This document shows, piece by piece, positions 1 to 64,000 of a DNA stretch of 64,000 nt. Within the stretch, counting starts at the first letter, position 1. Each line of letters starts with the position of its first letter. The notes beneath the pieces are model-generated. The model made no database searches, had not been told where the DNA came from, and saw nothing but the letters and a program-made list of their open reading frames with translations. The stretch comes from Pseudoruegeria sp. SK021. GTDB taxonomy: Bacteria; Pseudomonadota; Alphaproteobacteria; Rhodobacterales; Rhodobacteraceae. The position numbers and the translations under genes were made by a program. The stretch lies in contig NZ_MTBG01000001.1 of the NCBI RefSeq assembly GCF_002119405.1, positions 124,001 through 188,000 of the forward strand, written 5' to 3'.

Positions 1-521
1 TTGGATTGGTCGACCTCAAGGTAGTCGGGAACGTCACGCTCGGCCAACTGGCTGGCTTCCAGAACGAATGCCAACTGCTTGGACTTGGTGCGCACTTCGA
101 TCACGTCACCTTCTTTGACCCGGTAGGACGGGATGTTGACCCGCTGACCGTTCACAGTGACGTGGCCGTGGTTCACGAACTGGCGGGCCGCAAAAACGGT
201 TGCTACGAACTTGGCACGGTACACGACGGCGTCCAAGCGACGCTCGAGCAGACCAATCAGGTTCTCACCGGTATCACCGCGCACACGCTCGGCTTCGGCG
301 AAGATGCGGCGGAACTGCTTTTCAGTCAGGTCGCCGTAATAGCCTTTGAGTTTCTGCTTGGCGCGCAGCTGCAGACCAAAGTCAGACACTTTGCCCTTGC
401 GGCGCTGGCCGTGTTGGCCGGGGCCGTATTCACGGCGATTCACTGGCGACTTCGGACGGCCCCAGATGTTTTCGCCCATGCGGCGGTCAATTTTGTACTT
501 GGCAGACGTGCGTTTGGTCAC
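1..521 (-). CDS. rpsD: 30S ribosomal protein S4 (3' end beyond window)
   Basis: Primary 16S rRNA-binding protein that nucleates small-subunit assembly. The minus strand reads [20 protein letters not shown] at the N-terminus, then [16 protein letters not shown] and the S4 RNA-binding region [20 protein letters not shown]. About 174 of the usual ~206 codons are present; the C-terminus runs off the left edge. The start is GTG at 521, preceded by a good AGGAGAT Shine-Dalgarno; no better ATG lies upstream. It appears to be transcribed alone, after motB on the same strand with a ~230 bp gap that carries a candidate promoter. Confidence 0.96.
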
Positions 522-669
522 GGCTGATCTCCTTCGATGTGGCGCCATGAGGGCGGCGCGGTGTAGAAGGGCGTTGTCCTCTCCCGGTTCGGTGGCCCGA
601 TCCGGTCGACAGGCAATTCCTTGCGGAAGCCACCAACACCAATGCTTCCGAGAAAATCCCGGAAGTCGC

Positions 670-698
670 TGGCTAGAAGTGTTGCGCTGTGGTGTCAA
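670..698 (-). promoter_or_regulatory. candidate rpsD promoter
   Basis: On the minus strand a perfect -35 hexamer TTGACA (698-693) is followed after 17 bp by a weak -10, TAGCCA (675-670), about 150 bp before the rpsD start. Just upstream, a GCCGGTG/CACCGGC hairpin (707-731) lies after the motB stop and could end that transcript. The strong -35 with a weak -10 is common in alphaproteobacteria; the call is inference. I see nothing else in the 522-750 gap. Confidence 0.35.
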
Positions 699-750
699 GG
701 GATTTCGCCGGTGCCATTGAAACCCACCGGCCATCCGTCTGGGCGGGCGT

Positions 751-1605
751 CTAAAGATCGTCGCGCAGCACGACGATCTCGATCCGGTTGTTGCGGAGGC
801 TCATCCGGTTCAGATCGGCAGGTTTTCGATCTGCAAAGCCGGTCACGCGCTGGATGCGCCGGGGATCGAATCCAGACCCTTCCAGCATCGCGCGCGCCGT
901 GTCAGCCCGTGATGTTGACAGATCCCACACCGGGTTATCCCGCACCACGATCGGGCGGGCAGCCAAATAGCCCGCGACCGAAATGTCATTCGTCACCAAT
1001 CCCAAAAGGCTGGCGACACTGGCCAAGGTATCCTCAAGCAGCGGAGTCGGGCGCGTGGTCCCGGGGTCAAACAACTGGGCTGAAGGACTGTCGAAAATGT
1101 CGATCACCAACCCCTCATCAGACAGCCGCGTCACCACATGACGGGCCTCTTTCAGGGCCGCCATGCTTTCGCCCCCCCGCGCTGTCAGGGTTTCCAGCAG
1201 GTCCTCAGCCACGGCCAGCGCGCCGGGTCCAGACGACCCCTGCCCTGCGCCGCCAGCCTCTAGGGCAAGATCGCCCCGGGCCTTGTTCATTTCCGCCTGA
1301 AATTCCTTTGATGCACCAGTGCCGGTCTGGGCCAGCGTATCCTCAGAGAACACGTCATCCCCCCAGAACGAGCCATCGCCGCCGCCCGACATCTTGGTGA
1401 TCGGAATGGTCGGCGAAAAATAATCTGCCAACCCTTTGCGTTGCTGTTCGGTGGTAGCATTCAGCAACCACATCAACAAAAAGAACGCCATCATCGCGGT
1501 GACGAAGTCGGCATAGGCAACTTTCCATGCGCCACCATGATGGCCGCCGCCCGCCACGACCTTCTTTCGCTTTATGATTATCGGCGCAAGTGCCTCACTA
1601 CTCAT
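751..1605 (-). CDS. motB: flagellar motor stator protein MotB
   Basis: Stator subunit that anchors the proton-driven motor to peptidoglycan. After a basic N-terminus (IIIKRKK) there is one membrane helix containing the key aspartate in [18 protein letters not shown] (D33, the proton-carrying position). A linker follows, then an OmpA/MotB peptidoglycan-binding domain ending in [12 protein letters not shown]. It is 284 aa from the ATG at 1605 (MSSEALAP); an earlier GTG/ATG four codons upstream is less like the family. No motA is adjacent, so its partner and the flagellar cluster must lie elsewhere. A CtrA-like half-site sits about 90 bp upstream. Confidence 0.9.
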
Positions 1606-1691
1606 CACACACCCCACAACTCACCCGTCGCCTAGGTAGCATTCCGGGGATGAAGGTGAGCTTAAGCCGGAGCAGAGCCATCCATCATTCG

Positions 1692-1705
1692 TCAACGATG
1701 GTTAA
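1692..1705 (-). promoter_or_regulatory. CtrA-like half-site upstream of motB
   Basis: The minus strand reads TTAACCATCGTTGA, containing the 8-mer TTAACCAT described as a CtrA half-site in alphaproteobacteria, with a TTGA six bases further on instead of a perfect TTAA at seven. It lies between the livF 3' end and the motB start, oriented towards motB. CtrA control of motility is established in several Rhodobacterales; its use here is inferred. Confidence 0.35.
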
Positions 1706-1728
1706 GATCGCGCCTGTGCCCAGCGGCG

Positions 1729-2418
1729 TCAGACGCCAAGATACTGCGCAGTGATCTCGGGCCCAAGCTGCGAAAAGGACCCGGACCAGACGGTTCGGCC
1801 CCGTTGCAGGATGGTGGCAGTATCGGCGACGCGGGCCAGATCGGTCAGCGACTTGTCGACCACAAGGATCGACAGCCCGGTTTCGACCTTCAGTCGGGCG
1901 ATCGCATCCCAGATTTCCTGCCGCACGATCGGGGCCAGCCCTTCGGTCGCTTCATCCAGAATCAACAGGCGTGGGTTGGTCATCAAGGCCCGACCGATGG
2001 CGAGCATCTGTTGCTCGCCCCCCGATAGGGACCGGGCGACTTGGCTCTTGCGCTCGTCCAACCGGGGAAACAGGGCCGCCACCCGCGCCTCGGTCCAATG
2101 GCCGGGACGCGCCGCCGCAATTAGATTTTCAGTCACGCTGAGATCAGCAAAACACCGGCGCCCCTCTGGCACCAGCCCAAGGCCGATCCGGGCGGCCTTA
2201 TGCGCGGGCAACCCGGCCAAATTCTGCCCGGCGAACCGGATTTCGCCACCAGAGATGGGCAGCAGGCGACAGATGGTTTTGATCGTCGTCGATTTGCCCA
2301 TACCATTGCGCCCCATCAGCGCCAGAACTTGACCCTCGGCGATGGTGAACGACACATCGAACAACGCTTGCGACGCGCCATATTTGGCGGTCACGCCTGC
2401 GACCGACAACAGGCTCAT
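1729..2418 (-). CDS. livF: branched-chain amino acid-type ABC transporter ATPase LivF
   Basis: Second ATPase of a HAAT-family importer. Walker A is GRNGMGKSTT near residue 36, the signature is LSGGEQQMLAIGRALM, and Walker B is LLILDEATEGLAP. The length of 229 aa is normal for LivF, and there is no LivG-type insertion. It overlaps livG by 4 bp (ATGA) and is last in livH-livM-livG-livF. Substrate cannot be read from the ATPase; branched-chain amino acids, amides or urea are all possible for this family. Confidence 0.9.
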   Translation of the reverse strand: MSLLSVAGVTAKYGASQALFDVSFTIAEGQVLALMGRNGMGKSTTIKTICRLLPISGGEIRFAGQNLAGLPAHKAARIGLGLVPEGRRCFADLSVTENLIAAARPGHWTEARVAALFPRLDERKSQVARSLSGGEQQMLAIGRALMTNPRLLILDEATEGLAPIVRQEIWDAIARLKVETGLSILVVDKSLTDLARVADTATILQRGRTVWSGSFSQLGPEITAQYLGV

Positions 2419-3164
2419 GCGTCTTCTCCCAGATAGGCACGGCGGACCTCGGGATCGCGCCGAATCTCATCGACAGTGCCGGTGGCGATGATCGCGCCAT
2501 AGACCAGAACCGAAATCCGGTCGGCCAAAGCAAACACCACATCCATATCATGCTCGACCAGCAGGATGGGGGCTTCATGCCGCAAGTCATCCAGCATCGC
2601 CGTCAGGGTCTTGGCCCCCTCGCCATCAAGGCCGGCCATCGGTTCGTCCATCACAAACAGCTTCGGCGACAAGGTCAGGGCAACCGCCACCTCTAACTGA
2701 CGCCGCTGCCCATGGGACAGGTCCGACGCCCGGGTCGCGGCATGATCGGCCAGCCCGACCCGGGTTAGCGCCGCCTCGGCGATGGCCCGCAGGTCCCGCT
2801 GCGCCAGTGCCGGACGGAAAAGCCCGTATGCGCGGCCCCGGGCACCCACCGCCCCCAGCAGGGCATTTTGCAGGACCGTGTCTTCCATCGCCAGCGCCGA
2901 AACCTGAAACGTCCGCCCCAACCCCCGCCGCGCCCGCGTCGGGGTATCAAGGCCGGTCACATCCTCGCCAGCCAACAGCACCTGGCCCGCATCCGGCCGG
3001 ATCGTACCTGCGATCTGTCCGATCAGGGTGGACTTTCCCGCCCCGTTCGGGCCGATCAGCGCGTGGATTTCACCCGGCCTCAGATCCAGCGAAATGTCCC
3101 GGCTCGCCTGCAACGCGCCAAAACTTTTGCTCAAGCCGAGGGTTTGCAGGACCGGTTCAGTCAT
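2415..3164 (-). CDS. livG: branched-chain amino acid-type ABC transporter ATPase LivG
   Basis: First ATPase of the importer, 249 aa from the ATG at 3164 (MTEPVLQTLGLSKSFG). Walker A is GPNGAGKSTL; the LivG insertion after it includes RARRGLGRTFQ; the signature is LSHGQRRQLEVA and Walker B is KLFVMDEPMAGLDG. Its 5' end overlaps the livM 3' end by 8 bp, which points to translational coupling. A longer frame upstream has no family similarity, so the internal ATG is preferred. Confidence 0.9.
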   Translation of the reverse strand: MTEPVLQTLGLSKSFGALQASRDISLDLRPGEIHALIGPNGAGKSTLIGQIAGTIRPDAGQVLLAGEDVTGLDTPTRARRGLGRTFQVSALAMEDTVLQNALLGAVGARGRAYGLFRPALAQRDLRAIAEAALTRVGLADHAATRASDLSHGQRRQLEVAVALTLSPKLFVMDEPMAGLDGEGAKTLTAMLDDLRHEAPILLVEHDMDVVFALADRISVLVYGAIIATGTVDEIRRDPEVRRAYLGEDA

Positions 3165-4140
3165 GTCCGCCTCCGCGTCCGGCCAACAGCCCGATGATGC
3201 CGCCGCGCGCGAACAGCACAATTCCAAGCAGCAGCAGCCCCAGATAGATATGCCAAAACTCGGACAAGCCGCCCAAAAGACGTTCTAGCACGATGAACAA
3301 CACCGCGCCCACCACCGGACCGAACAGACGCGCAACGCCGCCCAGAATGACGAAGATCATGATCTCGCCGCTGGTCTGCCAACTGAACATGCTCGGGCTG
3401 ACAAAACGGTTCAAATCCGCATAGAGCGCACCGGCCAAACCGGTGATCATGCCCGAAAACACGAACGCCACCAGCCGCAAGCGATAGGGCGACAGCCCCA
3501 CCGTTGCCGCCCGCGTCGCCGACTGACGCGCCGCGTTCAGGGCAAGGCCGAATGGCGATCGGGCCAGCCGCGCCGAAAACGCCAAGGCCAGCATCAAAAT
3601 GACAAAGACAAGGCTATAGAATTGGATCGGGTCCAGCGTATTCAGCCCCGGAAAGCCGTTGCGAACATAGATCGACAGGCCGTCATCGCCGCCATAAGCG
3701 GGCCAACTGACGGCAAAGAAATAGAACATCTGCCCAAAGGCCAGTGTGATCATGATGAAATAGACCCCGGCGGTGCGCAGCGACAACGCGCCAATCAGCA
3801 CCGCCGCCAAGCCCGCCGCCAGCACCGCAACGCCCCAGATCACCGGCATCGACTTGGTGCCCTCAATCAAAAAGGGCGTCTCAAGGATCGGGCGATAGCT
3901 TTGGGCATGGCTGGCCAGAACGCCCATGGCATAGCCGCCGATGCCGAAAAACGCCGCATGGCCAAGGCTGACCAGCCCGCCCAGGCCCAAGGCAATGTTC
4001 AACCCGACCCCGGCCAGCGCCAAAATGGCGGCCCGGGTGGCCAGCGTGATGATAAACGGCTCTCCGGCAAGCCACGCCCAGAGCGGCACCAAAATCAGCC
4101 CCAACACCATGACTGTATTGACGAGATGCTCACGGGTCAC
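3157..4140 (-). CDS. livM: branched-chain amino acid-type ABC transporter permease LivM
   Basis: Integral membrane permease with 8-10 predicted helices and the family motif GLGGLVSLGHAAFFGIGGYA near residue 52. The GTG start at 4140 overlaps the livH stop by 4 bp. The length of 327 aa is usual. It ends with a run of hydrophobic residues and a glycine-rich tail (GLLAGRGGGHD). It forms the membrane channel together with LivH. Confidence 0.9.
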   Translation of the reverse strand: MTREHLVNTVMVLGLILVPLWAWLAGEPFIITLATRAAILALAGVGLNIALGLGGLVSLGHAAFFGIGGYAMGVLASHAQSYRPILETPFLIEGTKSMPVIWGVAVLAAGLAAVLIGALSLRTAGVYFIMITLAFGQMFYFFAVSWPAYGGDDGLSIYVRNGFPGLNTLDPIQFYSLVFVILMLALAFSARLARSPFGLALNAARQSATRAATVGLSPYRLRLVAFVFSGMITGLAGALYADLNRFVSPSMFSWQTSGEIMIFVILGGVARLFGPVVGAVLFIVLERLLGGLSEFWHIYLGLLLLGIVLFARGGIIGLLAGRGGGHD

Positions 4141-5057
4141 GGGCGCGCTCCGAATAGGCCGGTGGGACGCACGATCAGAACCGCCGCCATCAGCACATAG
4201 ATCAACATGGACGCCAGCGCCGATCCGGTAGTGGCCGCCGCAGATGCGTCCATCACATGGCTCAGCAGCGCGGGCAGCAGCAGGCCGCCCAGCGTATCGG
4301 TCAAACCGACCAGAATGGCCCCCACCAGCGCCCCTTTGATCGAGCCGATACCGCCAATGACGATGACCACGAAGGCAAGGATCAGAACCGGCTCGCCCAT
4401 GCCAACCTGCACCGACTGGATCGCGCCGATCAGTGCCCCAGCCAGTCCGGCAAGGGCCGCGCCCAGCGCAAACACCAAGGTATAGAGCCGCGAAATATCC
4501 ACCCCAAGGGCCGCGATCATCTCTCGGTCATTCTCGCCCGCGCGGATCTGGATGCCAAATCGGGTGCGACGGATCAGTTGGAACAGGCCGAACGCGATGG
4601 CCAGTCCGACCCCGATCAGGGTCAGGCGATAGGTGGAATATTGAATGCCCAGCGGCAGGGTCACCGGGCCGGACAGATAGGTCGGAATACTCAGATACAG
4701 CGGGAACGATCCGAACAGCCAACGCGTCCCTTCCGAAAACACCAAGATCAGCGCGAAGGTGGCCAGAACCTGATCCAGATGGTCGCGGTCATATAAGCGG
4801 CGCAGCACCAGAATCTCGACCAATGCCCCCGCCGCCGCGGCAGCAGCCAAAGACGCCGCCAGCGCCAAAAGGAACGATCCCGTCGCCGCAGCGACCGCAG
4901 CCGCAGCAAAAGCCCCCACCATAAACAGCGAGCCATGCGCCAGATTGATCAACCCCATGACGCCAAAGACCAGCGTCAGTCCGGCGGCCATCAGAAACAG
5001 CATCATCCCAAGCTGAACCCCGTTCAGCACCTGCTCGGCAAGAAGAACCCCGGACAT
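4137..5057 (-). CDS. livH: branched-chain amino acid-type ABC transporter permease LivH
   Basis: Permease of 306 aa from the ATG at 5057 (MSGVLLAEQVLNGVQ). The LivH hallmark GLINLAHGSLFMVGAFAA lies at about residues 37-54, followed by several more helices and a C-terminal PTGLFG motif. First gene of livHMGF. A binding protein gene usually accompanies such operons, often just upstream, but the next gene there is a divergent DUF1800 gene, so LivK must be encoded elsewhere or be absent. Confidence 0.88.
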   Translation of the reverse strand: MSGVLLAEQVLNGVQLGMMLFLMAAGLTLVFGVMGLINLAHGSLFMVGAFAAAAVAAATGSFLLALAASLAAAAAAGALVEILVLRRLYDRDHLDQVLATFALILVFSEGTRWLFGSFPLYLSIPTYLSGPVTLPLGIQYSTYRLTLIGVGLAIAFGLFQLIRRTRFGIQIRAGENDREMIAALGVDISRLYTLVFALGAALAGLAGALIGAIQSVQVGMGEPVLILAFVVIVIGGIGSIKGALVGAILVGLTDTLGGLLLPALLSHVMDASAAATTGSALASMLIYVLMAAVLIVRPTGLFGARP

Positions 5058-5424
5058 CGCCAGCTCAACCGCAGGTGAAACGAGGCGGCACCTCGCACCC
5101 GCGAAGCCGCAGGTCAAATGGAACGTGAGATCGGGTCACTGGCCGGGATCCTTTTGAATGTCTTGTGACCCTTAGCGGCTGGGGGCGCGGGTCAAAAGTG
5201 GAAATTCGACCCATGCCGCCCGTCGCGACGCATACGCCGCGCTGGCAGAGACCCGCCGATGACCGCCCAACCCGTGGAAGGCGTCTATCGCAGCCCCGGT
5301 TCGCTCTGGTACAGATCATCGGGACAGCGCGTTATTTCGTTGGGCATCTTGTGAACTGCGACCCTCCCACCCCCACCGGCCACATGGTCAGGGATCAGTC
5401 GCAGCGTTTCGAGGAAAATCGTGG
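5058..5424. other. divergent intergenic region livH / DUF1800
   Basis: 367 bp without a convincing gene; short open frames here lack family similarity or good ribosome sites. It holds a 7-bp inverted repeat GGGTCAC (5133-5139) / GTGACCC (5165-5171) and a further GGGTC...GACCC pair around 5190-5215. These could be an operator for the livHMGF side. I found no clear promoter. Confidence 0.4.
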
Positions 5425-6801
5425 ATGACCGCATTCGATCCGATCCTGGCTGACATCCGGTTTGGCTGTGGCTTGCGGCCCAGTGGGCCTGATTACGACA
5501 GCGCCCGCCAAATGCTGCGCCGTTTAAGCGGACCAGATCGTATGGCCGCACGGTTTGTGATCCCGACCTTCGACGCTTATCGCTTGCACTTGCTCGAGGC
5601 CGGCCAGATCGGCAGCGCGTCGCTGCCCGACGATCCGGCGGGCCGTCTGGCCGCGGGCCGGGTCTTGCGCAATGCGGTGAAGGCTGACCAGACCGAATGG
5701 TTCCGCGCCCGTCTGCAACGACGGCTGCAAACCTCTGATGGCTTCCGCGAACGTCTGGTGTCGTTCTGGGCCGATCATTTCACCGCCATCGGTTCCGGAA
5801 ATTTTCTGGTCGGAATGAACACACCCTATGTCGAGGAATCGATTCGCCCCCATGTCACCGGGTCGTTCCACACGATGTTGGCCGCCGTGACGCGCGCGCC
5901 GATGATGCTGTCCTATCTGGACCAGCACCGCTCATTCGGCCCCAACAGCCCCGCCGCCGCCGCCAGCACGCGGCCAACCGGGCTGAATGAAAATCTGGCT
6001 CGGGAGATGCTGGAACTGCACACGCTGGGCGTGACCGGCCCCTATACACAGACCGATGTCCGCCAATTGGCTGAATTGCTGACCGGCCTGCGCTTTAACG
6101 TGGAGACCGGGTTCCGCTTCGCCCCCCAAATCGCCGAGCCGGGCCCGGAAATCGTGCTTGGCACCGGCTATGGCGGCGACGCGGCCCGAATCGAAGACAT
6201 CGACGCGGCTCTGATTGATTTGGCGCGGCACCCGGCGACGGCGCAGCACCTGTCGCGCAAACTGGCGGTGCATTTTCTTGGCGATCAGCCCGACGAGACG
6301 CTGATCACGGCCATGACCGCCCGCTACATGGACACGGATGGCAATTTGCCCGCCGTCTACGAGGTCTTGCTCAGCCACCCCTCGGCTTGGGACCCGGCGC
6401 CGGGCAATATCAAGCAGCCTATCGATTTCATCGCATCGTCGCTGCGCGCCCTTGGCGGCACCGCCGCGCATCTTGCCGTCCTTGACCCCAAGACGGTCAA
6501 CAGGGCGTTGCTCTATCCGCTAAGCCGAATGGGACAGGTGTGGGAAACCCCGACTGGCCCCGATGGCTGGCCCGAGGAGGATGCCGCGTGGATCACGCCA
6601 TTGCGCCTTGCAGCCCGGGTTGATTGGTCGATGACCGTCCCGGCGCGGATCTTCCGCCCGTTGCCCGATCCCCGGGGCTTGCTGGACACCGCCCTTTCGG
6701 GCCGCGCCCCCAAATCGCTGATCTTCGCCGTCTCCGCAGCCGAGGATCGACCTTCAGGCGTTGGCGTTCTGCTGTCCTCTCCTGCCTTTCAACGGATGTG
6801 A
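5425..6801 (+). CDS. DUF1800 family protein
   Basis: 458 aa. Family hallmarks visible are the N-terminal FDPILADIRFGCGLRP, the central HF.A.GSGNFLVG-like region after FWADHFT, and the motif NLAREMLELHTLGVTGPYT at about residue 190. DUF1800 proteins have no firmly assigned reaction and are usually encoded next to DUF1501 proteins, as here (next gene begins 14 bp downstream). No signal peptide or Tat motif is visible, unlike its neighbour. An SD-like GAGGAAAA precedes the ATG. The family call is secure; the function is unknown. Confidence 0.85.
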   Translation: MTAFDPILADIRFGCGLRPSGPDYDSARQMLRRLSGPDRMAARFVIPTFDAYRLHLLEAGQIGSASLPDDPAGRLAAGRVLRNAVKADQTEWFRARLQRRLQTSDGFRERLVSFWADHFTAIGSGNFLVGMNTPYVEESIRPHVTGSFHTMLAAVTRAPMMLSYLDQHRSFGPNSPAAAASTRPTGLNENLAREMLELHTLGVTGPYTQTDVRQLAELLTGLRFNVETGFRFAPQIAEPGPEIVLGTGYGGDAARIEDIDAALIDLARHPATAQHLSRKLAVHFLGDQPDETLITAMTARYMDTDGNLPAVYEVLLSHPSAWDPAPGNIKQPIDFIASSLRALGGTAAHLAVLDPKTVNRALLYPLSRMGQVWETPTGPDGWPEEDAAWITPLRLAARVDWSMTVPARIFRPLPDPRGLLDTALSGRAPKSLIFAVSAAEDRPSGVGVLLSSPAFQRM

Positions 6802-6814
6802 GACCGAGGGATTT

Positions 6815-8005
6815 ATGACCACCACCTTATCCAGACGCGCCTTTCTGACCCGCTCGGCCCTGATCGGGTGTTCGGCTGCGGCCAGCCCGATGCTGACACC
6901 CGTGTCCTTTGCCTCGGCCCCGTGGGACACCCGGCTGGTGGTGCTGATCCTGCGCGGAGGCATGGATGGGCTGGACGTCGTGCAACCCTATGGCGATCCG
7001 CAATTTGCCGGATTGCGCCAGTCCTTCGGCTTTGACGACACCACCGCCCTCGATCTGGATGGGTTCTTTGCGCTGCACGGCGCTTTGGCCGATCTCTATC
7101 CGTTGTGGCAGCGCGGCGAACTGGCCTTCGCCCATGCCGTCTCGACCCCCTATCGCGACAAACGCAGCCATTTCGACGGGCAGGATATGCTAGAGGCCGG
7201 CACCGTTGGCCGCGCCGGGTCCAGCGACGGCTGGCTGAACCGGATGCTGCAACACAGACCCGGGGTGGACGCGGAAACCGCCTATGCCGTGGGCCGCGAT
7301 CAGATGCGGGTGCTGCTCGGCCCCGCCCCAGTGGCCGAATGGTCCCCCGATGCCAGTTTGGCCGCCTCTCCCGCTGCCCTGCGCCTGGTCACCATGGCCG
7401 CACAAGAAGACCCCCTGTTCCGCGATGCCATCCTTGAGGCCATCGCCCTGTCCGGGTCCGGCGAAGATCGTGCCTCGTCACAGGGGATGACGCCGCCCAC
7501 GACGGCCGCGGACCAGCATATCGGCATCGCCGCGTTTGCCGCCGAAAAGCTGCGCGGCGACACGCGGATCGCCTCGTTCTCATTGAACGGCTGGGATACC
7601 CACGCGGATCAGGCAACCGCTATCGCCACCCCGCTGGGACGACTGTCTGACACGATTCTGGCCCTGCGGGCAGGGCTCGGCCCGGACTGGAGCAAGACTG
7701 CAATCATCGCCATGACCGAATTCGGCCGCACCGCGCGCGAAAATGGCACCAAGGGCACCGACCACGGCACCGCAGGCGCGGTGCTTCTGGCTGGGGGCGC
7801 GATCCGGGGGGGGCGGGTCTATGGCCAATGGCCCGGACTGGCCGAGGCCGACCTCTATCAAGGCCGCGATCTGATGCCGACCCGGGACGTGCGCGCGATC
7901 GCCGGATGGCTGATGCGGGATCTGCTTGGCCTGCCCCGAGCCGAAATCGAACAGGTGATCTTTCCCGGCCTATCCCTCGAGACAAACCCCGGGCTAATCC
8001 TTTAA
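6815..8005 (+). CDS. DUF1501 family protein, Tat-exported
   Basis: 396 aa from the ATG at 6815. The N-terminus is a twin-arginine signal (TLSRRAFLTRSALIG, then a hydrophobic stretch to about residue 30). The mature part has the DUF1501 core LVVLILRGGMDGLDVVQPYG, a THADQ-like segment in FSLNGWDTHADQ, and TEFGRTARENGTKGTDHGTA; these resemble the alkaline phosphatase/sulfatase fold to which DUF1501 is related. It is co-transcribed with the DUF1800 gene. Substrate is unknown. A frame opening at 6761 overlaps the previous gene and would hide the Tat signal, so it was not used. Confidence 0.85.
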   Translation: MTTTLSRRAFLTRSALIGCSAAASPMLTPVSFASAPWDTRLVVLILRGGMDGLDVVQPYGDPQFAGLRQSFGFDDTTALDLDGFFALHGALADLYPLWQRGELAFAHAVSTPYRDKRSHFDGQDMLEAGTVGRAGSSDGWLNRMLQHRPGVDAETAYAVGRDQMRVLLGPAPVAEWSPDASLAASPAALRLVTMAAQEDPLFRDAILEAIALSGSGEDRASSQGMTPPTTAADQHIGIAAFAAEKLRGDTRIASFSLNGWDTHADQATAIATPLGRLSDTILALRAGLGPDWSKTAIIAMTEFGRTARENGTKGTDHGTAGAVLLAGGAIRGGRVYGQWPGLAEADLYQGRDLMPTRDVRAIAGWLMRDLLGLPRAEIEQVIFPGLSLETNPGLIL

Positions 8006-8077
8006 CCTGCCGCCGCCCTGCCTTGTGCAGTTTCCCGCCCCCGATGCCGGTGCGGCGGTAATTGTCTTGCCTCGGGG

Positions 8078-8095
8078 CCGTCATCGCGCTGTAGT
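8078..8095 (+). promoter_or_regulatory. possible PhoB box upstream of the nucleotidase
   Basis: CCGTCAT (8078-8084), four bases, then CTGTAGT (8089-8095): two 7-mers at 11-bp spacing that match the Pho box repeat CTGTCAT at 6/7 and 5/7 positions. It lies 42 bp before the ATG of a nucleotide-scavenging phosphatase, which fits phosphate-starvation control. A partial match, so weak evidence. Confidence 0.25.
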
Positions 8096-8136
8096 CAGCA
8101 CAGGCGCTGCATCGGCAACCTCAGGGGGATCACACA

Positions 8137-10116
8137 ATGTCCGGCACCACTCGGTTCACGCTGTCACGACGCGGATTTCTGGCCAGTTCGGTCGCCAGTT
8201 CCGCCCTGATTGTTCTGCACCCCTATTCCGCCCGGGCCGCCTCCAATCAGGCCCATTTGCGCATTCTGGAAACCACCGACCTGCATGTGCATGTGTTTCC
8301 CTATGATTATTACGCCGACAAGCCCAACGACACGGTGGGCCTGTCGCGCACCGCGTCCCTCATCGACGCGATCCGCGCCGAAGCCACCAACACGTTGTTG
8401 CTGGACAATGGTGACTTCCTGCAAGGCAACCCGATGGGCGATTACATCGCCTATGAGCGCGGGATGAAGGACGGCGATCTGCACCCGGTCATTGCCGCCA
8501 TGAACACGTTGGGCTTCGATGCCTCGACCTTGGGCAATCACGAATTCAACTACGGCCTGGATTTCCTGATGAAATCCTTGGCGGGCGCGAATTTCCCGGT
8601 GATCTCGGCCAATGTAGCAACCGCTCAAGGCAGCGACCCGACCCGCGACACCACCCTGCTGCCCCCTTACGTCATTCTCGACCGGATGGTGACGGATGGC
8701 GACGGGGTCCAGCACCCCATTCGCATCGGGCTGATCGGCTTTGTGCCCCCCCAAATCGTCAACTGGGATCGCCAGCATCTGGATGGCAAGGCCACCACCC
8801 GCGACATCGTCGAGACCGCGCAAGCCTGGCTTCCGCAGATCAAAGAGGCCGGTGCCGATATCGTCATCGCCCTGTCCCATTCCGGCATCGGCGCGGCCAC
8901 CCATACCGACGGCATGGAAAACGCCTCGATCCCTCTGGCGGCGGTGGACGGCATCGACGCCATCGTCACTGGCCACAACCATCTGGTCTTCCCGTCACCG
9001 ACCTTTGCCGACACGGCCGGGGTCGATGTCGCCGCGGGCAGCATTCAGGGCAAGCCGGGGGTCATGGCGGGTTTCTGGGGCTCGCATATGGGGTTGATTG
9101 ATCTGCTGCTGGAACGGGACGGCAACACGTGGCGCGTCGTCAGTTTCACCACCGAAGCCCGCCCGATTGCCCAGCGCAACGAAGACCGCTCCATCACACC
9201 GCTGGTCGGGGATGATGCACAGGTCCTCGAAGCCGCCATTGAGGATCACGAGGCCACCCTTGCCTATGTCCGCCGGGCGGTGGGCGAGACCGACGCCCCC
9301 CTGCAATCGTATTTTGCGCTGGTCGCGGATGATCCGTCGGTCCAGATCGTGTCCATCGCGCAGATGTGGTACATCAAACAGATGCTCGAGGGCACCGAAT
9401 ACGCCGATCTGCCGCTTTTATCCGCCGCGGCACCCTTCAAGGCGGGGGGCCGGGGCGGGCCGGATTACTACACCGATGTGCCCGCCGGACCGGTTGCGAT
9501 CAAGAACGTGGCCGATCTTTATCTTTATCCCAACACCGTGCGCGCCGTGAAAATCACCGGGGAACAGTTGCGCGGCTGGCTGGAACGCTCGGCGGGAATG
9601 TTCAATCAGATCAGCGCCGGGGCCGAAGACGCCGCCCTGCTGAATCCCGACTTTCCCAGCTATAATTTCGACGTGATCGACGGGGTCACCTACAAGATCG
9701 ACCTCAGTCAGCCATCCCGGTTCAGCGCCAAGGGCGACGTGATCAACCCCGAGGCCCAGCGCATCCTCGATCTGACCTATCAGGGTGCACCCGTCACCGA
9801 TGACATGAGCTTTATCGTCGCCACCAACAACTACCGCGCCGAGGGCGGCGGTGATTTTCCCGGTGCCGATGGCAGTACCGTCATCTTCGATGCCCCGGAC
9901 ACCAATCGCGACGTGCTGGTGCGCTTCATCGTCGAACAAGGCACAATCAGCCCCTCGGCCGATGCCAACTGGTCCTTCGCGCCGCTGGCCGGAACCAGCG
10001 TGTTGTTTCCTACCGGACCAAATGCCGCCCCCTATGCTGACAGTGTGAGCGGCGTGCATATGGAAGCCGCAGGCACCGATCCCGACGGGTTCGCGCTGTA
10101 TCGCATCCGGCTCTGA
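8137..10116 (+). CDS. cpdB: bifunctional 2',3'-cyclic-nucleotide 2'-phosphodiesterase/3'-nucleotidase
   Basis: Periplasmic enzyme releasing nucleosides and phosphate from cyclic and 3' nucleotides. It is 659 aa, with a Tat signal (TLSRRGFLASSVASSALIVL) cleaved near ARA-AS. The N-terminal metallophosphoesterase domain shows the metal ligand motifs TTDLHVHVFPYDYY, LDNGDFLQGNP, LGNHEFNYGLDF, ALSHSGIG and VTGHNHLVF. The C-terminal 5'-nucleotidase domain carries the substrate-binding part (NNYRAEGGGDFPG). A strong AGGGGG Shine-Dalgarno precedes the ATG. Most CpdB homologues use Sec signals; the Tat signal suggests folding with metal before export. UshA-like 5'-nucleotidase activity cannot be excluded. 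Confidence 0.87.
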   Translation: MSGTTRFTLSRRGFLASSVASSALIVLHPYSARAASNQAHLRILETTDLHVHVFPYDYYADKPNDTVGLSRTASLIDAIRAEATNTLLLDNGDFLQGNPMGDYIAYERGMKDGDLHPVIAAMNTLGFDASTLGNHEFNYGLDFLMKSLAGANFPVISANVATAQGSDPTRDTTLLPPYVILDRMVTDGDGVQHPIRIGLIGFVPPQIVNWDRQHLDGKATTRDIVETAQAWLPQIKEAGADIVIALSHSGIGAATHTDGMENASIPLAAVDGIDAIVTGHNHLVFPSPTFADTAGVDVAAGSIQGKPGVMAGFWGSHMGLIDLLLERDGNTWRVVSFTTEARPIAQRNEDRSITPLVGDDAQVLEAAIEDHEATLAYVRRAVGETDAPLQSYFALVADDPSVQIVSIAQMWYIKQMLEGTEYADLPLLSAAAPFKAGGRGGPDYYTDVPAGPVAIKNVADLYLYPNTVRAVKITGEQLRGWLERSAGMFNQISAGAEDAALLNPDFPSYNFDVIDGVTYKIDLSQPSRFSAKGDVINPEAQRILDLTYQGAPVTDDMSFIVATNNYRAEGGGDFPGADGSTVIFDAPDTNRDVLVRFIVEQGTISPSADANWSFAPLAGTSVLFPTGPNAAPYADSVSGVHMEAAGTDPDGFALYRIRL

Positions 10117-10187
10117 CCCTTCGGATCGCCCGGTCGGGCGCGGCGCCTGCCGCCCCGGCTGACATCTGGCGACCAAGGAAGCCTTTT

Positions 10188-10223
10188 ATGCGGTTCGCCC
10201 ATCGTGTAACTGTCTGTGGTTAA
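10188..10223 (+). other. 11-codon short ORF, possible leader peptide
   Basis: An AAGGAA Shine-Dalgarno (10175-10180) lies 7 bases before an ATG that opens an 11-codon frame (MRFAHRVTVCG, TAA at 10221-10223), 36 bp ahead of the glycosyltransferase start. The ribosome site is better than that of the next gene. It could be a leader peptide or chance. Confidence 0.2.
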
Positions 10224-10259
10224 AGCCCAAGGCATCCCTATCAGTGACGAGGCCCGTTT

Positions 10260-12233
10260 GTGATTCGACTTCGCTCAACCAAGACTGCTGCCGCCGAGCC
10301 CGCAAAGCCGCAAGCGCCGGGGCCGAGCCCCCTGCCCGACGACGCAGATCTGCGCCTGCTCAGCCACGCCTTCGACGCCGCATTCTACCGCGAACAGGCC
10401 GGCGACCTCGGCGATCTCGACCCGACCGCGCTGCTGAAGCATTACCTGACCGTGGGTTGGCAGCTTGACCATGACCCCAGCCCCCGGTTCTCCACTCGGT
10501 TTTATCTGGACACCAACGCAGACGTGGCCGGCAGCGGTATGAACCCGCTGTTGCACTTCGTGAAATATGGTCAGGCTGAATTTCGTCAGCCGCGCCCAAA
10601 AGCGCCGCAGTCCGGCCCCCCAGCCGTAGCGCAGCCAACCGAACGTGAGGTAATGGAACCGGCCTTTGACCCGGTTTACTACCTCGACCTCGACCCCGAA
10701 CTGGCAAAGACCGGCGACGACCCGCTGACACATTTCATGACAACCGGCTGGCGTGAGGGGCGCGATCCCTCTGCCGACTTTTCTTGCGCCGATTACCTTG
10801 CTGCCAATCCCGATGTTGCCGCAGCCGGTTTGAACCCGTTCTGGCACTATCTGGCCATGGGCATCTCCGAAGGCCGGGATCTTGGTCGGCACCCCGGGGG
10901 CTACAAGGCCGAGATCTTGAAAACCCTCGAACCGCTAGAGCAACAGGTCGTCCAGTGGATCGCCAATGCGTCCCCGACCGGGGACATCCCGCAGATGACC
11001 GTCGATCAGGTGGTCTCGACCCTGACCTATCGCTGCGCGGCAGACACCACCGGGCTGGTCCTTAGCATTGGCCATGACGATTACCGCGCGGTGTCAGGCG
11101 GGGTGCAATTCTGCATCCAGCGCGAAGAGCAAGCGGTCAGCCGCGCCGGGCAAATCTACCTGAACCTGCGACCAGTTCAGCCGCTACCGCGCTTGGCCCA
11201 TCCCGGCGACACCCCCGACGGCGACTCCGGGGTTATTCTGACCCTAGATGGCCAGACCATTGGCAAAGCGCCGATGTCCGCCCTGACCGCGGCCTTCACT
11301 AAGCTGAGCCAATCCACGCTGGGCGTTCAGATGGTGATCCATTCCCTGCTGGGTCACAACCCCGAGCAGATCGCCGATCTGGCCCAAGCGGCGGGCTGCC
11401 CTGACGCCACGTTCTGGCTGCATGATTTCTTTTCGCTCTGCCCTAGCTTCGCCCTTCAGCGCAATCGCGTCACGTTCTGCAACGCCCCTGCCCCGACATC
11501 CACCGCCTGCGGCATTTGTGTCTTTGGCACCGAACGCCCCGATCATCTGGCCCGGATCGCAGATTTATTCCAGCGCCTGCCCATGCGGGTGATTGCCCCC
11601 TCCGGTTCCACCCATGACCTGTGGTCGGCGCGGTCAGACCTGCCCCGCCAAGCCCTGATCACCCAACCCCATGCCAGCTTGAGCACCACCGATCGGCCCG
11701 ACCCGCTGCCGCAGCGCACCGGCCCGGCCCGGATCGCCTATGTCGGCAGTCCGGTGCCGCACAAGGGTTGGCAACTGTTTTCGCGGTTGGCGCGCAAATT
11801 TGGCAATGCGGACCGGTTTCAGTTCTATTACTTCGGCACTGCGGAAATTTCCGATAGCCGGATCACAGCGGTTCCGGTCCATGTCACCGCCGAAACCCCC
11901 GACGCCATGATCGCCGCGTTGCGCGCTCAGGACATCGACATGGTCTTGCATTGGGCGTCTTGGCCCGAGACGTTCTCGTTCTCGACCTTCGAAGCCATCG
12001 CCGCCGGTGCCATGGTTCTGACCAACCCGATCTCAGGCAATGTCGCTAGTACGGTCGACGCCACGGGCCGCGGGGCGGTCCTGCCCGACACGGAAACCCT
12101 GATGCAGTACCTGACCTCAGAGCAGTTCACCTGCTTGCTGGAACAGGGCCGCGCCGGACACGCCGCCCAATCCCGCGATCTGGTGATGGCTGCCCCGAGC
12201 ATCGTGTCGCCCATGCAGAAGGAAGCCCTCTGA
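10260..12233 (+). CDS. glycosyltransferase (GT-B fold) with N-terminal tandem repeats
   Basis: 657 aa from a GTG. Residues ~30-220 hold two copies of a ~90-residue repeat: FDAAFYREQ...HYLTVGW...FSTRFYLDTNADVAGSGMNPLLHF and FDPVYYLDL...HFMTTGW...FSCADYLAANPDVAAAGLNPFWHY. This repeat is seen in several proteobacterial glycosyltransferases and is of unknown role. The C-terminal half resembles GT family 4 type enzymes: RIAYVGSPVPHKGW and the donor-binding ASWPETFSFSTFEAIAAGAM. No membrane helix, so cytoplasmic. It overlaps the next gene (TGATG), forming a three-gene glycan set. Donor and acceptor are unknown. Confidence 0.75.
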   Translation: MIRLRSTKTAAAEPAKPQAPGPSPLPDDADLRLLSHAFDAAFYREQAGDLGDLDPTALLKHYLTVGWQLDHDPSPRFSTRFYLDTNADVAGSGMNPLLHFVKYGQAEFRQPRPKAPQSGPPAVAQPTEREVMEPAFDPVYYLDLDPELAKTGDDPLTHFMTTGWREGRDPSADFSCADYLAANPDVAAAGLNPFWHYLAMGISEGRDLGRHPGGYKAEILKTLEPLEQQVVQWIANASPTGDIPQMTVDQVVSTLTYRCAADTTGLVLSIGHDDYRAVSGGVQFCIQREEQAVSRAGQIYLNLRPVQPLPRLAHPGDTPDGDSGVILTLDGQTIGKAPMSALTAAFTKLSQSTLGVQMVIHSLLGHNPEQIADLAQAAGCPDATFWLHDFFSLCPSFALQRNRVTFCNAPAPTSTACGICVFGTERPDHLARIADLFQRLPMRVIAPSGSTHDLWSARSDLPRQALITQPHASLSTTDRPDPLPQRTGPARIAYVGSPVPHKGWQLFSRLARKFGNADRFQFYYFGTAEISDSRITAVPVHVTAETPDAMIAALRAQDIDMVLHWASWPETFSFSTFEAIAAGAMVLTNPISGNVASTVDATGRGAVLPDTETLMQYLTSEQFTCLLEQGRAGHAAQSRDLVMAAPSIVSPMQKEAL

Positions 12234-13270
12234 TGGCCGTCCACGCCTATACCAGCTTTTCACTCAGCTATTACAACCGCGCCCGGGTCTGGGCCGAGTC
12301 CACCCGCCGCGCCCATCCCGAATGGGTGCTGTGGGCGGTGCTGACCGATCGCGCCCCCGAAGGCTTCGACCCTGCCGCCTTGACCGATGTGTTCGACCGG
12401 GTGCTGATGTCGGATGACCTGCTGGGCGATACCGCCGAGGCATGGCTGTTTTGCCACGACGTGATCGAGGCCTGCACCGCCGTGAAGGGGGCGGCTCTGG
12501 AACATATTCTGGACCAGCCCGAGGTTGAAAAGGTGTTCTATTTCGACCCCGACACCGCCATCTTCAACCGGCACGATCCAATGGTGGACGCGCTGGATCA
12601 CGCCTCGATTCTGCTCACGCCGCATCAGGTCACCCCCGATACCAACCGCATTGCCATCATCGACAACGAAATCACCTCGCTCCATTATGGCACGTTCAAT
12701 CTGGGCTTTCTGGCCGTGCGCAACGATGCCGAAACCCGGCGCTTTGCCCGCTGGTGGACCGAGCGATTAACCGACTGGTGCCACGACCGGCTGGATATCG
12801 GCGTCTTCGTCGATCAGAAATGGTGCAATCTGGTCCCCTGCTTTTTCGACGATGTGAAAATCTGGCGCGATCCCGGCTATAACGTGGCCAGTTGGAACCT
12901 CAGTCAGCGCACCCTCGCCTTCGACGACACCGGGGAATTGACCGTCAATGGCCAGCCCTTGCGCTTTTTCCACTTCACCAAGCTGGGACCGATCGGCGAT
13001 GTCATGACCCAGCGCTATGCCGCCGGCAACACCGAAGTCTATGAGATATGGAGCTGGTACAGGATGCAGGTCGAAGCCGCGACCCGCACGGATATTCCGC
13101 CCGGCTGGTGGTATTATGGCGTCTTTGAAAACGGCACCCGCATCCCCAAGGCCGCCCGCGAATTGTACCGGAACCGCGCTGATCTGCGCACCGCCTTCCC
13201 GAATCCGCGCAATTGCGATGGGAAGAACTACTGCGCGTGGCTGCTAGAAAACACGGAGTTGCTGGCATGA
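12233..13270 (+). CDS. putative glycosyltransferase (GT-A like)
   Basis: 345 aa. The N-terminal YTSFSLSYYNRARVWAEST, then VFYFDPDTAIFN (a DxD-type nucleotide-sugar/metal motif at about residues 99-110) and HYGTFNLGFLAVRN, are features of GT-A fold enzymes acting on cell-surface glycans. Start and stop overlap both neighbours (TGATG upstream, ATGA downstream), so the three genes are almost certainly translated together. No signal or membrane segment. The specificity cannot be read. Confidence 0.65.
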   Translation: MAVHAYTSFSLSYYNRARVWAESTRRAHPEWVLWAVLTDRAPEGFDPAALTDVFDRVLMSDDLLGDTAEAWLFCHDVIEACTAVKGAALEHILDQPEVEKVFYFDPDTAIFNRHDPMVDALDHASILLTPHQVTPDTNRIAIIDNEITSLHYGTFNLGFLAVRNDAETRRFARWWTERLTDWCHDRLDIGVFVDQKWCNLVPCFFDDVKIWRDPGYNVASWNLSQRTLAFDDTGELTVNGQPLRFFHFTKLGPIGDVMTQRYAAGNTEVYEIWSWYRMQVEAATRTDIPPGWWYYGVFENGTRIPKAARELYRNRADLRTAFPNPRNCDGKNYCAWLLENTELLA

Positions 13271-14211
13271 CCGACGCCGCGCCACAAGACCCGGCCCAGC
13301 CTCAGGTCTATGCCGTGGTCTACCAATACGGCAAGGTGGCCAGCACCTCGACCGTGGCGCTGTTGAACCAACTTGACGGGGTCGAGGCAGTGCAGTGCCA
13401 TTTTCTTGGCCGGGTCGCGCTGGAAAAGATCCTGCAACAGGTGCTCAGTCCCGATCTCAGTGATTACTTTCATTTCCACCAACGCGGTCAGTTCGTGCAA
13501 AACATGGACATCACCCACCGGGTCAACCGCATTCGGGCTGGCAAGATCCCCGGCGAACGCCTGTTGGTGATCAGCTGTGCCCGGGACCCGATGACATGGT
13601 TCCAATCCGCCGTGACCCAAGACATCACAGGCTATCTGCCCAGCTTTCGGGACATCGCCCCCGACGCGCCCGATGATGACGCCCTGTTGCGCGCCACGGG
13701 TCCAGGCATGCTTGGGGCCTTTGCGGATGTGCTGACCACGCTCGGGGGGGTCGATCGGGCCGTCGCAGCGCTGGCGCTGCCGGGGTTTCACACCGATCTG
13801 GCCAAAGGCGTCTGGTTTCATCCGGCCTTACGCGACCTTTTCCTTCTGCTGACCCGCCCGTTCAACTGGTTTGAACTGCATTACGAAAAGGCGCTGGATC
13901 ATACGCTGGCGGCCTACACCGAGACGGACGGATTTTTGCGTCGGGACGACGGCGAGGCCACCTTTGCCATCCTGAAATACGAGGATCTGGAACCGCAATT
14001 GGGCCGCTTGATCGACAGTTTGGGTCTGGGGCCACTGCCGCCCCTGCCGCGCGAGAATACCAGCGGCGCAAAGCCCCATGCCGCCACCCTGTCCGAGATC
14101 TTTCAAGGCCCCGAAGCCGATCGCCTGCGCACGCTCTTTGCCGGGTCGCGCTACAGCCAATCCTTCGGCTATGGGCCTCGGACCGCAGCGGCGACACCGC
14201 CCGGCCACTAA
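13267..14211 (+). CDS. sulfotransferase-like / capsular polysaccharide synthesis-type protein
   Basis: 314 aa from the ATG at 13267. The N-terminal VYQYGKVASTSTVALLNQL looks like the 5'-phosphosulfate loop of sulfotransferases. LLVISCARDPMTWFQSAV matches the position of the 3'-phosphate loop (usually R.P...S), and ILKYEDLEPQLGRLIDSLGL is a typical late sulfotransferase element. This arrangement is also found in proteins annotated as putative capsular polysaccharide synthesis proteins. Being third in the glycan set, it may decorate the product of the two glycosyltransferases. The reaction is inferred. Confidence 0.6.
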   Translation: MTDAAPQDPAQPQVYAVVYQYGKVASTSTVALLNQLDGVEAVQCHFLGRVALEKILQQVLSPDLSDYFHFHQRGQFVQNMDITHRVNRIRAGKIPGERLLVISCARDPMTWFQSAVTQDITGYLPSFRDIAPDAPDDDALLRATGPGMLGAFADVLTTLGGVDRAVAALALPGFHTDLAKGVWFHPALRDLFLLLTRPFNWFELHYEKALDHTLAAYTETDGFLRRDDGEATFAILKYEDLEPQLGRLIDSLGLGPLPPLPRENTSGAKPHAATLSEIFQGPEADRLRTLFAGSRYSQSFGYGPRTAAATPPGH

Positions 14212-14252
14212 CCGCACGGCGGGGACGGGCCACGCGGCCCGGCCCGGCCCAC

Positions 14253-15080
14253 TCAGCGCTGCGCCGAATCCGGGAACCGCCACGCCTGAGCGTCATCGGC
14301 AATCCGCTGCGCCGCAGCCCGCATCAGCGGCACATGCTCTTCCAGTGCCGCCAACGACACACGGGCGGTCAATCCGGTGACCGACAGCGCCGCCAGACAC
14401 CGCCCCGAGGCCGTCAGCACCGGCATCGCCACGCAGATGATGCCCGGCTCATGCTCTTCGCGGTCAAACCCATAACCCCGCGCCCGGATGGCGGCCAATT
14501 CGGCGCTCAGGCTGTTTCGGTCCGTCAGTGTGTGGCTGGTAAAGCGGTGAAACGATTGTTGCGGCAGCATTTGCTCAAGGGCATCGGGCTCCAGATAGGC
14601 CAACAACACCTTGCCCACCCCGGTACAATAGGCCGGGCCCACCTTCCCGGCTTGGGAATACATTTCCACCGTCTCGGCGGCGTTGCGTTTGTCGACATAC
14701 AGGACCTGACCATGATCCAGTTGCGCCAAATGAACCGTTTCCGACAGGGCGGCGCTTAACCGGTCCAGATGTGGTCGCGCGATGGGCGCCAGCGAACTTT
14801 GCCCCCATGCCGCATGGGCCAGACGCACCAGACGCACGCCCAGCGTATAAATATTGGTCTCTGGGTTGAGGACCAGCATCCCTTCCTTCACCAGCGTCTG
14901 CACCAAGCGGTACAGCGTCGCCTTGGGATAGCGACTTGTGATCTGAAGCTCGGAAAACCGAACCCCCTTGGGATGCGCGGCCACGGCATCCAACACCTCA
15001 AGCGCCTTGGCCACAGTGCCGGGTCCGCCGGTGCGGTCATTGCCCAGCGCGTCCTGCGCCTTGCCATCAGCCATCTGCAT
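14253..15080 (-). CDS. IclR-family transcriptional regulator (KdgR-like)
   Basis: 275 aa from the ATG at 15080. The N-terminal winged helix covers about residues 18-80 (TVAKALEVLDAVAAHPKGVR, then YPKATLYRLVQTLVKEGML), followed by the IclR effector domain with VHLAQLDHGQVLYVDKR, YCTGVGKVLLAYL and GYGFDREEHEPGIICVAMPV. It is divergent from the DgoK-like gene; the 92-bp gap contains a palindrome resembling KdgR operators, so it likely represses both directions and responds to a keto-deoxy sugar acid. A longer start at 15149 would run through the operator and is unlikely. Confidence 0.85.
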   Translation of the reverse strand: MQMADGKAQDALGNDRTGGPGTVAKALEVLDAVAAHPKGVRFSELQITSRYPKATLYRLVQTLVKEGMLVLNPETNIYTLGVRLVRLAHAAWGQSSLAPIARPHLDRLSAALSETVHLAQLDHGQVLYVDKRNAAETVEMYSQAGKVGPAYCTGVGKVLLAYLEPDALEQMLPQQSFHRFTSHTLTDRNSLSAELAAIRARGYGFDREEHEPGIICVAMPVLTASGRCLAALSVTGLTARVSLAALEEHVPLMRAAAQRIADDAQAWRFPDSAQR

Positions 15081-15153
15081 TCCACGCCCTTTCCATGGAC
15101 ATCCCCGCCCGTCCGGGTCAAATTGGCCGTCATTCCGGCCACTGGTCACAGTC

Positions 15154-15168
15154 TGAAACTAGGTTTCA
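15154..15168. promoter_or_regulatory. palindromic operator, KdgR/IclR-type
   Basis: TGAAACTAGGTTTCA: perfect 6-bp arms TGAAAC/GTTTCA around a 3-bp centre. The KdgR consensus in enterobacteria has the same arms and spacing. It ends 4 bp before the DgoK-like ATG and lies 74 bp upstream of the IclR start. The position over the 5' end of the kinase-like gene suits repression. Confidence 0.6.
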
Positions 15169-15172
15169 AATA

Positions 15173-16159
15173 ATGGAACATCAAGAGCCAAGTGGGTCCG
15201 ACTGGATCGCGGCGATCTTAGACGGCCCCGTTCTGCGGGTCTGGCGGATGTCCGGTCGCACCGCGCAGGACAGTGCCGAGATGTCTCTGTCCGAGGACAC
15301 CCCCAACCGCGCCCAATTGACCGACGCGCTTACGGCGCTGGTCCAGCCATGGCGCGACGCGCCCCCCGGCGACGCCCCCATCCCGGTCCTGCTGTCCGGG
15401 TATCTTGCCGCCCAGCCCGCCACGGACTGGCCCACGGTGCCCAGCCTGCCCTTACCGGCAGAGCCGATCACGATCCCCTGCGCCGACCCCCGGCTTCATA
15501 TTCGCGCCGTGCCCGGTCTGCGCCAAACCACACCGACGCCCGACCTTCTTTGTGGCGCAGAAACCTGCCTTGCCGGATTTCTGGCCTACACCCCCGACTT
15601 CGACGGCGTCGCCTGCCTGCCCGGCAACGTCAGCCGCTGGGTCCGGGTCTCGGCCGGGGAAATCGTCAGCTTCCGCTCGTTTCTGACCGGCGGGCTGCAT
15701 CAGGCGCTGGCAGACCATAGCGTCTTGCGCCACAGCCTGACCGCTGCGCCATCGGCGCAAGATTGGGATGAGACGGCCTTTCTGGCCACCCTTGACGATG
15801 CGATGGCCCACCCGGCGCGACTGACCGCGGCCCTGTTTGGCATTCGTGCCGACGGGCTGCAATCCGACCTGTCCCCGGTGACCGCGCAGGCCCGCCTCGC
15901 CGGACGACTGCTGGGGGCTGAATTGCTGGCCGCGCGCCCCTATTGGCGCGATCACCCCGTCGCCGTGCTGGCTCCAACCGCCACCGCACGCCCCTACGTG
16001 GCCGCGCTGACCCACCTTGGCCCAGCGCCGCTTCTGGCCGATGCCGCGGCGATGACCCGGGCAGGTCTCGATCTGGCCCGCACCGGACGCAGCGCGCCTC
16101 CGCGCCCCACCGCCACCGGCAGCCCCTCGGCCCGCCCCGGGACCAATCGCCGCAACTGA
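15173..16159 (+). CDS. DgoK-like protein (2-dehydro-3-deoxygalactonokinase family), probably inactive kinase
   Basis: 328 aa. The family is recognisable from VPGLRQTTPTPDLLCGAET, LPGNVSRWVRVSAGEIVSFR and FLTGGLHQALADHSVLRHSL. Compared with DgoK, the key motifs are changed. The phosphate loop DWG[ST]T.LRAW reads ILDGPVLRVW; MAGMVGS reads LSGYLAA; MRGEETQ reads LCGAETC; and PGTH.KW reads PGNVSRW. The fold is kept while the ATP and substrate residues are lost. No Shine-Dalgarno is visible before the ATG at 15173 because the operator occupies that place, so the message may be leaderless. No dgoA aldolase follows; galM does. A sensor or regulatory role is possible; an alternative is a pathway kinase of altered mechanism. 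Confidence 0.7.
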   Translation: MEHQEPSGSDWIAAILDGPVLRVWRMSGRTAQDSAEMSLSEDTPNRAQLTDALTALVQPWRDAPPGDAPIPVLLSGYLAAQPATDWPTVPSLPLPAEPITIPCADPRLHIRAVPGLRQTTPTPDLLCGAETCLAGFLAYTPDFDGVACLPGNVSRWVRVSAGEIVSFRSFLTGGLHQALADHSVLRHSLTAAPSAQDWDETAFLATLDDAMAHPARLTAALFGIRADGLQSDLSPVTAQARLAGRLLGAELLAARPYWRDHPVAVLAPTATARPYVAALTHLGPAPLLADAAAMTRAGLDLARTGRSAPPRPTATGSPSARPGTNRRN

Positions 16160-16251
16160 CGGTTCTGCGGCGTCTTTGTCGGGTTTGTGTTGATCTTTAG
16201 CCCAGTTCGCGCTGTATACCCCTGCAACGCGCGCGAGGTCTGTGGCATCTG

Positions 16252-17265
16252 ATGAGTATTCCAACCCAACAGGGCATTGATGCCCTCGATCTGAACATTG
16301 ACGGGCAACCGGTTCAAAAGGTGACGCTGCATAACGGCAATATGACCGTGGCGCTGCTGTCCCTCGGGGCCATCGTTCAAGATGTGCGCTTGGCCGGCGT
16401 GCCCTATTCGGTGACCCTTGGCACCGATCAGGTCGCGGCCTATGCGGCGCATCTGTCGGCGTGCGGCTCGTTGATCGGGCCGGTGGTCAACCGGATCTCC
16501 AATGCCAAGGCCAGTTTGGACGGACAGGTCTACCAGTTCGAAGCGAACGGCCCAAACGCGACCCTGCATAGCGGCAGCACCGGCGCCCATCATCGCAACT
16601 GGTTCCTGACCGAATGCAATGCCGCCAGCGCCGTGTTTGAACTCAGCCTTGCGGACGGCGACGGTGGGTTTCCCGGCAACCGGGTGATCGCCGCGCGGTT
16701 TGCACTGATCGGCCCGCGCACCCTGGAACTGCGCGTCGCCGCGACCACAGATGCTGACACGTGGATCAATTTCGCCAATCACAGCTTCTGGAATCTGGAC
16801 GGCACCGACACCTTTGCCGGGCACACCCTTCAAGTGGACGCCGACCGCTATTGTGTGGCCGATGAAAACGCCCTCGTCACCGGCGAGGTCCTTCCGGTTG
16901 CAGGCACACCGATGGATTTCCGCGAACCCAAGGTGCTGTCCCCCGGCACCGATCCCCGGATCGACACCAATTTCTGCCTGTCCGAGACGCGCCAACCGAT
17001 CCGGCCCGTGCTGACCCTGACCGGCACATCCGGCATCTCCATGACCGTCCACACCACCGAACCCGGCATTCAGGTCTACGATGCTGGCACCTACAGTTCC
17101 GGCGACGCACCGGGCCATGACGGCAAGCCGTTTGGCAAATATTCCGGCGTCGCCATTGAGGCCCAAGGTTGGCCCGACGCGCCGAACCAGCCCAGCTTTC
17201 CGTCGGTCGTGCTGCGGGCAGGCCACAGCTATGAGCAGATCACCCGGTGGAGCTTTCAGCTTTAA
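16252..17265 (+). CDS. galM: aldose 1-epimerase (galactose mutarotase)
   Basis: Interconverts alpha and beta anomers of aldohexoses in the cytoplasm. 337 aa, with GPVVNRISNAKASLDGQVY at residues ~81-99, the catalytic histidine in FANHSFWNLDGTD (~residue 178), and a late GVAIEAQGWPDAPNQPSFPS where the catalytic glutamate sits. It lies 92 bp after the DgoK-like gene on the same strand, which points to a sugar or sugar-acid theme for that cluster. Confidence 0.9.
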   Translation: MSIPTQQGIDALDLNIDGQPVQKVTLHNGNMTVALLSLGAIVQDVRLAGVPYSVTLGTDQVAAYAAHLSACGSLIGPVVNRISNAKASLDGQVYQFEANGPNATLHSGSTGAHHRNWFLTECNAASAVFELSLADGDGGFPGNRVIAARFALIGPRTLELRVAATTDADTWINFANHSFWNLDGTDTFAGHTLQVDADRYCVADENALVTGEVLPVAGTPMDFREPKVLSPGTDPRIDTNFCLSETRQPIRPVLTLTGTSGISMTVHTTEPGIQVYDAGTYSSGDAPGHDGKPFGKYSGVAIEAQGWPDAPNQPSFPSVVLRAGHSYEQITRWSFQL

Positions 17266-17283
17266 CCAAGCAGCACCGCCAGA

Positions 17284-18519
17284 TTACTTCAGGGCGGTGC
17301 GATACCACGCGGCAATCTTGTCGCGCTCATCCTGTTCGATGAACGACAAGTTGCCCGGCGGCATGGCATGGGTGATCCCGGCCTGCACATAGATCGCTTG
17401 GGCATGCTTGGCCACGGCGGCGGGGCTGTCCAAAATCACGCCCTTCGGCGCCCAGAGCATCCCTTCCCAGCCCGGCTCGGACGCGTGGCACATGGAACAG
17501 CGCCCCATCACGATATCGGTGACCTCATCAAAGCCGTCGGCGGCGGCAAAGGTCGCCGCCGTGCCGGACAGGTCCGCCACCTCGCCATCCTCGCCCGCGG
17601 CACTGCCATAGGGAAACGCCGTCGACAGCCACATGATCAGGATGAACAGGATCGCGGTCGCCGCCCATGTCCACCACAGCGTCACCTTCTTGGCATGCAT
17701 GGTGTTGAAAAAGTGCCGGATCGTCACCCCCATCAGGAACACCAGCGACGCAATCGCCCAATTATACTGGCTGGCAAAGGCCAGCGGGTAATGGTTCGAC
17801 AGCATCAGGAAAATAACCGGCAGCGTCAGATAGTTGTTATGGGTCGAACGCTGCTTGGCGATCTTGCCGTATTTCGCATCCGGCGTGCGCCCGGCCTTCA
17901 GATCCGCGACCACGATGCGCTGATTTGGCATGATGATGAAGAACACGTTGGCCGACATGATCGTGGCGGTAAACGCCCCCAGATGCAGCAGGGCAGCGCG
18001 GCCTGAAAAGACTTGGGCATATCCCCACGCCACCACCACCAAAATTGCATACAGCGCGACCATCAGCCGGGTATTGTCATCGCCGAACTTGGTCTTGCAG
18101 ATGCTGTCATAGGCGACCCAGCCAAAGGCCAGCGACCCGATGCTGATCGCCACCGCCTGCCAGACGGCCAGATCCATCACCGTAGGATCAATCAAAAACA
18201 GCTCAGCGCCGAAATAATACACCAGCACCATCAGGGCAAACCCCGACAGCCATGTGCTGTAGGCCTCCCATTTGTACCAGATCAGGTCCTCGGGCATGGC
18301 CGCCGGGGCCACCACGTATTTCTGCACATGATAAAACCCGCCGCCATGAACCTGCCATTCTTCGCCGCTGACCCCCACCGGACCATTCACGACCTTGCGC
18401 AGACCCAGATCCAGCGCGATGAAATAGAAGGACGCGCCAATCCAGGCGATACCGGTGATTACATGCAGCCAACGCACGGCAAATTCCAGCCAGGCGCCCA
18501 TGACAGCCAGTTCAAACAT
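17284..18519 (-). CDS. puuD: urate hydroxylase PuuD (membrane, cytochrome c domain)
   Basis: First step of urate breakdown, urate to 5-hydroxyisourate, coupled to the respiratory chain. 411 aa: N-terminal membrane domain with about eight helices (first at WLHVITGIAWIGASFYFIAL), then from ~residue 310 a C-terminal periplasmic c-type haem domain with CSMCH and a distal methionine in THAMPPGNLSFIE. It is preceded by hiuH on the same strand and faces the PuuE-UraD fusion across a divergent promoter region, so all steps to allantoate are encoded side by side. Confidence 0.93.
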   Translation of the reverse strand: MFELAVMGAWLEFAVRWLHVITGIAWIGASFYFIALDLGLRKVVNGPVGVSGEEWQVHGGGFYHVQKYVVAPAAMPEDLIWYKWEAYSTWLSGFALMVLVYYFGAELFLIDPTVMDLAVWQAVAISIGSLAFGWVAYDSICKTKFGDDNTRLMVALYAILVVVAWGYAQVFSGRAALLHLGAFTATIMSANVFFIIMPNQRIVVADLKAGRTPDAKYGKIAKQRSTHNNYLTLPVIFLMLSNHYPLAFASQYNWAIASLVFLMGVTIRHFFNTMHAKKVTLWWTWAATAILFILIMWLSTAFPYGSAAGEDGEVADLSGTAATFAAADGFDEVTDIVMGRCSMCHASEPGWEGMLWAPKGVILDSPAAVAKHAQAIYVQAGITHAMPPGNLSFIEQDERDKIAAWYRTALK

Positions 18520-18570
18520 CGCAATCCCTCATTCACGCATTTGTCTCAGACCTGACCACGGCGACACGCC

Positions 18571-18637
18571 GCAAGCAAGCCCCGGCGCACCGCCGCGCGG
18601 TTCTGTTGCCGCGAAACGCAGGCCGGGGCTTGCTTGC
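18571..18637. repeat. 16-bp perfect inverted repeat between hiuH and puuD
   Basis: GCAAGCAAGCCCCGGC (18571-18586) pairs perfectly with GCCGGGGCTTGCTTGC (18622-18637) across a 35-nt, GC-rich loop that has its own partial pairing. It sits in the 186-bp gap between two co-directional urate genes and has no following T-run. It could be an attenuator, an mRNA-stabilising hairpin or a palindromic repeat element. Confidence 0.6.
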
Positions 18638-18705
18638 GCGTTTGGTGCGCGCGGTGATGAAAAACCATTCAGAATGCGGACGCCCGGGTCCAGCGCCGCC
18701 GTGTA

Positions 18706-19056
18706 TCAACTGCCGCGATAGGTCGAATAGGCAAACGGCGACAGCAAGAGCGGCACGTGATAATGCGCCTCGGGGTCGGCAATGCCAAAGCGCAGCGGCA
18801 CCCGGTCCAGAAACAGCGGCTCGCCCCCGGCCTGCCCGGTCGCCCGCAGATAATCCCCGGCATGAAACACCAACTCATAGGTCCCGGTCGCGAAGTCCTT
18901 GCTGGGCAAAATCGGCGTGTCGGTCCGGCCATCGGCATTGGTCACCGCTTCGGCCAGCTTCTGCCCTGCCCCATCGAACAGCTCGATGCGCAATCCGGGG
19001 GCCGGAACCCCTCGGGCGGTATCCAGTACATGGGTCGTCAAAAATCCTGTTGGCAT
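18706..19056 (-). CDS. uraH: hydroxyisourate hydrolase (transthyretin-like)
   Basis: Converts 5-hydroxyisourate to OHCU, the second step of urate oxidation. 116 aa, the usual length. It carries the N-terminal [20 protein letters not shown] with its catalytic histidine, the region [18 protein letters not shown], and the diagnostic C-terminal YRGS. No signal peptide. Divergent from the PuuE-UraD gene (160-bp shared promoter region) and upstream of puuD. Confidence 0.95.
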
Positions 19057-19215
19057 CGCGCCCTCCTGTTGCGTCGGTCCTGCCCTCTGCTTTGCCCGAA
19101 ATCAGGCGCTGATGCAAAACCCACGATGCAGCCCATCGCGGCGCCGTCGCGCGCCTTGCATCCAGAGGCCGCAATGATCTAGGACTTAGGCATATTTCCA
19201 AGCGAGTGTCCCGAA

Positions 19216-20646
19216 ATGACAGCAGATGTGTCCCGCTATCCGCGCGACTTGGCCGGCTACGGCCCGACCCCCCCCGACCCGCAATGGCCCAATGGGGCCA
19301 AAATCGCGGTGCAATTCGTGATCAATTACGAAGAGGGCGGCGAAAACAATCTGCTGCATGGCGACGCCGCCTCAGAAGCCTTCCTGTCCGAGATCGTCGG
19401 TGCCGCCGCGTGGCCCGGTCAGCGCCATTGGAACATGGAAAGTATCTATGAATACGGCGCTCGGGCCGGGTTCTGGCGTCTGCACCGCCTGTTCACCGAG
19501 ATGAACATGCCGGTCACAGTCTATGGCGTGGCCACCGCACTGGCGCGCGGACCGGAGCAGGTCGAGGCGATGAAAGACGCGGGCTGGGAAATCGCCAGCC
19601 ACCATTACAAATGGATCGAATACAAAGACTACACCGCCGCGCAGGAACGTGACGAACTGGACCGCGCCGTCGCCTTGCACACCGAAGTCACCGGCAGCCG
19701 GCCTTTGGGCTTTTATGCCGGGCGCACCTCGATGCATTCGATGACCGTCGCCGCCGAAGAAGGCGGGTTCGCCTATCTTGCCGACAGTTACGCCGATGAT
19801 CTGCCCTATTGGATGCGGGTTGGCGACCGCGATCAGTTGGTGGTGCCCTATACGCTGGACGCCAATGACATGCGCTTTGCCACGCCGCAGGGCTTTAACG
19901 CGGGCGAGCAGTTCTTCACCTATCTGAAGGACAGCTTCGATGCGCTGTATCTCGAAGGCCAAGCCGGGGCCGCCAAGATGATGTCCGTCGGGCTGCATTG
20001 CCGCCTGATCGGACGTCCAGGCCGGGTCATGGCGCTGCGCCGTTTCCTTGAATATATCGCCAGCTTTGATGACGTCTGGGTCGCCCGGCGCATCGACATC
20101 GCTCGGCACTGGGCCGACACCCACCCGCCGGTCGCGTTCGAACGCCCGTCGGAAATGGACCGCGCCCGCTTTGTCGCAGCCTATGGCAGCATTTACGAGC
20201 ATTCCGCTTGGGTGGCCGAACAGGCCTTCGATCTGGAATTGGGCCCGGCCCATGACAGCGCAGCAGGCCTGTCCAATGCCCTCGCCCGCGCCTTCCGCCG
20301 CGCCAGCCCCGAGGCCCGCCTTGGCGTTCTAAAAGCCCATCCCGATCTGGCCGGAAAATTGGCCGAGGCCAAAAGCCTGACCGCAGAATCCACCGCAGAA
20401 CAAGCCAGCGCCGGATTGGACCTGCTCACCGACGCCGAGCGCAGCCAGTTTCAGGCATTGAACCGCGCCTATGTCGACCGGTTCGGCTTTCCCTTCATCG
20501 TCGCCGTGCGCGATTATGACAAACCCGGCATTCTGGCCGCGTTCGAACAGCGTCTAAGCAACTCTCGCGACGCCGAGTTTGTCGAAGCCTGCTCTCAGGT
20601 TGAACGCATTGCCCGCCACAGATTGAACGAGATCCTGCCCCGATGA
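19216..20646 (+). CDS. fusion: PuuE allantoinase + UraD OHCU decarboxylase
   Basis: 476 aa with two domains. Residues 1-~305 are the polysaccharide-deacetylase-like allantoinase PuuE (NYEEGGENNLLHGD, HWNMESIYEYGARAGFWRLH, GLHCRLIGRPGR). Residues ~313-476 are the OHCU decarboxylase UraD (FVAAYGSIYEHSAWVAEQAF, LLTDAERSQFQALNRAYVDR, GFPFIVAVRDY). UraD makes (S)-allantoin and PuuE opens it to allantoate, so consecutive reactions sit on one chain. Such fusions are known, but free proteins are more common. The stop overlaps the allE start (ATGA). Confidence 0.93.
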   Translation: MTADVSRYPRDLAGYGPTPPDPQWPNGAKIAVQFVINYEEGGENNLLHGDAASEAFLSEIVGAAAWPGQRHWNMESIYEYGARAGFWRLHRLFTEMNMPVTVYGVATALARGPEQVEAMKDAGWEIASHHYKWIEYKDYTAAQERDELDRAVALHTEVTGSRPLGFYAGRTSMHSMTVAAEEGGFAYLADSYADDLPYWMRVGDRDQLVVPYTLDANDMRFATPQGFNAGEQFFTYLKDSFDALYLEGQAGAAKMMSVGLHCRLIGRPGRVMALRRFLEYIASFDDVWVARRIDIARHWADTHPPVAFERPSEMDRARFVAAYGSIYEHSAWVAEQAFDLELGPAHDSAAGLSNALARAFRRASPEARLGVLKAHPDLAGKLAEAKSLTAESTAEQASAGLDLLTDAERSQFQALNRAYVDRFGFPFIVAVRDYDKPGILAAFEQRLSNSRDAEFVEACSQVERIARHRLNEILPR

Positions 20647-21470
20647 CCCCAACCTATTACGCCCCCAAAGGCGGCCTGCCCGACCAAGACCGCCGAGTCC
20701 GTGACCGCGCCGTCTTTACCGACGCCTATATGGTGATGCCACGCGACGTCATGAGCGATATCGTGACCTCGTTTCTACCCGGCTGGCACGACGCCCGCGC
20801 GTGGATTCTGGCCCGGCCCCTGTCCGGCTTTGCCGAAACCTTCGCGCAATACATCGTAGAACTGAAACCGGGCGGTGGCTCCAACAGCCCCGAACCCGAC
20901 GCCGGGGCGCAAGCGGTTCTGTTCGTGCTGGAAGGCGCGCTGACCGTGACGCTGGATGGCACTGCCCATGATCTGGCCCCCGGCGGCTATGCCTACCTGC
21001 CCCCCGGTGCCAATTGGCAGGTCACCAATCCCGGCGATGACCGCGCCGTCTTTCACTGGTTCCGCAAGATCTGGGAACCGGCGCCCGGCCTGACCGCGCC
21101 CGACCCGATCTTCTCTTGCGATGCCGATTGCGCCCCGCTGTCGATGCCCGGCACGAACGGCGTCTGGCAAACCTCGCGCTTCGTGGATCCCACCGATCTG
21201 CGTCACGACATGCACATCACCATCGTCACGATTGCACCGGGCGGCGAGATTCCCTTTGCCGAAACCCATGTCATGGAACACGGGCTTTATGTGTTGCAAG
21301 GGCGCGGCAATTACCTGCTCAATCAAGACTGGGTCGAGGTCGAGGCCGGCGATTACATGTGGCTGCGCGCCTTCTGCCCGCAAGGCTGCTATGCTGCGGG
21401 ACGCGAGCCGTTCCGCTATCTGCTCTACAAAGACGTGAACCGGCACCCCAAGCTGCGGCTGGGCGCATGA
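20643..21470 (+). CDS. allE: (S)-ureidoglycine aminohydrolase (bicupin)
   Basis: Hydrolyses ureidoglycine to (S)-ureidoglycolate and ammonia. 275 aa with two cupin barrels: the first around GGGSNSPEPDAGAQAVLFVL and GGYAYLPPGANWQVTN, the second around IPFAETHVMEHGLYVLQGRG (metal ligands E, H, H) and VEAGDYMWLRAFCPQGCYA. The start overlaps the fusion gene by 4 bp and the stop overlaps allA by 4 bp. Its substrate requires an allantoate-hydrolysing enzyme that is not in this window. Confidence 0.9.
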   Translation: MTPTYYAPKGGLPDQDRRVRDRAVFTDAYMVMPRDVMSDIVTSFLPGWHDARAWILARPLSGFAETFAQYIVELKPGGGSNSPEPDAGAQAVLFVLEGALTVTLDGTAHDLAPGGYAYLPPGANWQVTNPGDDRAVFHWFRKIWEPAPGLTAPDPIFSCDADCAPLSMPGTNGVWQTSRFVDPTDLRHDMHITIVTIAPGGEIPFAETHVMEHGLYVLQGRGNYLLNQDWVEVEAGDYMWLRAFCPQGCYAAGREPFRYLLYKDVNRHPKLRLGA

Positions 21471-21958
21471 CCGCCGCGCCCGTGATCCACACCGAACCGC
21501 TGACCGCAGCCGCCTTCGCCCCGTTCGGCGACGTGCTTGAGGCCACGGGCGCCCCGGACAAGATCATCAACCAAGGCCTGTGCAGCCGCTTCCACGACCG
21601 CGCCCGCATGGATTTCGGCGCCGGCGGACGCGCCGGGATTAGCCTGTTTCAGGCCCAGCCGCGCAGCCTGCCCTATAAGTTGGATCTGGTCGAACGCCAT
21701 CCCGAGGGCAGTCAGGCCTTTCTCTGCCTCAGCCAAGACCCGTTTTTGGTCATTGTCGCCGAAGATGGCCCCCAAGGCCCGCACCGCTTTCGGGCGTTCC
21801 TGACCGCCCCCGGCCAAGGCATCAACTTTCACCGCAATGTCTGGCACGGCGTCTTGACCCCGCTCAGCGCGCCGGGCCTGTTCGCAGTGGTCGACCGGAT
21901 CGGCGACACCGCCAATTTGGAAGAGTGCTTGCTCCCCACTTCGATCTGGATAGAGTGA
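21467..21958 (+). CDS. allA: ureidoglycolate lyase
   Basis: Splits ureidoglycolate to glyoxylate and urea. 163 aa from the ATG at 21467, overlapping the allE stop. Family features are the N-terminal EPLTAAAFAPFGDVLEATG, FQAQPRSLPYKLDLVERHPE, SQAFLCLSQDPFLVIVA and FHRNVWHGVLTPL. A much longer open frame in the same phase (from 21116) overlaps allE and has no similarity. Last enzyme of the urate set before the permease. Confidence 0.92.
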   Translation: MTAAPVIHTEPLTAAAFAPFGDVLEATGAPDKIINQGLCSRFHDRARMDFGAGGRAGISLFQAQPRSLPYKLDLVERHPEGSQAFLCLSQDPFLVIVAEDGPQGPHRFRAFLTAPGQGINFHRNVWHGVLTPLSAPGLFAVVDRIGDTANLEECLLPTSIWIE

Positions 21959-22017
21959 CGGGAACCCATCGCTCGAATGGGAATGGAAGGGCCACTTTTT
22001 TAAAGGAGACATGTTGA

Positions 22018-23433
22018 ATGTCAGACCTTTCTATCGGCACGCCTGAACAATTGCGCGATCCAAATTTTACCCCGGCGCTGCATAAGGCGATCCCTCTCGG
22101 CATTCAGCACGTGCTTGCGATGTTTGTGTCCAACGTCACCCCCGCCATTATCGTGGCCGGTGCGGCGGGCTTTGGCTTCGGGTCCAATTCGCCCGATTTC
22201 CCCGAATTGCTGTACCTGATCCAGATGTCGATGCTGTTTGCCGGCATCGCCACGCTGATCCAGACCATTGGCATGGGCCCGGTTGGCGCCCGCCTGCCCA
22301 TCGTCCAAGGCACCAGCTTTGCCTTCTTGCCGATCATGATCCCGCTGGTTGCCGGAAAAGGCATCGACGGGCTGTCGGCGCTGTTTACCGGCGTCATCAT
22401 CGGCGGCCTGTTTCACGTGTTTATCGGCACGTTCATCGGCAAAATCCGCTTTGCCCTGCCGCCGCTGGTCACCGGCCTTGTGGTCACCATGATCGGCCTC
22501 GCGCTGGTGCAGGTCGGCATTCAATACGCGGCAGGCGGCGTTCCCAAGATCGGCACCGAGGCCTATGGCAGCTTGCAAAGCTGGTCGGCGGCCCTTGTCG
22601 TGGTCTTCGTCACTTTGGGGGTCAAGTTCTTCGCCAAAGGCATGTGGTCCATCTCGGCGGTGCTGATCGGTCTCGTCGCAGGCTATGTCTTTGCCCTGTT
22701 CACCGGCATGCTCAGCGTCGCCACCATCTCAGGCAGCTTCAACAACGCCGCCGTCTTCGCCTTGCCGGTGCCGTTCAAATACGGGTTCGAACTCAGCGCG
22801 GCGGCCATTATCGGCTTTTGCCTGATGGCCTTTGTCTCGGCCATTGAAACCGTCGGCGACGTGTCGGGGATCACCAAAGGCGGGGCGGGCCGCGAAGCCA
22901 CCACCGAAGAAATCACCGGTGCCACCTATGCCGACGGGTTCGGTACGGCGGTTGCGGGCCTGTTCGGCGCCTTTCCCAATACCTCGTTCAGCCAGAATGT
23001 CGGCTTGATCGCCATGACCGGCGTCATGAGCCGCCATGTGGTCACCTGCGGCGCCATCTTCCTGATCATCTGCGGCCTGATACCCAAGGTCGGTTCGGTC
23101 ATCCGCACCGTCCCGATTGAGGTTCTGGGTGGCGGCGTCATCGTGATGTTCGGCATGGTGGTGTCGTCTGGGATTTCGATGCTGTCCGACGTGAACTGGG
23201 ACAAGCGCAACATGGTGATCTTCGCTGTTTCCCTGTCCATCGGCCTTGGGCTGCAACTGGAACCCGGCGCGTTGCAGCACCTGCCCCAGACCCTGAAGAT
23301 CCTGCTGACCAGCGGCATTCTGCCCGCCGCTGCCATTGCGATCATCCTCAACCTGATCCTGCCGACGCCCTTGTCGGACGAATCGACCGATGAAATCTCG
23401 GGCGGTCTGGCCGGGCATAACCGCGACCGCTGA
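22018..23433 (+). CDS. NCS2-family purine permease, probably for urate/xanthine
   Basis: Proton symporter of the nucleobase-ascorbate family. 471 aa and about 14 hydrophobic segments. Motifs are GIQHVLAMFVSNVTPAII, the TM3 region LPIVQGTSFAF, the signature AFVSAIETVGDVSGITKGG (key glutamate near residue 281) and FPNTSFSQNVGLIAMTGVMS. A strong AAAGGAG lies 10 bases before the ATG; an out-of-frame ATG at 22011 is ignored. Its place at the end of the urate cluster argues for urate or xanthine uptake rather than uracil. Confidence 0.9.
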   Translation: MSDLSIGTPEQLRDPNFTPALHKAIPLGIQHVLAMFVSNVTPAIIVAGAAGFGFGSNSPDFPELLYLIQMSMLFAGIATLIQTIGMGPVGARLPIVQGTSFAFLPIMIPLVAGKGIDGLSALFTGVIIGGLFHVFIGTFIGKIRFALPPLVTGLVVTMIGLALVQVGIQYAAGGVPKIGTEAYGSLQSWSAALVVVFVTLGVKFFAKGMWSISAVLIGLVAGYVFALFTGMLSVATISGSFNNAAVFALPVPFKYGFELSAAAIIGFCLMAFVSAIETVGDVSGITKGGAGREATTEEITGATYADGFGTAVAGLFGAFPNTSFSQNVGLIAMTGVMSRHVVTCGAIFLIICGLIPKVGSVIRTVPIEVLGGGVIVMFGMVVSSGISMLSDVNWDKRNMVIFAVSLSIGLGLQLEPGALQHLPQTLKILLTSGILPAAAIAIILNLILPTPLSDESTDEISGGLAGHNRDR

Positions 23434-23481
23434 TCGCCCCGGCGATCATTCCGGGCGATCACATCCGGCGCACGATCCCGC

Positions 23482-23506
23482 GAAGGGCCGCCTTGGGCGG
23501 CCCTTC
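23482..23506 (+). terminator. hairpin terminator after the purine permease
   Basis: GAAGGGCCGCC (23482-23492), loop TTG, GGCGGCCCTTC (23496-23506): an 11-bp perfect GC-rich stem 48 bp after the permease stop, followed by CGTCACTTT rather than a clean T-run. Confidence 0.65.
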
Positions 23507-23594
23507 CGTCACTTTCCGGGCTTGATCCCCCGCGCCCCTGCCGTTTAGGTCAGTCTGACCGGCTTTTTCTTTCCTGCTCAAGGTGCGCGCCCCC

Positions 23595-24200
23595 GTGTTC
23601 TACAAACCGCAAGACGGCCACGGATTGCCGCACAACCCGTTCAACGCCATCGTGACCCCCCGACCCATCGGATGGATTTCCACGCGCGGGGCGACGGGTC
23701 AGGACAATCTTGCCCCCTATTCCTTCTTCAACGCCGTCGCCTATGTGCCGCCGCAGGTCATGTTCGCCTCGACCAGTGACAAGCCCGACCGCGACGGCAC
23801 CAAAGACAGCGTCGCCAATATCCGTGAGACCGGGGTGTTCTGCGTCAACATCGTCGCCCACGCCATGCGCGATGCGATGAACGCCACCTCCGGCACCTAT
23901 CCGCGCGACATCGATGAATTCAGCCATGCCGGGATCGACCGCAGCCCCTGCACCACCATCGCGTGTGCCCGGGTCACCCATGCCCCCGCCAATCTGGAAT
24001 GCAAACTGACCCAGATTGTGCAACTGCCCGGCGCGGCCAATTTCGTCGTCTTCGGCGAAGTGACCGGCATTCATATGCGCGACGATTGCGTGGTCGATGG
24101 CCACTTCGACGTCACCCGCTTTCAACCGCTGGCCCGATTGGGCTATCGCGATTATGCCGCCGTGACCGAGGTGTTCAGCCTCACCCGTCCCGGCGAATGA
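23595..24200 (+). CDS. flavin reductase-like (FMN-binding split-barrel) protein
   Basis: 201 aa from the GTG at 23595 (reads M-FYKPQDGHGLPHNPFNAIV, the usual family N-terminus), with AAGG 11 bases before it; a GTG at 23583 would add four residues. FMN-binding features are TPRPIGWISTRG, NLAPYSFFNAVAYVPPQVMF and GVFCVNIVAHAMRDAMN, ending in FDVTRFQPLARLGYRDYA. Probably binds FMN; its partner or substrate is unknown. It is next to the urate cluster and 34 bp before mtnP. Confidence 0.8.
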   Translation: MFYKPQDGHGLPHNPFNAIVTPRPIGWISTRGATGQDNLAPYSFFNAVAYVPPQVMFASTSDKPDRDGTKDSVANIRETGVFCVNIVAHAMRDAMNATSGTYPRDIDEFSHAGIDRSPCTTIACARVTHAPANLECKLTQIVQLPGAANFVVFGEVTGIHMRDDCVVDGHFDVTRFQPLARLGYRDYAAVTEVFSLTRPGE

Positions 24201-24234
24201 CCCTTCCGAGCCACGATAAAGGATCCCCCCTCGC

Positions 24235-25113
24235 ATGACTGAAACCGTGATCGGCGTAATTGGCGGCTCTGGCGTCTATGAAATCGACGGGCTGCAAGAC
24301 GCCCAGTGGCAAACGGTCGAGACGCCGTGGGGCGCCCCCTCGGACCAGATCCTGACCGGCGTGCTGGGCGATATCCGGATGGCGTTTCTGCCGCGTCATG
24401 GCCGCGGCCATGTTCACAGCCCCTCGACCGTGCCCTACCGCGCCAATATCGACGCCCTGAAACGGCTGGGCGTCACCGATGTGATCTCGGTCTCGGCCTG
24501 CGGATCGTTCCGCAAACGCATGGCCCCGGGCGATTTCGTGATCGTCGATCAGTTCATCGACCGCACCGTGGCGCGGGACAGCTCGTTCTTCGGCACCGGC
24601 TGCGTCGCCCATGTCTCGGTCGCGCACCCAACCTGCCCGCATCTGGGCCATGCCTGCGCCGAAGCCGCCACCGCTGCCGGGGTCACCGTGCATCAGGGCG
24701 GCACCTATCTGGCTATGGAAGGCCCGCAGTTTTCGACCCTCGCCGAAAGCCGCCTCTACCGCGAGGTCTGGAACTGCGATGTGATCGGCATGACCAACAT
24801 GCCCGAGGCCAAACTCGCCCGCGAGGCCGAGCTATGCTATGCCTCGGTCGCCATGATCACCGATTACGACAGCTGGCACCCCGATCATGGCGAGGTCGAC
24901 GTGACCCAGATCATCAAGACCCTGCTGGGCAATGCAGGCAAGGCCAAGACCCTTGTGGCCAGCCTGCCGCATCTGCTGGGCCGCGATCACGCCCCCTGCC
25001 CACATGGCTGCGACCGCGCCCTTGAATATGCCATCCTCACCGCCCCCGACAAACGCGATCCGGCCCTTTTGGCCAAGCTCGACGCGGTGGCTGGCCGCGT
25101 GCTGAAAGGCTGA
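24235..25113 (+). CDS. mtnP: S-methyl-5'-thioadenosine phosphorylase
   Basis: Phosphorolysis of methylthioadenosine to adenine and methylthioribose 1-phosphate. 292 aa with [15 protein letters not shown], the phosphate site [40 protein letters not shown] and [19 protein letters not shown], all typical of MTAP. It is 5 bp from apt; the adenine released is the substrate of the next enzyme, so the pair is a salvage unit. Confidence 0.95.
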
Positions 25114-25118
25114 CCCCG

Positions 25119-25649
25119 ATGACCACCGTCAAAGATTACATCCGCACCATTCCCGACTTTCCCCATGCCGGCATCCTGTTCCGCGATGTCACCACCCTGT
25201 TCGCCGATCCGCGCGGCTTTCGCATGGCAGTGGATCAGCTTCTGGCGCCCTATGCCGGTCGCCGCATCGATCAGGTGGTGGGGCTTGAGGCGCGCGGCTT
25301 CATCCTTGGCGGGGCGGTGGCGCATCAGCTGTCGGCGGGCTTCACCCCGATCCGCAAAAAGGGCAAACTGCCCGCTGCCACCCTATCGCAGGATTACACC
25401 CTCGAATATGGCACCGCCACGGTCGAGATCCATGATGACGCCATCAAACCCGGCCAGACGGTGCTGGTCGTCGATGACCTTCTGGCCACCGGCGGCACCG
25501 CCGAGGCCGGGATCAAGCTGATCCAACAGCTCGGCGGCGATATCCTCGGCTGTGCCTTCGTGGTCGACCTGCCCGACTTGGGTGGCCGCGCCCGGCTTGA
25601 GGCGATGGGCATGAATGTCCACGCCCTTTGCGCCTATTCGGGGGCGTAA
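25119..25649 (+). CDS. apt: adenine phosphoribosyltransferase
   Basis: Adenine plus PRPP gives AMP. 176 aa, the normal length. N-terminal [48 protein letters not shown], and the PRPP-binding loop [20 protein letters not shown]. It immediately follows mtnP on the same transcript and converges with the CDF exporter gene, whose stop is 23 bp away. Confidence 0.95.
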
Positions 25650-25662
25650 CGCCGCCCCCCTC

Positions 25663-25685
25663 TGCACGCCCTCAATGGGCGTGCA
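25663..25685. terminator. hairpin between convergent apt and CDF exporter
   Basis: TGCACGCCC (25663-25671), loop TCAAT, GGGCGTGCA (25677-25685). The loop contains the stop codon of the minus-strand exporter gene. No T-run; possibly a shared terminator for both converging transcripts. Confidence 0.4.
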
Positions 25686-26298
25686 CCGCCGCGTCGCGCT
25701 GTTCTTGCCATGCTTGCCGCAAGATTTGCACCGCCGAGGTCAGGAACAGCCCGGCCATGATCCCCGCCACGATCAGGTCGGGCCACCCGGTCGCGGTGCC
25801 CCAAACCCCCAACGCCGCCACCATCACCGCCACATTGCCGATCGCGTCATTGCGTGAACACAGCCACACCGACCGGACATTGGCATCACCATCCTTATAG
25901 CGCACCAAGATCGCCACGCTGGCCAGATTGGCCGCCAGCGCCATCAGCCCGATCACGCCCATCACCCCGGCCTCGGGCACGCCCACATAAAACACCCGGT
26001 ACAGGGTCGATCCAAACACCCACAGCCCCATCAGCAACAGGCTAATCCCCTTGGCCAAAGCCGCCCCGCTGCGCACCCGCACCGAGGCCCCGATCACCGC
26101 CAAGGAAATCCCATAGGTCAGCGCATCGCCCAGAAAATCCAACGCGTCGGCCTGCAACGCCTGACTGCGCGCCATCTGACCCGCGCTCATCTCGACCGCG
26201 AACATGCCCGCGTTCAATGCGATGACGATCCACAATCGCCGCTTATAATCCGCCGACACCCCGTCGAACTTCGCCTCGTGACTGCAACAGCCTGCCAT
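25672..26298 (-). CDS. cation diffusion facilitator-type metal exporter
   Basis: 208 aa from the ATG at 26298 (MAGCCSHEAK). Six hydrophobic segments; the first has NAGMFAVEMSAGQMARSQAL and the second DALDFLGDALTYGISLAVIG, where the aspartates mark the CDF metal site. CSRNDAIGNVAVMVAALGV gives the second metal pair in TM5. It is short, without the usual C-terminal cytoplasmic domain. Divergent from a MerR-type regulator with a classic MerR-type promoter between them. Zn, Co or Cd are plausible substrates. Confidence 0.82.
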   Translation of the reverse strand: MAGCCSHEAKFDGVSADYKRRLWIVIALNAGMFAVEMSAGQMARSQALQADALDFLGDALTYGISLAVIGASVRVRSGAALAKGISLLLMGLWVFGSTLYRVFYVGVPEAGVMGVIGLMALAANLASVAILVRYKDGDANVRSVWLCSRNDAIGNVAVMVAALGVWGTATGWPDLIVAGIMAGLFLTSAVQILRQAWQEQRDAAVHAH

Positions 26299-26327
26299 GG
26301 GAATCCTCTTTCTCACTGCCTGCCCCT

Positions 26328-26358
26328 GATGTAGGGTCTCTAGGGACTAGAGGTTCAA
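26328..26358 (-). promoter_or_regulatory. MerR-type promoter of the metal exporter
   Basis: On the minus strand: -35 TTGAAC (26358-26353), a 19-bp spacer, -10 TACATC (26333-26328). The spacer contains the dyad CTCTAGTCCCTAGAG. The over-long 19-bp spacer with a central dyad is the hallmark of promoters activated by DNA distortion by MerR-family proteins such as ZntR, CueR and PbrR. It lies 30 bp before the exporter start. Confidence 0.75.
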
Positions 26359-26372
26359 GAGGTATTTTTCAG

Positions 26373-26789
26373 ATGTTGTCGATTGGCACCCTGTCCAAGC
26401 GTACCGGCGTCAAGGTGCCGACCATTCGCTACTACGAACAGGTCGGACTTCTGGCCGCGCCGGAACGCACCGACGGCAATCAGCGCCGCTATGGCCCGGC
26501 CCAACTGGAACGGCTCGGCTTCATCCGCCATGCCCGCGATCTGGGGTTCTCGATTGAGGCGATCTCGGCCCTGATCGATCTGCAAGACCATCCCGACCGG
26601 TCCTGCGTCACCGCCAATGCCATCGCCCGCACCCAACTATCCGATGTCCGCGAAAAGATCGCCCGGTTGCAACGGCTAGAGACCGAACTGGCGCGGATCA
26701 CCACCCGCTGCGAAGGTCAGGGCGTGGCGCAAAATTGCTATGTCCTTGCCTCGCTCGCCGATCACGGCTTTTGCGAAACCGAACATTAG
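26373..26789 (+). CDS. MerR-family metal-responsive regulator
   Basis: 138 aa. The N-terminal HTH is SIGTLSKRTGVKVPTIRYYE, followed by RRYGPAQLERLGFIRHARDL and a dimerisation helix. The C-terminal part has CVTANAIARTQL, a cysteine in TRCEGQGVAQNCYV and another in DHGFCETEH; these cysteines/histidines could bind a divalent metal, although the spacing is not exactly that of ZntR or CueR. Divergent from the CDF exporter and next to the MerR-type promoter it presumably controls. Confidence 0.85.
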   Translation: MLSIGTLSKRTGVKVPTIRYYEQVGLLAAPERTDGNQRRYGPAQLERLGFIRHARDLGFSIEAISALIDLQDHPDRSCVTANAIARTQLSDVREKIARLQRLETELARITTRCEGQGVAQNCYVLASLADHGFCETEH

Positions 26790-26802
26790 CCCGACCGCCC
26801 AA

Positions 26803-27993
26803 GTGCCGCTTCGAATCTCAAACCGTGCTGCCCGCGCCCTGTGGCTGTCGCAACAGGGGCTGGCCAGCCCGCCCACTGGGCCGCTCGACCTGCCCCGGCT
26901 GATCGACCAGCTCGGCTTTGTGCAACTTGATTCGATTCAGGTCGTCGCTCGGGCCCAGCACCACATCCTCTGGTCGCGCAATCAGTCCTACCGCGAACCG
27001 ATGCTGGATGCCTGCCTCGCCCGCGACCGCGCCATCTTTGAACATTTCACCCATGACGCCTCGGTCCTGCCGATGTCGTTCCTGCCCCTGTGGCGGCGAC
27101 AGTTCGACCGCAAGGCACAGCACATGGCCCGGGCGGGCTGGATCAAAGACCTGCCAGACGCCGCCGCGCGCGCCGTCATCAAGGCCCGCATCGCCGCCGA
27201 AGGCCCGCTGTCGACCCACGCATTTGACACCAAGGTCAGCGGCCCCCGGAAAATGTGGTCGCGGCCGCCCCACAAGCTGGCGCTGGATTACATGTGGTAC
27301 AGCGGTGAGCTGGCCACCTGCCACCGGGTGAATTTCAACAAATATTATGATCTGGCCGAGCGGGTGTTCCCGGCCCATCTGCGCGATCAGTGCCTGCCCG
27401 AGCAGGACCAGATCGACGGGCTGTGTCATGCCGCCCTCACCCGGCTGGGCATGGGCACGCTGGGCGAGATACAGAAATTCTGGGACGCCGTGACCCCGGC
27501 CGAGGTCCGCGCATGGGCCAACCGGCACGGCCCCAGCCTGCGCCCGGTTCTGATAGAAAGCGCACAGGGCGATTGGACCCCGGCGCTGGCACCGGTCGAC
27601 ATCGAAACCCGCTTGGCCGCCCTGACCGCCCCCAGCACCCGCACCCGCATCCTGAACCCGTTCGATCCGGCCATCCGTGACCGCAGCCGCCTGAGCCGCC
27701 TGTTCGGCTTTGACTATCGGGTCGAGATGTTCGTGCCCGCCGCCAAACGCCTCTGGGGCTATTACGTTTTCCCGATCCTCGAAGGCCACCGCTTCACCGG
27801 GCGGATTGAGGTCAAGGCCGACCGGGCCCGCTCTGTCCTGACGGTGCTGAACCTCTGGCCGGAACCGGGGATGGCGTGGCCCGCGGCCCGCCACGACCGG
27901 CTAAGGGCCGAGCTGGACCGCATGGCCCGGTTCATTGGCGTTGCACAGGTGGTCTGGGACACCCCCGAAACCGGTCCGACGAAAGTCCGATAA
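26803..27993 (+). CDS. YcaQ/HTH_42-family winged-helix protein, putative DNA glycosylase
   Basis: 396 aa from the GTG at 26803; an ATG at 26740 would overlap the MerR gene by 50 bp. Family features are LGFVQLDSIQVVARAQHHIL, WSRNQSYR, FEHFTHDASVLPM and the C-terminal PFDPAIRDRSRLSRLFGFDY then MFVPAAKRLWGYYVFPILEG. E. coli YcaQ and actinobacterial AlkZ unhook DNA crosslinks through a QxQ/QxD motif; here the equivalent segment is QLDSIQVVARAQH. The last codons and the TAA stop lie inside the 43-bp dispersed repeat, so its natural C-terminus may have been altered. Confidence 0.75.
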   Translation: MPLRISNRAARALWLSQQGLASPPTGPLDLPRLIDQLGFVQLDSIQVVARAQHHILWSRNQSYREPMLDACLARDRAIFEHFTHDASVLPMSFLPLWRRQFDRKAQHMARAGWIKDLPDAAARAVIKARIAAEGPLSTHAFDTKVSGPRKMWSRPPHKLALDYMWYSGELATCHRVNFNKYYDLAERVFPAHLRDQCLPEQDQIDGLCHAALTRLGMGTLGEIQKFWDAVTPAEVRAWANRHGPSLRPVLIESAQGDWTPALAPVDIETRLAALTAPSTRTRILNPFDPAIRDRSRLSRLFGFDYRVEMFVPAAKRLWGYYVFPILEGHRFTGRIEVKADRARSVLTVLNLWPEPGMAWPAARHDRLRAELDRMARFIGVAQVVWDTPETGPTKVR

Positions 27994-28014
27994 AAGTCCG
28001 ACGATTGTCCGACG
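27972..28014 (+). repeat. 43-bp dispersed repeat, copy A (four GTCCGAY cores, 11-bp period)
   Basis: Four cores GTCCGAC, GTCCGAT, GTCCGAC, GTCCGAC spaced 11 bp apart and separated by AAA, ATT-type linkers. All 43 bases are identical to the reverse complement of 60681-60723. This copy covers the stop of the YcaQ-like gene and lies between it and the convergent FAD-linked dehydrogenase gene (stop at 28032). Confidence 0.9.
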
Positions 28015-28031
28015 CCGAAAATCGCCCGATT

Positions 28032-29453
28032 TCAGCCCCTTAGCACCGCCCCAGGGTTCATGATGCCCTGAGGGTCCAGCGCCGTCTTGATCGCCCGCAT
28101 CGCCGCCAATCGCGCCGGATCGCCATAGCGCTCTAACTCACCGACCTTCAGCCGCCCGATGCCATGTTCTGCGCTGACCGATCCGCCATGCTGATGCACA
28201 AGGTCATGAATCGCCTGCATAATCTGGTCGCGCTGACCCACGTAATCGGATTTCTTTCCACCCTTGGGCGGAAACACGTTGAAATGCAGATTGCCGTCGC
28301 CCATATGGCCAAAGCAATTCACCCGGAACGGGCCTAATCCTTCAACCAGTTGAAATCCCTCTGAAATAAATTCAGCCAAGGCCCCAAGCGGCACCGAAAC
28401 ATCATGGGACGAGATCGCCCCGATCCGGCTATTGCCCTCGGGAATGGTCTCGCGCACCGCCCAGAAGGCCTGTTTCTGGCCCACGGACTCAGCGATGACC
28501 CCGTCAGTCACCAGCCCCTTTTCCAGCGCGATTTCAAAGACTTCCAGCATGGCATCCTGGGCACTCTGATCGCCATGCAGCCCCAGTTCCACCAACACCG
28601 ACCATTCCGGCGGCGTCCCAAATGGCAATCGCAACTCTGGCATGGTCTCAGTCAAAAAGGCCATGCCCTGACCGTGGATCAGCTCAAACGCCGACACGCC
28701 CTCGCCGACGCGGTCGTGAAAAAGATGCAACAGCGCCAATGCGTTACTCGGCGAATCCACCACGAAATACGCCACAGCGTCCGACGCGGGCCGCTGATAC
28801 AGCCGCAGGCTAGCGGCGGTAATAATCCCCAGCGTCCCCTCTGACCCGATCAGCAAGTTGCGCAGATCATAGCCGGTATTGTCCTTCCTCAGCCGCTTCA
28901 GCCCATGCCAGATCGACCCATCCGGCAGCACGGCCTCCAACCCCAGACACAGGTCCCGGGCATTGCCGTACCGCAGCACGTTCACCCCACCGGCATTGGT
29001 CGCCAGATTGCCGCCGATCCGGCAGGACCCTTCCGAGGCCAGCGACAACGGAAACAGCAACCCCGCCGCCTCAGCCGCCATCCGGACCTCATGCAATGTG
29101 GCACCCGCTTCGGAAATCAAAATGTTTTCGTCGGGATAGACCGCACGAATGGCCCGCATCCGTTCCAGTGACAGCACGATCGGCGCGGCGCCGTCAGGCT
29201 TAATCTGACCGCCCACCAGCCCGGTTCCACCGCCATAGGGCACCACAGGCACCGCCGCATCCGACGCCGCCCGCACGATCAGGGCGACCTCGTCCACGGT
29301 GCTTGGCGCAACCACGCCCGCCGCCTGCCCCTGAAAGCGCCCGCGCGGCTCTTCCAGATAGGCGGGACCAAGTGGCCGGAATGTGGCTGCGGGCAAAGTC
29401 TGTGTCAGGCGCTCTAGAAGGCGCGCCGCGTCGCTGTCGGTTTCAGTCATCAT
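28032..29453 (-). CDS. FAD-linked 2-hydroxyacid dehydrogenase (GlcD/D-lactate dehydrogenase type)
   Basis: 473 aa from the ATG at 29453 (an ATG at 29450 also fits). PCMH-type FAD-binding domain: VVPYGGGTGLVGGQ, SEGSCRIGGNLATNAGG and IGSEGTLGIITAASL. C-terminal substrate domain: CFGHMGDGNLHFNVFPP with metal-binding histidines, and SAEHGIGRLKVGELE. Substrate could be D-lactate, glycolate or D-2-hydroxyglutarate; no glcE/glcF partners are nearby. It overlaps the upstream metallo-beta-lactamase-fold gene by 11 bp. Confidence 0.85.
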   Translation of the reverse strand: MMTETDSDAARLLERLTQTLPAATFRPLGPAYLEEPRGRFQGQAAGVVAPSTVDEVALIVRAASDAAVPVVPYGGGTGLVGGQIKPDGAAPIVLSLERMRAIRAVYPDENILISEAGATLHEVRMAAEAAGLLFPLSLASEGSCRIGGNLATNAGGVNVLRYGNARDLCLGLEAVLPDGSIWHGLKRLRKDNTGYDLRNLLIGSEGTLGIITAASLRLYQRPASDAVAYFVVDSPSNALALLHLFHDRVGEGVSAFELIHGQGMAFLTETMPELRLPFGTPPEWSVLVELGLHGDQSAQDAMLEVFEIALEKGLVTDGVIAESVGQKQAFWAVRETIPEGNSRIGAISSHDVSVPLGALAEFISEGFQLVEGLGPFRVNCFGHMGDGNLHFNVFPPKGGKKSDYVGQRDQIMQAIHDLVHQHGGSVSAEHGIGRLKVGELERYGDPARLAAMRAIKTALDPQGIMNPGAVLRG

Positions 29454-30276
29454 CCTGCAGGTATGTTGGGTCAAGAACCACAACCGTAGGCCGGTCTGGC
29501 AGCGTGCGCAACGACACCTCGACCGATGACGCGCCGGTTTCGTCGATCACAAACTCATCCGCCATTCCGGCAAGGAACGCAGCCAATGTGCCACGTCCGA
29601 ACCAATGCATCGGAATCACGACAGAGGATTGTAAACGCTTCAGAATTCGGATCATCATCGGCAAAGGCACCGTCATGCCGCCATCCACCGGGGCCATGAC
29701 GACGTCCAAGCGGCCAAGGGCTACATATTGCTCCGGCGTCGGCTCATGATGCAGATGGCCGAGATGGCCGATACACAGGCCTTCCACCTCGAACACGAAG
29801 ATCGAATTGCCATCTTGCCCGCCCCCCGGTCCGTCAGAGCGGATATCGGTCGAGACGCTGCGCACCAGCAAACTGCCAAGATCGAGATGGTGATCAGCTG
29901 GCCCACCTTCCGGGTTCCAGCCCGGCAACACATGGGGGATGCGCGGGTCCGGCGCTGTGGTCCAATGCGATCCATGCGCCCGATTCATCGTGGCCACATT
30001 CGGGAAAAACCCGGTCGGCCCTAAAAAACCGGTGTAATCAGTAACAACGGACAAGCCGCCCGGCTCCTCCAGCAGAAACATCGCATGGGCGATATACCTG
30101 AGGCGCACCGTGTATTGCGGCACAGGATCTCTGAAGGCGGCATTATGTAGGACTGCAATGCCGGGGACGGCATTCGCCAGTGCAATGCAGTGGCTGGGAC
30201 GACGATCTTGTGCCGCGCTGGCCGTCACGGACAACAGACAAGCGGTCAGGCAGGCAATCAGAAAACGAGCAGGCAT
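29443..30276 (-). CDS. exported metallo-beta-lactamase-fold protein
   Basis: 277 aa from the ATG at 30276. A Sec signal (ARFLIACLTACLLSVTASA, cleavage near ASA-AQ) makes it periplasmic. The domain looks like the UlaG/COG2220 branch: RYIAHAMFLLEE near the first strand, VTDYTGF, then CIGHLGHLHHEPTPEQY, VVMAPVDGGMT and VVIPMHWFGRG. The canonical HxHxDH is not clear in its usual place, so the metal site may differ. It overlaps the following dehydrogenase gene. Function unknown. Confidence 0.65.
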   Translation of the reverse strand: MPARFLIACLTACLLSVTASAAQDRRPSHCIALANAVPGIAVLHNAAFRDPVPQYTVRLRYIAHAMFLLEEPGGLSVVTDYTGFLGPTGFFPNVATMNRAHGSHWTTAPDPRIPHVLPGWNPEGGPADHHLDLGSLLVRSVSTDIRSDGPGGGQDGNSIFVFEVEGLCIGHLGHLHHEPTPEQYVALGRLDVVMAPVDGGMTVPLPMMIRILKRLQSSVVIPMHWFGRGTLAAFLAGMADEFVIDETGASSVEVSLRTLPDRPTVVVLDPTYLQDDD

Positions 30277-30361
30277 GTGCGATCTCCGTCCCATAAAGCA
30301 CCCATTCGCGGTCGGGTCTCGAGACAGTCTAGCACAAAAAGCCCGGCTTCAGTGGTGCGGG

Positions 30362-30946
30362 CTAACCAACATCGGTCCGGCCCCGACGATCGCTGCGCAA
30401 ATTGGCATAAAGCACATGGTTGCGCCACCGACCGTTGATCTGAAGATAACTTTGCGCGACGCCCTCATACTTGAATCCCGCCCCTTCTAAAACACCGCGC
30501 GAGGCGGCGTTCTCTGGCAGGCAGGCAGCTTCAATTCGACTGAGATCAAGGGTCGAGAATGCATGATGGGTGACAGCCCGAATGGCGTCCCGCATATAGC
30601 CTTGGCGCGCATAGCGCTGTGCAACCCAATACCCCAAGGTCCCGGCCTGCGCGGGCCCCCGGCGGATATTGTCCAGCGTGATCGCCCCAACCAACCCTTT
30701 TTCAGCCGCCGAAAACATGAACAAAGGCAAGGCAGTACCATTGCCGATGGACCGCTGCGCCCAGTACACGCGGTTGTTAAAGGCCTTGCGTGACAGGTGA
30801 TCGCTGGCCCAGGACGGCTCCCAAGGCTTCAAGAAATCAGCGCTTTCGCGGCGCAAGGCGGCCCAAGCCGGAAAGTCCATATGACCGGGCGGCTTGAGAA
30901 CCAGAAGATCCGAATGGATCTCTACCTTCTGACGTCTGAATATCAT
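30362..30946 (-). CDS. GNAT acetyltransferase, RimJ-like
   Basis: 194 aa from the ATG at 30946 with AGGCGG before it. The acetyl-CoA loop is in GYWVAQRYARQGYMRDAIRA; the late strand/helix is ARIEAACLPENAASRGVLEG-like (IEAACLPENAASRGVLEGAG). This is the RimJ/RimL type that acetylates N-termini of ribosomal or other proteins. It is downstream of the M16 peptidase on the same strand, with a 117-bp gap holding a small hairpin. Confidence 0.85.
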   Translation of the reverse strand: MIFRRQKVEIHSDLLVLKPPGHMDFPAWAALRRESADFLKPWEPSWASDHLSRKAFNNRVYWAQRSIGNGTALPLFMFSAAEKGLVGAITLDNIRRGPAQAGTLGYWVAQRYARQGYMRDAIRAVTHHAFSTLDLSRIEAACLPENAASRGVLEGAGFKYEGVAQSYLQINGRWRNHVLYANLRSDRRGRTDVG

Positions 30947-31063
30947 CACGCCGCCTGTCACGCCTTCCGCCAATTCGTCATCGGCGCGGCCCTAAGGCAA
31001 TTGCGTGTATCCGCGCCATGACGATCCCCTAGCCCCCGTCGATGGCAGGGCGCACCATTGCCA

Positions 31064-32326
31064 TCAGGCCGCCAGTCTGGCCCGCAATTCATCAATTACC
31101 GGCGCCTTCGACGTCGGACCGTACACCGCCATTGCCATCGGCGCCCGCGCCACAAGGTTTGTACCATAGTCGCGGATCTTGGCGGCAGTGACCCCTTCGA
31201 TCAAGGCGACGGTTTCTTCCAGCGGCGGCACGCGATCCCAGATCGCGATCAAACGGGCCAGCCGTTCGGCCCGCGACGAAGGACTTTCCAGCCCCATCAG
31301 CAGGCCGGCCTTCATCTGCGCCCGGGCACGAGACAGTTCTTCAGGCGTCAGAGTATCCGCGGCGCGACGCATCTCGTCGATGGTGATCCGGCACAGATCG
31401 CCCAGATCCTCGGCGCTGGTGCCGGCATAGATCGTGGTTGTGCCGGTATCCGCATAGGCCGAAGCCTGCGCGAAAATCGTATAGCACAGCCCCCGCTTTT
31501 CCCGAACCTCTTGGAACAGGCGCGAAGACATGCCGCCACCCAATGCACTGGCAAAGACCTGCGCCGTGTAGATGCCTTGATCGCGGTAACTGGGCCCTTC
31601 AAGGGCAAGCGTAAAATGCACCTGCTCAAGGTCTTTGTCCCGGCGCATTTCGCCCATGGAAAAGCGGGCAGCTTCTGGCTGAACGAAATTTACAGGCTTC
31701 AAATGGGCGAACAGGCGTTCAGCTTCGCGGACAATTTCGTCATGATCGACCGAACCCGCCGCGGCGAGGATCATCTGCTCAGGCCCATAACGTTCGCCGG
31801 TAAAGGTGCTTAAATCGTCGCGGGAAAAGCTGCCGACCCGTTCTGCAGGTCCCAGAATGGTCCGTCCGATCGCCTGATCGGGATAGGACACTTCCTGCAA
31901 CCAGTCGAACACGATATCATCTGGCGTATCAAGGCACTGACCGATTTCCTGAAGGATCACGCCGCGCTCGACTTCGATTTCTTCGGGCTTGAACACCGGA
32001 TTCAGCACGATATCCGAAATCACATCCAGCGCCAGCATCACATCGTCTTCCAGCACCCGGGCGTAATAGGCGGTCATTTCCCGGCTGGTATAGGCGTTGA
32101 TATAGCCGCCCACGTCTTCAATGGCTTCGGCGATCTGCAGCGATGTCCGCCGCTTGGTGCCTTTGAACGCCATATGTTCGAGGAAATGCGCAATCCCGTT
32201 CTGTTCAGGGCGTTCGTGGCGTCCTCCGGCAGTGATCCACAATCCCAAGGATGCAGATTTAAGGCCCGGCATCCGTTCTGTTACGATGCGCAGGCCGTTC
32301 GATAGCCGATGGACTTGTACACTCAC
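31064..32326 (-). CDS. M16-family zinc metallopeptidase (processing peptidase-like)
   Basis: 420 aa, GTG start at 32326 overlapping the thrC stop. The inverted zinc motif HFLEH is at residues 47-51 with the downstream glutamate in EDVGGYINAYTSREMTAYYA. The C-terminal half has the substrate-binding SALGGGMSSRLFQEVREKRG. It resembles the mitochondrial processing peptidase beta subunit; its bacterial substrates are poorly known. The thrC-M16 order is common in Rhodobacterales. Confidence 0.92.
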   Translation of the reverse strand: MSVQVHRLSNGLRIVTERMPGLKSASLGLWITAGGRHERPEQNGIAHFLEHMAFKGTKRRTSLQIAEAIEDVGGYINAYTSREMTAYYARVLEDDVMLALDVISDIVLNPVFKPEEIEVERGVILQEIGQCLDTPDDIVFDWLQEVSYPDQAIGRTILGPAERVGSFSRDDLSTFTGERYGPEQMILAAAGSVDHDEIVREAERLFAHLKPVNFVQPEAARFSMGEMRRDKDLEQVHFTLALEGPSYRDQGIYTAQVFASALGGGMSSRLFQEVREKRGLCYTIFAQASAYADTGTTTIYAGTSAEDLGDLCRITIDEMRRAADTLTPEELSRARAQMKAGLLMGLESPSSRAERLARLIAIWDRVPPLEETVALIEGVTAAKIRDYGTNLVARAPMAMAVYGPTSKAPVIDELRARLAA

Positions 32327-33714
32327 GTTGCGATTTTCCTCTCTATGAGTGCTTGCAGAGCACTCAAATCGTTAGCAGCTTCCTCAACCCGTTCTGACCG
32401 TTCATAAAGGTCAGCCATCTGAATTGGAAGGGGCGGTCGCAGACCGGTTGCGTCCGCGACGGCATCGGGGAATTTTGCCGGATGCGCCGTGGCAAGTGTG
32501 ATCATCGGAACCGCCGGATCGGCGTGCTCGGCTGCGACCTTGACCCCGACGGCGGAATGCGGACACAGCACCTCGCCCGTGGCCGCAAAGACCTGCGCAA
32601 TGGTCGCGAGGGTGTCGTCCTCAGAGGCCCGGCCACTGTCAAACAGCTCGCGCAGGCGGTCAAATGCCCCCTGACTGATCGTAAAGCTACCCGTTGCTGA
32701 CAGCGCGTCCATCTGCTGGGCAACAGCGGCACCGTCCCGATCATAGACATCGAACAGGATCCGCTCGAAATTGGACGAGACCTGAATATCCATGGACGGG
32801 CTGATCGAGGGCGTGACCCCGGCTTTGCTGTAGGCACCGGTCTGGAATGTCCGGTGCAAGATATCGTTCTGGTTGGTTGCGATCACCAGACGCTCGATCG
32901 GCAGACCCATCCGCTTGGCGACGTAGCCTGCGAAAATATCCCCGAAATTGCCAGTGGGAACCGTGAAGCTGACCTTGCGATCTGGGGCGCCAAGGGTGGT
33001 TGCCGCCGTGAAATAATAGACCACCTGCGCCAGAACCCGGGCCCAGTTGATCGAATTGACCCCGGCCAATTTAACCCGGTCACGGAAATCAAAGTCGTTA
33101 AACATGTCCTTCAGGCGCGCCTGACAGTCGTCAAAATCACCGTCCAGCGCGATGGCGTGGACATTCGAATCAGGCGGCGTTGTCATCTGGCGCCGCTGCA
33201 CCTCGGACACCCGGCCATGCGGATACAAAATGAAGACGTCGACCGCATCCAGCCCTTTGAAGGCCTCAATCGCCGCTGCGCCGGTATCGCCGCTGGTGGC
33301 GCCGACAATGGTCACCCGGTCGCCGCGCCGCTTCAGGGCTTCTTCGAACAACTGGCCGATCAGCTGCATCGCGAAGTCCTTGAACGCGAGCGTGGGGCCG
33401 TGGAACAACTCTAGCACGAACTGATTCGGCGCGATCTGGACCAGTGGGGCCCGCGCCGGATGCGCAAACCCGGCATAAGCCCGGGCGATGATGTCTTGGA
33501 ATTCGCTATCCGTGAAGGTGTCGCCGATAAACGGGCGCATGACCCGAAACGCGACCTCTTCATAGGGCAGACCGGCCAGCGCGGCGATCTCGGCCTTCGG
33601 CATCACCGGAATGGTCTCGGGCACATAAAGGCCGCCATCTCGGGCAAGCCCGGTCAGCATCGCCTCTTCGAACGTCAGGATCGGCGCCTGACCACGGGTA
33701 GATACATATTTCAT
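32323..33714 (-). CDS. thrC: threonine synthase
   Basis: PLP enzyme converting O-phosphohomoserine to threonine. 463 aa from the ATG at 33714 (MKYVSTRGQAPILTFEEAM). The PLP lysine is in ELFHGPTLAFKDFAMQL (K112); the phosphate loop is VGATSGDTGAAAIEAFKG; FTVPTGNFGDIFAGYVAKRM is also typical. 5 bp after surf1 and overlapping the M16 gene: a surf1-thrC-M16 transcript. Confidence 0.96.
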   Translation of the reverse strand: MKYVSTRGQAPILTFEEAMLTGLARDGGLYVPETIPVMPKAEIAALAGLPYEEVAFRVMRPFIGDTFTDSEFQDIIARAYAGFAHPARAPLVQIAPNQFVLELFHGPTLAFKDFAMQLIGQLFEEALKRRGDRVTIVGATSGDTGAAAIEAFKGLDAVDVFILYPHGRVSEVQRRQMTTPPDSNVHAIALDGDFDDCQARLKDMFNDFDFRDRVKLAGVNSINWARVLAQVVYYFTAATTLGAPDRKVSFTVPTGNFGDIFAGYVAKRMGLPIERLVIATNQNDILHRTFQTGAYSKAGVTPSISPSMDIQVSSNFERILFDVYDRDGAAVAQQMDALSATGSFTISQGAFDRLRELFDSGRASEDDTLATIAQVFAATGEVLCPHSAVGVKVAAEHADPAVPMITLATAHPAKFPDAVADATGLRPPLPIQMADLYERSERVEEAANDLSALQALIERKIAT

Positions 33715-33719
33715 CAAAC

Positions 33720-34400
33720 TCAGCCTTCAGAAGCGCGTCGTCGCAGCGTTACCAGCAGATAGAGGGTCATGCCAACCCAGACCACCGCCATCAGAAACCA
33801 AGTCACCGCATATTGCAGGTGATCGTTGGGGATGCCGGCACTTGCCACCGGCAGTGGCGTCACCGCCAGTGGGTTTTCCGAGGTGGTCCGGGCAACCAGC
33901 AGCACCGGTTCGGTATTCAAGGCAGCAGCAAGGCTGTCAATGTCTCGGGCAAACCACATCCCGCCCGCAACGTCGGGATCAGGGGTGAAGCCGTCGACCT
34001 CGTCCGGCCAATGCAGGTTTCCGGTAATTGTCGCCGTGACTTCGGGCCGAACCCGATCCCGATCAGTCAGACGGATAAAGCCCCGGTCCAATAAGATGCG
34101 GCGGCCCCCTGTCTCGAACGGAGCAATGACGCGAAAGCCAGGGCCAACAAGTTTCAGGCTGGATTGAACGATGATTTCGTCGGCGAGGATCGTACCGGTG
34201 GCGGTGACAGGCAGAAAGGCGTCATCAACCGGATCGACTTGCGCAGGAAGCGACACCGGGGCACCGGCAATCCGCGCGTCGAGATCAGCAAGGATCGCCT
34301 CTTTCCACGCCAGCCGCTGCATTTGCCACAGGCCGAGCCAGATCAACAGCGCCGTCCCGGCAATGCCGAACAAAAGCGGCAGGATCATGCGGCGCGTCAT
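33720..34400 (-). CDS. SURF1 family cytochrome oxidase assembly protein
   Basis: 226 aa from the ATG at 34400. N-terminal helix ILPLLFGIAGTALLIWLGLWQMQRL with the family motif LGLWQ.QRL, then RRILLDRGFIRLTDRDR and a C-terminal helix in NDHLQYAVTWFLMAVVWVG. SURF1 takes part in haem a insertion into subunit I of aa3-type oxidase. It follows ctaE after a terminator-like hairpin, so it may need its own promoter or readthrough. Confidence 0.93.
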   Translation of the reverse strand: MTRRMILPLLFGIAGTALLIWLGLWQMQRLAWKEAILADLDARIAGAPVSLPAQVDPVDDAFLPVTATGTILADEIIVQSSLKLVGPGFRVIAPFETGGRRILLDRGFIRLTDRDRVRPEVTATITGNLHWPDEVDGFTPDPDVAGGMWFARDIDSLAAALNTEPVLLVARTTSENPLAVTPLPVASAGIPNDHLQYAVTWFLMAVVWVGMTLYLLVTLRRRASEG

Positions 34401-34436
34401 GCAAACTCCGGTCGGGAAAGTAGCGGGAAACGAAAA

Positions 34437-34457
34437 GCGCGGGCCAAGTGCCCGCGC
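34437..34457 (-). terminator. rho-independent terminator after ctaE
   Basis: On the minus strand GCGCGGGC, loop ACTTG, GCCCGCGC (34457-34437), followed by TTTTCGTTT. It lies 25 bp after the ctaE stop and separates the oxidase genes from surf1-thrC. Confidence 0.8.
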
Positions 34458-34482
34458 CTGTGGATCATTGGCAAGGGCTGGT

Positions 34483-35283
34483 TCAGCCGCCCCAGATGTA
34501 GATCGCCGCAAAGAGGAAGAGCCAGACCACATCGACGAAGTGCCAGTACCAAGCCGCCGCCTCGAAGCCGACATGCTGCTCTGGCGTGAAATCACCATTC
34601 ATGGTCCGCAACAGGCAAACCCCAAGGAAGATCGTGCCGATGATCACATGGAAGCCATGGAAGCCCGTCGCCATGAAGAAGTTCGCGCCATAGATATTAC
34701 CGGCAAAACCGAATGCTGCATGGCTATACTCGATCACCTGAAAGACCGAGAACAGCAGACCCAGCAAAATCGCCAACAGCAAACCGGTCTTTAGGTCCTT
34801 GCGGTTGTTTTCATGGACCAACGCATGGTGCGCCCATGTTGCTGCACAACCCGAGCACAGCAGAATCAGCGTGTTGATCAGCGGCAGATGCCAAGGATCA
34901 AAGGTTTCGATGCCCATGGGCGGCCAGACCGAAAACTCGATCGGCTGCTCGGGACCGCCGGGATACATGGCGTGCTTGAAAAAGCTCCAGAACCACGCGG
35001 CGAAGAACATCACTTCGGACATGATGAACATGATCACGCCATAGCGCAGACCGATCTGCACCACCGGCGTGTGATCACCCGCCTTGTTTTCCTGAACCGT
35101 TTCGGCCCACCAACCGTACATCACGTAAAGGACCAGCACGAGGCCGATCAGAAACATCCACGGACCGTGATCATGCATGAACAGCACTGCGCCGAACAGC
35201 ATGACAAACGCACCAATCGAGGCAATCAGAGGCCAAAGCGATGGCTGAAGGATGTGATAGTCGTGGTTCTTTTCATGGGCCAT
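34483..35283 (-). CDS. ctaE: cytochrome c oxidase subunit III
   Basis: 266 aa integral membrane subunit with seven helices. Family motifs are [40 protein letters not shown] with the conserved glutamate in helix [23 protein letters not shown], and [18 protein letters not shown]. It ends in [14 protein letters not shown]. Downstream of ctaG by 30 bp. Subunit I (ctaD) is not in the window. Confidence 0.96.
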
Positions 35284-35313
35284 GATGGGTCTCGATGTCT
35301 CTCGTCCAGGGCG

Positions 35314-35898
35314 TCAGTTGACTGTAAAAGGGGCTGCGGTGCTGCCCAAGTCTGCCCGGTATTCTTCGGGCAGGTCGGTTTCGTAGAATGTATAGGACAG
35401 GGTGATTTGATGCACGAATTTTGCGTCCCGGTCTTTGACAATTTCCGGATCGACATAGAACGTCACCGGCATCATCACCCGTTCGCCCGGTTCCAACACC
35501 TGCATCTCAAAGCAGAAGCAATCGATCTTGTCGAAATAACCCCCTGCGGAATACGGCGTCACATTGAAACTGGCCGTGCCGGCAATCCGGCGATCGGTTG
35601 GGTTATAGGCCTCATAAAAGGCCAATCCGGTTTCGCCGATCTGAAGGGTCATGGACCGCTCGACCGGCTTAAATTCCCACGGCATTTCATGGTCGGTGGA
35701 GGCATCAAACCGGATACGAATTGTCTGATCCAAGATGGTGTCAGACCCGGCATCCGAAACCTGCGGCGTCCCGCCAAAGCCTGTGACCTTGCAGAACCAG
35801 CTATAGAACGGCACCGAGGCCCAAGCCAAGCTGCCCATAAGCACCACTACCCCGACCGCCATTGCAGCCGTCTTGCGTGGGCCATCCAACTTGGTCAT
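35314..35898 (-). CDS. ctaG: cytochrome c oxidase assembly protein CtaG (Cox11)
   Basis: Delivers copper to the CuB site. 194 aa: one N-terminal membrane helix (TAAMAVGVVVLMGSLAWASV), a conserved FYSWFCKVTGFGGTPQ, and a periplasmic domain with the copper-binding CFCF in YFDKIDCFCFEMQVLEPGER. The start overlaps the stop of the small upstream ORF, so translation is coupled. Confidence 0.95.
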   Translation of the reverse strand: MTKLDGPRKTAAMAVGVVVLMGSLAWASVPFYSWFCKVTGFGGTPQVSDAGSDTILDQTIRIRFDASTDHEMPWEFKPVERSMTLQIGETGLAFYEAYNPTDRRIAGTASFNVTPYSAGGYFDKIDCFCFEMQVLEPGERVMMPVTFYVDPEIVKDRDAKFVHQITLSYTFYETDLPEEYRADLGSTAAPFTVN

Positions 35899-36083
35899 TG
35901 CCCCTCCTGCGGAATCAAAGCCGGGCGCGCCACGTGATCAAAGGCTTCGGTCGGGCCTGTCGCGCCGACCTTGGCCAGCGTCAGGCCAAACACCACGGCG
36001 ACGAAGGCCAACAGGGCCAGACCGACCCCTACGTTCTGGCCGAAGCGACGCTTATGCAGATCATGTTCAGGGTTCAGGGCCAT
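35895..36083 (-). CDS. small single-helix protein in the aa3 oxidase operon (CoxF-like)
   Basis: 62 aa. A basic N-terminus (ALNPEHDLHKRRFGQN) leads into a single helix VGVGLALLAFVAVVFGLTLA and a short periplasmic tail. It begins inside the ctaB stop (TAATG) and ends inside the ctaG start, tightly fixed in the operon. A small protein of this type occupies the same place in related bacteria; it is likely an oxidase assembly factor, function not proven. Confidence 0.75.
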   Translation of the reverse strand: MALNPEHDLHKRRFGQNVGVGLALLAFVAVVFGLTLAKVGATGPTEAFDHVARPALIPQEGQ

Positions 36084-37021
36084 TACCAGATCTCCAGTCC
36101 AAGGCGTACAAGGCTTGCATCGATCAGCAATGCGCCAAAATGCAAGAATAGATAGTAAAGCGACAGCCGGAAGAAGCTGCGTTCGACAGCGTAATTATCC
36201 GCATCGGCCGCCGCATCATCCCGGCGCCAGATCGCGATCGCCCCGCGCAGGAACATCAGGTTCAGCACGATGGCGGTGGCAAGGTAGACCGGCCCGCCGA
36301 TTCCCGAAAAACCGGTCGCAATCGCAAGCGGCGCAAGGATCAGCGTGTAGCCTAGAATATGACGCCGGGTGGTCCGACGGCCATGGGTCACGTTCAGCAT
36401 TGGCACGCCCGCATCGGCATAATCAGACTTCATGAACAAGGCCAGCGCCCAGAAATGCGGCGGCGTCCACATGAAGATCAGCGCGAACATCAGCACGCTT
36501 TCCAGCGAGACATTGCCCGTCACCACGGCCCAGCCAATCATCGGCGGAAACGCCCCGGCTGCGCCACCGATCACGATGTTCTGCGGCGTCCAGCGTTTCA
36601 GCCACATGGTATAAATCACCACGTAGAAAAAGATCGTGAAAGCCAAAAGGCCTGCCGCAACGAAATTCGACGCCAGCGCCAGCATGACCACGGAAATCCC
36701 GGCAAGCGCCAGCCCGATGGCCCGTGCCTCGTCGGCGCGCACCCGTCCAGAGGGGATCGCGCGGGTCCGGGTCCGGCGCATGCGTTGATCGATATCTGCG
36801 TCCCACCACATGTTCAACGCACCAGAGGCACCGCCGCCCAATGCGATGAACAGAATGGAGGCGAAGCCCACCATCGGATGCACGGCGCCCGGCGCCACCA
36901 TCATGCCCACAAAGGCGGTGAACACCACCAGCGACATGACCCGCGGCTTCAGCAACGACACGTAGTCGCCGAAGCCGGCGTCGCCGCTTTGGACCTCTGT
37001 ATTGACGGATGCGTCAGTCAT
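36083..37021 (-). CDS. ctaB: protohaem IX farnesyltransferase (haem O synthase)
   Basis: Adds the farnesyl tail to haem b. 312 aa, about nine helices. The prenyl-diphosphate motif is NMWWDADIDQRMRRTRTRAI near residue 80; KRWTPQNIVIGGAAGAFPPM and FMWTPPHFWALALFMKSDY are the second conserved region. First gene after ctaC (65-bp gap) and coupled to the small ORF. Confidence 0.96.
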   Translation of the reverse strand: MTDASVNTEVQSGDAGFGDYVSLLKPRVMSLVVFTAFVGMMVAPGAVHPMVGFASILFIALGGGASGALNMWWDADIDQRMRRTRTRAIPSGRVRADEARAIGLALAGISVVMLALASNFVAAGLLAFTIFFYVVIYTMWLKRWTPQNIVIGGAAGAFPPMIGWAVVTGNVSLESVLMFALIFMWTPPHFWALALFMKSDYADAGVPMLNVTHGRRTTRRHILGYTLILAPLAIATGFSGIGGPVYLATAIVLNLMFLRGAIAIWRRDDAAADADNYAVERSFFRLSLYYLFLHFGALLIDASLVRLGLEIW

Positions 37022-37085
37022 TCAGTTACTCCGGTGGATCGCCGCGCCCGGATCACCGGCACGCGGACACCCGATGTTCAGTTTC

Positions 37086-37946
37086 TTAGCGCGAAGCGAC
37101 GTCGTAGGCTGCGGGCAGACCCGCGAATTCTTCTTGCGCGCCTGCAAGCCAAGCAGCGTAAACCTCTTCGCTGACCACTTTCACGACGATCGGCATATAG
37201 GCGTGGGCTTGACCGCACAGCTCAGAGCACTGACCGAAGTAGACGCCCTCTTGCTCTGCTGCGAACCACAGTTCCGCAAGGCGGCCGGGAACGGCATCTT
37301 GCTTCACGCCAAAGGCCGGGATCGTCCACGAATGGATGACGTCAGCGCCGGTCACCTGCATCACGACAGTCTTGCCCACCGGCACCACAACCGGATTGTC
37401 CGTCGCCAGCAGATATTCATCATCGGCATAACCATAGCTGGCAAGGTCTTCCCGCGCCAACATCAAGCTGTCGAAGGCAACGCCGTCATCCACATACTCA
37501 TAGCCCCAATACCACTGGTAGCCGGTGACTTTGATGGTGAGGTCTGCTTCCGGGATTTCCTGCTGTTTGAACAGGATCGGCAAAGAGAACGCCCCGATGA
37601 ACACCAGAATCAAGATCGGTACGATGGTCCAAGCGATCTCCAACGGAGAATTGTGCGTGAATTGCGCCGGGGTGGGGTTGGATTTGGCGTTAAAGCGCAG
37701 CCCGATATAGACCAGCAGCGCAGTCACCAGCAAAACAATCGCCGTGATGATGACAAGAATGAACCCGTCCAGCCACTGCAGATCGTGGGACAGTTCGGTC
37801 ACCGCCGTCTGAAACCCGATTCCCCCCTGGTGCGGCTTACCGATCACCGGCAGATCACCAAGCACATCCTGCGCCTGAGCAGAGGATGCGGCCAGAACGG
37901 CAAGTGAAGCGGAAACAAGGCCAAATCTCGGCATTTTGATGTGCAT
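37086..37946 (-). CDS. ctaC: cytochrome c oxidase subunit II
   Basis: 286 aa from the ATG at 37946, preceded by AGGAAGAG. Sec signal ([19 protein letters not shown]), two helices, then a periplasmic cupredoxin domain with the tryptophan-rich YQWYWGYEY and the CuA site [12 protein letters not shown] plus the earlier HSWTIP histidine. It heads ctaC-ctaB-small ORF-ctaG-ctaE and is divergent from tldD. A longer frame from 38060 has no similarity. Confidence 0.96.
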
Positions 37947-38122
37947 ATTCTCTTCCTGTAGATGTCGTTCAGAGAGTCTGCACCACACGCGCACATCCCC
38001 CTGCCGCAATCGCCCATTGCTGTGATGCTTACAAAGACCATATTTGACAGTATCGGACAAGCTTTCCCCACTGCGACATTGAGGTCGGCCTGATCCGCAT
38101 CAAAGACAGGACCCTTTGACAC

Positions 38123-39547
38123 ATGACGACTGAAAAATTCAATCCCTTCCATGACCAACTTGACGAAGCTGCCGCACTTGGCCGCTTACGCGAGGCAACA
38201 GCGGGGGCGGATGACGGCGAATTATTCCTTGAACGTCGCCGCTCTGAAGTGCTGGCCTTTGATGACGGAAACCTGAAGACCGCAAGTTTCGACGCGTCCG
38301 AAGGCTTTGGCCTGCGGGCCGTGCGCGGCGAGGCGTCTGGCTACGCCCATGCAACGGAAATCAGCGAGTCGGCCCTGCGGCGCGCCGTTGGCACAGTGCG
38401 GCTGGCCGTGGGCGATGGCGGCGGCACCATGGCGCCCGGGCCGCGGCAGACCAATCGCCGCCTCTATGGCGACGACGACCCGATGCAGGAACATGCCTTC
38501 GCGGTAAAAGTCGATATATTGCGTGAGATCGACGCGTTCGCCCGCGATCTGGATTCGCGGGTGGTTCAAGTCTCGGCCAGCCTTGCCGCCTCGCTGCAAG
38601 AAATTTGCATTCTAAGGCCGGACGGGTCCTTGGCCGAAGATATCCGCCCCATGACGCGGTTGAACGTGTCGGTCATCATCGAAGAGAACGGGCGACGCGA
38701 AAGTGGCTCGGCGGGACGCGGCGGACGCAGCCCGTTATCCGGTCTGATCGATCCCGCAAATTGGCAAGCCTCGGTTCGGGAAGCCATTCGAATCGCGCGG
38801 GTCAATCTCAATGCCGTGCCCGCCCCTGCCGGCCTCATGGATGTGGTTCTTGGGCCGGGTTGGCCGGGGATCTTGCTGCATGAAGCGGTCGGACATGGCC
38901 TTGAGGGGGACTTCAACCGGAAGAAATCCTCTGCTTTCTCAGGCCTGATGGGCCAACGCGTCGCCTCTCGCGGTGTGACGGTGTTGGATGACGGCACCAT
39001 TCCGGACCGGCGGGGGTCCATCACCGTGGATGACGAAGGCACACCTTCAAGCAAGACCGTGTTGATTGAGGACGGGGTGTTGGTCGGCTACATGCAGGAT
39101 CGCCAAAATGCCCGACTGATGGGCGGCGAAAGCACCGGAAACGGACGGCGGGAAAGCTATGCCCACCGCCCGATGCCCCGCATGACCAACACCTATATGT
39201 TGGGCGGCGACGCAGACCCATCGGAAATCGTCGGCGATCTGAAGGATGGCATTTGGGCGGTCGGATTTGGCGGCGGGCAGGTCGATATCACCAATGGCAA
39301 GTTCGTCTTCAGTTGCACCGAGGCCTACCACGTCAAGGATGGCAAAGTCGGCGCTGCGGTCAAGGGCGCAACCCTAATCGGCGACGGCCCCACAGCGATG
39401 CAGACGATTCGCGCTATCGGCAACGACATGACGCTTGATCCGGGCATCGGCAATTGCGGCAAGGCCGGACAATGGGTGCCCGTGGGGGTCGGCCAACCGA
39501 CATTGATGATTGGCGGGTTGACCGTCGGCGGATCGGCCTCGGCCTAA
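38123..39547 (+). CDS. tldD: TldD metalloprotease
   Basis: Partner of TldE/PmbA in degrading modified or unfolded peptides. 474 aa, the family length. The N-terminal FDDGNLKTASFDASEGFGLR, the zinc motif HEAVGHGLEGDFNRKKSSAF (HExxxH) near residue 255, and the C-terminal GTVSGSS-like GLTVGGSASA. Divergent from the oxidase operon; a tldD gene beside ctaC is a common arrangement. A TTGACA at 38044 upstream lacks a good -10. Confidence 0.94.
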   Translation: MTTEKFNPFHDQLDEAAALGRLREATAGADDGELFLERRRSEVLAFDDGNLKTASFDASEGFGLRAVRGEASGYAHATEISESALRRAVGTVRLAVGDGGGTMAPGPRQTNRRLYGDDDPMQEHAFAVKVDILREIDAFARDLDSRVVQVSASLAASLQEICILRPDGSLAEDIRPMTRLNVSVIIEENGRRESGSAGRGGRSPLSGLIDPANWQASVREAIRIARVNLNAVPAPAGLMDVVLGPGWPGILLHEAVGHGLEGDFNRKKSSAFSGLMGQRVASRGVTVLDDGTIPDRRGSITVDDEGTPSSKTVLIEDGVLVGYMQDRQNARLMGGESTGNGRRESYAHRPMPRMTNTYMLGGDADPSEIVGDLKDGIWAVGFGGGQVDITNGKFVFSCTEAYHVKDGKVGAAVKGATLIGDGPTAMQTIRAIGNDMTLDPGIGNCGKAGQWVPVGVGQPTLMIGGLTVGGSASA

Positions 39548-39586
39548 CGCAAAAAATTTTCGGCCAGAGCGGTTTTTCCGTCATGC

Positions 39587-39601
39587 TTTACGTCTGATTA
39601 A
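39587..39601 (+). promoter_or_regulatory. CtrA-like site upstream of dprA
   Basis: TTTA, seven bases, TTAA (39587-39601), continuing as TTAACCCT: one mismatch from the full CtrA site TTAA-N7-TTAA. It ends 44 bp before the dprA ATG. In Rhodobacter capsulatus dprA is CtrA-dependent and needed for uptake of gene transfer agent DNA; relevance here is inferred. Confidence 0.5.
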
Positions 39602-39645
39602 CCCTGACGCCGCATGAATGGTCTCACCCCTTGGGCGGAGCCACG

Positions 39646-40851
39646 ATGACAGACACACTGTTCTCGACCACAACCACACCCCTCACCCCACCAAGGTCGG
39701 TTGAAGACAGGTTGTCGTGGCTCCGTCTGTTTCGCTCTCGCGGCGTTGGCGTGCATACGTTCTTTCGATTGATGCAAGAACACGGCAGTGCCGAAACCGT
39801 GTTGGCGTTATTGCCCGATCTCGCCGGGAAAGCCGGCGTGTCGAACTATACCCCCGCATCCCGAGATAGCGCCGAGACCGAAATGCGCGCCGCCCGTCAT
39901 TGTGGCGCGCACATGGTTTGTTTTGGCGACGCCAATTACCCAAACTCGTTGGCAGAAATCCCAGACCCGCCGCCGGTCTTTTGGGCCATCGGTCGCATCG
40001 AATTGCTGCATCGGCCGATGATTGCACTTGTCGGCGCGCGCAATGCCTCCAGCTTGGGGGAACGGATGGCACGACGCTTGGCCGCCGAACTGGGCGCGGC
40101 GGGCTACGTCACCGTCTCTGGACTTGCACGCGGAATTGACGCCGCCACGCATGACGCATCGCTAAGCCACGGCACCATCGCAGTCATGGGCGGCGGCGTC
40201 GATATGGTCTATCCCGAAGAGACCAAGACCCTCTTTACACAGATCGGCACATTGGGATTGCGGATATCCGAGCAACCAATGGGGCTAGCACCGCAGGCCC
40301 GTCACTTTCCGCGCCGCAACCGCATCATTTCGGGGTTGGCCTGTGGGCTGGTCGTGGTCGAAGCCGCTGCACGCTCGGGCAGTCTGATCACCGCGCGCAA
40401 CGCGCTGGATCAAGGCCGGGATGTTTGCGCGGTGCCGGGCCATCCGTTCGATGCGCGGGCTTCGGGCTGCAATATGTTGATCCGCGACGGTGCGACACTG
40501 GTGCGCTCCGCCGACGATATTCTCGAAGCGCTCAGCAGCATCGCAACGAAAGACGCCCCTGCCCCGCGGCAACCAATCCCGCCCGACCCGGCACCGCCCC
40601 ATTCTCGACCGATCCGTCCGCGCCCAAAGCAATCGGCCCAAAAATCGGCTATTCCTCGACTGCACAACGATATTTTGGCGCGTTTGGGCCCGTCGCCTGT
40701 CGCTGAAGACCAACTGATCCGCGACCTTGCCCTGCCCGCCGGCCAGGTCGCACCAGCGCTTGTCGATCTGGAACTTGACGGCCATGTAATCCGCCATGCA
40801 GGCGGCCTGATTTCCCTTGCAAGTGATGGCCCATCAACCGGGCGTCATTGA
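39646..40851 (+). CDS. dprA: DNA processing protein DprA
   Basis: Binds incoming single-stranded DNA and loads RecA. 401 aa from the ATG at 39646. An N-terminal SAM-like region is followed by the Rossmann fold core ALVGARNASSLGERMARRLA, VSGLARGIDAATHDASL, VMGGGVDMVYPEE and FPRRNRIISGLACGLVVVEA. A proline-rich linker (~residues 300-330) leads to a C-terminal winged helix (HNDILARLGPSPVAEDQLIR). It precedes topA by 62 bp. Confidence 0.94.
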   Translation: MTDTLFSTTTTPLTPPRSVEDRLSWLRLFRSRGVGVHTFFRLMQEHGSAETVLALLPDLAGKAGVSNYTPASRDSAETEMRAARHCGAHMVCFGDANYPNSLAEIPDPPPVFWAIGRIELLHRPMIALVGARNASSLGERMARRLAAELGAAGYVTVSGLARGIDAATHDASLSHGTIAVMGGGVDMVYPEETKTLFTQIGTLGLRISEQPMGLAPQARHFPRRNRIISGLACGLVVVEAAARSGSLITARNALDQGRDVCAVPGHPFDARASGCNMLIRDGATLVRSADDILEALSSIATKDAPAPRQPIPPDPAPPHSRPIRPRPKQSAQKSAIPRLHNDILARLGPSPVAEDQLIRDLALPAGQVAPALVDLELDGHVIRHAGGLISLASDGPSTGRH

Positions 40852-40913
40852 CAAAGAGGGACCTGCTCCCACATCTAGCGATCAGATTACTCGTCTGAAC
40901 TATTGGAGCCAGT

Positions 40914-43589
40914 ATGCCGGTCGTCGTTGTAGAATCCCCCGCTAAGGCCAAGACAATTAACAAGTATCTTGGTGACGACTACATCGTTCTGGCCTCTTAT
41001 GGGCATGTGCGGGACTTGCCGCCCAAGGACGGATCGGTTGATACCGAACACGATTTCGCCATGAAATGGGAGGTCGCAAGCGAGAGCAAGAAGCATGTGA
41101 AAGCGATTGTTGACGCGCTAAAAGGCGACGACACGCTTATTCTTGCAACTGACCCTGATCGCGAAGGAGAAGCGATCAGCTGGCACCTGCAAGAGACCCT
41201 GACCCAGCGCAAAGCGATCAAGAAAACCACCGCCGTCAGCCGGGTTGTCTTCAACGCCATCACAAAAACCGCTGTCACCGAGGCAATGAAGACGCCGCGC
41301 GCCGTGGATATGGAATTGGTCGAGGCCTATCTGGCACGCCGGGCATTGGATTATCTCGTTGGCTTCAACTTGTCGCCGGTACTGTGGCGCAAGCTTCCCG
41401 GTGCGAAATCGGCAGGACGCGTGCAGTCCGTGACCCTGCGCCTGATCGTCGAACGCGAGATGGAAATCGAAGCCTTCAATCCGCAGGAATACTGGACCGT
41501 TTCCGCGGTACTTGAGACGCCGCGGGGACAAACCATCACCGCGCGTCTGGCTGTTCTGGCGGGAAAGAAGCTGGATAAATTTGACCTCCCCACCGCCGAA
41601 GCGGCCGATCTAGCGGTGCAAGCGGTGCGGTCTCGGGATTTGACGGTGCAAAGCGTCGAGGCGAAACCGGCCACCCGGAACCCCTCGGCCCCGTTCATGA
41701 CCTCGACACTGCAGCAGGAGGCCAGCCGCAAATTCGGCTTTGGCGCCCGCCAGACCATGAACCTTGCACAGCGCCTGTATGAAGCCGGGCATATCACCTA
41801 TATGCGGACCGACGGGATCGACATGGCACCAGAAGCGGTGACCGCAGCCCGCGACGCCATTCGCGAACGCTATGGTGCCGAGTATTTGCCGGACACCCCC
41901 CGTATCTACAAAAATAAGGCGAAGAACGCGCAGGAAGCGCACGAATGTATTCGCCCGACTGAAATGACCAAGGACGCGGCCAGTCTCAAAAGCCTCGAAG
42001 CAGATCAGCGCAAGCTGTATGATCTGATCTGGAAGCGCACCCTCGCCAGCCAGATGGCCGCCGCCCGGATGGAACGTACCGCCGTGGATATCGCCAGTGC
42101 CGATGGGCAGGTGGTCCTGCGTGCCAACGGTCAGGTCGTGCTGTTTGACGGCTTTATCAAGGTCTATGAGGAAGGCCGGGACGACTCAGTCGTGGATGAT
42201 GAAGACCGGAGACTGCCGCAAGTCGCCCAAGGCGATGTCATGGCTAAGACCGCCGTCGATCCAGAGCAGCATTTCACCCAACCGCCGCCGCGCTATACCG
42301 AAGCTACGCTGGTGAAGCGCATGGAAGAACTGGGCATCGGGCGTCCCTCAACCTATGCCTCGATCGTGACCACCATTCAGGACCGAGGCTATGTTCTGAA
42401 AGACAAGAACCGGTTGATTCCTGAAGACAAAGGCCGGTTGGTCACCGTCTTTTTGTCCAACTATTTCCGCAAATACGTCGGCTACGACTTCACTGCGGAT
42501 CTGGAAAGCCAGCTCGACGATGTCTCGGCGGGCGAGCGGGATTACAAAGAAGTTCTCGCCCGGTTCTGGCGCGACTTTTCCGCGGCAATCGCGGAAACTG
42601 CTGATCTGAGAATTGGCGAAGTTCTCGACAAGATCGACGAAGTTCTTGCCCCCCACCTCTACCCGCCAAATGCCGATGGCAGCGATCCGCGGATCTGTCC
42701 GAACTGCGGCAATGGCCGGTTGTCCATGCGCACCGCGCGTTCGGGCGGCGCATTTATCGGCTGCTCGAACTACCCCGAATGCCGCTACACCCGCGCGTTC
42801 TCGGCTCCCGGTGCCGACGAGGGCGAGGTTGGCCCGGACGGCAAGGTCTTGGGGGAAGACGCAGGCGACGAAATTTCGCTCCGCAAGGGCCGTTTCGGAC
42901 CTTACGTGCAGCGCGGCGAAGCCACCGAAGAGGTGCCAAAGCCGCCCCGGTCATCCTTGCCCAAAGGATGGTCCGTCAGCGACATCGACCTTGAGAAAGC
43001 CCTGATGCTGCTGTCCCTGCCACGCGAAATTGGGCCGCACCCGGAAGACGGAGAAATGATCTCTGCGGCTATCGGGCGCTACGGCCCTTATTTGCGCCAC
43101 GGCACGTCGTCGGCCAACCTGCCGGACGTGGAAGAAGTGTTCACCGTCGGCATGAACCGTGCGGTCGAGCTTTTGGCACAAAAGGGTAGCCGTGGCCCCG
43201 GCCGGGCCGCTCCGGCAGCGCCGATCAAAGAACTGGGCGAACACCCAGAAAATGGTGGGCCGGTCAATGTCATGAACGGACGCTATGGTCCCTATGTCAA
43301 ATGGGACAAGATCAACGCCACCTTGCCCAAAGACATCGATCCGGCCGAGTTGACGATGGACGCCGCCGTGGCCCTGATCGCCGAGAAGGCTTCCAAGAAA
43401 GGCGGACGGAAACCGGCTGCGAAAAAAGCTGCAGCTAAGAAACCAGCGGCGAAAAAGAAGGCCCCGGCCAAAAAGGTTGCCGCTAAAAAACCCGCAGCCA
43501 AAACAACGGCCGCCAAGAAGGCCGCACCAAAAGCGAAAGCCGCCGCAACAGCCGATGCGGCGACGCCCGACGCCTCGGTCGAAGACTAG
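40914..43589 (+). CDS. topA: DNA topoisomerase I
   Basis: Relaxes negative supercoils. 891 aa. TOPRIM domain at the N-terminus (VVVVESPAKAKTINKYLG, LATDPDREGEAISWHL), active-site tyrosine Y296 in ITYMRTDGIDM, then a four-cysteine zinc ribbon (CPNCGNGRLS...GCSNYPECRY) at ~600-630 and repeats of the RYGPYL/RYGPYVKW type. The last ~55 residues are a Lys/Ala/Pro-rich tail (KKPAAKK-type repeats), which probably binds DNA non-specifically as in other GC-rich bacteria. Often directly after dprA, as here. Confidence 0.97.
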   Translation: MPVVVVESPAKAKTINKYLGDDYIVLASYGHVRDLPPKDGSVDTEHDFAMKWEVASESKKHVKAIVDALKGDDTLILATDPDREGEAISWHLQETLTQRKAIKKTTAVSRVVFNAITKTAVTEAMKTPRAVDMELVEAYLARRALDYLVGFNLSPVLWRKLPGAKSAGRVQSVTLRLIVEREMEIEAFNPQEYWTVSAVLETPRGQTITARLAVLAGKKLDKFDLPTAEAADLAVQAVRSRDLTVQSVEAKPATRNPSAPFMTSTLQQEASRKFGFGARQTMNLAQRLYEAGHITYMRTDGIDMAPEAVTAARDAIRERYGAEYLPDTPRIYKNKAKNAQEAHECIRPTEMTKDAASLKSLEADQRKLYDLIWKRTLASQMAAARMERTAVDIASADGQVVLRANGQVVLFDGFIKVYEEGRDDSVVDDEDRRLPQVAQGDVMAKTAVDPEQHFTQPPPRYTEATLVKRMEELGIGRPSTYASIVTTIQDRGYVLKDKNRLIPEDKGRLVTVFLSNYFRKYVGYDFTADLESQLDDVSAGERDYKEVLARFWRDFSAAIAETADLRIGEVLDKIDEVLAPHLYPPNADGSDPRICPNCGNGRLSMRTARSGGAFIGCSNYPECRYTRAFSAPGADEGEVGPDGKVLGEDAGDEISLRKGRFGPYVQRGEATEEVPKPPRSSLPKGWSVSDIDLEKALMLLSLPREIGPHPEDGEMISAAIGRYGPYLRHGTSSANLPDVEEVFTVGMNRAVELLAQKGSRGPGRAAPAAPIKELGEHPENGGPVNVMNGRYGPYVKWDKINATLPKDIDPAELTMDAAVALIAEKASKKGGRKPAAKKAAAKKPAAKKKAPAKKVAAKKPAAKTTAAKKAAPKAKAAATADAATPDASVED

Positions 43590-43627
43590 GCCCATCTTGG
43601 CGCTGCGTTCTACCCAGATCGAACCAT

Positions 43628-43663
43628 GTTCACCGGCAGGCCACGCTGCGGCCGCCGGTGAAC
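43628..43663 (+). terminator. hairpin after topA
   Basis: GTTCACCGGC (43628-43637) pairs with GCCGGTGAAC (43654-43663); the 16-nt loop is GC-rich with additional GGCC pairing. It lies 38 bp after the topA stop. No T-run. Confidence 0.5.
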
Positions 43664-43727
43664 GCGACCGAAAGTTTCATTCATAGCGGCGATGCAGCAA
43701 AGACATTGCGCGGGCCGCCTCGGTTCG

Positions 43728-43756
43728 TTGACTTCCCCGACCGTCACCTGCAAAAC
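43728..43756 (+). promoter_or_regulatory. candidate promoter of the CoA-transferase genes
   Basis: TTGACT (43728-43733), 17 bp, CAAAAC (43751-43756), 36 bp before the first ATG. The -35 is good and the -10 is weak. Confidence 0.25.
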
Positions 43757-43792
43757 ATCCCAAGATACTTACGAATTGATGGGGGTGCGTGA

Positions 43793-44488
43793 ATGAAGAA
43801 GGTCTACTCGTCCGCGACGGAAGCTCTTGATGGGCTTTTGTTCGACGGAATGTTGATCGCAGCCGGGGGGTTCGGCCTGTGCGGCATCCCAGAATTGCTG
43901 ATCGACGCAATCAAGCAAGCCGGCACCAAAGACCTCACGGTCGCATCGAACAATGCCGGAGTCGACGATTTCGGTCTTGGAATCCTGTTACAGACCAAGC
44001 AGGTCAAGAAAATGCTGTCATCCTACGTCGGTGAGAACGCCGAGTTTATGCGGCAATATCTGGCGGGTGAACTTGAGTTGGAGTTCAATCCACAAGGGAC
44101 GTTGGCTGAACGGATGCGTGCTGGCGGGGCTGGCATCCCCGGCTTTTACACCAAGACCGGTGTTGGCACCGTCATTGCAGACGGCAAAGAGCACAAGGAT
44201 TTCAACGGCGAAACATACATTCTCGAAGAAGGTATCTTTGCTGACATCGCCATCGTGAAAGCTTGGAAAGCTGATGCCACCGGCAATCTTGTGTTCCGCA
44301 AGACCGCCCGCAACTTCAACGCGCCCGCCGCCACTTGCGGCAAGGTCTGCATCGCAGAGGTTGAAGAGATCGTGCCGACCGGATCGCTGGATCCAGACTG
44401 CATCCATTTGCCGGGCATTTATGTCCATCGCATCGTGCAGGGCGCGCATGAGAAACGCATCGAACAACGCACCGTGAGAAAGGGCTGA
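43793..44488 (+). CDS. scoA: 3-oxoacid CoA-transferase subunit A
   Basis: 231 aa alpha subunit of a class I CoA-transferase moving CoA from succinyl-CoA to acetoacetate or a related 3-oxoacid. Motif [20 protein letters not shown] at the N-terminus, then [16 protein letters not shown], and [15 protein letters not shown]. Two bases from subunit B. Similarity does not separate acetoacetate from 3-oxoadipate as substrate; no aromatic-pathway genes are nearby, so ketone-body use is more likely. Confidence 0.9.
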
Positions 44489-44490
44489 TC

Positions 44491-45117
44491 ATGGCTTGGG
44501 ATCGCAACCAAATGGCCGCCCGTGCGGCGCAGGAACTTGAAGACGGCTGGTACGTGAACCTCGGCATCGGCATTCCGACCTTGGTCAGCAACTACATTCC
44601 CGAGGGCGTGGAAGTCACCCTTCAATCCGAGAACGGCATGCTGGGCATGGGGCCGTTCCCGACCGAGGACGAGGTCGACCCAGACCTGATCAATGCTGGA
44701 AAACAGACCATCACCGAACTGCCGCAGACAGCATATTTCGACAGCGCCCAAAGCTTCGCGATGATTCGCGGTGGCAAAATTGCCATGGCGATTCTTGGCG
44801 CAATGGAAGTGGCCGAAAACGGCGATCTGGCCAACTGGATGATCCCCGGAAAACTGGTCAAAGGCATGGGCGGCGCGATGGACTTGGTTGCCGGTGTCGG
44901 GCGCGTGGTCGTGGTCATGGATCACACCAACAAGCACGGGGAGTCCAAGCTTTTGAAGGAATGCACGTTGCCCCTAACCGGGAAAGCCGTGGTTGACCGG
45001 ATCATCACCAACCTCGGTGTGCTGGATGTGGTCGATGGCGGCCTCAAGATTGTGGAATGCGCCGAAGGCGTCAGCGAAGACGAACTGCGCGCCGCCACTG
45101 TGGCGACCATTGTCTGA
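44491..45117 (+). CDS. scoB: 3-oxoacid CoA-transferase subunit B
   Basis: 208 aa beta subunit with the catalytic glutamate in [20 protein letters not shown], the N-terminal [19 protein letters not shown], and [19 protein letters not shown]. It immediately follows subunit A, and its 3' end overlaps a small GNAT gene by 8 bp. Confidence 0.92.
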
Positions 45118-45397
45118 CGTCATCCAAAAAGAAGTCGACGGGTCAAAGGGCAGCTATGTCCTGACCCGCGACGGTGCCACGGCGAAACTGACGTTTTCCG
45201 TGGTGTCTGCCCATAAGATCATTGTCGATCATACCGAAGTGCCTGCGTCATTGCGTGGAACCGGGGCCGGTGTGGCGTTGTTCCAGAAAATGGTCATGGA
45301 CGCGCGCATCGCTGGGATTAAGATCGTTCCCCTTTGCCCGTTCGTCAACGCCCAACGGCGCCGCCACCCAGAGTTCGAGGATGTGTTCGACGTATAG
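45110..45397 (+). CDS. small GNAT-like N-acetyltransferase (YjdJ type)
   Basis: 95 aa. The only in-frame start that keeps the domain intact is TTG at 45110, inside the end of scoB; the next methionine is in the acetyl-CoA helix. The domain reads [20 protein letters not shown] then [19 protein letters not shown], the compact single-domain acetyltransferase seen in YjdJ/GTLF proteins. The likely acyl donor is acetyl-CoA; the acceptor is unknown. Confidence 0.78.
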
Positions 45398-45418
45398 CCA
45401 CGCCCCTGCTGGTCCCTC

Positions 45419-47827
45419 ATGACAGCCCTTCCAGAGCCCCTTTCAGACTGGCTTGACCGGAAGGGTTGGCACCTCCATCCGCATCAACGCCTGATGCTTG
45501 AGCGCGCCGATGAGCCTTCTTTGCTGCTTATTGCGCCAACAGGGGGCGGTAAAACTCTGGCCGGGTTCCTGCCCACCCTGGCCGAACTTGGCCCGACCCC
45601 GCCCCCCGGGCTGCACACGCTTTATGTCTCACCTTTGAAAGCGCTGGCCGCCGACATCCGGCGCAACCTCTCGGCACCGATCACAGAGGCCGGGATGGCG
45701 ATCCGGGTTGAGGACCGAACCGGCGACACCTCCTACACCACCAAGCGCCGACAACGGGCCGATCCCCCCCATATCCTGCTGACCACGCCGGAAAGTCTGG
45801 CGCTGTTGCTGTCTTATGAGGACGCGCCGCGTATTTTTTCTGGCCTGCAACGCATTGTCGTCGATGAAATCCACGCGCTGGCCGAATCAAAACGCGGGGA
45901 TCAGCTTTTGCTTGCGCTGGCGCGGTTGCAAACCCTCTGTCCCGGCCTGCGCCGCATTGGTCTGTCGGCTACCGTCGAAGACCCTGCTGCGATGGGGCGG
46001 TATCTGGCACGGCATCCCGACCCCTGCCCGATCGTGCTTGCCGACCCGGGCCCGCCCCCTGACATCCGAATGCTGGACTTGCCGGACCCGCCCCCATGGG
46101 CCGGTGGCGGCGGGCGCTATGCCATCCCTGCTGTGCTGGCGCAGGTGCGCGCCCACAAGACCACGCTAATCTTTCACAACACCCGGGCGCAGGCCGAGAT
46201 ATTCTTTCATCACCTCTGGCTGCAAAACGTCGACAGCCTGCCGATTGGCATTCATCACGGTGCCCTGTCCCACGACCAACGCACCCGCGTTGAGGCCGCG
46301 ATGGTGGCTGGCGCATTACGGGCCATTGTCTGCACCGGCAGTCTGGATCTTGGGATCGACTGGGGCGATGTCGATCTGGTGATCCAGATCGGCGCGCCAA
46401 AGAACGTCAAACGGTTGGTCCAACGCATCGGCCGCGCCAATCACCGTTACAACGCGCCCTCGAAGGCCCTGCTTGTGCCCGCCAACCGGTTCGAGGTCCT
46501 TGAATGCCAAGCCGCGCTGGCTGCTGTCCGCGACTTTGATCTCGACGGCGATCCGCGCGGCCCCGGCCCAAAAGACGTCGTCTGCCAGCACATCTTGATT
46601 ACCGCCTGCTCTGGTCCGTTCGATGCCGATCAACTATTTGCCGAGATTACCACAGCCGGTCCCTATGCTGATCTCAGCCGCGCCGCCTTCGACGCTTGTC
46701 TGAATTTCTGTGCAACTGGTGGCTATGCCTTGCGCAGTTATGACCGCTGGCAACGTTTGGTCCAGCGTCCGGACGGGCAATGGCAGTTGCGCGACCCACG
46801 GGCCGCCCGCCAAATCCGGATGAATATCGGAACCATTCAGGACAGTGACACGGTCCAAGTTCGTTTGAAGCATCGCGGCGGCGGCACCCCGCTGGGTCAG
46901 GTCGAAGAAAACTTTGCCGCCACTCTTACACCGGGCGACACGTTTTTGATGGGGGGCCAGATCGTGCGATTTGACAGCCTGCGTGAGATGACCCTTCAGG
47001 TCACCAAAGACCCCGGGCGCAAGCCCAAACTCGCCACATTCATGGGCACAAAGTTTACCACATCGACCAAGTTATCGGATCGTATTCTGGCCATGTTCCG
47101 GCAAGAGGATTGGCCGGAATTGCCCGAGCATACAGCGGAATGGCTGCGGCTTCAGCGGCAGATTTCTCAGCTACCGTGCGCCGACCGACTGCTGATTGAA
47201 AGCTTTCCCCATCAGGGCCAGGAACACATCTGCGTGTATGGATTTGCGGGTCGCAACGCGATGCAAACATTGGGACTACTGCTAACCCGCCAAATGGAAA
47301 CGCAGGGCCTGCATCCGCTTGGATTCGTCGCTACCGACTATGCCCTGCTGATCTGGGGTCTCGACCCGGTGGTGGACGCTGCGGCGCTGTTTCAGGGGTC
47401 GGACCTGCGCGACGGCTTCGATGCCTGGTTATCCGGCAACGCCGTCATGAAGCGTACCTTCAAGTCCAGCGCGGTCATTTCCGGCCTGATTGACCGAAAG
47501 ACGCCCGGCCAGCGCAAGTCAGGCCGACAGGCGACATTTTCTTCCGACATTCTGTACGACACGCTGCAAAAATACGATCCCGACCACCTTTTGCTGCAAA
47601 TTACCCGCGAAGAGGCGATGCGCGGATTGGTTGATTTTGCCCGGATCGAGGAATTGATCGGCCGGGTGCAGGATCGGATCGATCACGTCGTACTGCCCCG
47701 GGTAACGCCGTTGGCGGCGCCGCTCTTCCTTGAAATGGGGCGCGTTCCAGTGAAAGGGTCAGCGCAGGAACGCCTGCTCCGCGAAGAAACGGATCAAATT
47801 CTTGCCGCAGCCGGCCTCCACAGGTGA
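45419..47827 (+). CDS. ligase-associated DEXH-box helicase (Lhr type)
   Basis: 802 aa superfamily 2 helicase. Walker A APTGGGKTLAGFLPTL, the DEIH box in IVVDEIHALAESKRGDQ, motif III LSATVEDP, and motif VI VQRIGRANHRYN. A C-terminal Lhr-specific region (RLLIESFPHQGQEHICVYGF, GRNAMQTLGLLLTRQME) follows. This is the shorter Lhr subtype usually encoded with PdeM, an ATP-dependent DNA ligase and an exonuclease-like protein; only PdeM is here, starting 42 bp downstream. Confidence 0.9.
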   Translation: MTALPEPLSDWLDRKGWHLHPHQRLMLERADEPSLLLIAPTGGGKTLAGFLPTLAELGPTPPPGLHTLYVSPLKALAADIRRNLSAPITEAGMAIRVEDRTGDTSYTTKRRQRADPPHILLTTPESLALLLSYEDAPRIFSGLQRIVVDEIHALAESKRGDQLLLALARLQTLCPGLRRIGLSATVEDPAAMGRYLARHPDPCPIVLADPGPPPDIRMLDLPDPPPWAGGGGRYAIPAVLAQVRAHKTTLIFHNTRAQAEIFFHHLWLQNVDSLPIGIHHGALSHDQRTRVEAAMVAGALRAIVCTGSLDLGIDWGDVDLVIQIGAPKNVKRLVQRIGRANHRYNAPSKALLVPANRFEVLECQAALAAVRDFDLDGDPRGPGPKDVVCQHILITACSGPFDADQLFAEITTAGPYADLSRAAFDACLNFCATGGYALRSYDRWQRLVQRPDGQWQLRDPRAARQIRMNIGTIQDSDTVQVRLKHRGGGTPLGQVEENFAATLTPGDTFLMGGQIVRFDSLREMTLQVTKDPGRKPKLATFMGTKFTTSTKLSDRILAMFRQEDWPELPEHTAEWLRLQRQISQLPCADRLLIESFPHQGQEHICVYGFAGRNAMQTLGLLLTRQMETQGLHPLGFVATDYALLIWGLDPVVDAAALFQGSDLRDGFDAWLSGNAVMKRTFKSSAVISGLIDRKTPGQRKSGRQATFSSDILYDTLQKYDPDHLLLQITREEAMRGLVDFARIEELIGRVQDRIDHVVLPRVTPLAAPLFLEMGRVPVKGSAQERLLREETDQILAAAGLHR

Positions 47828-47869
47828 GCCTGCTTGCATCGCAGTTGCGATTCGTGATGTGAACGAAGC

Positions 47870-48550
47870 ATGAACGATTTTGCGATTTCCTTTCACGGCC
47901 AAAAGCTGGTGGCACGCCCCTCTGGAACGCTTTGGTGGCCTGATGTTGGACTTCTCTGCGTGTCGGACCTGCACCTGGGCAAAGCCGAACGTATCGCCCG
48001 GCGCGGCGGCACAATGCTGCCCCCCTATGAGGGGCACGACACGCTTGCGCGGCTGGAGGTCGAACTGGACGCCACCCAAGCGCGGCATGTGGTCTGCCTT
48101 GGCGACAGTTTCGACGACCCCGCCGCTGCAACCGCGTTCCCCAACGACCTGCGAAGCTGGCTGGAGCGTCTTATCTTGGGCCGGACTTGGGTTTGGGTGG
48201 AAGGCAATCATGATCCCGGTCCCAACCCGATGCCGGGCAGGCATCTTGCCCAATATGATCTGCACGGGCTGACTTTTCGCCACGAAGCCCGCGTCGGCGC
48301 CTCGGGCGAGATTTCAGGGCATTACCACCCAAAAGCGCGCCTGAAACTGCGCGGTACCTCGGTGATCCGGCCTTGTTTTCTGATCGATGACGACCGTGTT
48401 ATCCTGCCCGCATTCGGAACGTTTACCGGAGGCCTTTTGACCAACTCAGAGGTGTTTCGCCCGCTGATGGGGCCAAAAGCGTTGTCGGTTCTGACCGGGA
48501 CGGCCTGTCACGCTGTCCCGATGGCGCGGAGCAATGCTGTTCGCACCTAA
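47870..48550 (+). CDS. pdeM: ligase-associated metallophosphoesterase PdeM
   Basis: 226 aa calcineurin-like phosphoesterase. Metal motifs are CVSDLHLGKAERIARRGG, CLGDSFDDP, WVEGNHDPGP and SGHYHPKARL. The name comes from its regular neighbourhood with a DNA repair ligase and helicase. Together with the upstream Lhr-type helicase it suggests single-strand DNA repair processing. Confidence 0.9.
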   Translation: MNDFAISFHGQKLVARPSGTLWWPDVGLLCVSDLHLGKAERIARRGGTMLPPYEGHDTLARLEVELDATQARHVVCLGDSFDDPAAATAFPNDLRSWLERLILGRTWVWVEGNHDPGPNPMPGRHLAQYDLHGLTFRHEARVGASGEISGHYHPKARLKLRGTSVIRPCFLIDDDRVILPAFGTFTGGLLTNSEVFRPLMGPKALSVLTGTACHAVPMARSNAVRT

Positions 48551-48640
48551 GCGGTGGTGCAGGCAACCGTGTCAATTCGGTGGCTGGCCTCGCCCGCCCC
48601 GGCACCATAGAGTCTCGAAAAATGATTACCGGAGAAACCG

Positions 48641-48949
48641 ATGCAGCGCCCTGACGAATGCAATTCCATGACCGAACTCCGCCAGTTGATTGATCAGATC
48701 GACGCCGATCTGGTGGCAGGACTGGCGCGGCGGCAAGCCTGTATCGATCGGGCCATCCAATTGAAACCCGCTGAGGCACTTCCCGCCCGAATTCCCAATC
48801 GCGTCGAAGAAGTGGTTGCCAAAGTTCGCGCCAACGCCGATCGCAGCGGTCTGGACGCGGATCTGGCCGAACAGATCTGGCGTGACCTGATCGAGTGGTC
48901 AATCACTCGTGAGGATCAAGTACTAGGCGACACCACCAATACCGAATGA
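48641..48949 (+). CDS. chorismate mutase (AroQ type)
   Basis: 102 aa all-helical enzyme turning chorismate into prephenate. Helix 1 has TELRQLIDQIDADLVAGLAR; later RIPNRVEEVVAKVRANADRS and AEQIWRDLIEWSITREDQ supply the AroQ arginine, lysine, glutamate positions. GGAG lies 7 bases before the ATG at 48641. It ends before a bidirectional terminator shared with ftsH. Confidence 0.88.
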   Translation: MQRPDECNSMTELRQLIDQIDADLVAGLARRQACIDRAIQLKPAEALPARIPNRVEEVVAKVRANADRSGLDADLAEQIWRDLIEWSITREDQVLGDTTNTE

Positions 48950-48970
48950 CCCATTCAGACTGCACGTAAA

Positions 48971-49005
48971 AAAAGGTCCGGCCCCCAGAAGGGACCGGAC
49001 CTTTT
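48971..49005. terminator. bidirectional rho-independent terminator
   Basis: AAAAGGTCCGG (48971-48981) and CCGGACCTTTT (48995-49005) form a perfect 11-bp stem with a 13-nt loop. T-runs on both strands serve the chorismate mutase gene (+) and ftsH (-), which end on either side. Confidence 0.9.
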
Positions 49006-49025
49006 CTGTTTTTGGCAGAATAGGA

Positions 49026-50948
49026 TCAGGCTGACGGTTCCGGCGTCGCATCGCCGTCAGTTGTCGGCTTCGCCCGCGGCTTGGTCTTCGGAATCGCCGT
49101 GATCGACGGGATGTTGTTGCCAGAGGACGAATCGTCCTCATCATCGCCACGGTTCAAAGGCTCGCCCGCCATCACCTTGGTAATCTCAATGCCGGTCAGC
49201 GTTTCATATTCCAAAAGCGCGTTGGCCAAGCGGTGATGCTCGTCCGCATGTTCGATCAATATGCGCTTGGCGGTTTCATAGCCCTCATCGACGATCCGGC
49301 GCACCTCGGCATCAATCTTGCGCTGAGTTTCAGGTGAAGCGGTACCGCCCGCCTGATAATTGCCCAGATAGGACTGCTGCTCGTTTGCATAGTCGATATG
49401 GCCTAGCTCATCCGAGAAGCCGAATTGCTGCACCATGGCCCGAGCAATCCGCGATACTTGTTGAATGTCCGACGCCGCGCCGGAGGTGACGTTCTCTTTG
49501 CCGAACACCAGCTCTTCGGCCACTTTACCGCCCATCGCCATGGCGATCTTAGAGGTATATTTGGTGAAGGTCACACTCAGTTGATCGCGCTCTGGCAGCG
49601 ACATCACGAGACCCAGCGCACGTCCACGCGGGATGATCGTCGCCTTATGGATCGGATCATGTTGCGGCACATAGAGGCCGACAACAGCGTGACCGGCTTC
49701 GTGATAGGCCGTCAGCTTTTTCTCATCTTCCGACATGACCATGGAGCGCCGCTCAGAGCCCATCATCACCTTGTCCTTGGCGCTTTCGAAATCCGACATA
49801 GTGACAAACCGGCGTCCGATCCGTGCGGCCATCAGGGCGGATTCATTGACCAGATTGGCCAAGTCGGCACCGGAGAAACCTGGGGTACCACGGGCGATGA
49901 TCCGCAGATCCACATCCGGCCCAAGCGGCACTTTGCGCGAATGCACGCCGAGAATTTTCTCACGGCCCTTGATGTCGGGATTTGGCACTTGAACCTGACG
50001 GTCAAACCGGCCCGGACGCAGCAGTGCGGGGTCCAAGACATCAGGACGGTTGGTCGCCGCCACAATGATGATGCCCTCGTTGGCCTCAAAACCATCCATT
50101 TCAACCAGCAACTGGTTCAAGGTCTGTTCGCGCTCATCATTGCCGCCGCCATAGCCGACGCCCCGCGACCGACCGACTGCGTCGATCTCATCGATAAAGA
50201 CGATGCAGGGCGCATTTTTCTTGGCTTGCTCGAACATGTCGCGCACGCGGCTCGCGCCGACACCGACAAACATCTCAACAAAGTCAGAGCCCGAAATCGT
50301 AAAGAACGGCACCCCGGCTTCGCCAGCAATGGCACGGGCCAACAGTGTCTTACCGGTCCCCGGAGGTCCGACCAAAAGCGCGCCTTTGGGGATTTTGCCG
50401 CCCAAACGACTGAATTTCTGAGGATTGCGAAGAAATTCGACGATTTCTTCCAATTCTTCCTTGGCCTCATCAATCCCGGCAACGTCATCAAACGTCACGC
50501 GGCCATGCTTTTCCGTCAGCAGTTTGGCCTTGGATTTCCCAAAGCCCATCGCGCCGCCTTTGCCGCCGCCCTGCATCCGGTTCATGAAGTAAATCCAGAC
50601 GCCAATCAGCAGCAGAAACGGCAGGAATGTCATCAGCAGGGTGGTGAAGCCGGACTGTTCCTGTGGCCGCGCGCTGACGCTGATATTTTTTTCGATCAGC
50701 CGCTCGGTCACTTCGGTGCCCTGAGGAACGATCGTCACATAGTCCTGCCCGTCATTGCCACGGAACAACACTTTTTCGCCATCCAACGTTACGCTGCTGA
50801 CTTCTTGGTCCTGAACCGCCTGCACAAAATCAGAATAGCTGATCGACCGGGACGACATCGTCGACTGGCCACCGCTGAACAAATTAAACAGGGCTAGAAT
50901 CAATAGAAACAGCACAACCCAGAAGGCGATATTTCTTGCATTACCCAC
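49026..50948 (-). CDS. ftsH: ATP-dependent zinc metalloprotease FtsH
   Basis: Membrane AAA+ protease for membrane and regulatory proteins. 640 aa, GTG start with AAGGAG 7 bases before. Two N-terminal helices (~residues 8-25 and 104-122) flank a periplasmic part; Walker A GPPGTGKT (194-201), Walker [13 protein letters not shown], and the zinc site HEAGH at 416-420. Last gene of the Tol-Pal-tilS run, with its own promoter overlapping the tilS stop and a strong terminator behind. Confidence 0.97.
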
Positions 50949-50998
50949 GAAGGGACTCCTTATTCGATCGGTTGTGCATCACCGCACGTCTTTACTCC

Positions 50999-51026
50999 AA
51001 GATAGACACGACGGCGCGCAGTTCAA
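50999..51026 (-). promoter_or_regulatory. probable ftsH promoter
   Basis: TTGAAC (51026-51021) and TATCTT (51004-50999) on the minus strand with a 16-bp spacer. The -35 overlaps the tilS stop codon. This would give a leader of about 45 nt before the ftsH GTG. Confidence 0.5.
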
Positions 51027-52282
51027 TGCGTTAACAGCGCGTCACAGATCATCGTCTTGTCCCAGATCAGTTTTGCGTGCCACTCAGACGCTGGGTCGAG
51101 CAGCGGACAGGCGGTCACCATACCGTTTTCCCAGATTGCTGGCGAGGCCAAAAGCGCAATACGGTTACGCCCAGACGCCCGCCAATCCGGCCGCAAAGCC
51201 AGCCCGGTCTCGCCCAAAGCGGAAATCAGTGGCGGTGGGCCTGCGGAGGCCGGCCCCTCAACCTGCCAGCGGCCATCCCATAAACCGGGCGCCCGAAGAC
51301 TATGCCGGGCCGCAGCCGACGGCTCGCGCTGAATGCGAAGCAGCCCTTGCCGCACCCCCACCAAGCATCCATGCAAACTGGTGCGTCGTCCCGCCATTGC
51401 GGCGATCTCAGCGGATCTTAGGGTTTTCAGGCGCGGACGATAGGATTGCGACGCCACCCGGCACAAGGCCATGGACAGCAATCGCCATCTGGTCTCGTCC
51501 TCCAACTCGGCGAAAGACCGGGCCGGGAACACAATGTCGCCGTCCTCGATATCGAGAAGCGTCAGCGCCGCCTCATAAGCCACCCGCCGTAACACCCGGC
51601 TGGCGGCGGACATCCGCTCGGCGGTGTCGGCCAACCGATCCGCCCCCAATCCATGCTGATCCTGACGAGACAACAGGTCGCGCATCTTGACCCGGTCAAA
51701 GCGCAGATCGCCGTTCGACGGATCCTCGGCCCAGACCAAGGACCGGCGTCGCAAAACATCGCGTAACGCCTCGCGTCGCACGTCCAAAAGCGGACGCAGC
51801 CAAATCACGCCTGAGGGATCTGGGCGAACAACCGCCATCCCAGATAAGCCATCCACACCCGAGCCGCGCGCAAGCCGCATCAGGACCGTTTCGGCTTGAT
51901 CGTCACGGGTATGGCCAAGGCAGATATGGTCAATGCCTACGTCCAAAGCCCAGCCCGCCAGAAGCGACTGACGCGCCATTCGGGCTTCGGCTTGCAGGTT
52001 GCCCTGCCCGGTATAACCGGTCCAAAGCAGCGTGCTGTGCGGCACGCCAAGACGGCCACACACAGCCGCAACCTGCGTCGCTTCGGCGGCTGATTCCGGG
52101 CGAAGCCCATGGTCGACGGTAGCGGCATATAACTCCGCCCCCGTCGTCTCGGCCCAATCGCGCAGCATTACCAGAAGCGCGAGGGAATCTCCGCCCCCGG
52201 ACACCGCGACACCGATACGAGCGCCGGGCAGGCACGAAACCGCCCCTGCCATCGCCTCTGCAAGCGCCGCCTCAGGCGTCAC
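51023..52282 (-). CDS. tilS: tRNA(Ile)-lysidine synthase
   Basis: Modifies C34 of the CAU-anticodon tRNA-Ile to lysidine. 419 aa, GTG start overlapping the cpoB stop. The PP-loop is VAVSGGGDSLALLVML (residues ~24-39), with HGLRPESAAEA and LGHTRDDQAETVLMRLARGS following. C-terminal part less conserved, ending with ASEWHAKLIWDKTMICDALL-type residues. tilS between cpoB and ftsH is a usual order in this group. Confidence 0.94.
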   Translation of the reverse strand: MTPEAALAEAMAGAVSCLPGARIGVAVSGGGDSLALLVMLRDWAETTGAELYAATVDHGLRPESAAEATQVAAVCGRLGVPHSTLLWTGYTGQGNLQAEARMARQSLLAGWALDVGIDHICLGHTRDDQAETVLMRLARGSGVDGLSGMAVVRPDPSGVIWLRPLLDVRREALRDVLRRRSLVWAEDPSNGDLRFDRVKMRDLLSRQDQHGLGADRLADTAERMSAASRVLRRVAYEAALTLLDIEDGDIVFPARSFAELEDETRWRLLSMALCRVASQSYRPRLKTLRSAEIAAMAGRRTSLHGCLVGVRQGLLRIQREPSAAARHSLRAPGLWDGRWQVEGPASAGPPPLISALGETGLALRPDWRASGRNRIALLASPAIWENGMVTACPLLDPASEWHAKLIWDKTMICDALLTH

Positions 52283-53112
52283 GGACAGGTGAGCCCCGCA
52301 AGCGAGGTCTGAGCGTTGGTCGCAGCGGTGGTCCCCGGAAACTGGGCGCTGACCTGCCCAAGCGTGATGCAGGCTTCTGGCACCTGCTTCAATTCGGACA
52401 GGGTCAAGCCAAGATTATACAGGGCTTCGGCGGCCAGTCCGGGGTCAGACTGTTCCGCTTGGGTATAGCTTTCCAGATAGGCGCGCCCGGCATTACCCAG
52501 ATCGCCCAGTTTATTCAGAGCCTTGCCGCGATAAAGATGCGCTTCGGCGGACAATGGGCTGCGCGGATAGGTGTCGACAAATTGGTTTAGGGCCGCAAAG
52601 GCATCGGCGGGCGTCCCGCTTTGGCTTAGCTCCATGGCACGGTCGAAATCAGCCTGTTCGCCCACGGCAAGTTCCGGGGTCGGCTCGGGCATGGGAATCG
52701 GCGTGCTGGGCATCGGAAAACCGCCACCAAGGGCCTCGGTGCGCCCCAGATTGCCCAGATCGCCCCCCTCAAGCTCGGTCACCCGAAAATTCAGGTCATC
52801 CAGCCGATTGGTGCCGTCTTCCACGATCTTGCGAATGCGAAATTCCAGTTCTTCGGTCTTGGCCGTCAAGCGGCGCAATTCCTTTTCAAGACCATCCACC
52901 CGTTCCAGCGGGGCGGCGGACTGCGTCGCGGTCATACCGCTGCCCGTGGTCGACAATTCCCGGCGCAAATTTTGCAATTCCACCGACATTACGGTCATCT
53001 GCTGGCGGATGTCGGCCAGCGTCGCGGTGCGGTCCTGCCCAAGCGCAGGACCAGACAGAGTCAGAACGATCGCGGCAATGCCACCGCGGATCCAGCGGTC
53101 AGATCGGATCAT
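52279..53112 (-). CDS. cpoB: Tol-Pal coordinator CpoB (YbgF)
   Basis: Periplasmic protein linking Tol function to peptidoglycan synthesis. 277 aa. Sec signal (GIAAIVLTLSGPALGQ), an N-terminal coiled coil (~residues 28-110, leucine/glutamate-rich LRRLTAKTEELEFRIRKIV), a variable linker, and a C-terminal TPR region (FDRAMELSQSG, FVDTYPRSPLSAEAHLYRGK, ALYNLGLTLSEL). Overlaps pal upstream and tilS downstream by 4 bp each. Confidence 0.93.
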   Translation of the reverse strand: MIRSDRWIRGGIAAIVLTLSGPALGQDRTATLADIRQQMTVMSVELQNLRRELSTTGSGMTATQSAAPLERVDGLEKELRRLTAKTEELEFRIRKIVEDGTNRLDDLNFRVTELEGGDLGNLGRTEALGGGFPMPSTPIPMPEPTPELAVGEQADFDRAMELSQSGTPADAFAALNQFVDTYPRSPLSAEAHLYRGKALNKLGDLGNAGRAYLESYTQAEQSDPGLAAEALYNLGLTLSELKQVPEACITLGQVSAQFPGTTAATNAQTSLAGLTCP

Positions 53113-53624
53113 ACACCGGCCCCCCCACCGGCAAGGACGGTCACTGCCCGGCGGTTCTGGGCATAGCAGGCCTCATCCGAACACACCTCGATGGGGCGTT
53201 CCTTACCAAATGTGACGGTGCGGATGCGGTTCGGCGATACCCCCTGCGCAATCAGGAAGTCCTGCACAGAACTGGCGCGACGCGCGCCAAGGGCGAGGTT
53301 GTATTCGCGCGTGCCCTGCTCATCGGCATGACCTTCGATCACCGCCGAATACGAGGCGTTGTTCATCAGCCAACGCGCTTGTTCGGTCAGGGTCGCCCGC
53401 GCCGCTGCGGTCAGGCTGCTTTCATCAACGGGAAATAGGATCCGGTCCCCGACAGACTGCTGAAAGTAGGCCACAGAGGTCGGGTCATTGACCCCGCCGG
53501 ACATTCCGGCCCCCGCGCCGCCGGACAGACCATCCACGGCCGCGCCGCTGCCGTTGCGGTTAGACGCACACCCCGCCACGAGCAGAACCATGCAGAGGGC
53601 AAAAAGGCGAACAATCGGTGTCAT
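53109..53624 (-). CDS. pal: peptidoglycan-associated lipoprotein Pal
   Basis: 171 aa outer-membrane lipoprotein. Signal with lipobox VAGC (FALCMVLLVAGCASNRNG), a Gly/Ser-rich spacer, then an OmpA-like domain with VIEGHADEQGTREYNLALGA and RRASSVQDFLIAQGVSPNRI, which binds diaminopimelate. The C-terminal extension is short. It follows tolB after 63 bp. Confidence 0.96.
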   Translation of the reverse strand: MTPIVRLFALCMVLLVAGCASNRNGSGAAVDGLSGGAGAGMSGGVNDPTSVAYFQQSVGDRILFPVDESSLTAAARATLTEQARWLMNNASYSAVIEGHADEQGTREYNLALGARRASSVQDFLIAQGVSPNRIRTVTFGKERPIEVCSDEACYAQNRRAVTVLAGGGAGV

Positions 53625-53687
53625 CTTGAATTCCTGATTACTGGTGCCCGAAAGGTATCAGCCCTGCGCGCAGTTTGAAATGGCGGA

Positions 53688-55028
53688 TCATGGCAGCAAG
53701 GGCGACCATGCTGGGTCAGACGCCGCCTCAGGCGTCGGAACCCGGGCCAGATTACGGCCAGTGATATCCACCGAATACAGCGATGAGCCCCCACTGGCCC
53801 CCGCCGTCTCACGTGAGAACATCACGACCCGGCCATTCGGCGCCCAGCTTGGGCCTTCATCTAGGAACGAGGCGGTCAACAGACGCTCTTCGCTGCCATC
53901 GATCCGCATCACACCGATATGGAACCGGCCCTGATTCTGTTTGGTGAAGGCCACCAAATCCCCACGCGGCGACCAGACCGGCGTGCCATAGCGGCCTTGG
54001 CCGAAACTGATGCGCGTCGCCTCACCGCCCGTGGCCGGCATGATATACAATTGCTGACTGCCCGACCGGTCACTTTCAAACACGATCTGACGGCCATCTG
54101 GCGAATAGCTGGGGGCGGTTTCAATGGATGGGGCCGATGTCAGGCGGGTGCGCTTTCCAGATGCAAGATCAAGCGTGTAAAGATCGGTGTTGCCACCATC
54201 GCTCAGCGAAAACAGCACGGTCCGCCCATCTGGCGAAAACCGTGGCGAGAACGTCATCTGCCCCGGCTGATCATCCAGAGACCGTTGTTGTAAAGTGGCG
54301 GTGTCCAGAATGCGGATACGCGGAAAGCCACTGGCGTAAGAGGTGTACAAGACCTGATCCCCGGTCGCCGAAATGCGCGGTGCCAGCACCAGATCATCGC
54401 TATTGGTCAGATAGCTGACATTGGCGCCATCATAATCCATCACCGCGAGTCGCTTCAGCCGGGCATTCTTGGGGCCGCTTTCGGACACGAACACGACACG
54501 ACTGTCGAAATAGGGCCCCTCACCGGTGATCCGACTATAGACCTGATCGGCCACCTTGTGCCCAAGACGCCGTGTGCTTGCCGCCGATCCCCCGAATTGC
54601 AGACCATCCCCCATCTGATTTTCCGAGAAAATGTCGAACAGACGAAACTTGACGCTGACCCGGTCGCCGGATTTCGACACCTCGCCCGTGACCAGTGCCT
54701 GCGCATTGATCGCCTTCCAATCTGCGTACTGAACCGGGCTGTCGAAGCTGGTAATCGGCGAGATGAACGCATTCGGCGAAATGGTGCGAAACAGCCCCGA
54801 ACGCTCCAGATCATCGGCCACCACTTGCGCGACCTGTTTTGCCAGTTCGGGCGAGGCCCCTGCGCCAACCAGAAATGGCGCAATTGCGATCGGCAGCGGT
54901 TCAATCACCCCTTCGGTGATTTCGATTCGCAGCGGGCCACCACTGGATTGCGCCACGGCCCTATCCGAGGTCAGGCCCAAGGCAAAAAGCGCGGCAATCA
55001 GGGTGGCCGTCAAGCGGAGCTGGATCAT
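53688..55028 (-). CDS. tolB: Tol-Pal system protein TolB
   Basis: Periplasmic beta-propeller that switches between Pal and TolA. 446 aa, Sec signal ([21 protein letters not shown]), N-terminal domain to about residue 160, then six propeller blades with repeated SPDG/DLWV-type motifs such as [20 protein letters not shown] and [20 protein letters not shown]. The ATG overlaps the tolA stop by 4 bp. Confidence 0.97.
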
Positions 55029-56152
55029 TTACGCCTCATAATGTCTGGGTTGAAGGTCATCTCAATTTCACGCCATTGGTCGTATTTTTCCCGCGGCAAG
55101 GAATAGCCTTCCCCGGCGCAGCGTAGAATGGCACGGCGCGCCGTATCAAATGCTTGTTGCGCCGCAGCTTGCCCGCCCCCGTCAAAAGACACCATCCGCA
55201 AATTCGATGGTTGCCCATCGAGGGTCATGGACATGCCAACCACGACGGTCACCTTCGAGGCATCCGTCGACAGGGCGGAAAAGTTCCAGCATTGGCTGAC
55301 CGCAAGACGCAACCCGTCGCGATCCCCTTGGGTCAGGGGTGGTCCTGACGACGTGGCTTGCGGCGTCGCAGATTCTGTTGGGGCAGCAAGCGCCTCGGCC
55401 AGAGCGGCGGACACCGAATCCTGCACATCAACCGGCTCCGATGGGGTCGGCTCAGGGGGCGTCGGCTTTGGAGGCGTGGGTTCAGGCGGGCTTGGTTCTG
55501 CCACCGCCACCTTTTCTGGTGCGGGTGCGGGCGGTGTCGGCTCAGGGGGCTGCGGCTGAACCACCGGCGCCGGTCTCTCTGGCCGCTGTGGCGGACGGCG
55601 GACCGTGTCCGGCGCCAGACTGGGCTGCAGACTGGCTTGATCAGACGTGTCGGTGGCTTCCGTCACGATCTGGGGTGCGGCAGCTTTAGGGGCCTGCGCC
55701 GCCTGCTCGGGCTGCGGAGGAACCACTGCCGTGGTTTCAGGACGTTTCTGAACCGCCTCTTGGCGGACATCGCCGACCGGAACATCCTTCGGCGGCGCCG
55801 GTTGCGGCACCGGGGCGACACGATCAACGCGAGGTGGCGGTGGGGCCGATTCGACGGCGGGCGGCTGCGGGGATGGGGCTTGCGGCGCCGGATCGGGCCG
55901 ACTGACTGGTGCCACCGATGCCTGGGGCGGAGTTGGCGCCACAGATGGCAGCGCGGCCAACGTGTCCCGCGGCTGCGGCGCCTGTGGCGGCGCCGCACTG
56001 CTGACCACGGGCAAATCCGCCGACGAAATCAGCGAAACAGAAACGCTTTGTGGGGCCATCGTCTCGCTGTCGTGCATGAACGGCCACCCGACCACCGCAA
56101 ACAGCAAGAGTACCCCGTGGCCGCCCGCCGAGATTTTGAATCCGGTGTCCAA
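55025..56152 (-). CDS. tolA: Tol-Pal system protein TolA
   Basis: 375 aa inner-membrane protein spanning the periplasm. One N-terminal helix ([17 protein letters not shown]) with the S/D-rich start, then a long Pro/Ala/Gln/Glu-rich linker (~residues 45-265; PPPEPTPP-type repeats) rather than the Ala/Lys/Glu coiled coil of enterobacteria, and a C-terminal TolA/TonB-like domain ([40 protein letters not shown]). Position between tolR and tolB confirms identity. 10-bp gap to tolR. Confidence 0.93.
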
Positions 56153-56162
56153 AATTTCCCGC

Positions 56163-56645
56163 CTATTGTCCGGCGACGCCGCCGAAGCTCGGCCCGCCCG
56201 GATCAGTCACCAATCCGATTTTCGTGAATCCTGCCGCGTTCAGCGCGCCCATCACTTGCATCACCCGCTCATAAGGAATGGCCCCGTCGGCCCGCAGATA
56301 TAGTTGGTCATTGTCGCGTTCCGCAGCAATGGCTTGCAGGCGCGGGATCAGTGCATCGGTCTCGATCACTGTGGTCTGAATCAGCACACTCCCATCGGTA
56401 GCCAGCGTGATGGTCAGGGGGTCTTCCTCATCCAGAGGCAACGGCGTGGCGGCGGTTTCGGGCAATTCAATGGGAACGCCCACTGTCAGCAACGGTGCCG
56501 CCACCATAAAGATAATCAGCAACACCAGCATCACATCCACGAAGGGCGTGACGTTGATCTCACTCATGGGCACCGCCACACGGCTGCGCCGACGGCGGCC
56601 GCGGCGCTGACTGGGTTGACCCGAAGGCGTGACAGAAGCCCCCAT
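56163..56645 (-). CDS. tolR: Tol-Pal system protein TolR
   Basis: 160 aa ExbD/TolR family protein from the ATG at 56645, one base after the tolQ stop. A basic N-terminus (RRGRRRRSR) precedes MSEINVTPFVDVMLVLLIIF, with the proton-channel aspartate in the single helix. A periplasmic domain follows (ITLATDGSVLIQTTVIETDA, LRADGAIPYERVMQVMGALN). Works with TolQ as a proton-driven motor. Confidence 0.96.
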   Translation of the reverse strand: MGASVTPSGQPSQRRGRRRRSRVAVPMSEINVTPFVDVMLVLLIIFMVAAPLLTVGVPIELPETAATPLPLDEEDPLTITLATDGSVLIQTTVIETDALIPRLQAIAAERDNDQLYLRADGAIPYERVMQVMGALNAAGFTKIGLVTDPGGPSFGGVAGQ

Positions 56646-56646
56646 C

Positions 56647-57318
56647 TCAGTCGTCCGACTCGCGCGACAACAGGGTCGCGAATTCGTCTGCAAAGACCTC
56701 GTAACCGCCAACGATCTTTCCGCTGTCAGCGCTGAGCTTGTTGTAGAAAATCACCGCAGGAATCGCCGCCAACAGACCAAGCCCCGTCGCCAAAAGCGCC
56801 TCGGAAATCCCCGGTGCAACCACCGCAAGAGAGGTATTCTGCTGCTGCGCGATCTCTTCGAAACTGTTCATAATCCCCCAGACGGTCCCAAACAGCCCGA
56901 TGAACGGCGCTGTGGACCCCACCGTGGCGAGGAAGGGCAGCCCGCCATTCAAACGCTCTGATTCGCGGGCGATAGCCACATCCATGCTGCGGTCGATCCG
57001 CGCCGTGGCCCCGGGAATCATCGCCCCGGAATCGCGGTGAGACCGGTGCCATTCGGTCATTCCGGCCGCAAAAATCCGCTCTGGCGCGGTCTTAGGATTG
57101 ACCCCAACTTCCGAAAACAGCCCATCCAGCGGCTCACCGGACCAAAACGCCTTGTCAAAGCGCGCAGCAGCACGGCGAGCGGCCCGAAATGCGATGTGTT
57201 TTTGAATGATAATGGCCCAGCCCCAGACCGACGCCGCCATCAGCAGAAGCATCACCAGCTTCACGGTAAAGGTGGCGCGTGCAAACAGCGCCAGAAGGGA
57301 AAAATCGATCGGTTCCAT
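56647..57318 (-). CDS. tolQ: Tol-Pal system protein TolQ
   Basis: 223 aa ExbB/TolQ family protein with three helices: the first near residues 14-33 (ATFTVKLVMLLLMAASVWGW), the others at FLATVGSTAPFIGLFGTVWG and GLGLLAAIPAVIFYNKLSAD. The motif GLFGTVWGIMNSFEEIA is diagnostic. First gene of tolQRAB-pal, with a candidate promoter just upstream and ybgC behind that. Confidence 0.96.
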   Translation of the reverse strand: MEPIDFSLLALFARATFTVKLVMLLLMAASVWGWAIIIQKHIAFRAARRAAARFDKAFWSGEPLDGLFSEVGVNPKTAPERIFAAGMTEWHRSHRDSGAMIPGATARIDRSMDVAIARESERLNGGLPFLATVGSTAPFIGLFGTVWGIMNSFEEIAQQQNTSLAVVAPGISEALLATGLGLLAAIPAVIFYNKLSADSGKIVGGYEVFADEFATLLSRESDD

Positions 57319-57368
57319 GACTATGCCTGTATGACCGGCGGCGCGCTGACCGCTCTTGATTACGCGCC

Positions 57369-57397
57369 AGTTTACCGCAAAGCAAAAGCTTTGACCA
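57369..57397 (-). promoter_or_regulatory. candidate tolQ promoter
   Basis: TGGTCA (57397-57392), 17 bp, TAAACT (57374-57369) on the minus strand in the 90-bp ybgC-tolQ gap. It is a fair match to the sigma-70 consensus. Confidence 0.35.
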
Positions 57398-57408
57398 TGA
57401 CAAGCGCG

Positions 57409-57807
57409 TTACTGTGTAAGTGATTGAAGTTTATTAGATACTTCCGCCGGAATGCGGGTCGGTCGGCCGCTTTCGGTCAGGCAGACCAATGTCACCTCAG
57501 CAACCACCAAAACGGTGGCATCACGGCGGACCGTCTGGGCCAATCCAACGCGGGCACCGCCCACTGTCGTGATCTGGGTCTGGACGCAAAGCAGGTCGTC
57601 AAACCGGGCCGGCTGAAGATAGTCCACCGAGACGGCGCGCACGGCAAACACGGTGTCAAAATCGCGCTTCAGGGCGACTTGATCGACCCCCAGCGTGCGG
57701 ATAAATTCGGACCGCGCCCGTTCGATGAACTTCAGGTAATTGGCATAATAGACGATGCCCGCCAGATCGGTGTCCTCAAAATAGACCCGAAGCTGAAACT
57801 CATGCAT
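57409..57807 (-). CDS. ybgC: acyl-CoA thioesterase YbgC
   Basis: 132 aa hot-dog fold thioesterase of the Tol-Pal cluster. MHEFQLRVYFEDTDLAGIVY at the N-terminus has the catalytic aspartate (EDTD), then YANYLKFIERARSEFIRTLG. Start ATG at 57807; the longer frame from 57885 overlaps the next gene and has no similarity. Its 5' end overlaps the upstream gene by 8 bp. Confidence 0.93.
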   Translation of the reverse strand: MHEFQLRVYFEDTDLAGIVYYANYLKFIERARSEFIRTLGVDQVALKRDFDTVFAVRAVSVDYLQPARFDDLLCVQTQITTVGGARVGLAQTVRRDATVLVVAEVTLVCLTESGRPTRIPAEVSNKLQSLTQ

Positions 57808-58435
57808 TTGCAAGGACCTGAACCCGCGCAAACAACCGAAGCGCATGCGCCTCGTCCTGACTGGCGACAGGCAGGACCGGATCATAGGCTGCCCGGATCA
57901 GGGCCGCGATATCCGGGTCAACCTGCAAGACGCCATCGATGTAATCCACCGGCAAAGTCGTTCGAAACGCACTGTCCGACCAACAGGTGATCGCCTGTAC
58001 CATTTGTGACAGCGCAAGCGCGTCCGCCGGAACTTCGGCCAGATGCCCATCGATCCGCAGGAACACCATGCACGCCATGATCGCACCGGCGTCGTCAAAC
58101 CGGAAAATCCGGTATTGGTTTGCATCCGCCTCAATCAATCGCGCGGTCAGAGGGACAATGTCCGGCACCAATTTGACCAGATGCGGCGTGTCTGCCAACT
58201 CGGCCCAGTCTGCCACAAAGAAGATCATCAAATTCGCGCCGAGATCCTGATCAACCTCAGTCATCTCATGATTTGCCAAGCCGGCAACCGTTACCACCGC
58301 CTGTTTGACGATGGTGAGCGTGTCATCGGTCACACCGAACACGACCGGCGCAAGCGGCCGCCCCCATCGAGCGAAGGCATACTGACCGTCGGCGCGGCGG
58401 AACAGGTCGGTGATTTGATCAGGCGATAGGGACAT
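57800..58435 (-). CDS. uncharacterised conserved protein next to ybgC
   Basis: 211 aa from the ATG at 58435. No signal peptide or membrane helix. Mixed alpha/beta with VFGVTDDTLTIVKQAVVTVA, NLMIFFVADWAELADTPHLV and QYRIFRFDDAGAIMACMVFL. I do not recognise a domain. It overlaps ybgC by 8 bp and so is translated with the Tol-Pal genes; 60 bp separate it from the next minus-strand gene. It may serve the envelope system; this is only from position. Confidence 0.7.
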   Translation of the reverse strand: MSLSPDQITDLFRRADGQYAFARWGRPLAPVVFGVTDDTLTIVKQAVVTVAGLANHEMTEVDQDLGANLMIFFVADWAELADTPHLVKLVPDIVPLTARLIEADANQYRIFRFDDAGAIMACMVFLRIDGHLAEVPADALALSQMVQAITCWSDSAFRTTLPVDYIDGVLQVDPDIAALIRAAYDPVLPVASQDEAHALRLFARVQVLANA

Positions 58436-58495
58436 ATTCGCGTTATGGCGAAGCTGCCAACGCGCTGCAAGAGGGTGCACCGGCTTGGCGCAAGC

Positions 58496-59002
58496 CTAGC
58501 CGCCGATCCTGCGCGCTTCCGCCCGGATGGCCGCAATTACCCCAGCGACATCGGTGAAATCCGCGGTCTCATTCACCGATAGGGTCAAGTCAGGAGCCGG
58601 GATGAAATCTTGCCCATCCAGAAGATAGACAACCGCCTGCGGGAACGGCGCCATGCCCGTCGGCCCGATGCCGGTGACAAAGTTCAGGATCGCCAGAACG
58701 TCCGCTGCGCCATCGCCATTCAGGTCTACAATGTCCAACGATTGCACCCCATCGAAGGCCCATTCCGACATCAGCGGCGCGGCCGGAAGCTGACCGATCA
58801 TCGTACCGGACTGATCCGTCAGGACAAACTCTGCCCTGGGCGGGGAGGCCTGCCAATCGGGCAGGATTTGCAAGACGGCGGGCGCTGCTCCGGCCATTTG
58901 CACGGCCACCTCTGCCAGAGGCGGACTTGCCAATGCGGCACTTGTCGTCAGCATTACCGCAATCCCCGTGCAACTGGGCCACACTAGGCCTCGAATAGAC
59001 AT
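58496..59002 (-). CDS. putative exported protein with a calcium-binding-like DLNGDGAAD motif
   Basis: 168 aa from the ATG at 59002. Sec signal (PSCTGIAVMLTTSAALAS), then a short domain with SLDIVDLNGDGAADVLAIL, which resembles an FG-GAP/EF-hand-like calcium loop, and a following VVYLLDGQDFIPAP. No family recognised. It is 60 bp upstream of the preceding entry on the same strand and may belong to the same transcript. Confidence 0.6.
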   Translation of the reverse strand: MSIRGLVWPSCTGIAVMLTTSAALASPPLAEVAVQMAGAAPAVLQILPDWQASPPRAEFVLTDQSGTMIGQLPAAPLMSEWAFDGVQSLDIVDLNGDGAADVLAILNFVTGIGPTGMAPFPQAVVYLLDGQDFIPAPDLTLSVNETADFTDVAGVIAAIRAEARRIGG

Positions 59003-59117
59003 CCGTGAACTCCGATCTGTGTCGCGGTGAGGGCCAGAATGCTGCCAGCGGACATCGCGGGTAAGATGCGGCGGGACAACCCTGTCCATTCGCCCGCGAC
59101 GATTAGGGGCTGTTCGC

Positions 59118-59426
59118 CTAAACCCCGGTCACCTCTTCAAAAAGTTCAAGTTCTGGAGGGCCGTCATACAGGTCTTTTGACGCCCCTGCCCCCGCATGGG
59201 CCTGACGGAACGCTTCGGATTTGGTCCAGTTCCGAAACGCCGCCTCACTGTCCCAAGTGGTGTGCGATGCGTAAATGCGGCAGGTGTCGCGCACAGGACC
59301 GGCCAGCAGATGAAATGCCACGAAACCCGGCACATCGGCCAAGAGGCTATCACGGTTTTTCCATAGGGTTTCAAAGGCGTCTTCTTGTCCGAGTTTGACC
59401 TTGAAGCGGTTCATCGTCAGGTACAT
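59118..59426 (-). CDS. antibiotic biosynthesis monooxygenase (ABM) domain protein
   Basis: 102 aa dimeric alpha-beta barrel. MNRFKVKLGQEDAFETLWKN at the start, VPGFVAFHLLAGPVRDTCRI, and YASHTTWDSEAAFRNWTKSE are the ABM signature. Small proteins of this class include haem-degrading and quinol-oxidising enzymes; the HxW-type residues of IsdG are not evident. Divergent from pth. Confidence 0.75.
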   Translation of the reverse strand: MYLTMNRFKVKLGQEDAFETLWKNRDSLLADVPGFVAFHLLAGPVRDTCRIYASHTTWDSEAAFRNWTKSEAFRQAHAGAGASKDLYDGPPELELFEEVTGV

Positions 59427-59581
59427 CGTGGGGCGTCTCCTGTTGGCGTGGCTTAGGTTTAGCCCAGTTGTTCACAAAGGAAAACGGCGCAGATCATGGG
59501 CGTCGGAAAGGGCCGCGCCCGGGACTGGCATTTCCGGCGGTTTCACGTCACAAGTGGCGCAGGCCAGCACAGAGGTTTCAA

Positions 59582-60271
59582 ATGCAGCTTTTTGTCGGCC
59601 TGGGAAACCCGGGCGCTAAATATCTCAAAAACCGACACAATATCGGGTTCATGGCGGTGGACCGCCTTGCGGAGGATCACCGGTTCGCGCCATGGCGGTC
59701 AAAGTTTCAGGGCCAGATCACCGAAGGGATGCTTGGCGGCGTCAAAGTTCTGCTGCTGAAGCCGGAAACGTTTATGAACTTGTCCGGGCAATCGGTCGGC
59801 GAGGCCATGCGATTTTACAAGCTAACCCCAGACGATATCACGGTTTTCCACGACGAGCTGGATCTGGCACCGGGCAAGTGCCGCCTGAAAACCGGTGGTG
59901 GCCATGCCGGCCACAATGGGCTGCGATCGATTCACGCCCATATCGGCGAGACTTATCACCGGGTCCGTCTGGGCATTGGCCACCCGGGCCACAAGGACAA
60001 GGTTTCCCCCTATGTTCTTGGCGACTTTGCCAAATCTGACGCCGATTGGCTGGATGATTTGCTGCGCGGCATTAGCGACGGCGCGTCGGAACTGGCCAAA
60101 GGCGCAGGCCCGAAATTCCTGAATGCAGTGGCCTTGCGGGTTGCGCCGCCGCGATCGTCCACGACCGTCAAGCCCGCAGCCAAGCCCGCAGAGACAGCGG
60201 CAAAGACCGAAGAAAATTCGCCCGAACAACAGCTTAGCCCGATTCAAAAACTTGCGGCGCGGTTTCGCTGA
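59582..60271 (+). CDS. pth: peptidyl-tRNA hydrolase
   Basis: Recycles tRNA from dropped-off peptidyl-tRNA. 229 aa from the ATG at 59582. FVGLGNPGAKYLKNRHNIGF with the catalytic histidine H19, PETFMNLSGQSVGEAMRFY, and FHDELDLAPGKCRLKTGGGH. The C-terminal ~45 residues are a Pro/Ala/Lys-rich extension (STTVKPAAKPAETAAKTEEN) not needed for the fold. A DUF2237 gene follows after 20 bp. Confidence 0.96.
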   Translation: MQLFVGLGNPGAKYLKNRHNIGFMAVDRLAEDHRFAPWRSKFQGQITEGMLGGVKVLLLKPETFMNLSGQSVGEAMRFYKLTPDDITVFHDELDLAPGKCRLKTGGGHAGHNGLRSIHAHIGETYHRVRLGIGHPGHKDKVSPYVLGDFAKSDADWLDDLLRGISDGASELAKGAGPKFLNAVALRVAPPRSSTTVKPAAKPAETAAKTEENSPEQQLSPIQKLAARFR

Positions 60272-60291
60272 CCCCCAGAAAAGGACACGGC

Positions 60292-60669
60292 ATGGACAAG
60301 TACCCTTCTGAAAACGTTCTTGGCCTGCCGCTGGCCCCCTGTTCGCACGATCCGGTCACCGGATTTTTCCGCAATGGCTGTTGCGACAGCAGCGCGGCAG
60401 ATCGGGGTAGCCACACGGTCTGCGCGGTGGTGACCGCAGAATTTCTGGCTTTTTCCAAATACTTGGGCAATGACCTCAGCACCCCGCGCCCGGAGTTTGG
60501 CTTCACGGGCTTGCGCGATGGCGATCAGTGGTGCCTGTGCGCCGCGCGATTCTTGCAGGCGCATGAGGAAGGTGTGGCCCCGTTTGTCCGCTTGTCCGCA
60601 ACCCATCGGGCCGCGCTGGATGTGGTGCCGCTGGAGATTTTGCAGTCCTACGCCGTGCCTGAATCCTGA
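60292..60669 (+). CDS. DUF2237 family protein
   Basis: 125 aa. NVLGLPLAPCSHDPVTGFFR, GCCDSSAADRGSHTVCAVVT, and NDLSTPRPEFGFTGLRDGDQ then WCLCAARFLQA: the cysteine-rich conserved core of DUF2237, whose function is not known. Only 20 bp after pth, so probably co-transcribed. Copy B of the dispersed repeat begins 12 bp after its stop. Confidence 0.87.
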   Translation: MDKYPSENVLGLPLAPCSHDPVTGFFRNGCCDSSAADRGSHTVCAVVTAEFLAFSKYLGNDLSTPRPEFGFTGLRDGDQWCLCAARFLQAHEEGVAPFVRLSATHRAALDVVPLEILQSYAVPES

Positions 60670-60680
60670 GGCCGAGCGGT

Positions 60681-60723
60681 CGTCGGACAATCGTCGGACT
60701 TTTATCGGACTTTCGTCGGACCG
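60681..60723 (-). repeat. 43-bp dispersed repeat, copy B (inverted relative to copy A)
   Basis: On the minus strand it is identical over all 43 bases to 27972-28014: four GTCCGAY cores with an 11-bp period. Identity ends abruptly at the 3' side (CCG in A, ACC in B); at the 5' side one mismatch precedes three further shared bases. It lies 12 bp after the DUF2237 stop, between genes that converge. Confidence 0.9.
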
Positions 60724-60933
60724 ATTTGCGGACCAATGTGCGGGCCTCTGATCAGTGGGACCGTGCAGCACGTCCCTCGCCCGCGCCGTTTACCAGCAGC
60801 GTGCTGACCCGCCGGATCATCGCCGCCAATATAGGCCGCAGTTGGTGCCGATTACGGGCGGTCATGATCGAAGTTGGGGGTGGGCTATCGCCTGCCAGAG
60901 GCCGCGATCGCTGACACGACCCGGCATATGCGG

Positions 60934-60970
60934 GACGGCGGCCAGATCACGCGCTGATCTGGCCGCCGTC
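60934..60970 (-). terminator. long hairpin after trpB
   Basis: GACGGCGGCCAGATCA (60934-60949), loop CGCGC, TGATCTGGCCGCCGTC (60955-60970): a 16-bp perfect stem 20 bp beyond the trpB stop. No T-run on either side; likely stops or protects the trpB transcript end. Confidence 0.6.
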
Positions 60971-60989
60971 GGGGCAATGTCGGGGCGCC

Positions 60990-62222
60990 TTAAGCGCCGG
61001 TGTTCATATCCAGACCAAGCGCTTTGGCGACGGTGAAGATGTCTTTGTCGCCACGGCCGCACATGTTCATGCAGATCAGGTGATCCTTAGGCAGTTCGGG
61101 CGCGATTTTCAGGACATGCGCCAGCGCGTGGGAAGGTTCCAGCGCCGGAATGATGCCTTCTAGCGCACAGCAGACTTGGAACGCGTCCAGCGCCTCTTTG
61201 TCGGTGATCGACACATATTTGGCGCGGCCAATTTCGTGCAGCCATGCGTGTTCCGGGCCGATGCCGGGATAATCCAGACCCGCAGAGATCGAGTGCCCTT
61301 CGAGGATCTGACCATCGTCATCCTGAAGCAGATAGGTGCGGTTGCCATGCAGCACGCCGGGGCGACCGCCGGTCAACGAGGCGCAATGCTCCATCTTGGC
61401 GTTGACGCCGTGGCCACCGGCCTCGACCCCGATCACCGCGACCTCTTTATCGTCAAGGAACGGATAGAACAGACCCATGGCGTTCGAACCACCGCCGATG
61501 GCCGCAATCACCGTATCGGGCAGACGGCCTTCTTGGGCCTGCATCTGCTCTTTGGCTTCCTTGCCGATGATCGACTGGAAATCGCGGACCATGGCCGGAT
61601 AGGGGTGCGGCCCCGCCACGGTGCCAATGCAATAGAAGGTATCGCGGACATTGGTCACCCAGTCGCGCAGGGCGTCGTTCATGGCGTCCTTGAGGGTACC
61701 GCGCCCAGAGGTCACCGGGATCACTTCGGCCCCCAGCAGGCGCATGCGGAAAACGTTGGGCGATTGCCGCTCAACATCATGCGCGCCCATATAGACGATG
61801 CATTTCAGGCCGAACTTGGCACAGACCGTCGCCGTGGCCACGCCGTGCTGCCCGGCCCCGGTTTCGGCGATGATCCGGGTCTTGCCCATGCGCATCGCCA
61901 GCAGGATCTGCCCCAGCACGTTGTTGATCTTATGGGCGCCGGTGTGGTTCAGCTCGTCGCGCTTGAGATAGATTTTCGCGCCGCCGCAATGGTCGGTCAG
62001 GCGTTCCGCGAAATACAGCGGGCTGGGCCGGCCGACATAATTGGTCCACAGATCATCCATCTGCGCCCAGAAGCTGTCATCGGTCTTGGCGTGCTCGTAC
62101 TGGGCCTCAAGCTCCAGGATCAGGGGCATGAGGGTTTCCGACACGAAACGTCCGCCGAAATCGCCAAAGCGGCCGTTCTCGTCGGGTCCGGTCATGAAGC
62201 TGTTAAAAAGGTCTTCCGGCAT
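60990..62222 (-). CDS. trpB: tryptophan synthase beta chain
   Basis: Condenses indole with serine. 410 aa. The PLP lysine is K98 in [53 protein letters not shown] and [16 protein letters not shown] are typical. 83 bp after trpF. The alpha subunit gene is not adjacent in the window. Confidence 0.97.
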
Positions 62223-62305
62223 GGCGTGCTCCCCCTAAGGTCTGACGTCCGCATGTAAGGCCTAAGGGCGGGACGGTAAAGTAGGTGCGGTGAATGAACC
62301 GGGGG

Positions 62306-62983
62306 TCAGGCCCGTGCGGCGGCGATGAAAGCCGCGATCCGGTCCGGGTCTTTCAGGCCGGGGGCAGCTTCGACGCCCGAGGACACATCGACTTGCCGCG
62401 CACCGGTCAGGCGGACCGCTTCGGCGACGTTGTCTGGGGTCAGGCCACCGGCCAACATCCAAGGCACGGTCCAGTCGCGGCCCGCGATCAGGCGCCAATC
62501 AAAGGCCAGACCGTTGCCACCCGGAAGCGGCGCGCCCTTGGGCGGCTTGGCATCAATCAGAAGCATGTCAGCGACGGCGGCATAGGTGTCGATGGCGGGC
62601 AGATCTGCGGCCGAGGCCACCCCCACCGCCTTCATCACCGGCAGGCCATAGCGGGTCCGCAATTCAGTGACGCGGGCGGGTGATTCGTGGCCGTGCAGTT
62701 GCAGCATGTCCAGCGGCACGGTGTCGATCAACTGGTCCAGAAAGGCGTCATCGGCATCGACGGTCAAGGCGACCTTGGCGATGCCGGGGGCCACGTCCAC
62801 CGCCAGATCGCGCGCCACCTCAAGCCCGACATGGCGCGGCGACTTGGCGAAAAACACCAGCCCGACATAGCCTGCGCCTGCAGCAACGGCCGCAGCCAAA
62901 TCCGCAGGCCGGGTCAGACCGCATATCTTGACGCGGACCTTCGCAACGGGGCTTGAAACGATTCTAACGGGCAGTGTGACCAT
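62306..62983 (-). CDS. trpF: phosphoribosylanthranilate isomerase
   Basis: Third step of tryptophan synthesis. 225 aa TIM barrel with [55 protein letters not shown], and late [16 protein letters not shown] and [19 protein letters not shown]. The first usable start is the ATG at 62983, which overlaps the lapA 3' end by 20 bp. Confidence 0.94.
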
Positions 62984-63323
62984 CTTCCAGCAGGGCAAGA
63001 ACGTCGTCCTTGCCATCGTTCCGGTCAGATTTCAGCTTTTTGACTTCGGTGGCCAGAACCGCCTTTTCGCGGCGGTTCACGACGGCTTCGCGGCGGTGCT
63101 TATGTTCGCGCATCCATTCCCAGAAGAAGCCCAGCAACAGTCCAACCACGATCCCGCCGAACACCACGAGGTAGATCGGCAGCGTGATCTGAAGGTTGAA
63201 GCCGGTGAAGGGCACGAATTCATCGGGCAGCAATGTCAGGGTCACCGCGCCGCGATTGGCGAAGCCGATGACGACCAGACAGAGGCCGATCAATCCGAGA
63301 ATAAGATACTTGATGGTCCGCAT
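62964..63323 (-). CDS. lapA: LapA family (DUF1049) membrane protein
   Basis: 119 aa with two helices ([20 protein letters not shown] and [20 protein letters not shown]) and a basic, coiled C-terminal tail ([19 protein letters not shown]). Lipopolysaccharide assembly protein A homologues in enterobacteria work with LapB to control LpxC via FtsH; no lapB is visible. Between ihfB and trpF as usual for the order. Confidence 0.88.
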
Positions 63324-63343
63324 GGGGCCCCCTTGGATGCCGT

Positions 63344-63628
63344 TCAGGAGTTGCCGTTCAGGCGATCCCGGAGCAATTTACCGGTCTTGAAGAACGGAAC
63401 GTGTTTTTCTTCAACCGCAACCGAGTCGCCGGTCCGCGGGTTCCGTCCCACTCTGGAGTCCCGCTTCTTCACGGAAAAGGCCCCAAATCCGCGCAGTTCG
63501 ACCCGGTCGCCCCGCGCCATCGCTTCGATGATTTCCTCGAAGATGCAATTCACGATGCGTTCCACATCGCGTTGATACAAATGCGGGTTTTCGTCGGCGA
63601 TTTTTTGTATCAGTTCCGATCGGATCAT
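63344..63628 (-). CDS. ihfB: integration host factor subunit beta
   Basis: 94 aa DNA-bending protein. [40 protein letters not shown] and [20 protein letters not shown] cover the dimer core and the beta arm with the proline tip (RNPRTG). The 280-bp gap to rpsA holds the rpsA terminator and presumably the ihfB promoter, which I could not place with confidence. Confidence 0.96.
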
Positions 63629-63853
63629 TGCCGTGTTCCCTGTTCCGTCTGGTCGCCTGATCGACGGCGAGTTGGGCTCAACCTATATCGAACCTCACCG
63701 ATTTGAGAAGACGTTTCCTTTGGGAATCCGCAGGAAACCGGGGCTAAATCCCTGATAATGAGCGGGAATACACCTAAAAGGTCCAAACATTGCGCGTTTT
63801 TGTGCGGTCTGGGGGCCGGAAGACGCTGCGCCGCCTGCCCCTGATTCGGAAAA

Positions 63854-63881
63854 GGGCGCGCCGACATATGCCGGCGCGCCC
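63854..63881 (-). terminator. rho-independent terminator after rpsA
   Basis: On the minus strand GGGCGCGCCG, loop GCATATGT, CGGCGCGCCC followed by TTTT. It lies 28 bp beyond the rpsA stop. Confidence 0.75.
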
Positions 63882-63908
63882 CCTATCAGTTTCCGGAATG
63901 ATCCGGGA

Positions 63909-64000
63909 TTATTCGTCGCCTTTCAGCGCCGCTCCCAGGATGTCGCCCAAGGACGCACCGCTGGCGGAGGAGCCATACTGTTCGACGGCTTCTTTCTCTT
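63909..64000 (-). CDS. rpsA: 30S ribosomal protein S1, C-terminal end only
   Basis: The minus strand reads EKEAVEQYGSSASGASLGDI then LGAALKGDE and TAA (stop at 63909-63911), the typical C-terminus of alphaproteobacterial S1. The rest is beyond the right edge. The rpsA-ihfB order supports the call. Confidence 0.9.
   Translation of the reverse strand, partial: EKEAVEQYGSSASGASLGDILGAALKGDE

Follow-up and report, generated by a model that had tools for sequence, protein, structure and literature searches.

Oriented arrays of four 11-bp-spaced units with lineage-specific cores in Rhodobacteraceae: putative binding sites of a co-evolving, chromosome-acting protein

What is a short element that occurs twice, letter for letter and in opposite orientation, in one stretch of the chromosome of Pseudoruegeria sp. 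SK021? The stretch, here called the window, comprises 64,000 nucleotides (positions 124,001 to 188,000 of contig NZ_MTBG01000001.1, numbered from 1 below). Positions 27972–28014 on the plus strand equal the reverse complement of 60681–60723 at every base, as the preliminary description of this DNA had claimed, and the alignment of the two copies extends to 47 nt with 98% identity (27968–28014 and 60681–60727). Also in agreement with that description, both copies consist of four GTCCGAC/T units at an 11-bp pitch: GTCCGAC, GTCCGAT, GTCCGAC, and GTCCGAC, separated by GAAA, AAAA, and GATT, respectively. The pair pattern of GTCCGAY, with at most two mismatches, has nine matches in the window against 2.35 expected, and none of 100 shuffles reaches nine. 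The positions of the units and of the adjacent genes are given in Table 1. Copy 1 shares the final 20 nt of the AlkZ-like open reading frame, the stop codon of which lies across the end of unit 2; the trpB-like gene, the product of which we take, by eye, to be the tryptophan synthase beta chain, ends 268 bp away from copy 2. Just past the end of the latter gene, at 60917–60987, there is a 33-nt imperfect inverted repeat (79%) with arms 5 nt apart, possibly the terminator of this gene.

Table 1. The two arrays of the window and the genes next to them.
Feature	Positions	Strand	Details
Array copy 1	27974..28013	+	GTCCGAY units at 27974-27980, 27985-27991, 27996-28002, 28007-28013
Array copy 2	60682..60721	-	GTCCGAY units, in order, at 60715-60721, 60704-60710, 60693-60699, 60682-60688
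DNA glycosylase AlkZ-like gene (PF06224)	26740..27993	+	3' end enters copy 1
FAD-linked oxidase gene (PF02913/PF01565)	28032..29453	-	adjoins copy 1
DUF2237 protein gene (PF09996)	60292..60669	+	terminates 12 bp ahead of copy 2
PALP enzyme gene (PF00291), trpB-like	60990..62222	-	neighbour of copy 2

The search of the host genome (G000; 3.97 Mb, 189 contigs) shows that the two copies belong to a large family, many copies being what the preliminary description had named as support. There are 99 exact matches to GTCCGAY-N4-GTCCGAY, 54 on one strand and 45 on the other, and none to the reversed pattern; with at most one mismatch, 138 pair matches are seen vs. 6 for the reversed control. The 99 matches form about 44 arrays, 43 of them within the stretches analysed. 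The element is 40 bp long and usually contains four units arranged head to tail, each made up of NTC-NN-AY and a 4-bp spacer, with a pitch of exactly 11 bp; four units are found in 35/43 arrays of G000, 14/18 of the sister species G004, and 20/22 of L. roseus, which belongs to a different genus. A de novo scan for arrays with any core yields, in the stretches analysed, 35 arrays of period 11 in G000, 17 in L. roseus, and 16 in G004, and no four-unit arrays at ten other periods. Hence, 11 bp is the only one of 11 scanned periods that gives four-unit arrays, which supports the helical phasing proposed earlier.

Information content is high in the four units and mostly low outside them. In the flanks, G is preferred immediately ahead of the array (64–91%), as is C two bases past its end in G000 and G004. 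The spacers are mostly RNRA, the third one being looser, and within one species they are partly uniform by position. The last unit is the most variable, often TTCCGAY in G004 and TCCGAA in L. roseus.

As for the genomic context, 40 of the 43 G000 arrays lie outside genes, while about 12% of the analysed DNA is intergenic (coding regions were called with a home-made ORF finder, and some of the arrays counted as lying outside genes extend into a gene end, by about 20 nt at most). The directions of the flanking genes are ++ for 11 arrays, -- for 10, -+ for 10, and +- for 8; one array is at a contig edge, and three are inside genes. Both window copies lie between convergent gene ends, as had been noted, but this placement is not general, since the arrays ignore gene direction: 8 of the 39 intergenic arrays are convergent, where intergenic length predicts 15% (p = 0.36), so that convergent sites are not depleted either. 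On these counts we reject a terminator or convergent-end signal, and the transcription-end signal suggested in the preliminary description is not supported. In G000 (median distances 52 vs. 116) and G004 (30 vs. 103), but not in L. roseus (30 vs. 32), genes are closer to the 3' end of the array than to its 5' end. Many arrays adjoin conserved housekeeping genes; the neighbours include genes that we identified by eye as, presumably, ffh, dnaX, smc, serS, thrS, aspS, argG, carB, and pyrG, and, by protein family matches, serA and murB.

The arrays are oriented relative to the local GC skew. The skew of the surrounding 11–20 kb, taken along the GTCCGAY strand, is negative for 35/43 arrays of G000 (p = 4e-5), 14/18 arrays of G004, all having room for long flanks (p = 0.03), and 16/22 arrays of L. 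roseus, including one intragenic match of two units, possibly due to chance (p = 0.05). In the pooled set, where arrays at sites common to several species are non-independent, the GTCCGAY strand is C-rich for 65/83 arrays vs. 325/579 isolated GTCCGAY cores from the same loci (153/279 in G000, 91/144 in G004, 81/156 in L. roseus; Fisher p = 1.1e-4). The skewed orientation that the preliminary description had named as support is thus seen, as a bias of 78%, with local GC skew serving as the proxy for replication direction; copy 1 is oriented like the majority, and copy 2 goes against it. The majority gene strand agrees with array orientation in 22/43, 7/18, and 15/22 cases in G000, G004, and L. 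roseus, respectively. Arrays with AT-type cores, described below, follow the skew in 8/8 cases in G002, 7/10 in G003, and 3/4 in G006 (18/22 in total), as measured on 3-kb loci only, some of which overlap.

The octamer GGGNAGGG, used as a control in the same loci, is skewed in 127/140 cases in G000, 45/57 in G004, and 44/70 in L. roseus. KOPS (FtsK orienting polar sequences) are single G-rich octamers, GGGNAGGG, that are scattered along the chromosome and have an orientation tied to replication. The arrays resemble KOPS in being dispersed and biased in orientation by local GC skew; unlike KOPS, they are built of GTCCGAY or GTCATAY units, GGGNAGGG being a separate motif in the same loci, and KOPS are not known to form 4x11 arrays or to have lineage dialects.

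The family is patchily distributed. Among 61 genomes (the host and 60 relatives), GTCCGAY pairs are abundant only in G000 (99) and G004 (48). At least one pair is present in 44 of 394 genomes of the family, with high counts only in G000 (99), G094 (68), G201 (40), and G198 (32), and 4–7 pairs in six others; the reversed control gives 6 matches in one genome and no more than 2 in any other. By their counts, G201 and G094 correspond to Litoreibacter roseus K6 (L. roseus above) and MAG Bpl_10, respectively. A dialect-agnostic pattern, which undercounts because it demands RNRA spacers, matches 15 of the 394 genomes, while its reversed control matches one genome, twice. No arrays were found in G005, placed in the same genus, nor did the de novo four-unit scan of about 400 kb of this genome yield any. 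On the valS tree, array presence needs four changes, and none of 500 shuffles is as low; given these four changes and the position of G005 outside the clade, we therefore make no claim of a single origin. An element with only two copies in the genome, none in relatives, and no positional bias, which the preliminary description had named as the outcome that would speak against its proposal, is excluded.

The array sites are partly shared between species. The comparison of 130 arrays from 17 genomes (one to 43 arrays each) yields 64 cross-genome pairs located beside homologous sequence and forming 21 clusters. Orientation is kept in 61 of these pairs, flipped in two, and unclear in one; it is kept in 18/21 clusters. 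A single site inside valS, shared by eight genomes, accounts for 28 of the 64 pairs. The array sites of G000 are occupied by 9/23 arrays of G004 and 6/22 arrays of L. roseus, one of the latter six being a doubtful two-unit match, vs. about 0.3 expected in each case if some 3,500 gaps are assumed to be equally likely. An earlier, loose orthology based on unfiltered tblastx flagged 20/21 G004 arrays, mostly spuriously, and was superseded by a strict graph. Most array sites are not common to species: when four G000 sites were looked up in relatives, G004 had an array at one of them and the other species examined had none; this comparison did not yield a clean empty site with boundaries. Several intergenic sites in the relatives G001, G004, and G003 (L271, L272, L274, L266) carry another motif, GACGGGCGGGAG or the complement of it, within sequence that is partly palindromic, and some of these sites are located where G000 has an array.

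The window copies differ in this respect. At the site of copy 1, G004 has an array on the same side of the gene, in the same orientation but with different letters; the homologue of the FAD-linked oxidase gene in G004 likewise ends next to an array. An array also accompanies the gene block adjacent to copy 2 in G004 and G003, but there the block is inverted relative to the array, hence copy 2 is not a clean orthologous site. The preliminary description had taken the identity of the two copies to imply recent spread or strong constraint. Constraint on the core is indeed strong, as detailed below; the identity alone is no evidence of recent spread, because the G004 array at the copy 1 site has different letters. 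As copy 1 occupies a shared site, its present letters would reflect uniformity within the genome, maintained by selection or by homogenisation.

The array in valS is in frame, following LWNAVRFAEMNGVY in G000, and occupies the same place in L. roseus. A recognisable valS array is present in 8 of 31 genomes (G000, G004, L. roseus, G392, G094, G002, G003, and G006). Among the others, the valS linker has a similar peptide in G198, one leftover unit in G163, and an 11-bp repeat with another core in G007; the linkers of all remaining genomes are different, as assessed on DNA for some and on peptides for others.

The valS array also reveals a change of core. GTCATAY is seen in three of its four units in G002 and G003, and TCCTAC in two of four in G006. 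The valS units led to the prediction of a genome-wide GTCATAY family, which was then found: 70 matches in G002, 14 in G003, 4 in G006, and 0–1 in the others, with no matches to the control in any of the seven genomes. The dialect-agnostic scan shows CG-, AT-, and CT-type units. CT units are found beside both CG and AT ones. The cores are near-uniform, 98–100% CG, in G000, G004, and L. roseus, and mixed in G002, G003, G006, G094, and G096. On the valS tree, constructed with the linker excluded and leaving out the AT genomes G176, G025, G227, G099, and G101, the AT-rich genomes G002, G003, and G006 form one clade nested in G000, G004, L. roseus, and G198. The dialects probably changed along the path from CG through CT to AT.

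In 35 orthologous pairs of the same dialect, core positions 2–6 are identical in 94, 97, 94, 89, and 98% of cases, respectively, vs. 42% for position 7 and 40–75% for the spacers. In 26 pairs of different dialects, identity is 97–98% at positions 2, 3, and 6, but 19% at positions 4–5 and 23% at spacer position 10; the 3' flank is 46% identical, both kinds of pairs combined. The core values are inflated, because the arrays were found through their cores and many pairs come from valS, although the valS site itself was examined regardless of the core pattern. Lineages differ in the core letters while the site, the orientation, and the 4x11 layout stay the same; neither lineage dialects nor shared positions were among the expectations of the preliminary description.

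We suggest that the arrays are binding sites of a putative co-evolving protein that acts on the chromosome, not on transcription, and consider the chances of this reading, with which most of the observations agree, to be about even (roughly 50%). Each 40-bp copy would present four head-to-tail NTC-NN-AY sites, about one per helical turn, to a predicted DNA-binding protein, whose monomers may sit side by side on one face of the DNA. The predicted reader would use the array as a polar address on the chromosome, in its organisation, in segregation, or in some other process linked to forks or translocases, and neighbouring promoters or terminators would not be its target. Its preference at positions 4–5 may have drifted (CG, CT, AT) in separate lineages, with the arrays following. 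Of the options listed in the preliminary description, a putative segregation- or nucleoid-type signal is the best class. A stronger version, a new chromosome-addressing system with some 45 polar four-site arrays, many of them inherited at constant positions across genera, and a fast-evolving putative reader whose shifts of specificity (CG, CT, AT) the sites would have followed without change of position or orientation, can be proposed only tentatively, the odds being somewhat against it; such a system would resemble a cross of KOPS, for polarity, and DNA uptake sequences, for dialects. Among the search results listed for the open-access literature, no title or abstract on the motif or the family was seen. 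If the reading holds, the arrays would be a natural record of dozens of dispersed sites changing together with the specificity of one protein, in which living species supply mixed intermediates and synteny identifies the sites, and would point to a new polar chromosome-level process in Rhodobacteraceae. With the lists of dialects and sites, the putative reader could be found by pull-down or by comparing genomes.

Among the alternatives, a non-autonomous dispersed repeat (REP- or MITE-like), whose copies then persisted or decayed, survives best, although we consider it unlikely. It agrees with the patchy occurrence over genera, the majority of sites not being common to species, the identical letters in distant copies such as those of the window, the spacers partly uniform by position within species, and the in-frame array inside valS; the orientation bias also agrees, as a mobile element inserting via the single-stranded lagging-strand template would acquire replication polarity. 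Mobility alone does not fit the shared positions, which keep their orientation with changed cores, patchiness being the part that does fit: many of the pairs with the same orientation differ in core, hence independent insertion would need an exact choice of both site and orientation. Moreover, inverted repeats are absent, G002 and G003 lack the imperfect stem seen in the CG dialect, clean empty sites with boundaries were not encountered, and the search of plasmid and phage records gave no match covering 80% of the 42-mer. Like REP/BIME elements, the arrays are short, intergenic, dispersed, and patchy; unlike them, they are non-palindromic direct repeats, with sites common across genera and orientation kept.

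Operators of a transcription factor recognising 11-bp direct repeats (of the OmpR/PhoB or ribbon-helix-helix type), with a regulon of about 45 operons, are a rather improbable explanation. The PHO box consists of heptamer direct repeats with a 4-nt spacer, arranged head to tail with an 11-bp pitch (PMC3131613); the arrays have the same layout of 7-nt repeats and 4-nt spacers, and GTCATAY of the AT dialect resembles the GTCAT core. Four genomes also have one array upstream of a gene of the BrnA family. Still, the CTGTCAT core of the PHO box is absent, the units being GTCCGAY or GTCATAY with mostly RNRA spacers, and the arrays have four units at tens of sites with no tie to promoters. A promoter or transcript reading does not fit the indifference of the arrays to gene direction: orientation tracks GC skew rather than genes, convergent intergenic sites are occupied as well, and three of the 43 arrays, including the valS one, are inside genes. 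In addition, no PF00486 family is present in four array-bearing genomes and absent from three array-less ones, as judged from 70 of the 81 matches in these seven genomes (the omitted 11 being 6 from G030, 2 from G016, and 3 from G004). Separately, we observed a CtrA-like DNA-binding domain without a receiver (126 aa; G000 L477:738-1118, minus strand) upstream of ffh, and a similar short receiver-less domain in G004; no such form is seen among the PF00486 matches of G002 or L. roseus.

Self-recognition marks for DNA uptake or gene transfer seem very unlikely. The DNA uptake sequences of Neisseriaceae occur as dialects (PMC3630211), and the arrays are similar in having a short species-typical core, changed genome-wide between related lineages; a clade-wise change in one clade and arrays beside core genes also agree with this function. 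The uptake sequences number thousands per genome, whereas here 99 pair matches form about 44 mostly four-unit arrays with skew polarity, several species mix cores, and neither polarity nor four-unit arrays are necessary for uptake.

An RNA element or intrinsic terminator, with hairpins and GAAA loops between units, is largely refuted: units 1 and 2 of the CG dialect could pair except at the centre, but two further stem positions of these units pair in only 0–12% of the G002 and G003 arrays, and the hairpin is rejected because the stem is missing in these two genomes; unlike intrinsic terminators, the arrays have no conserved stem and are placed at random relative to transcription, and Rfam has no match in the window at the gathering threshold. 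Ordinary minisatellites produced by polymerase slippage, which in unrelated genomes do yield single perfect period-11 repeats with the same core, are already refuted as the origin of the Rhodobacteraceae arrays by the predominance of four units, the degenerate spacers vs. conserved cores, the dispersed copies, and the shared sites.

For the putative chromosome-acting reader, a BrnA-type protein is a possible candidate. A BrnA-family gene (PF14384, E-values from 1e-11 to 3e-13) is located at a shared array site in G000, G004, L. roseus, and G003; in all four it is arranged in the same way and starts some 60–90 bp away from the array. It was not seen in roughly 400 kb of G005. BrnA antitoxins are ribbon-helix-helix proteins. 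The AlphaFold2 model of the candidate, based on two sequences, is all helical with a mean pLDDT of 68, and such a weak model neither supports nor excludes the ribbon-helix-helix fold; the search for PDB relatives gave none below E = 0.1. The gene is only a lead, because the chance that at least one of the shared sites is adjacent to a DNA-binding gene is not small.

Period-11 arrays with the same core were also seen outside the family. A four-unit scan of contigs across phyla, run without the reversed control, yields 75 stretches, and a three-unit scan of viral sequences yields 34 vs. 16 for the reversed pattern. Many of the cross-phylum matches are single perfect minisatellites, while some genomes have many dispersed arrays; we do not claim that these belong to the same system as the Rhodobacteraceae arrays. 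The Bacteroidales MAGs RGIG9971 and RUG12032 have 66 and 23 GTCCGAY 11-bp pair matches, respectively, with none for the control. In RGIG9971 (L097, L098, L109, L110, L114, L122, L143), an inverted unit terminates several arrays, which have flanking sequence in common and therefore look like part of a longer dispersed repeat; in RUG12032, GTCCGAY 11-bp arrays are found in L072, L088, L116, and L118. Terriglobia SRVP_36 (L078, L104, L106) has 35 pair matches, mostly GTCCGAC-CCCG, and the three arrays examined end in an inverted unit; these arrays are probably a separate, hairpin-type repeat. Finally, the viral contigs L150, L153, and L164 contain many GTCCGAC units with mixed spacings, including 8 and 11 bp.
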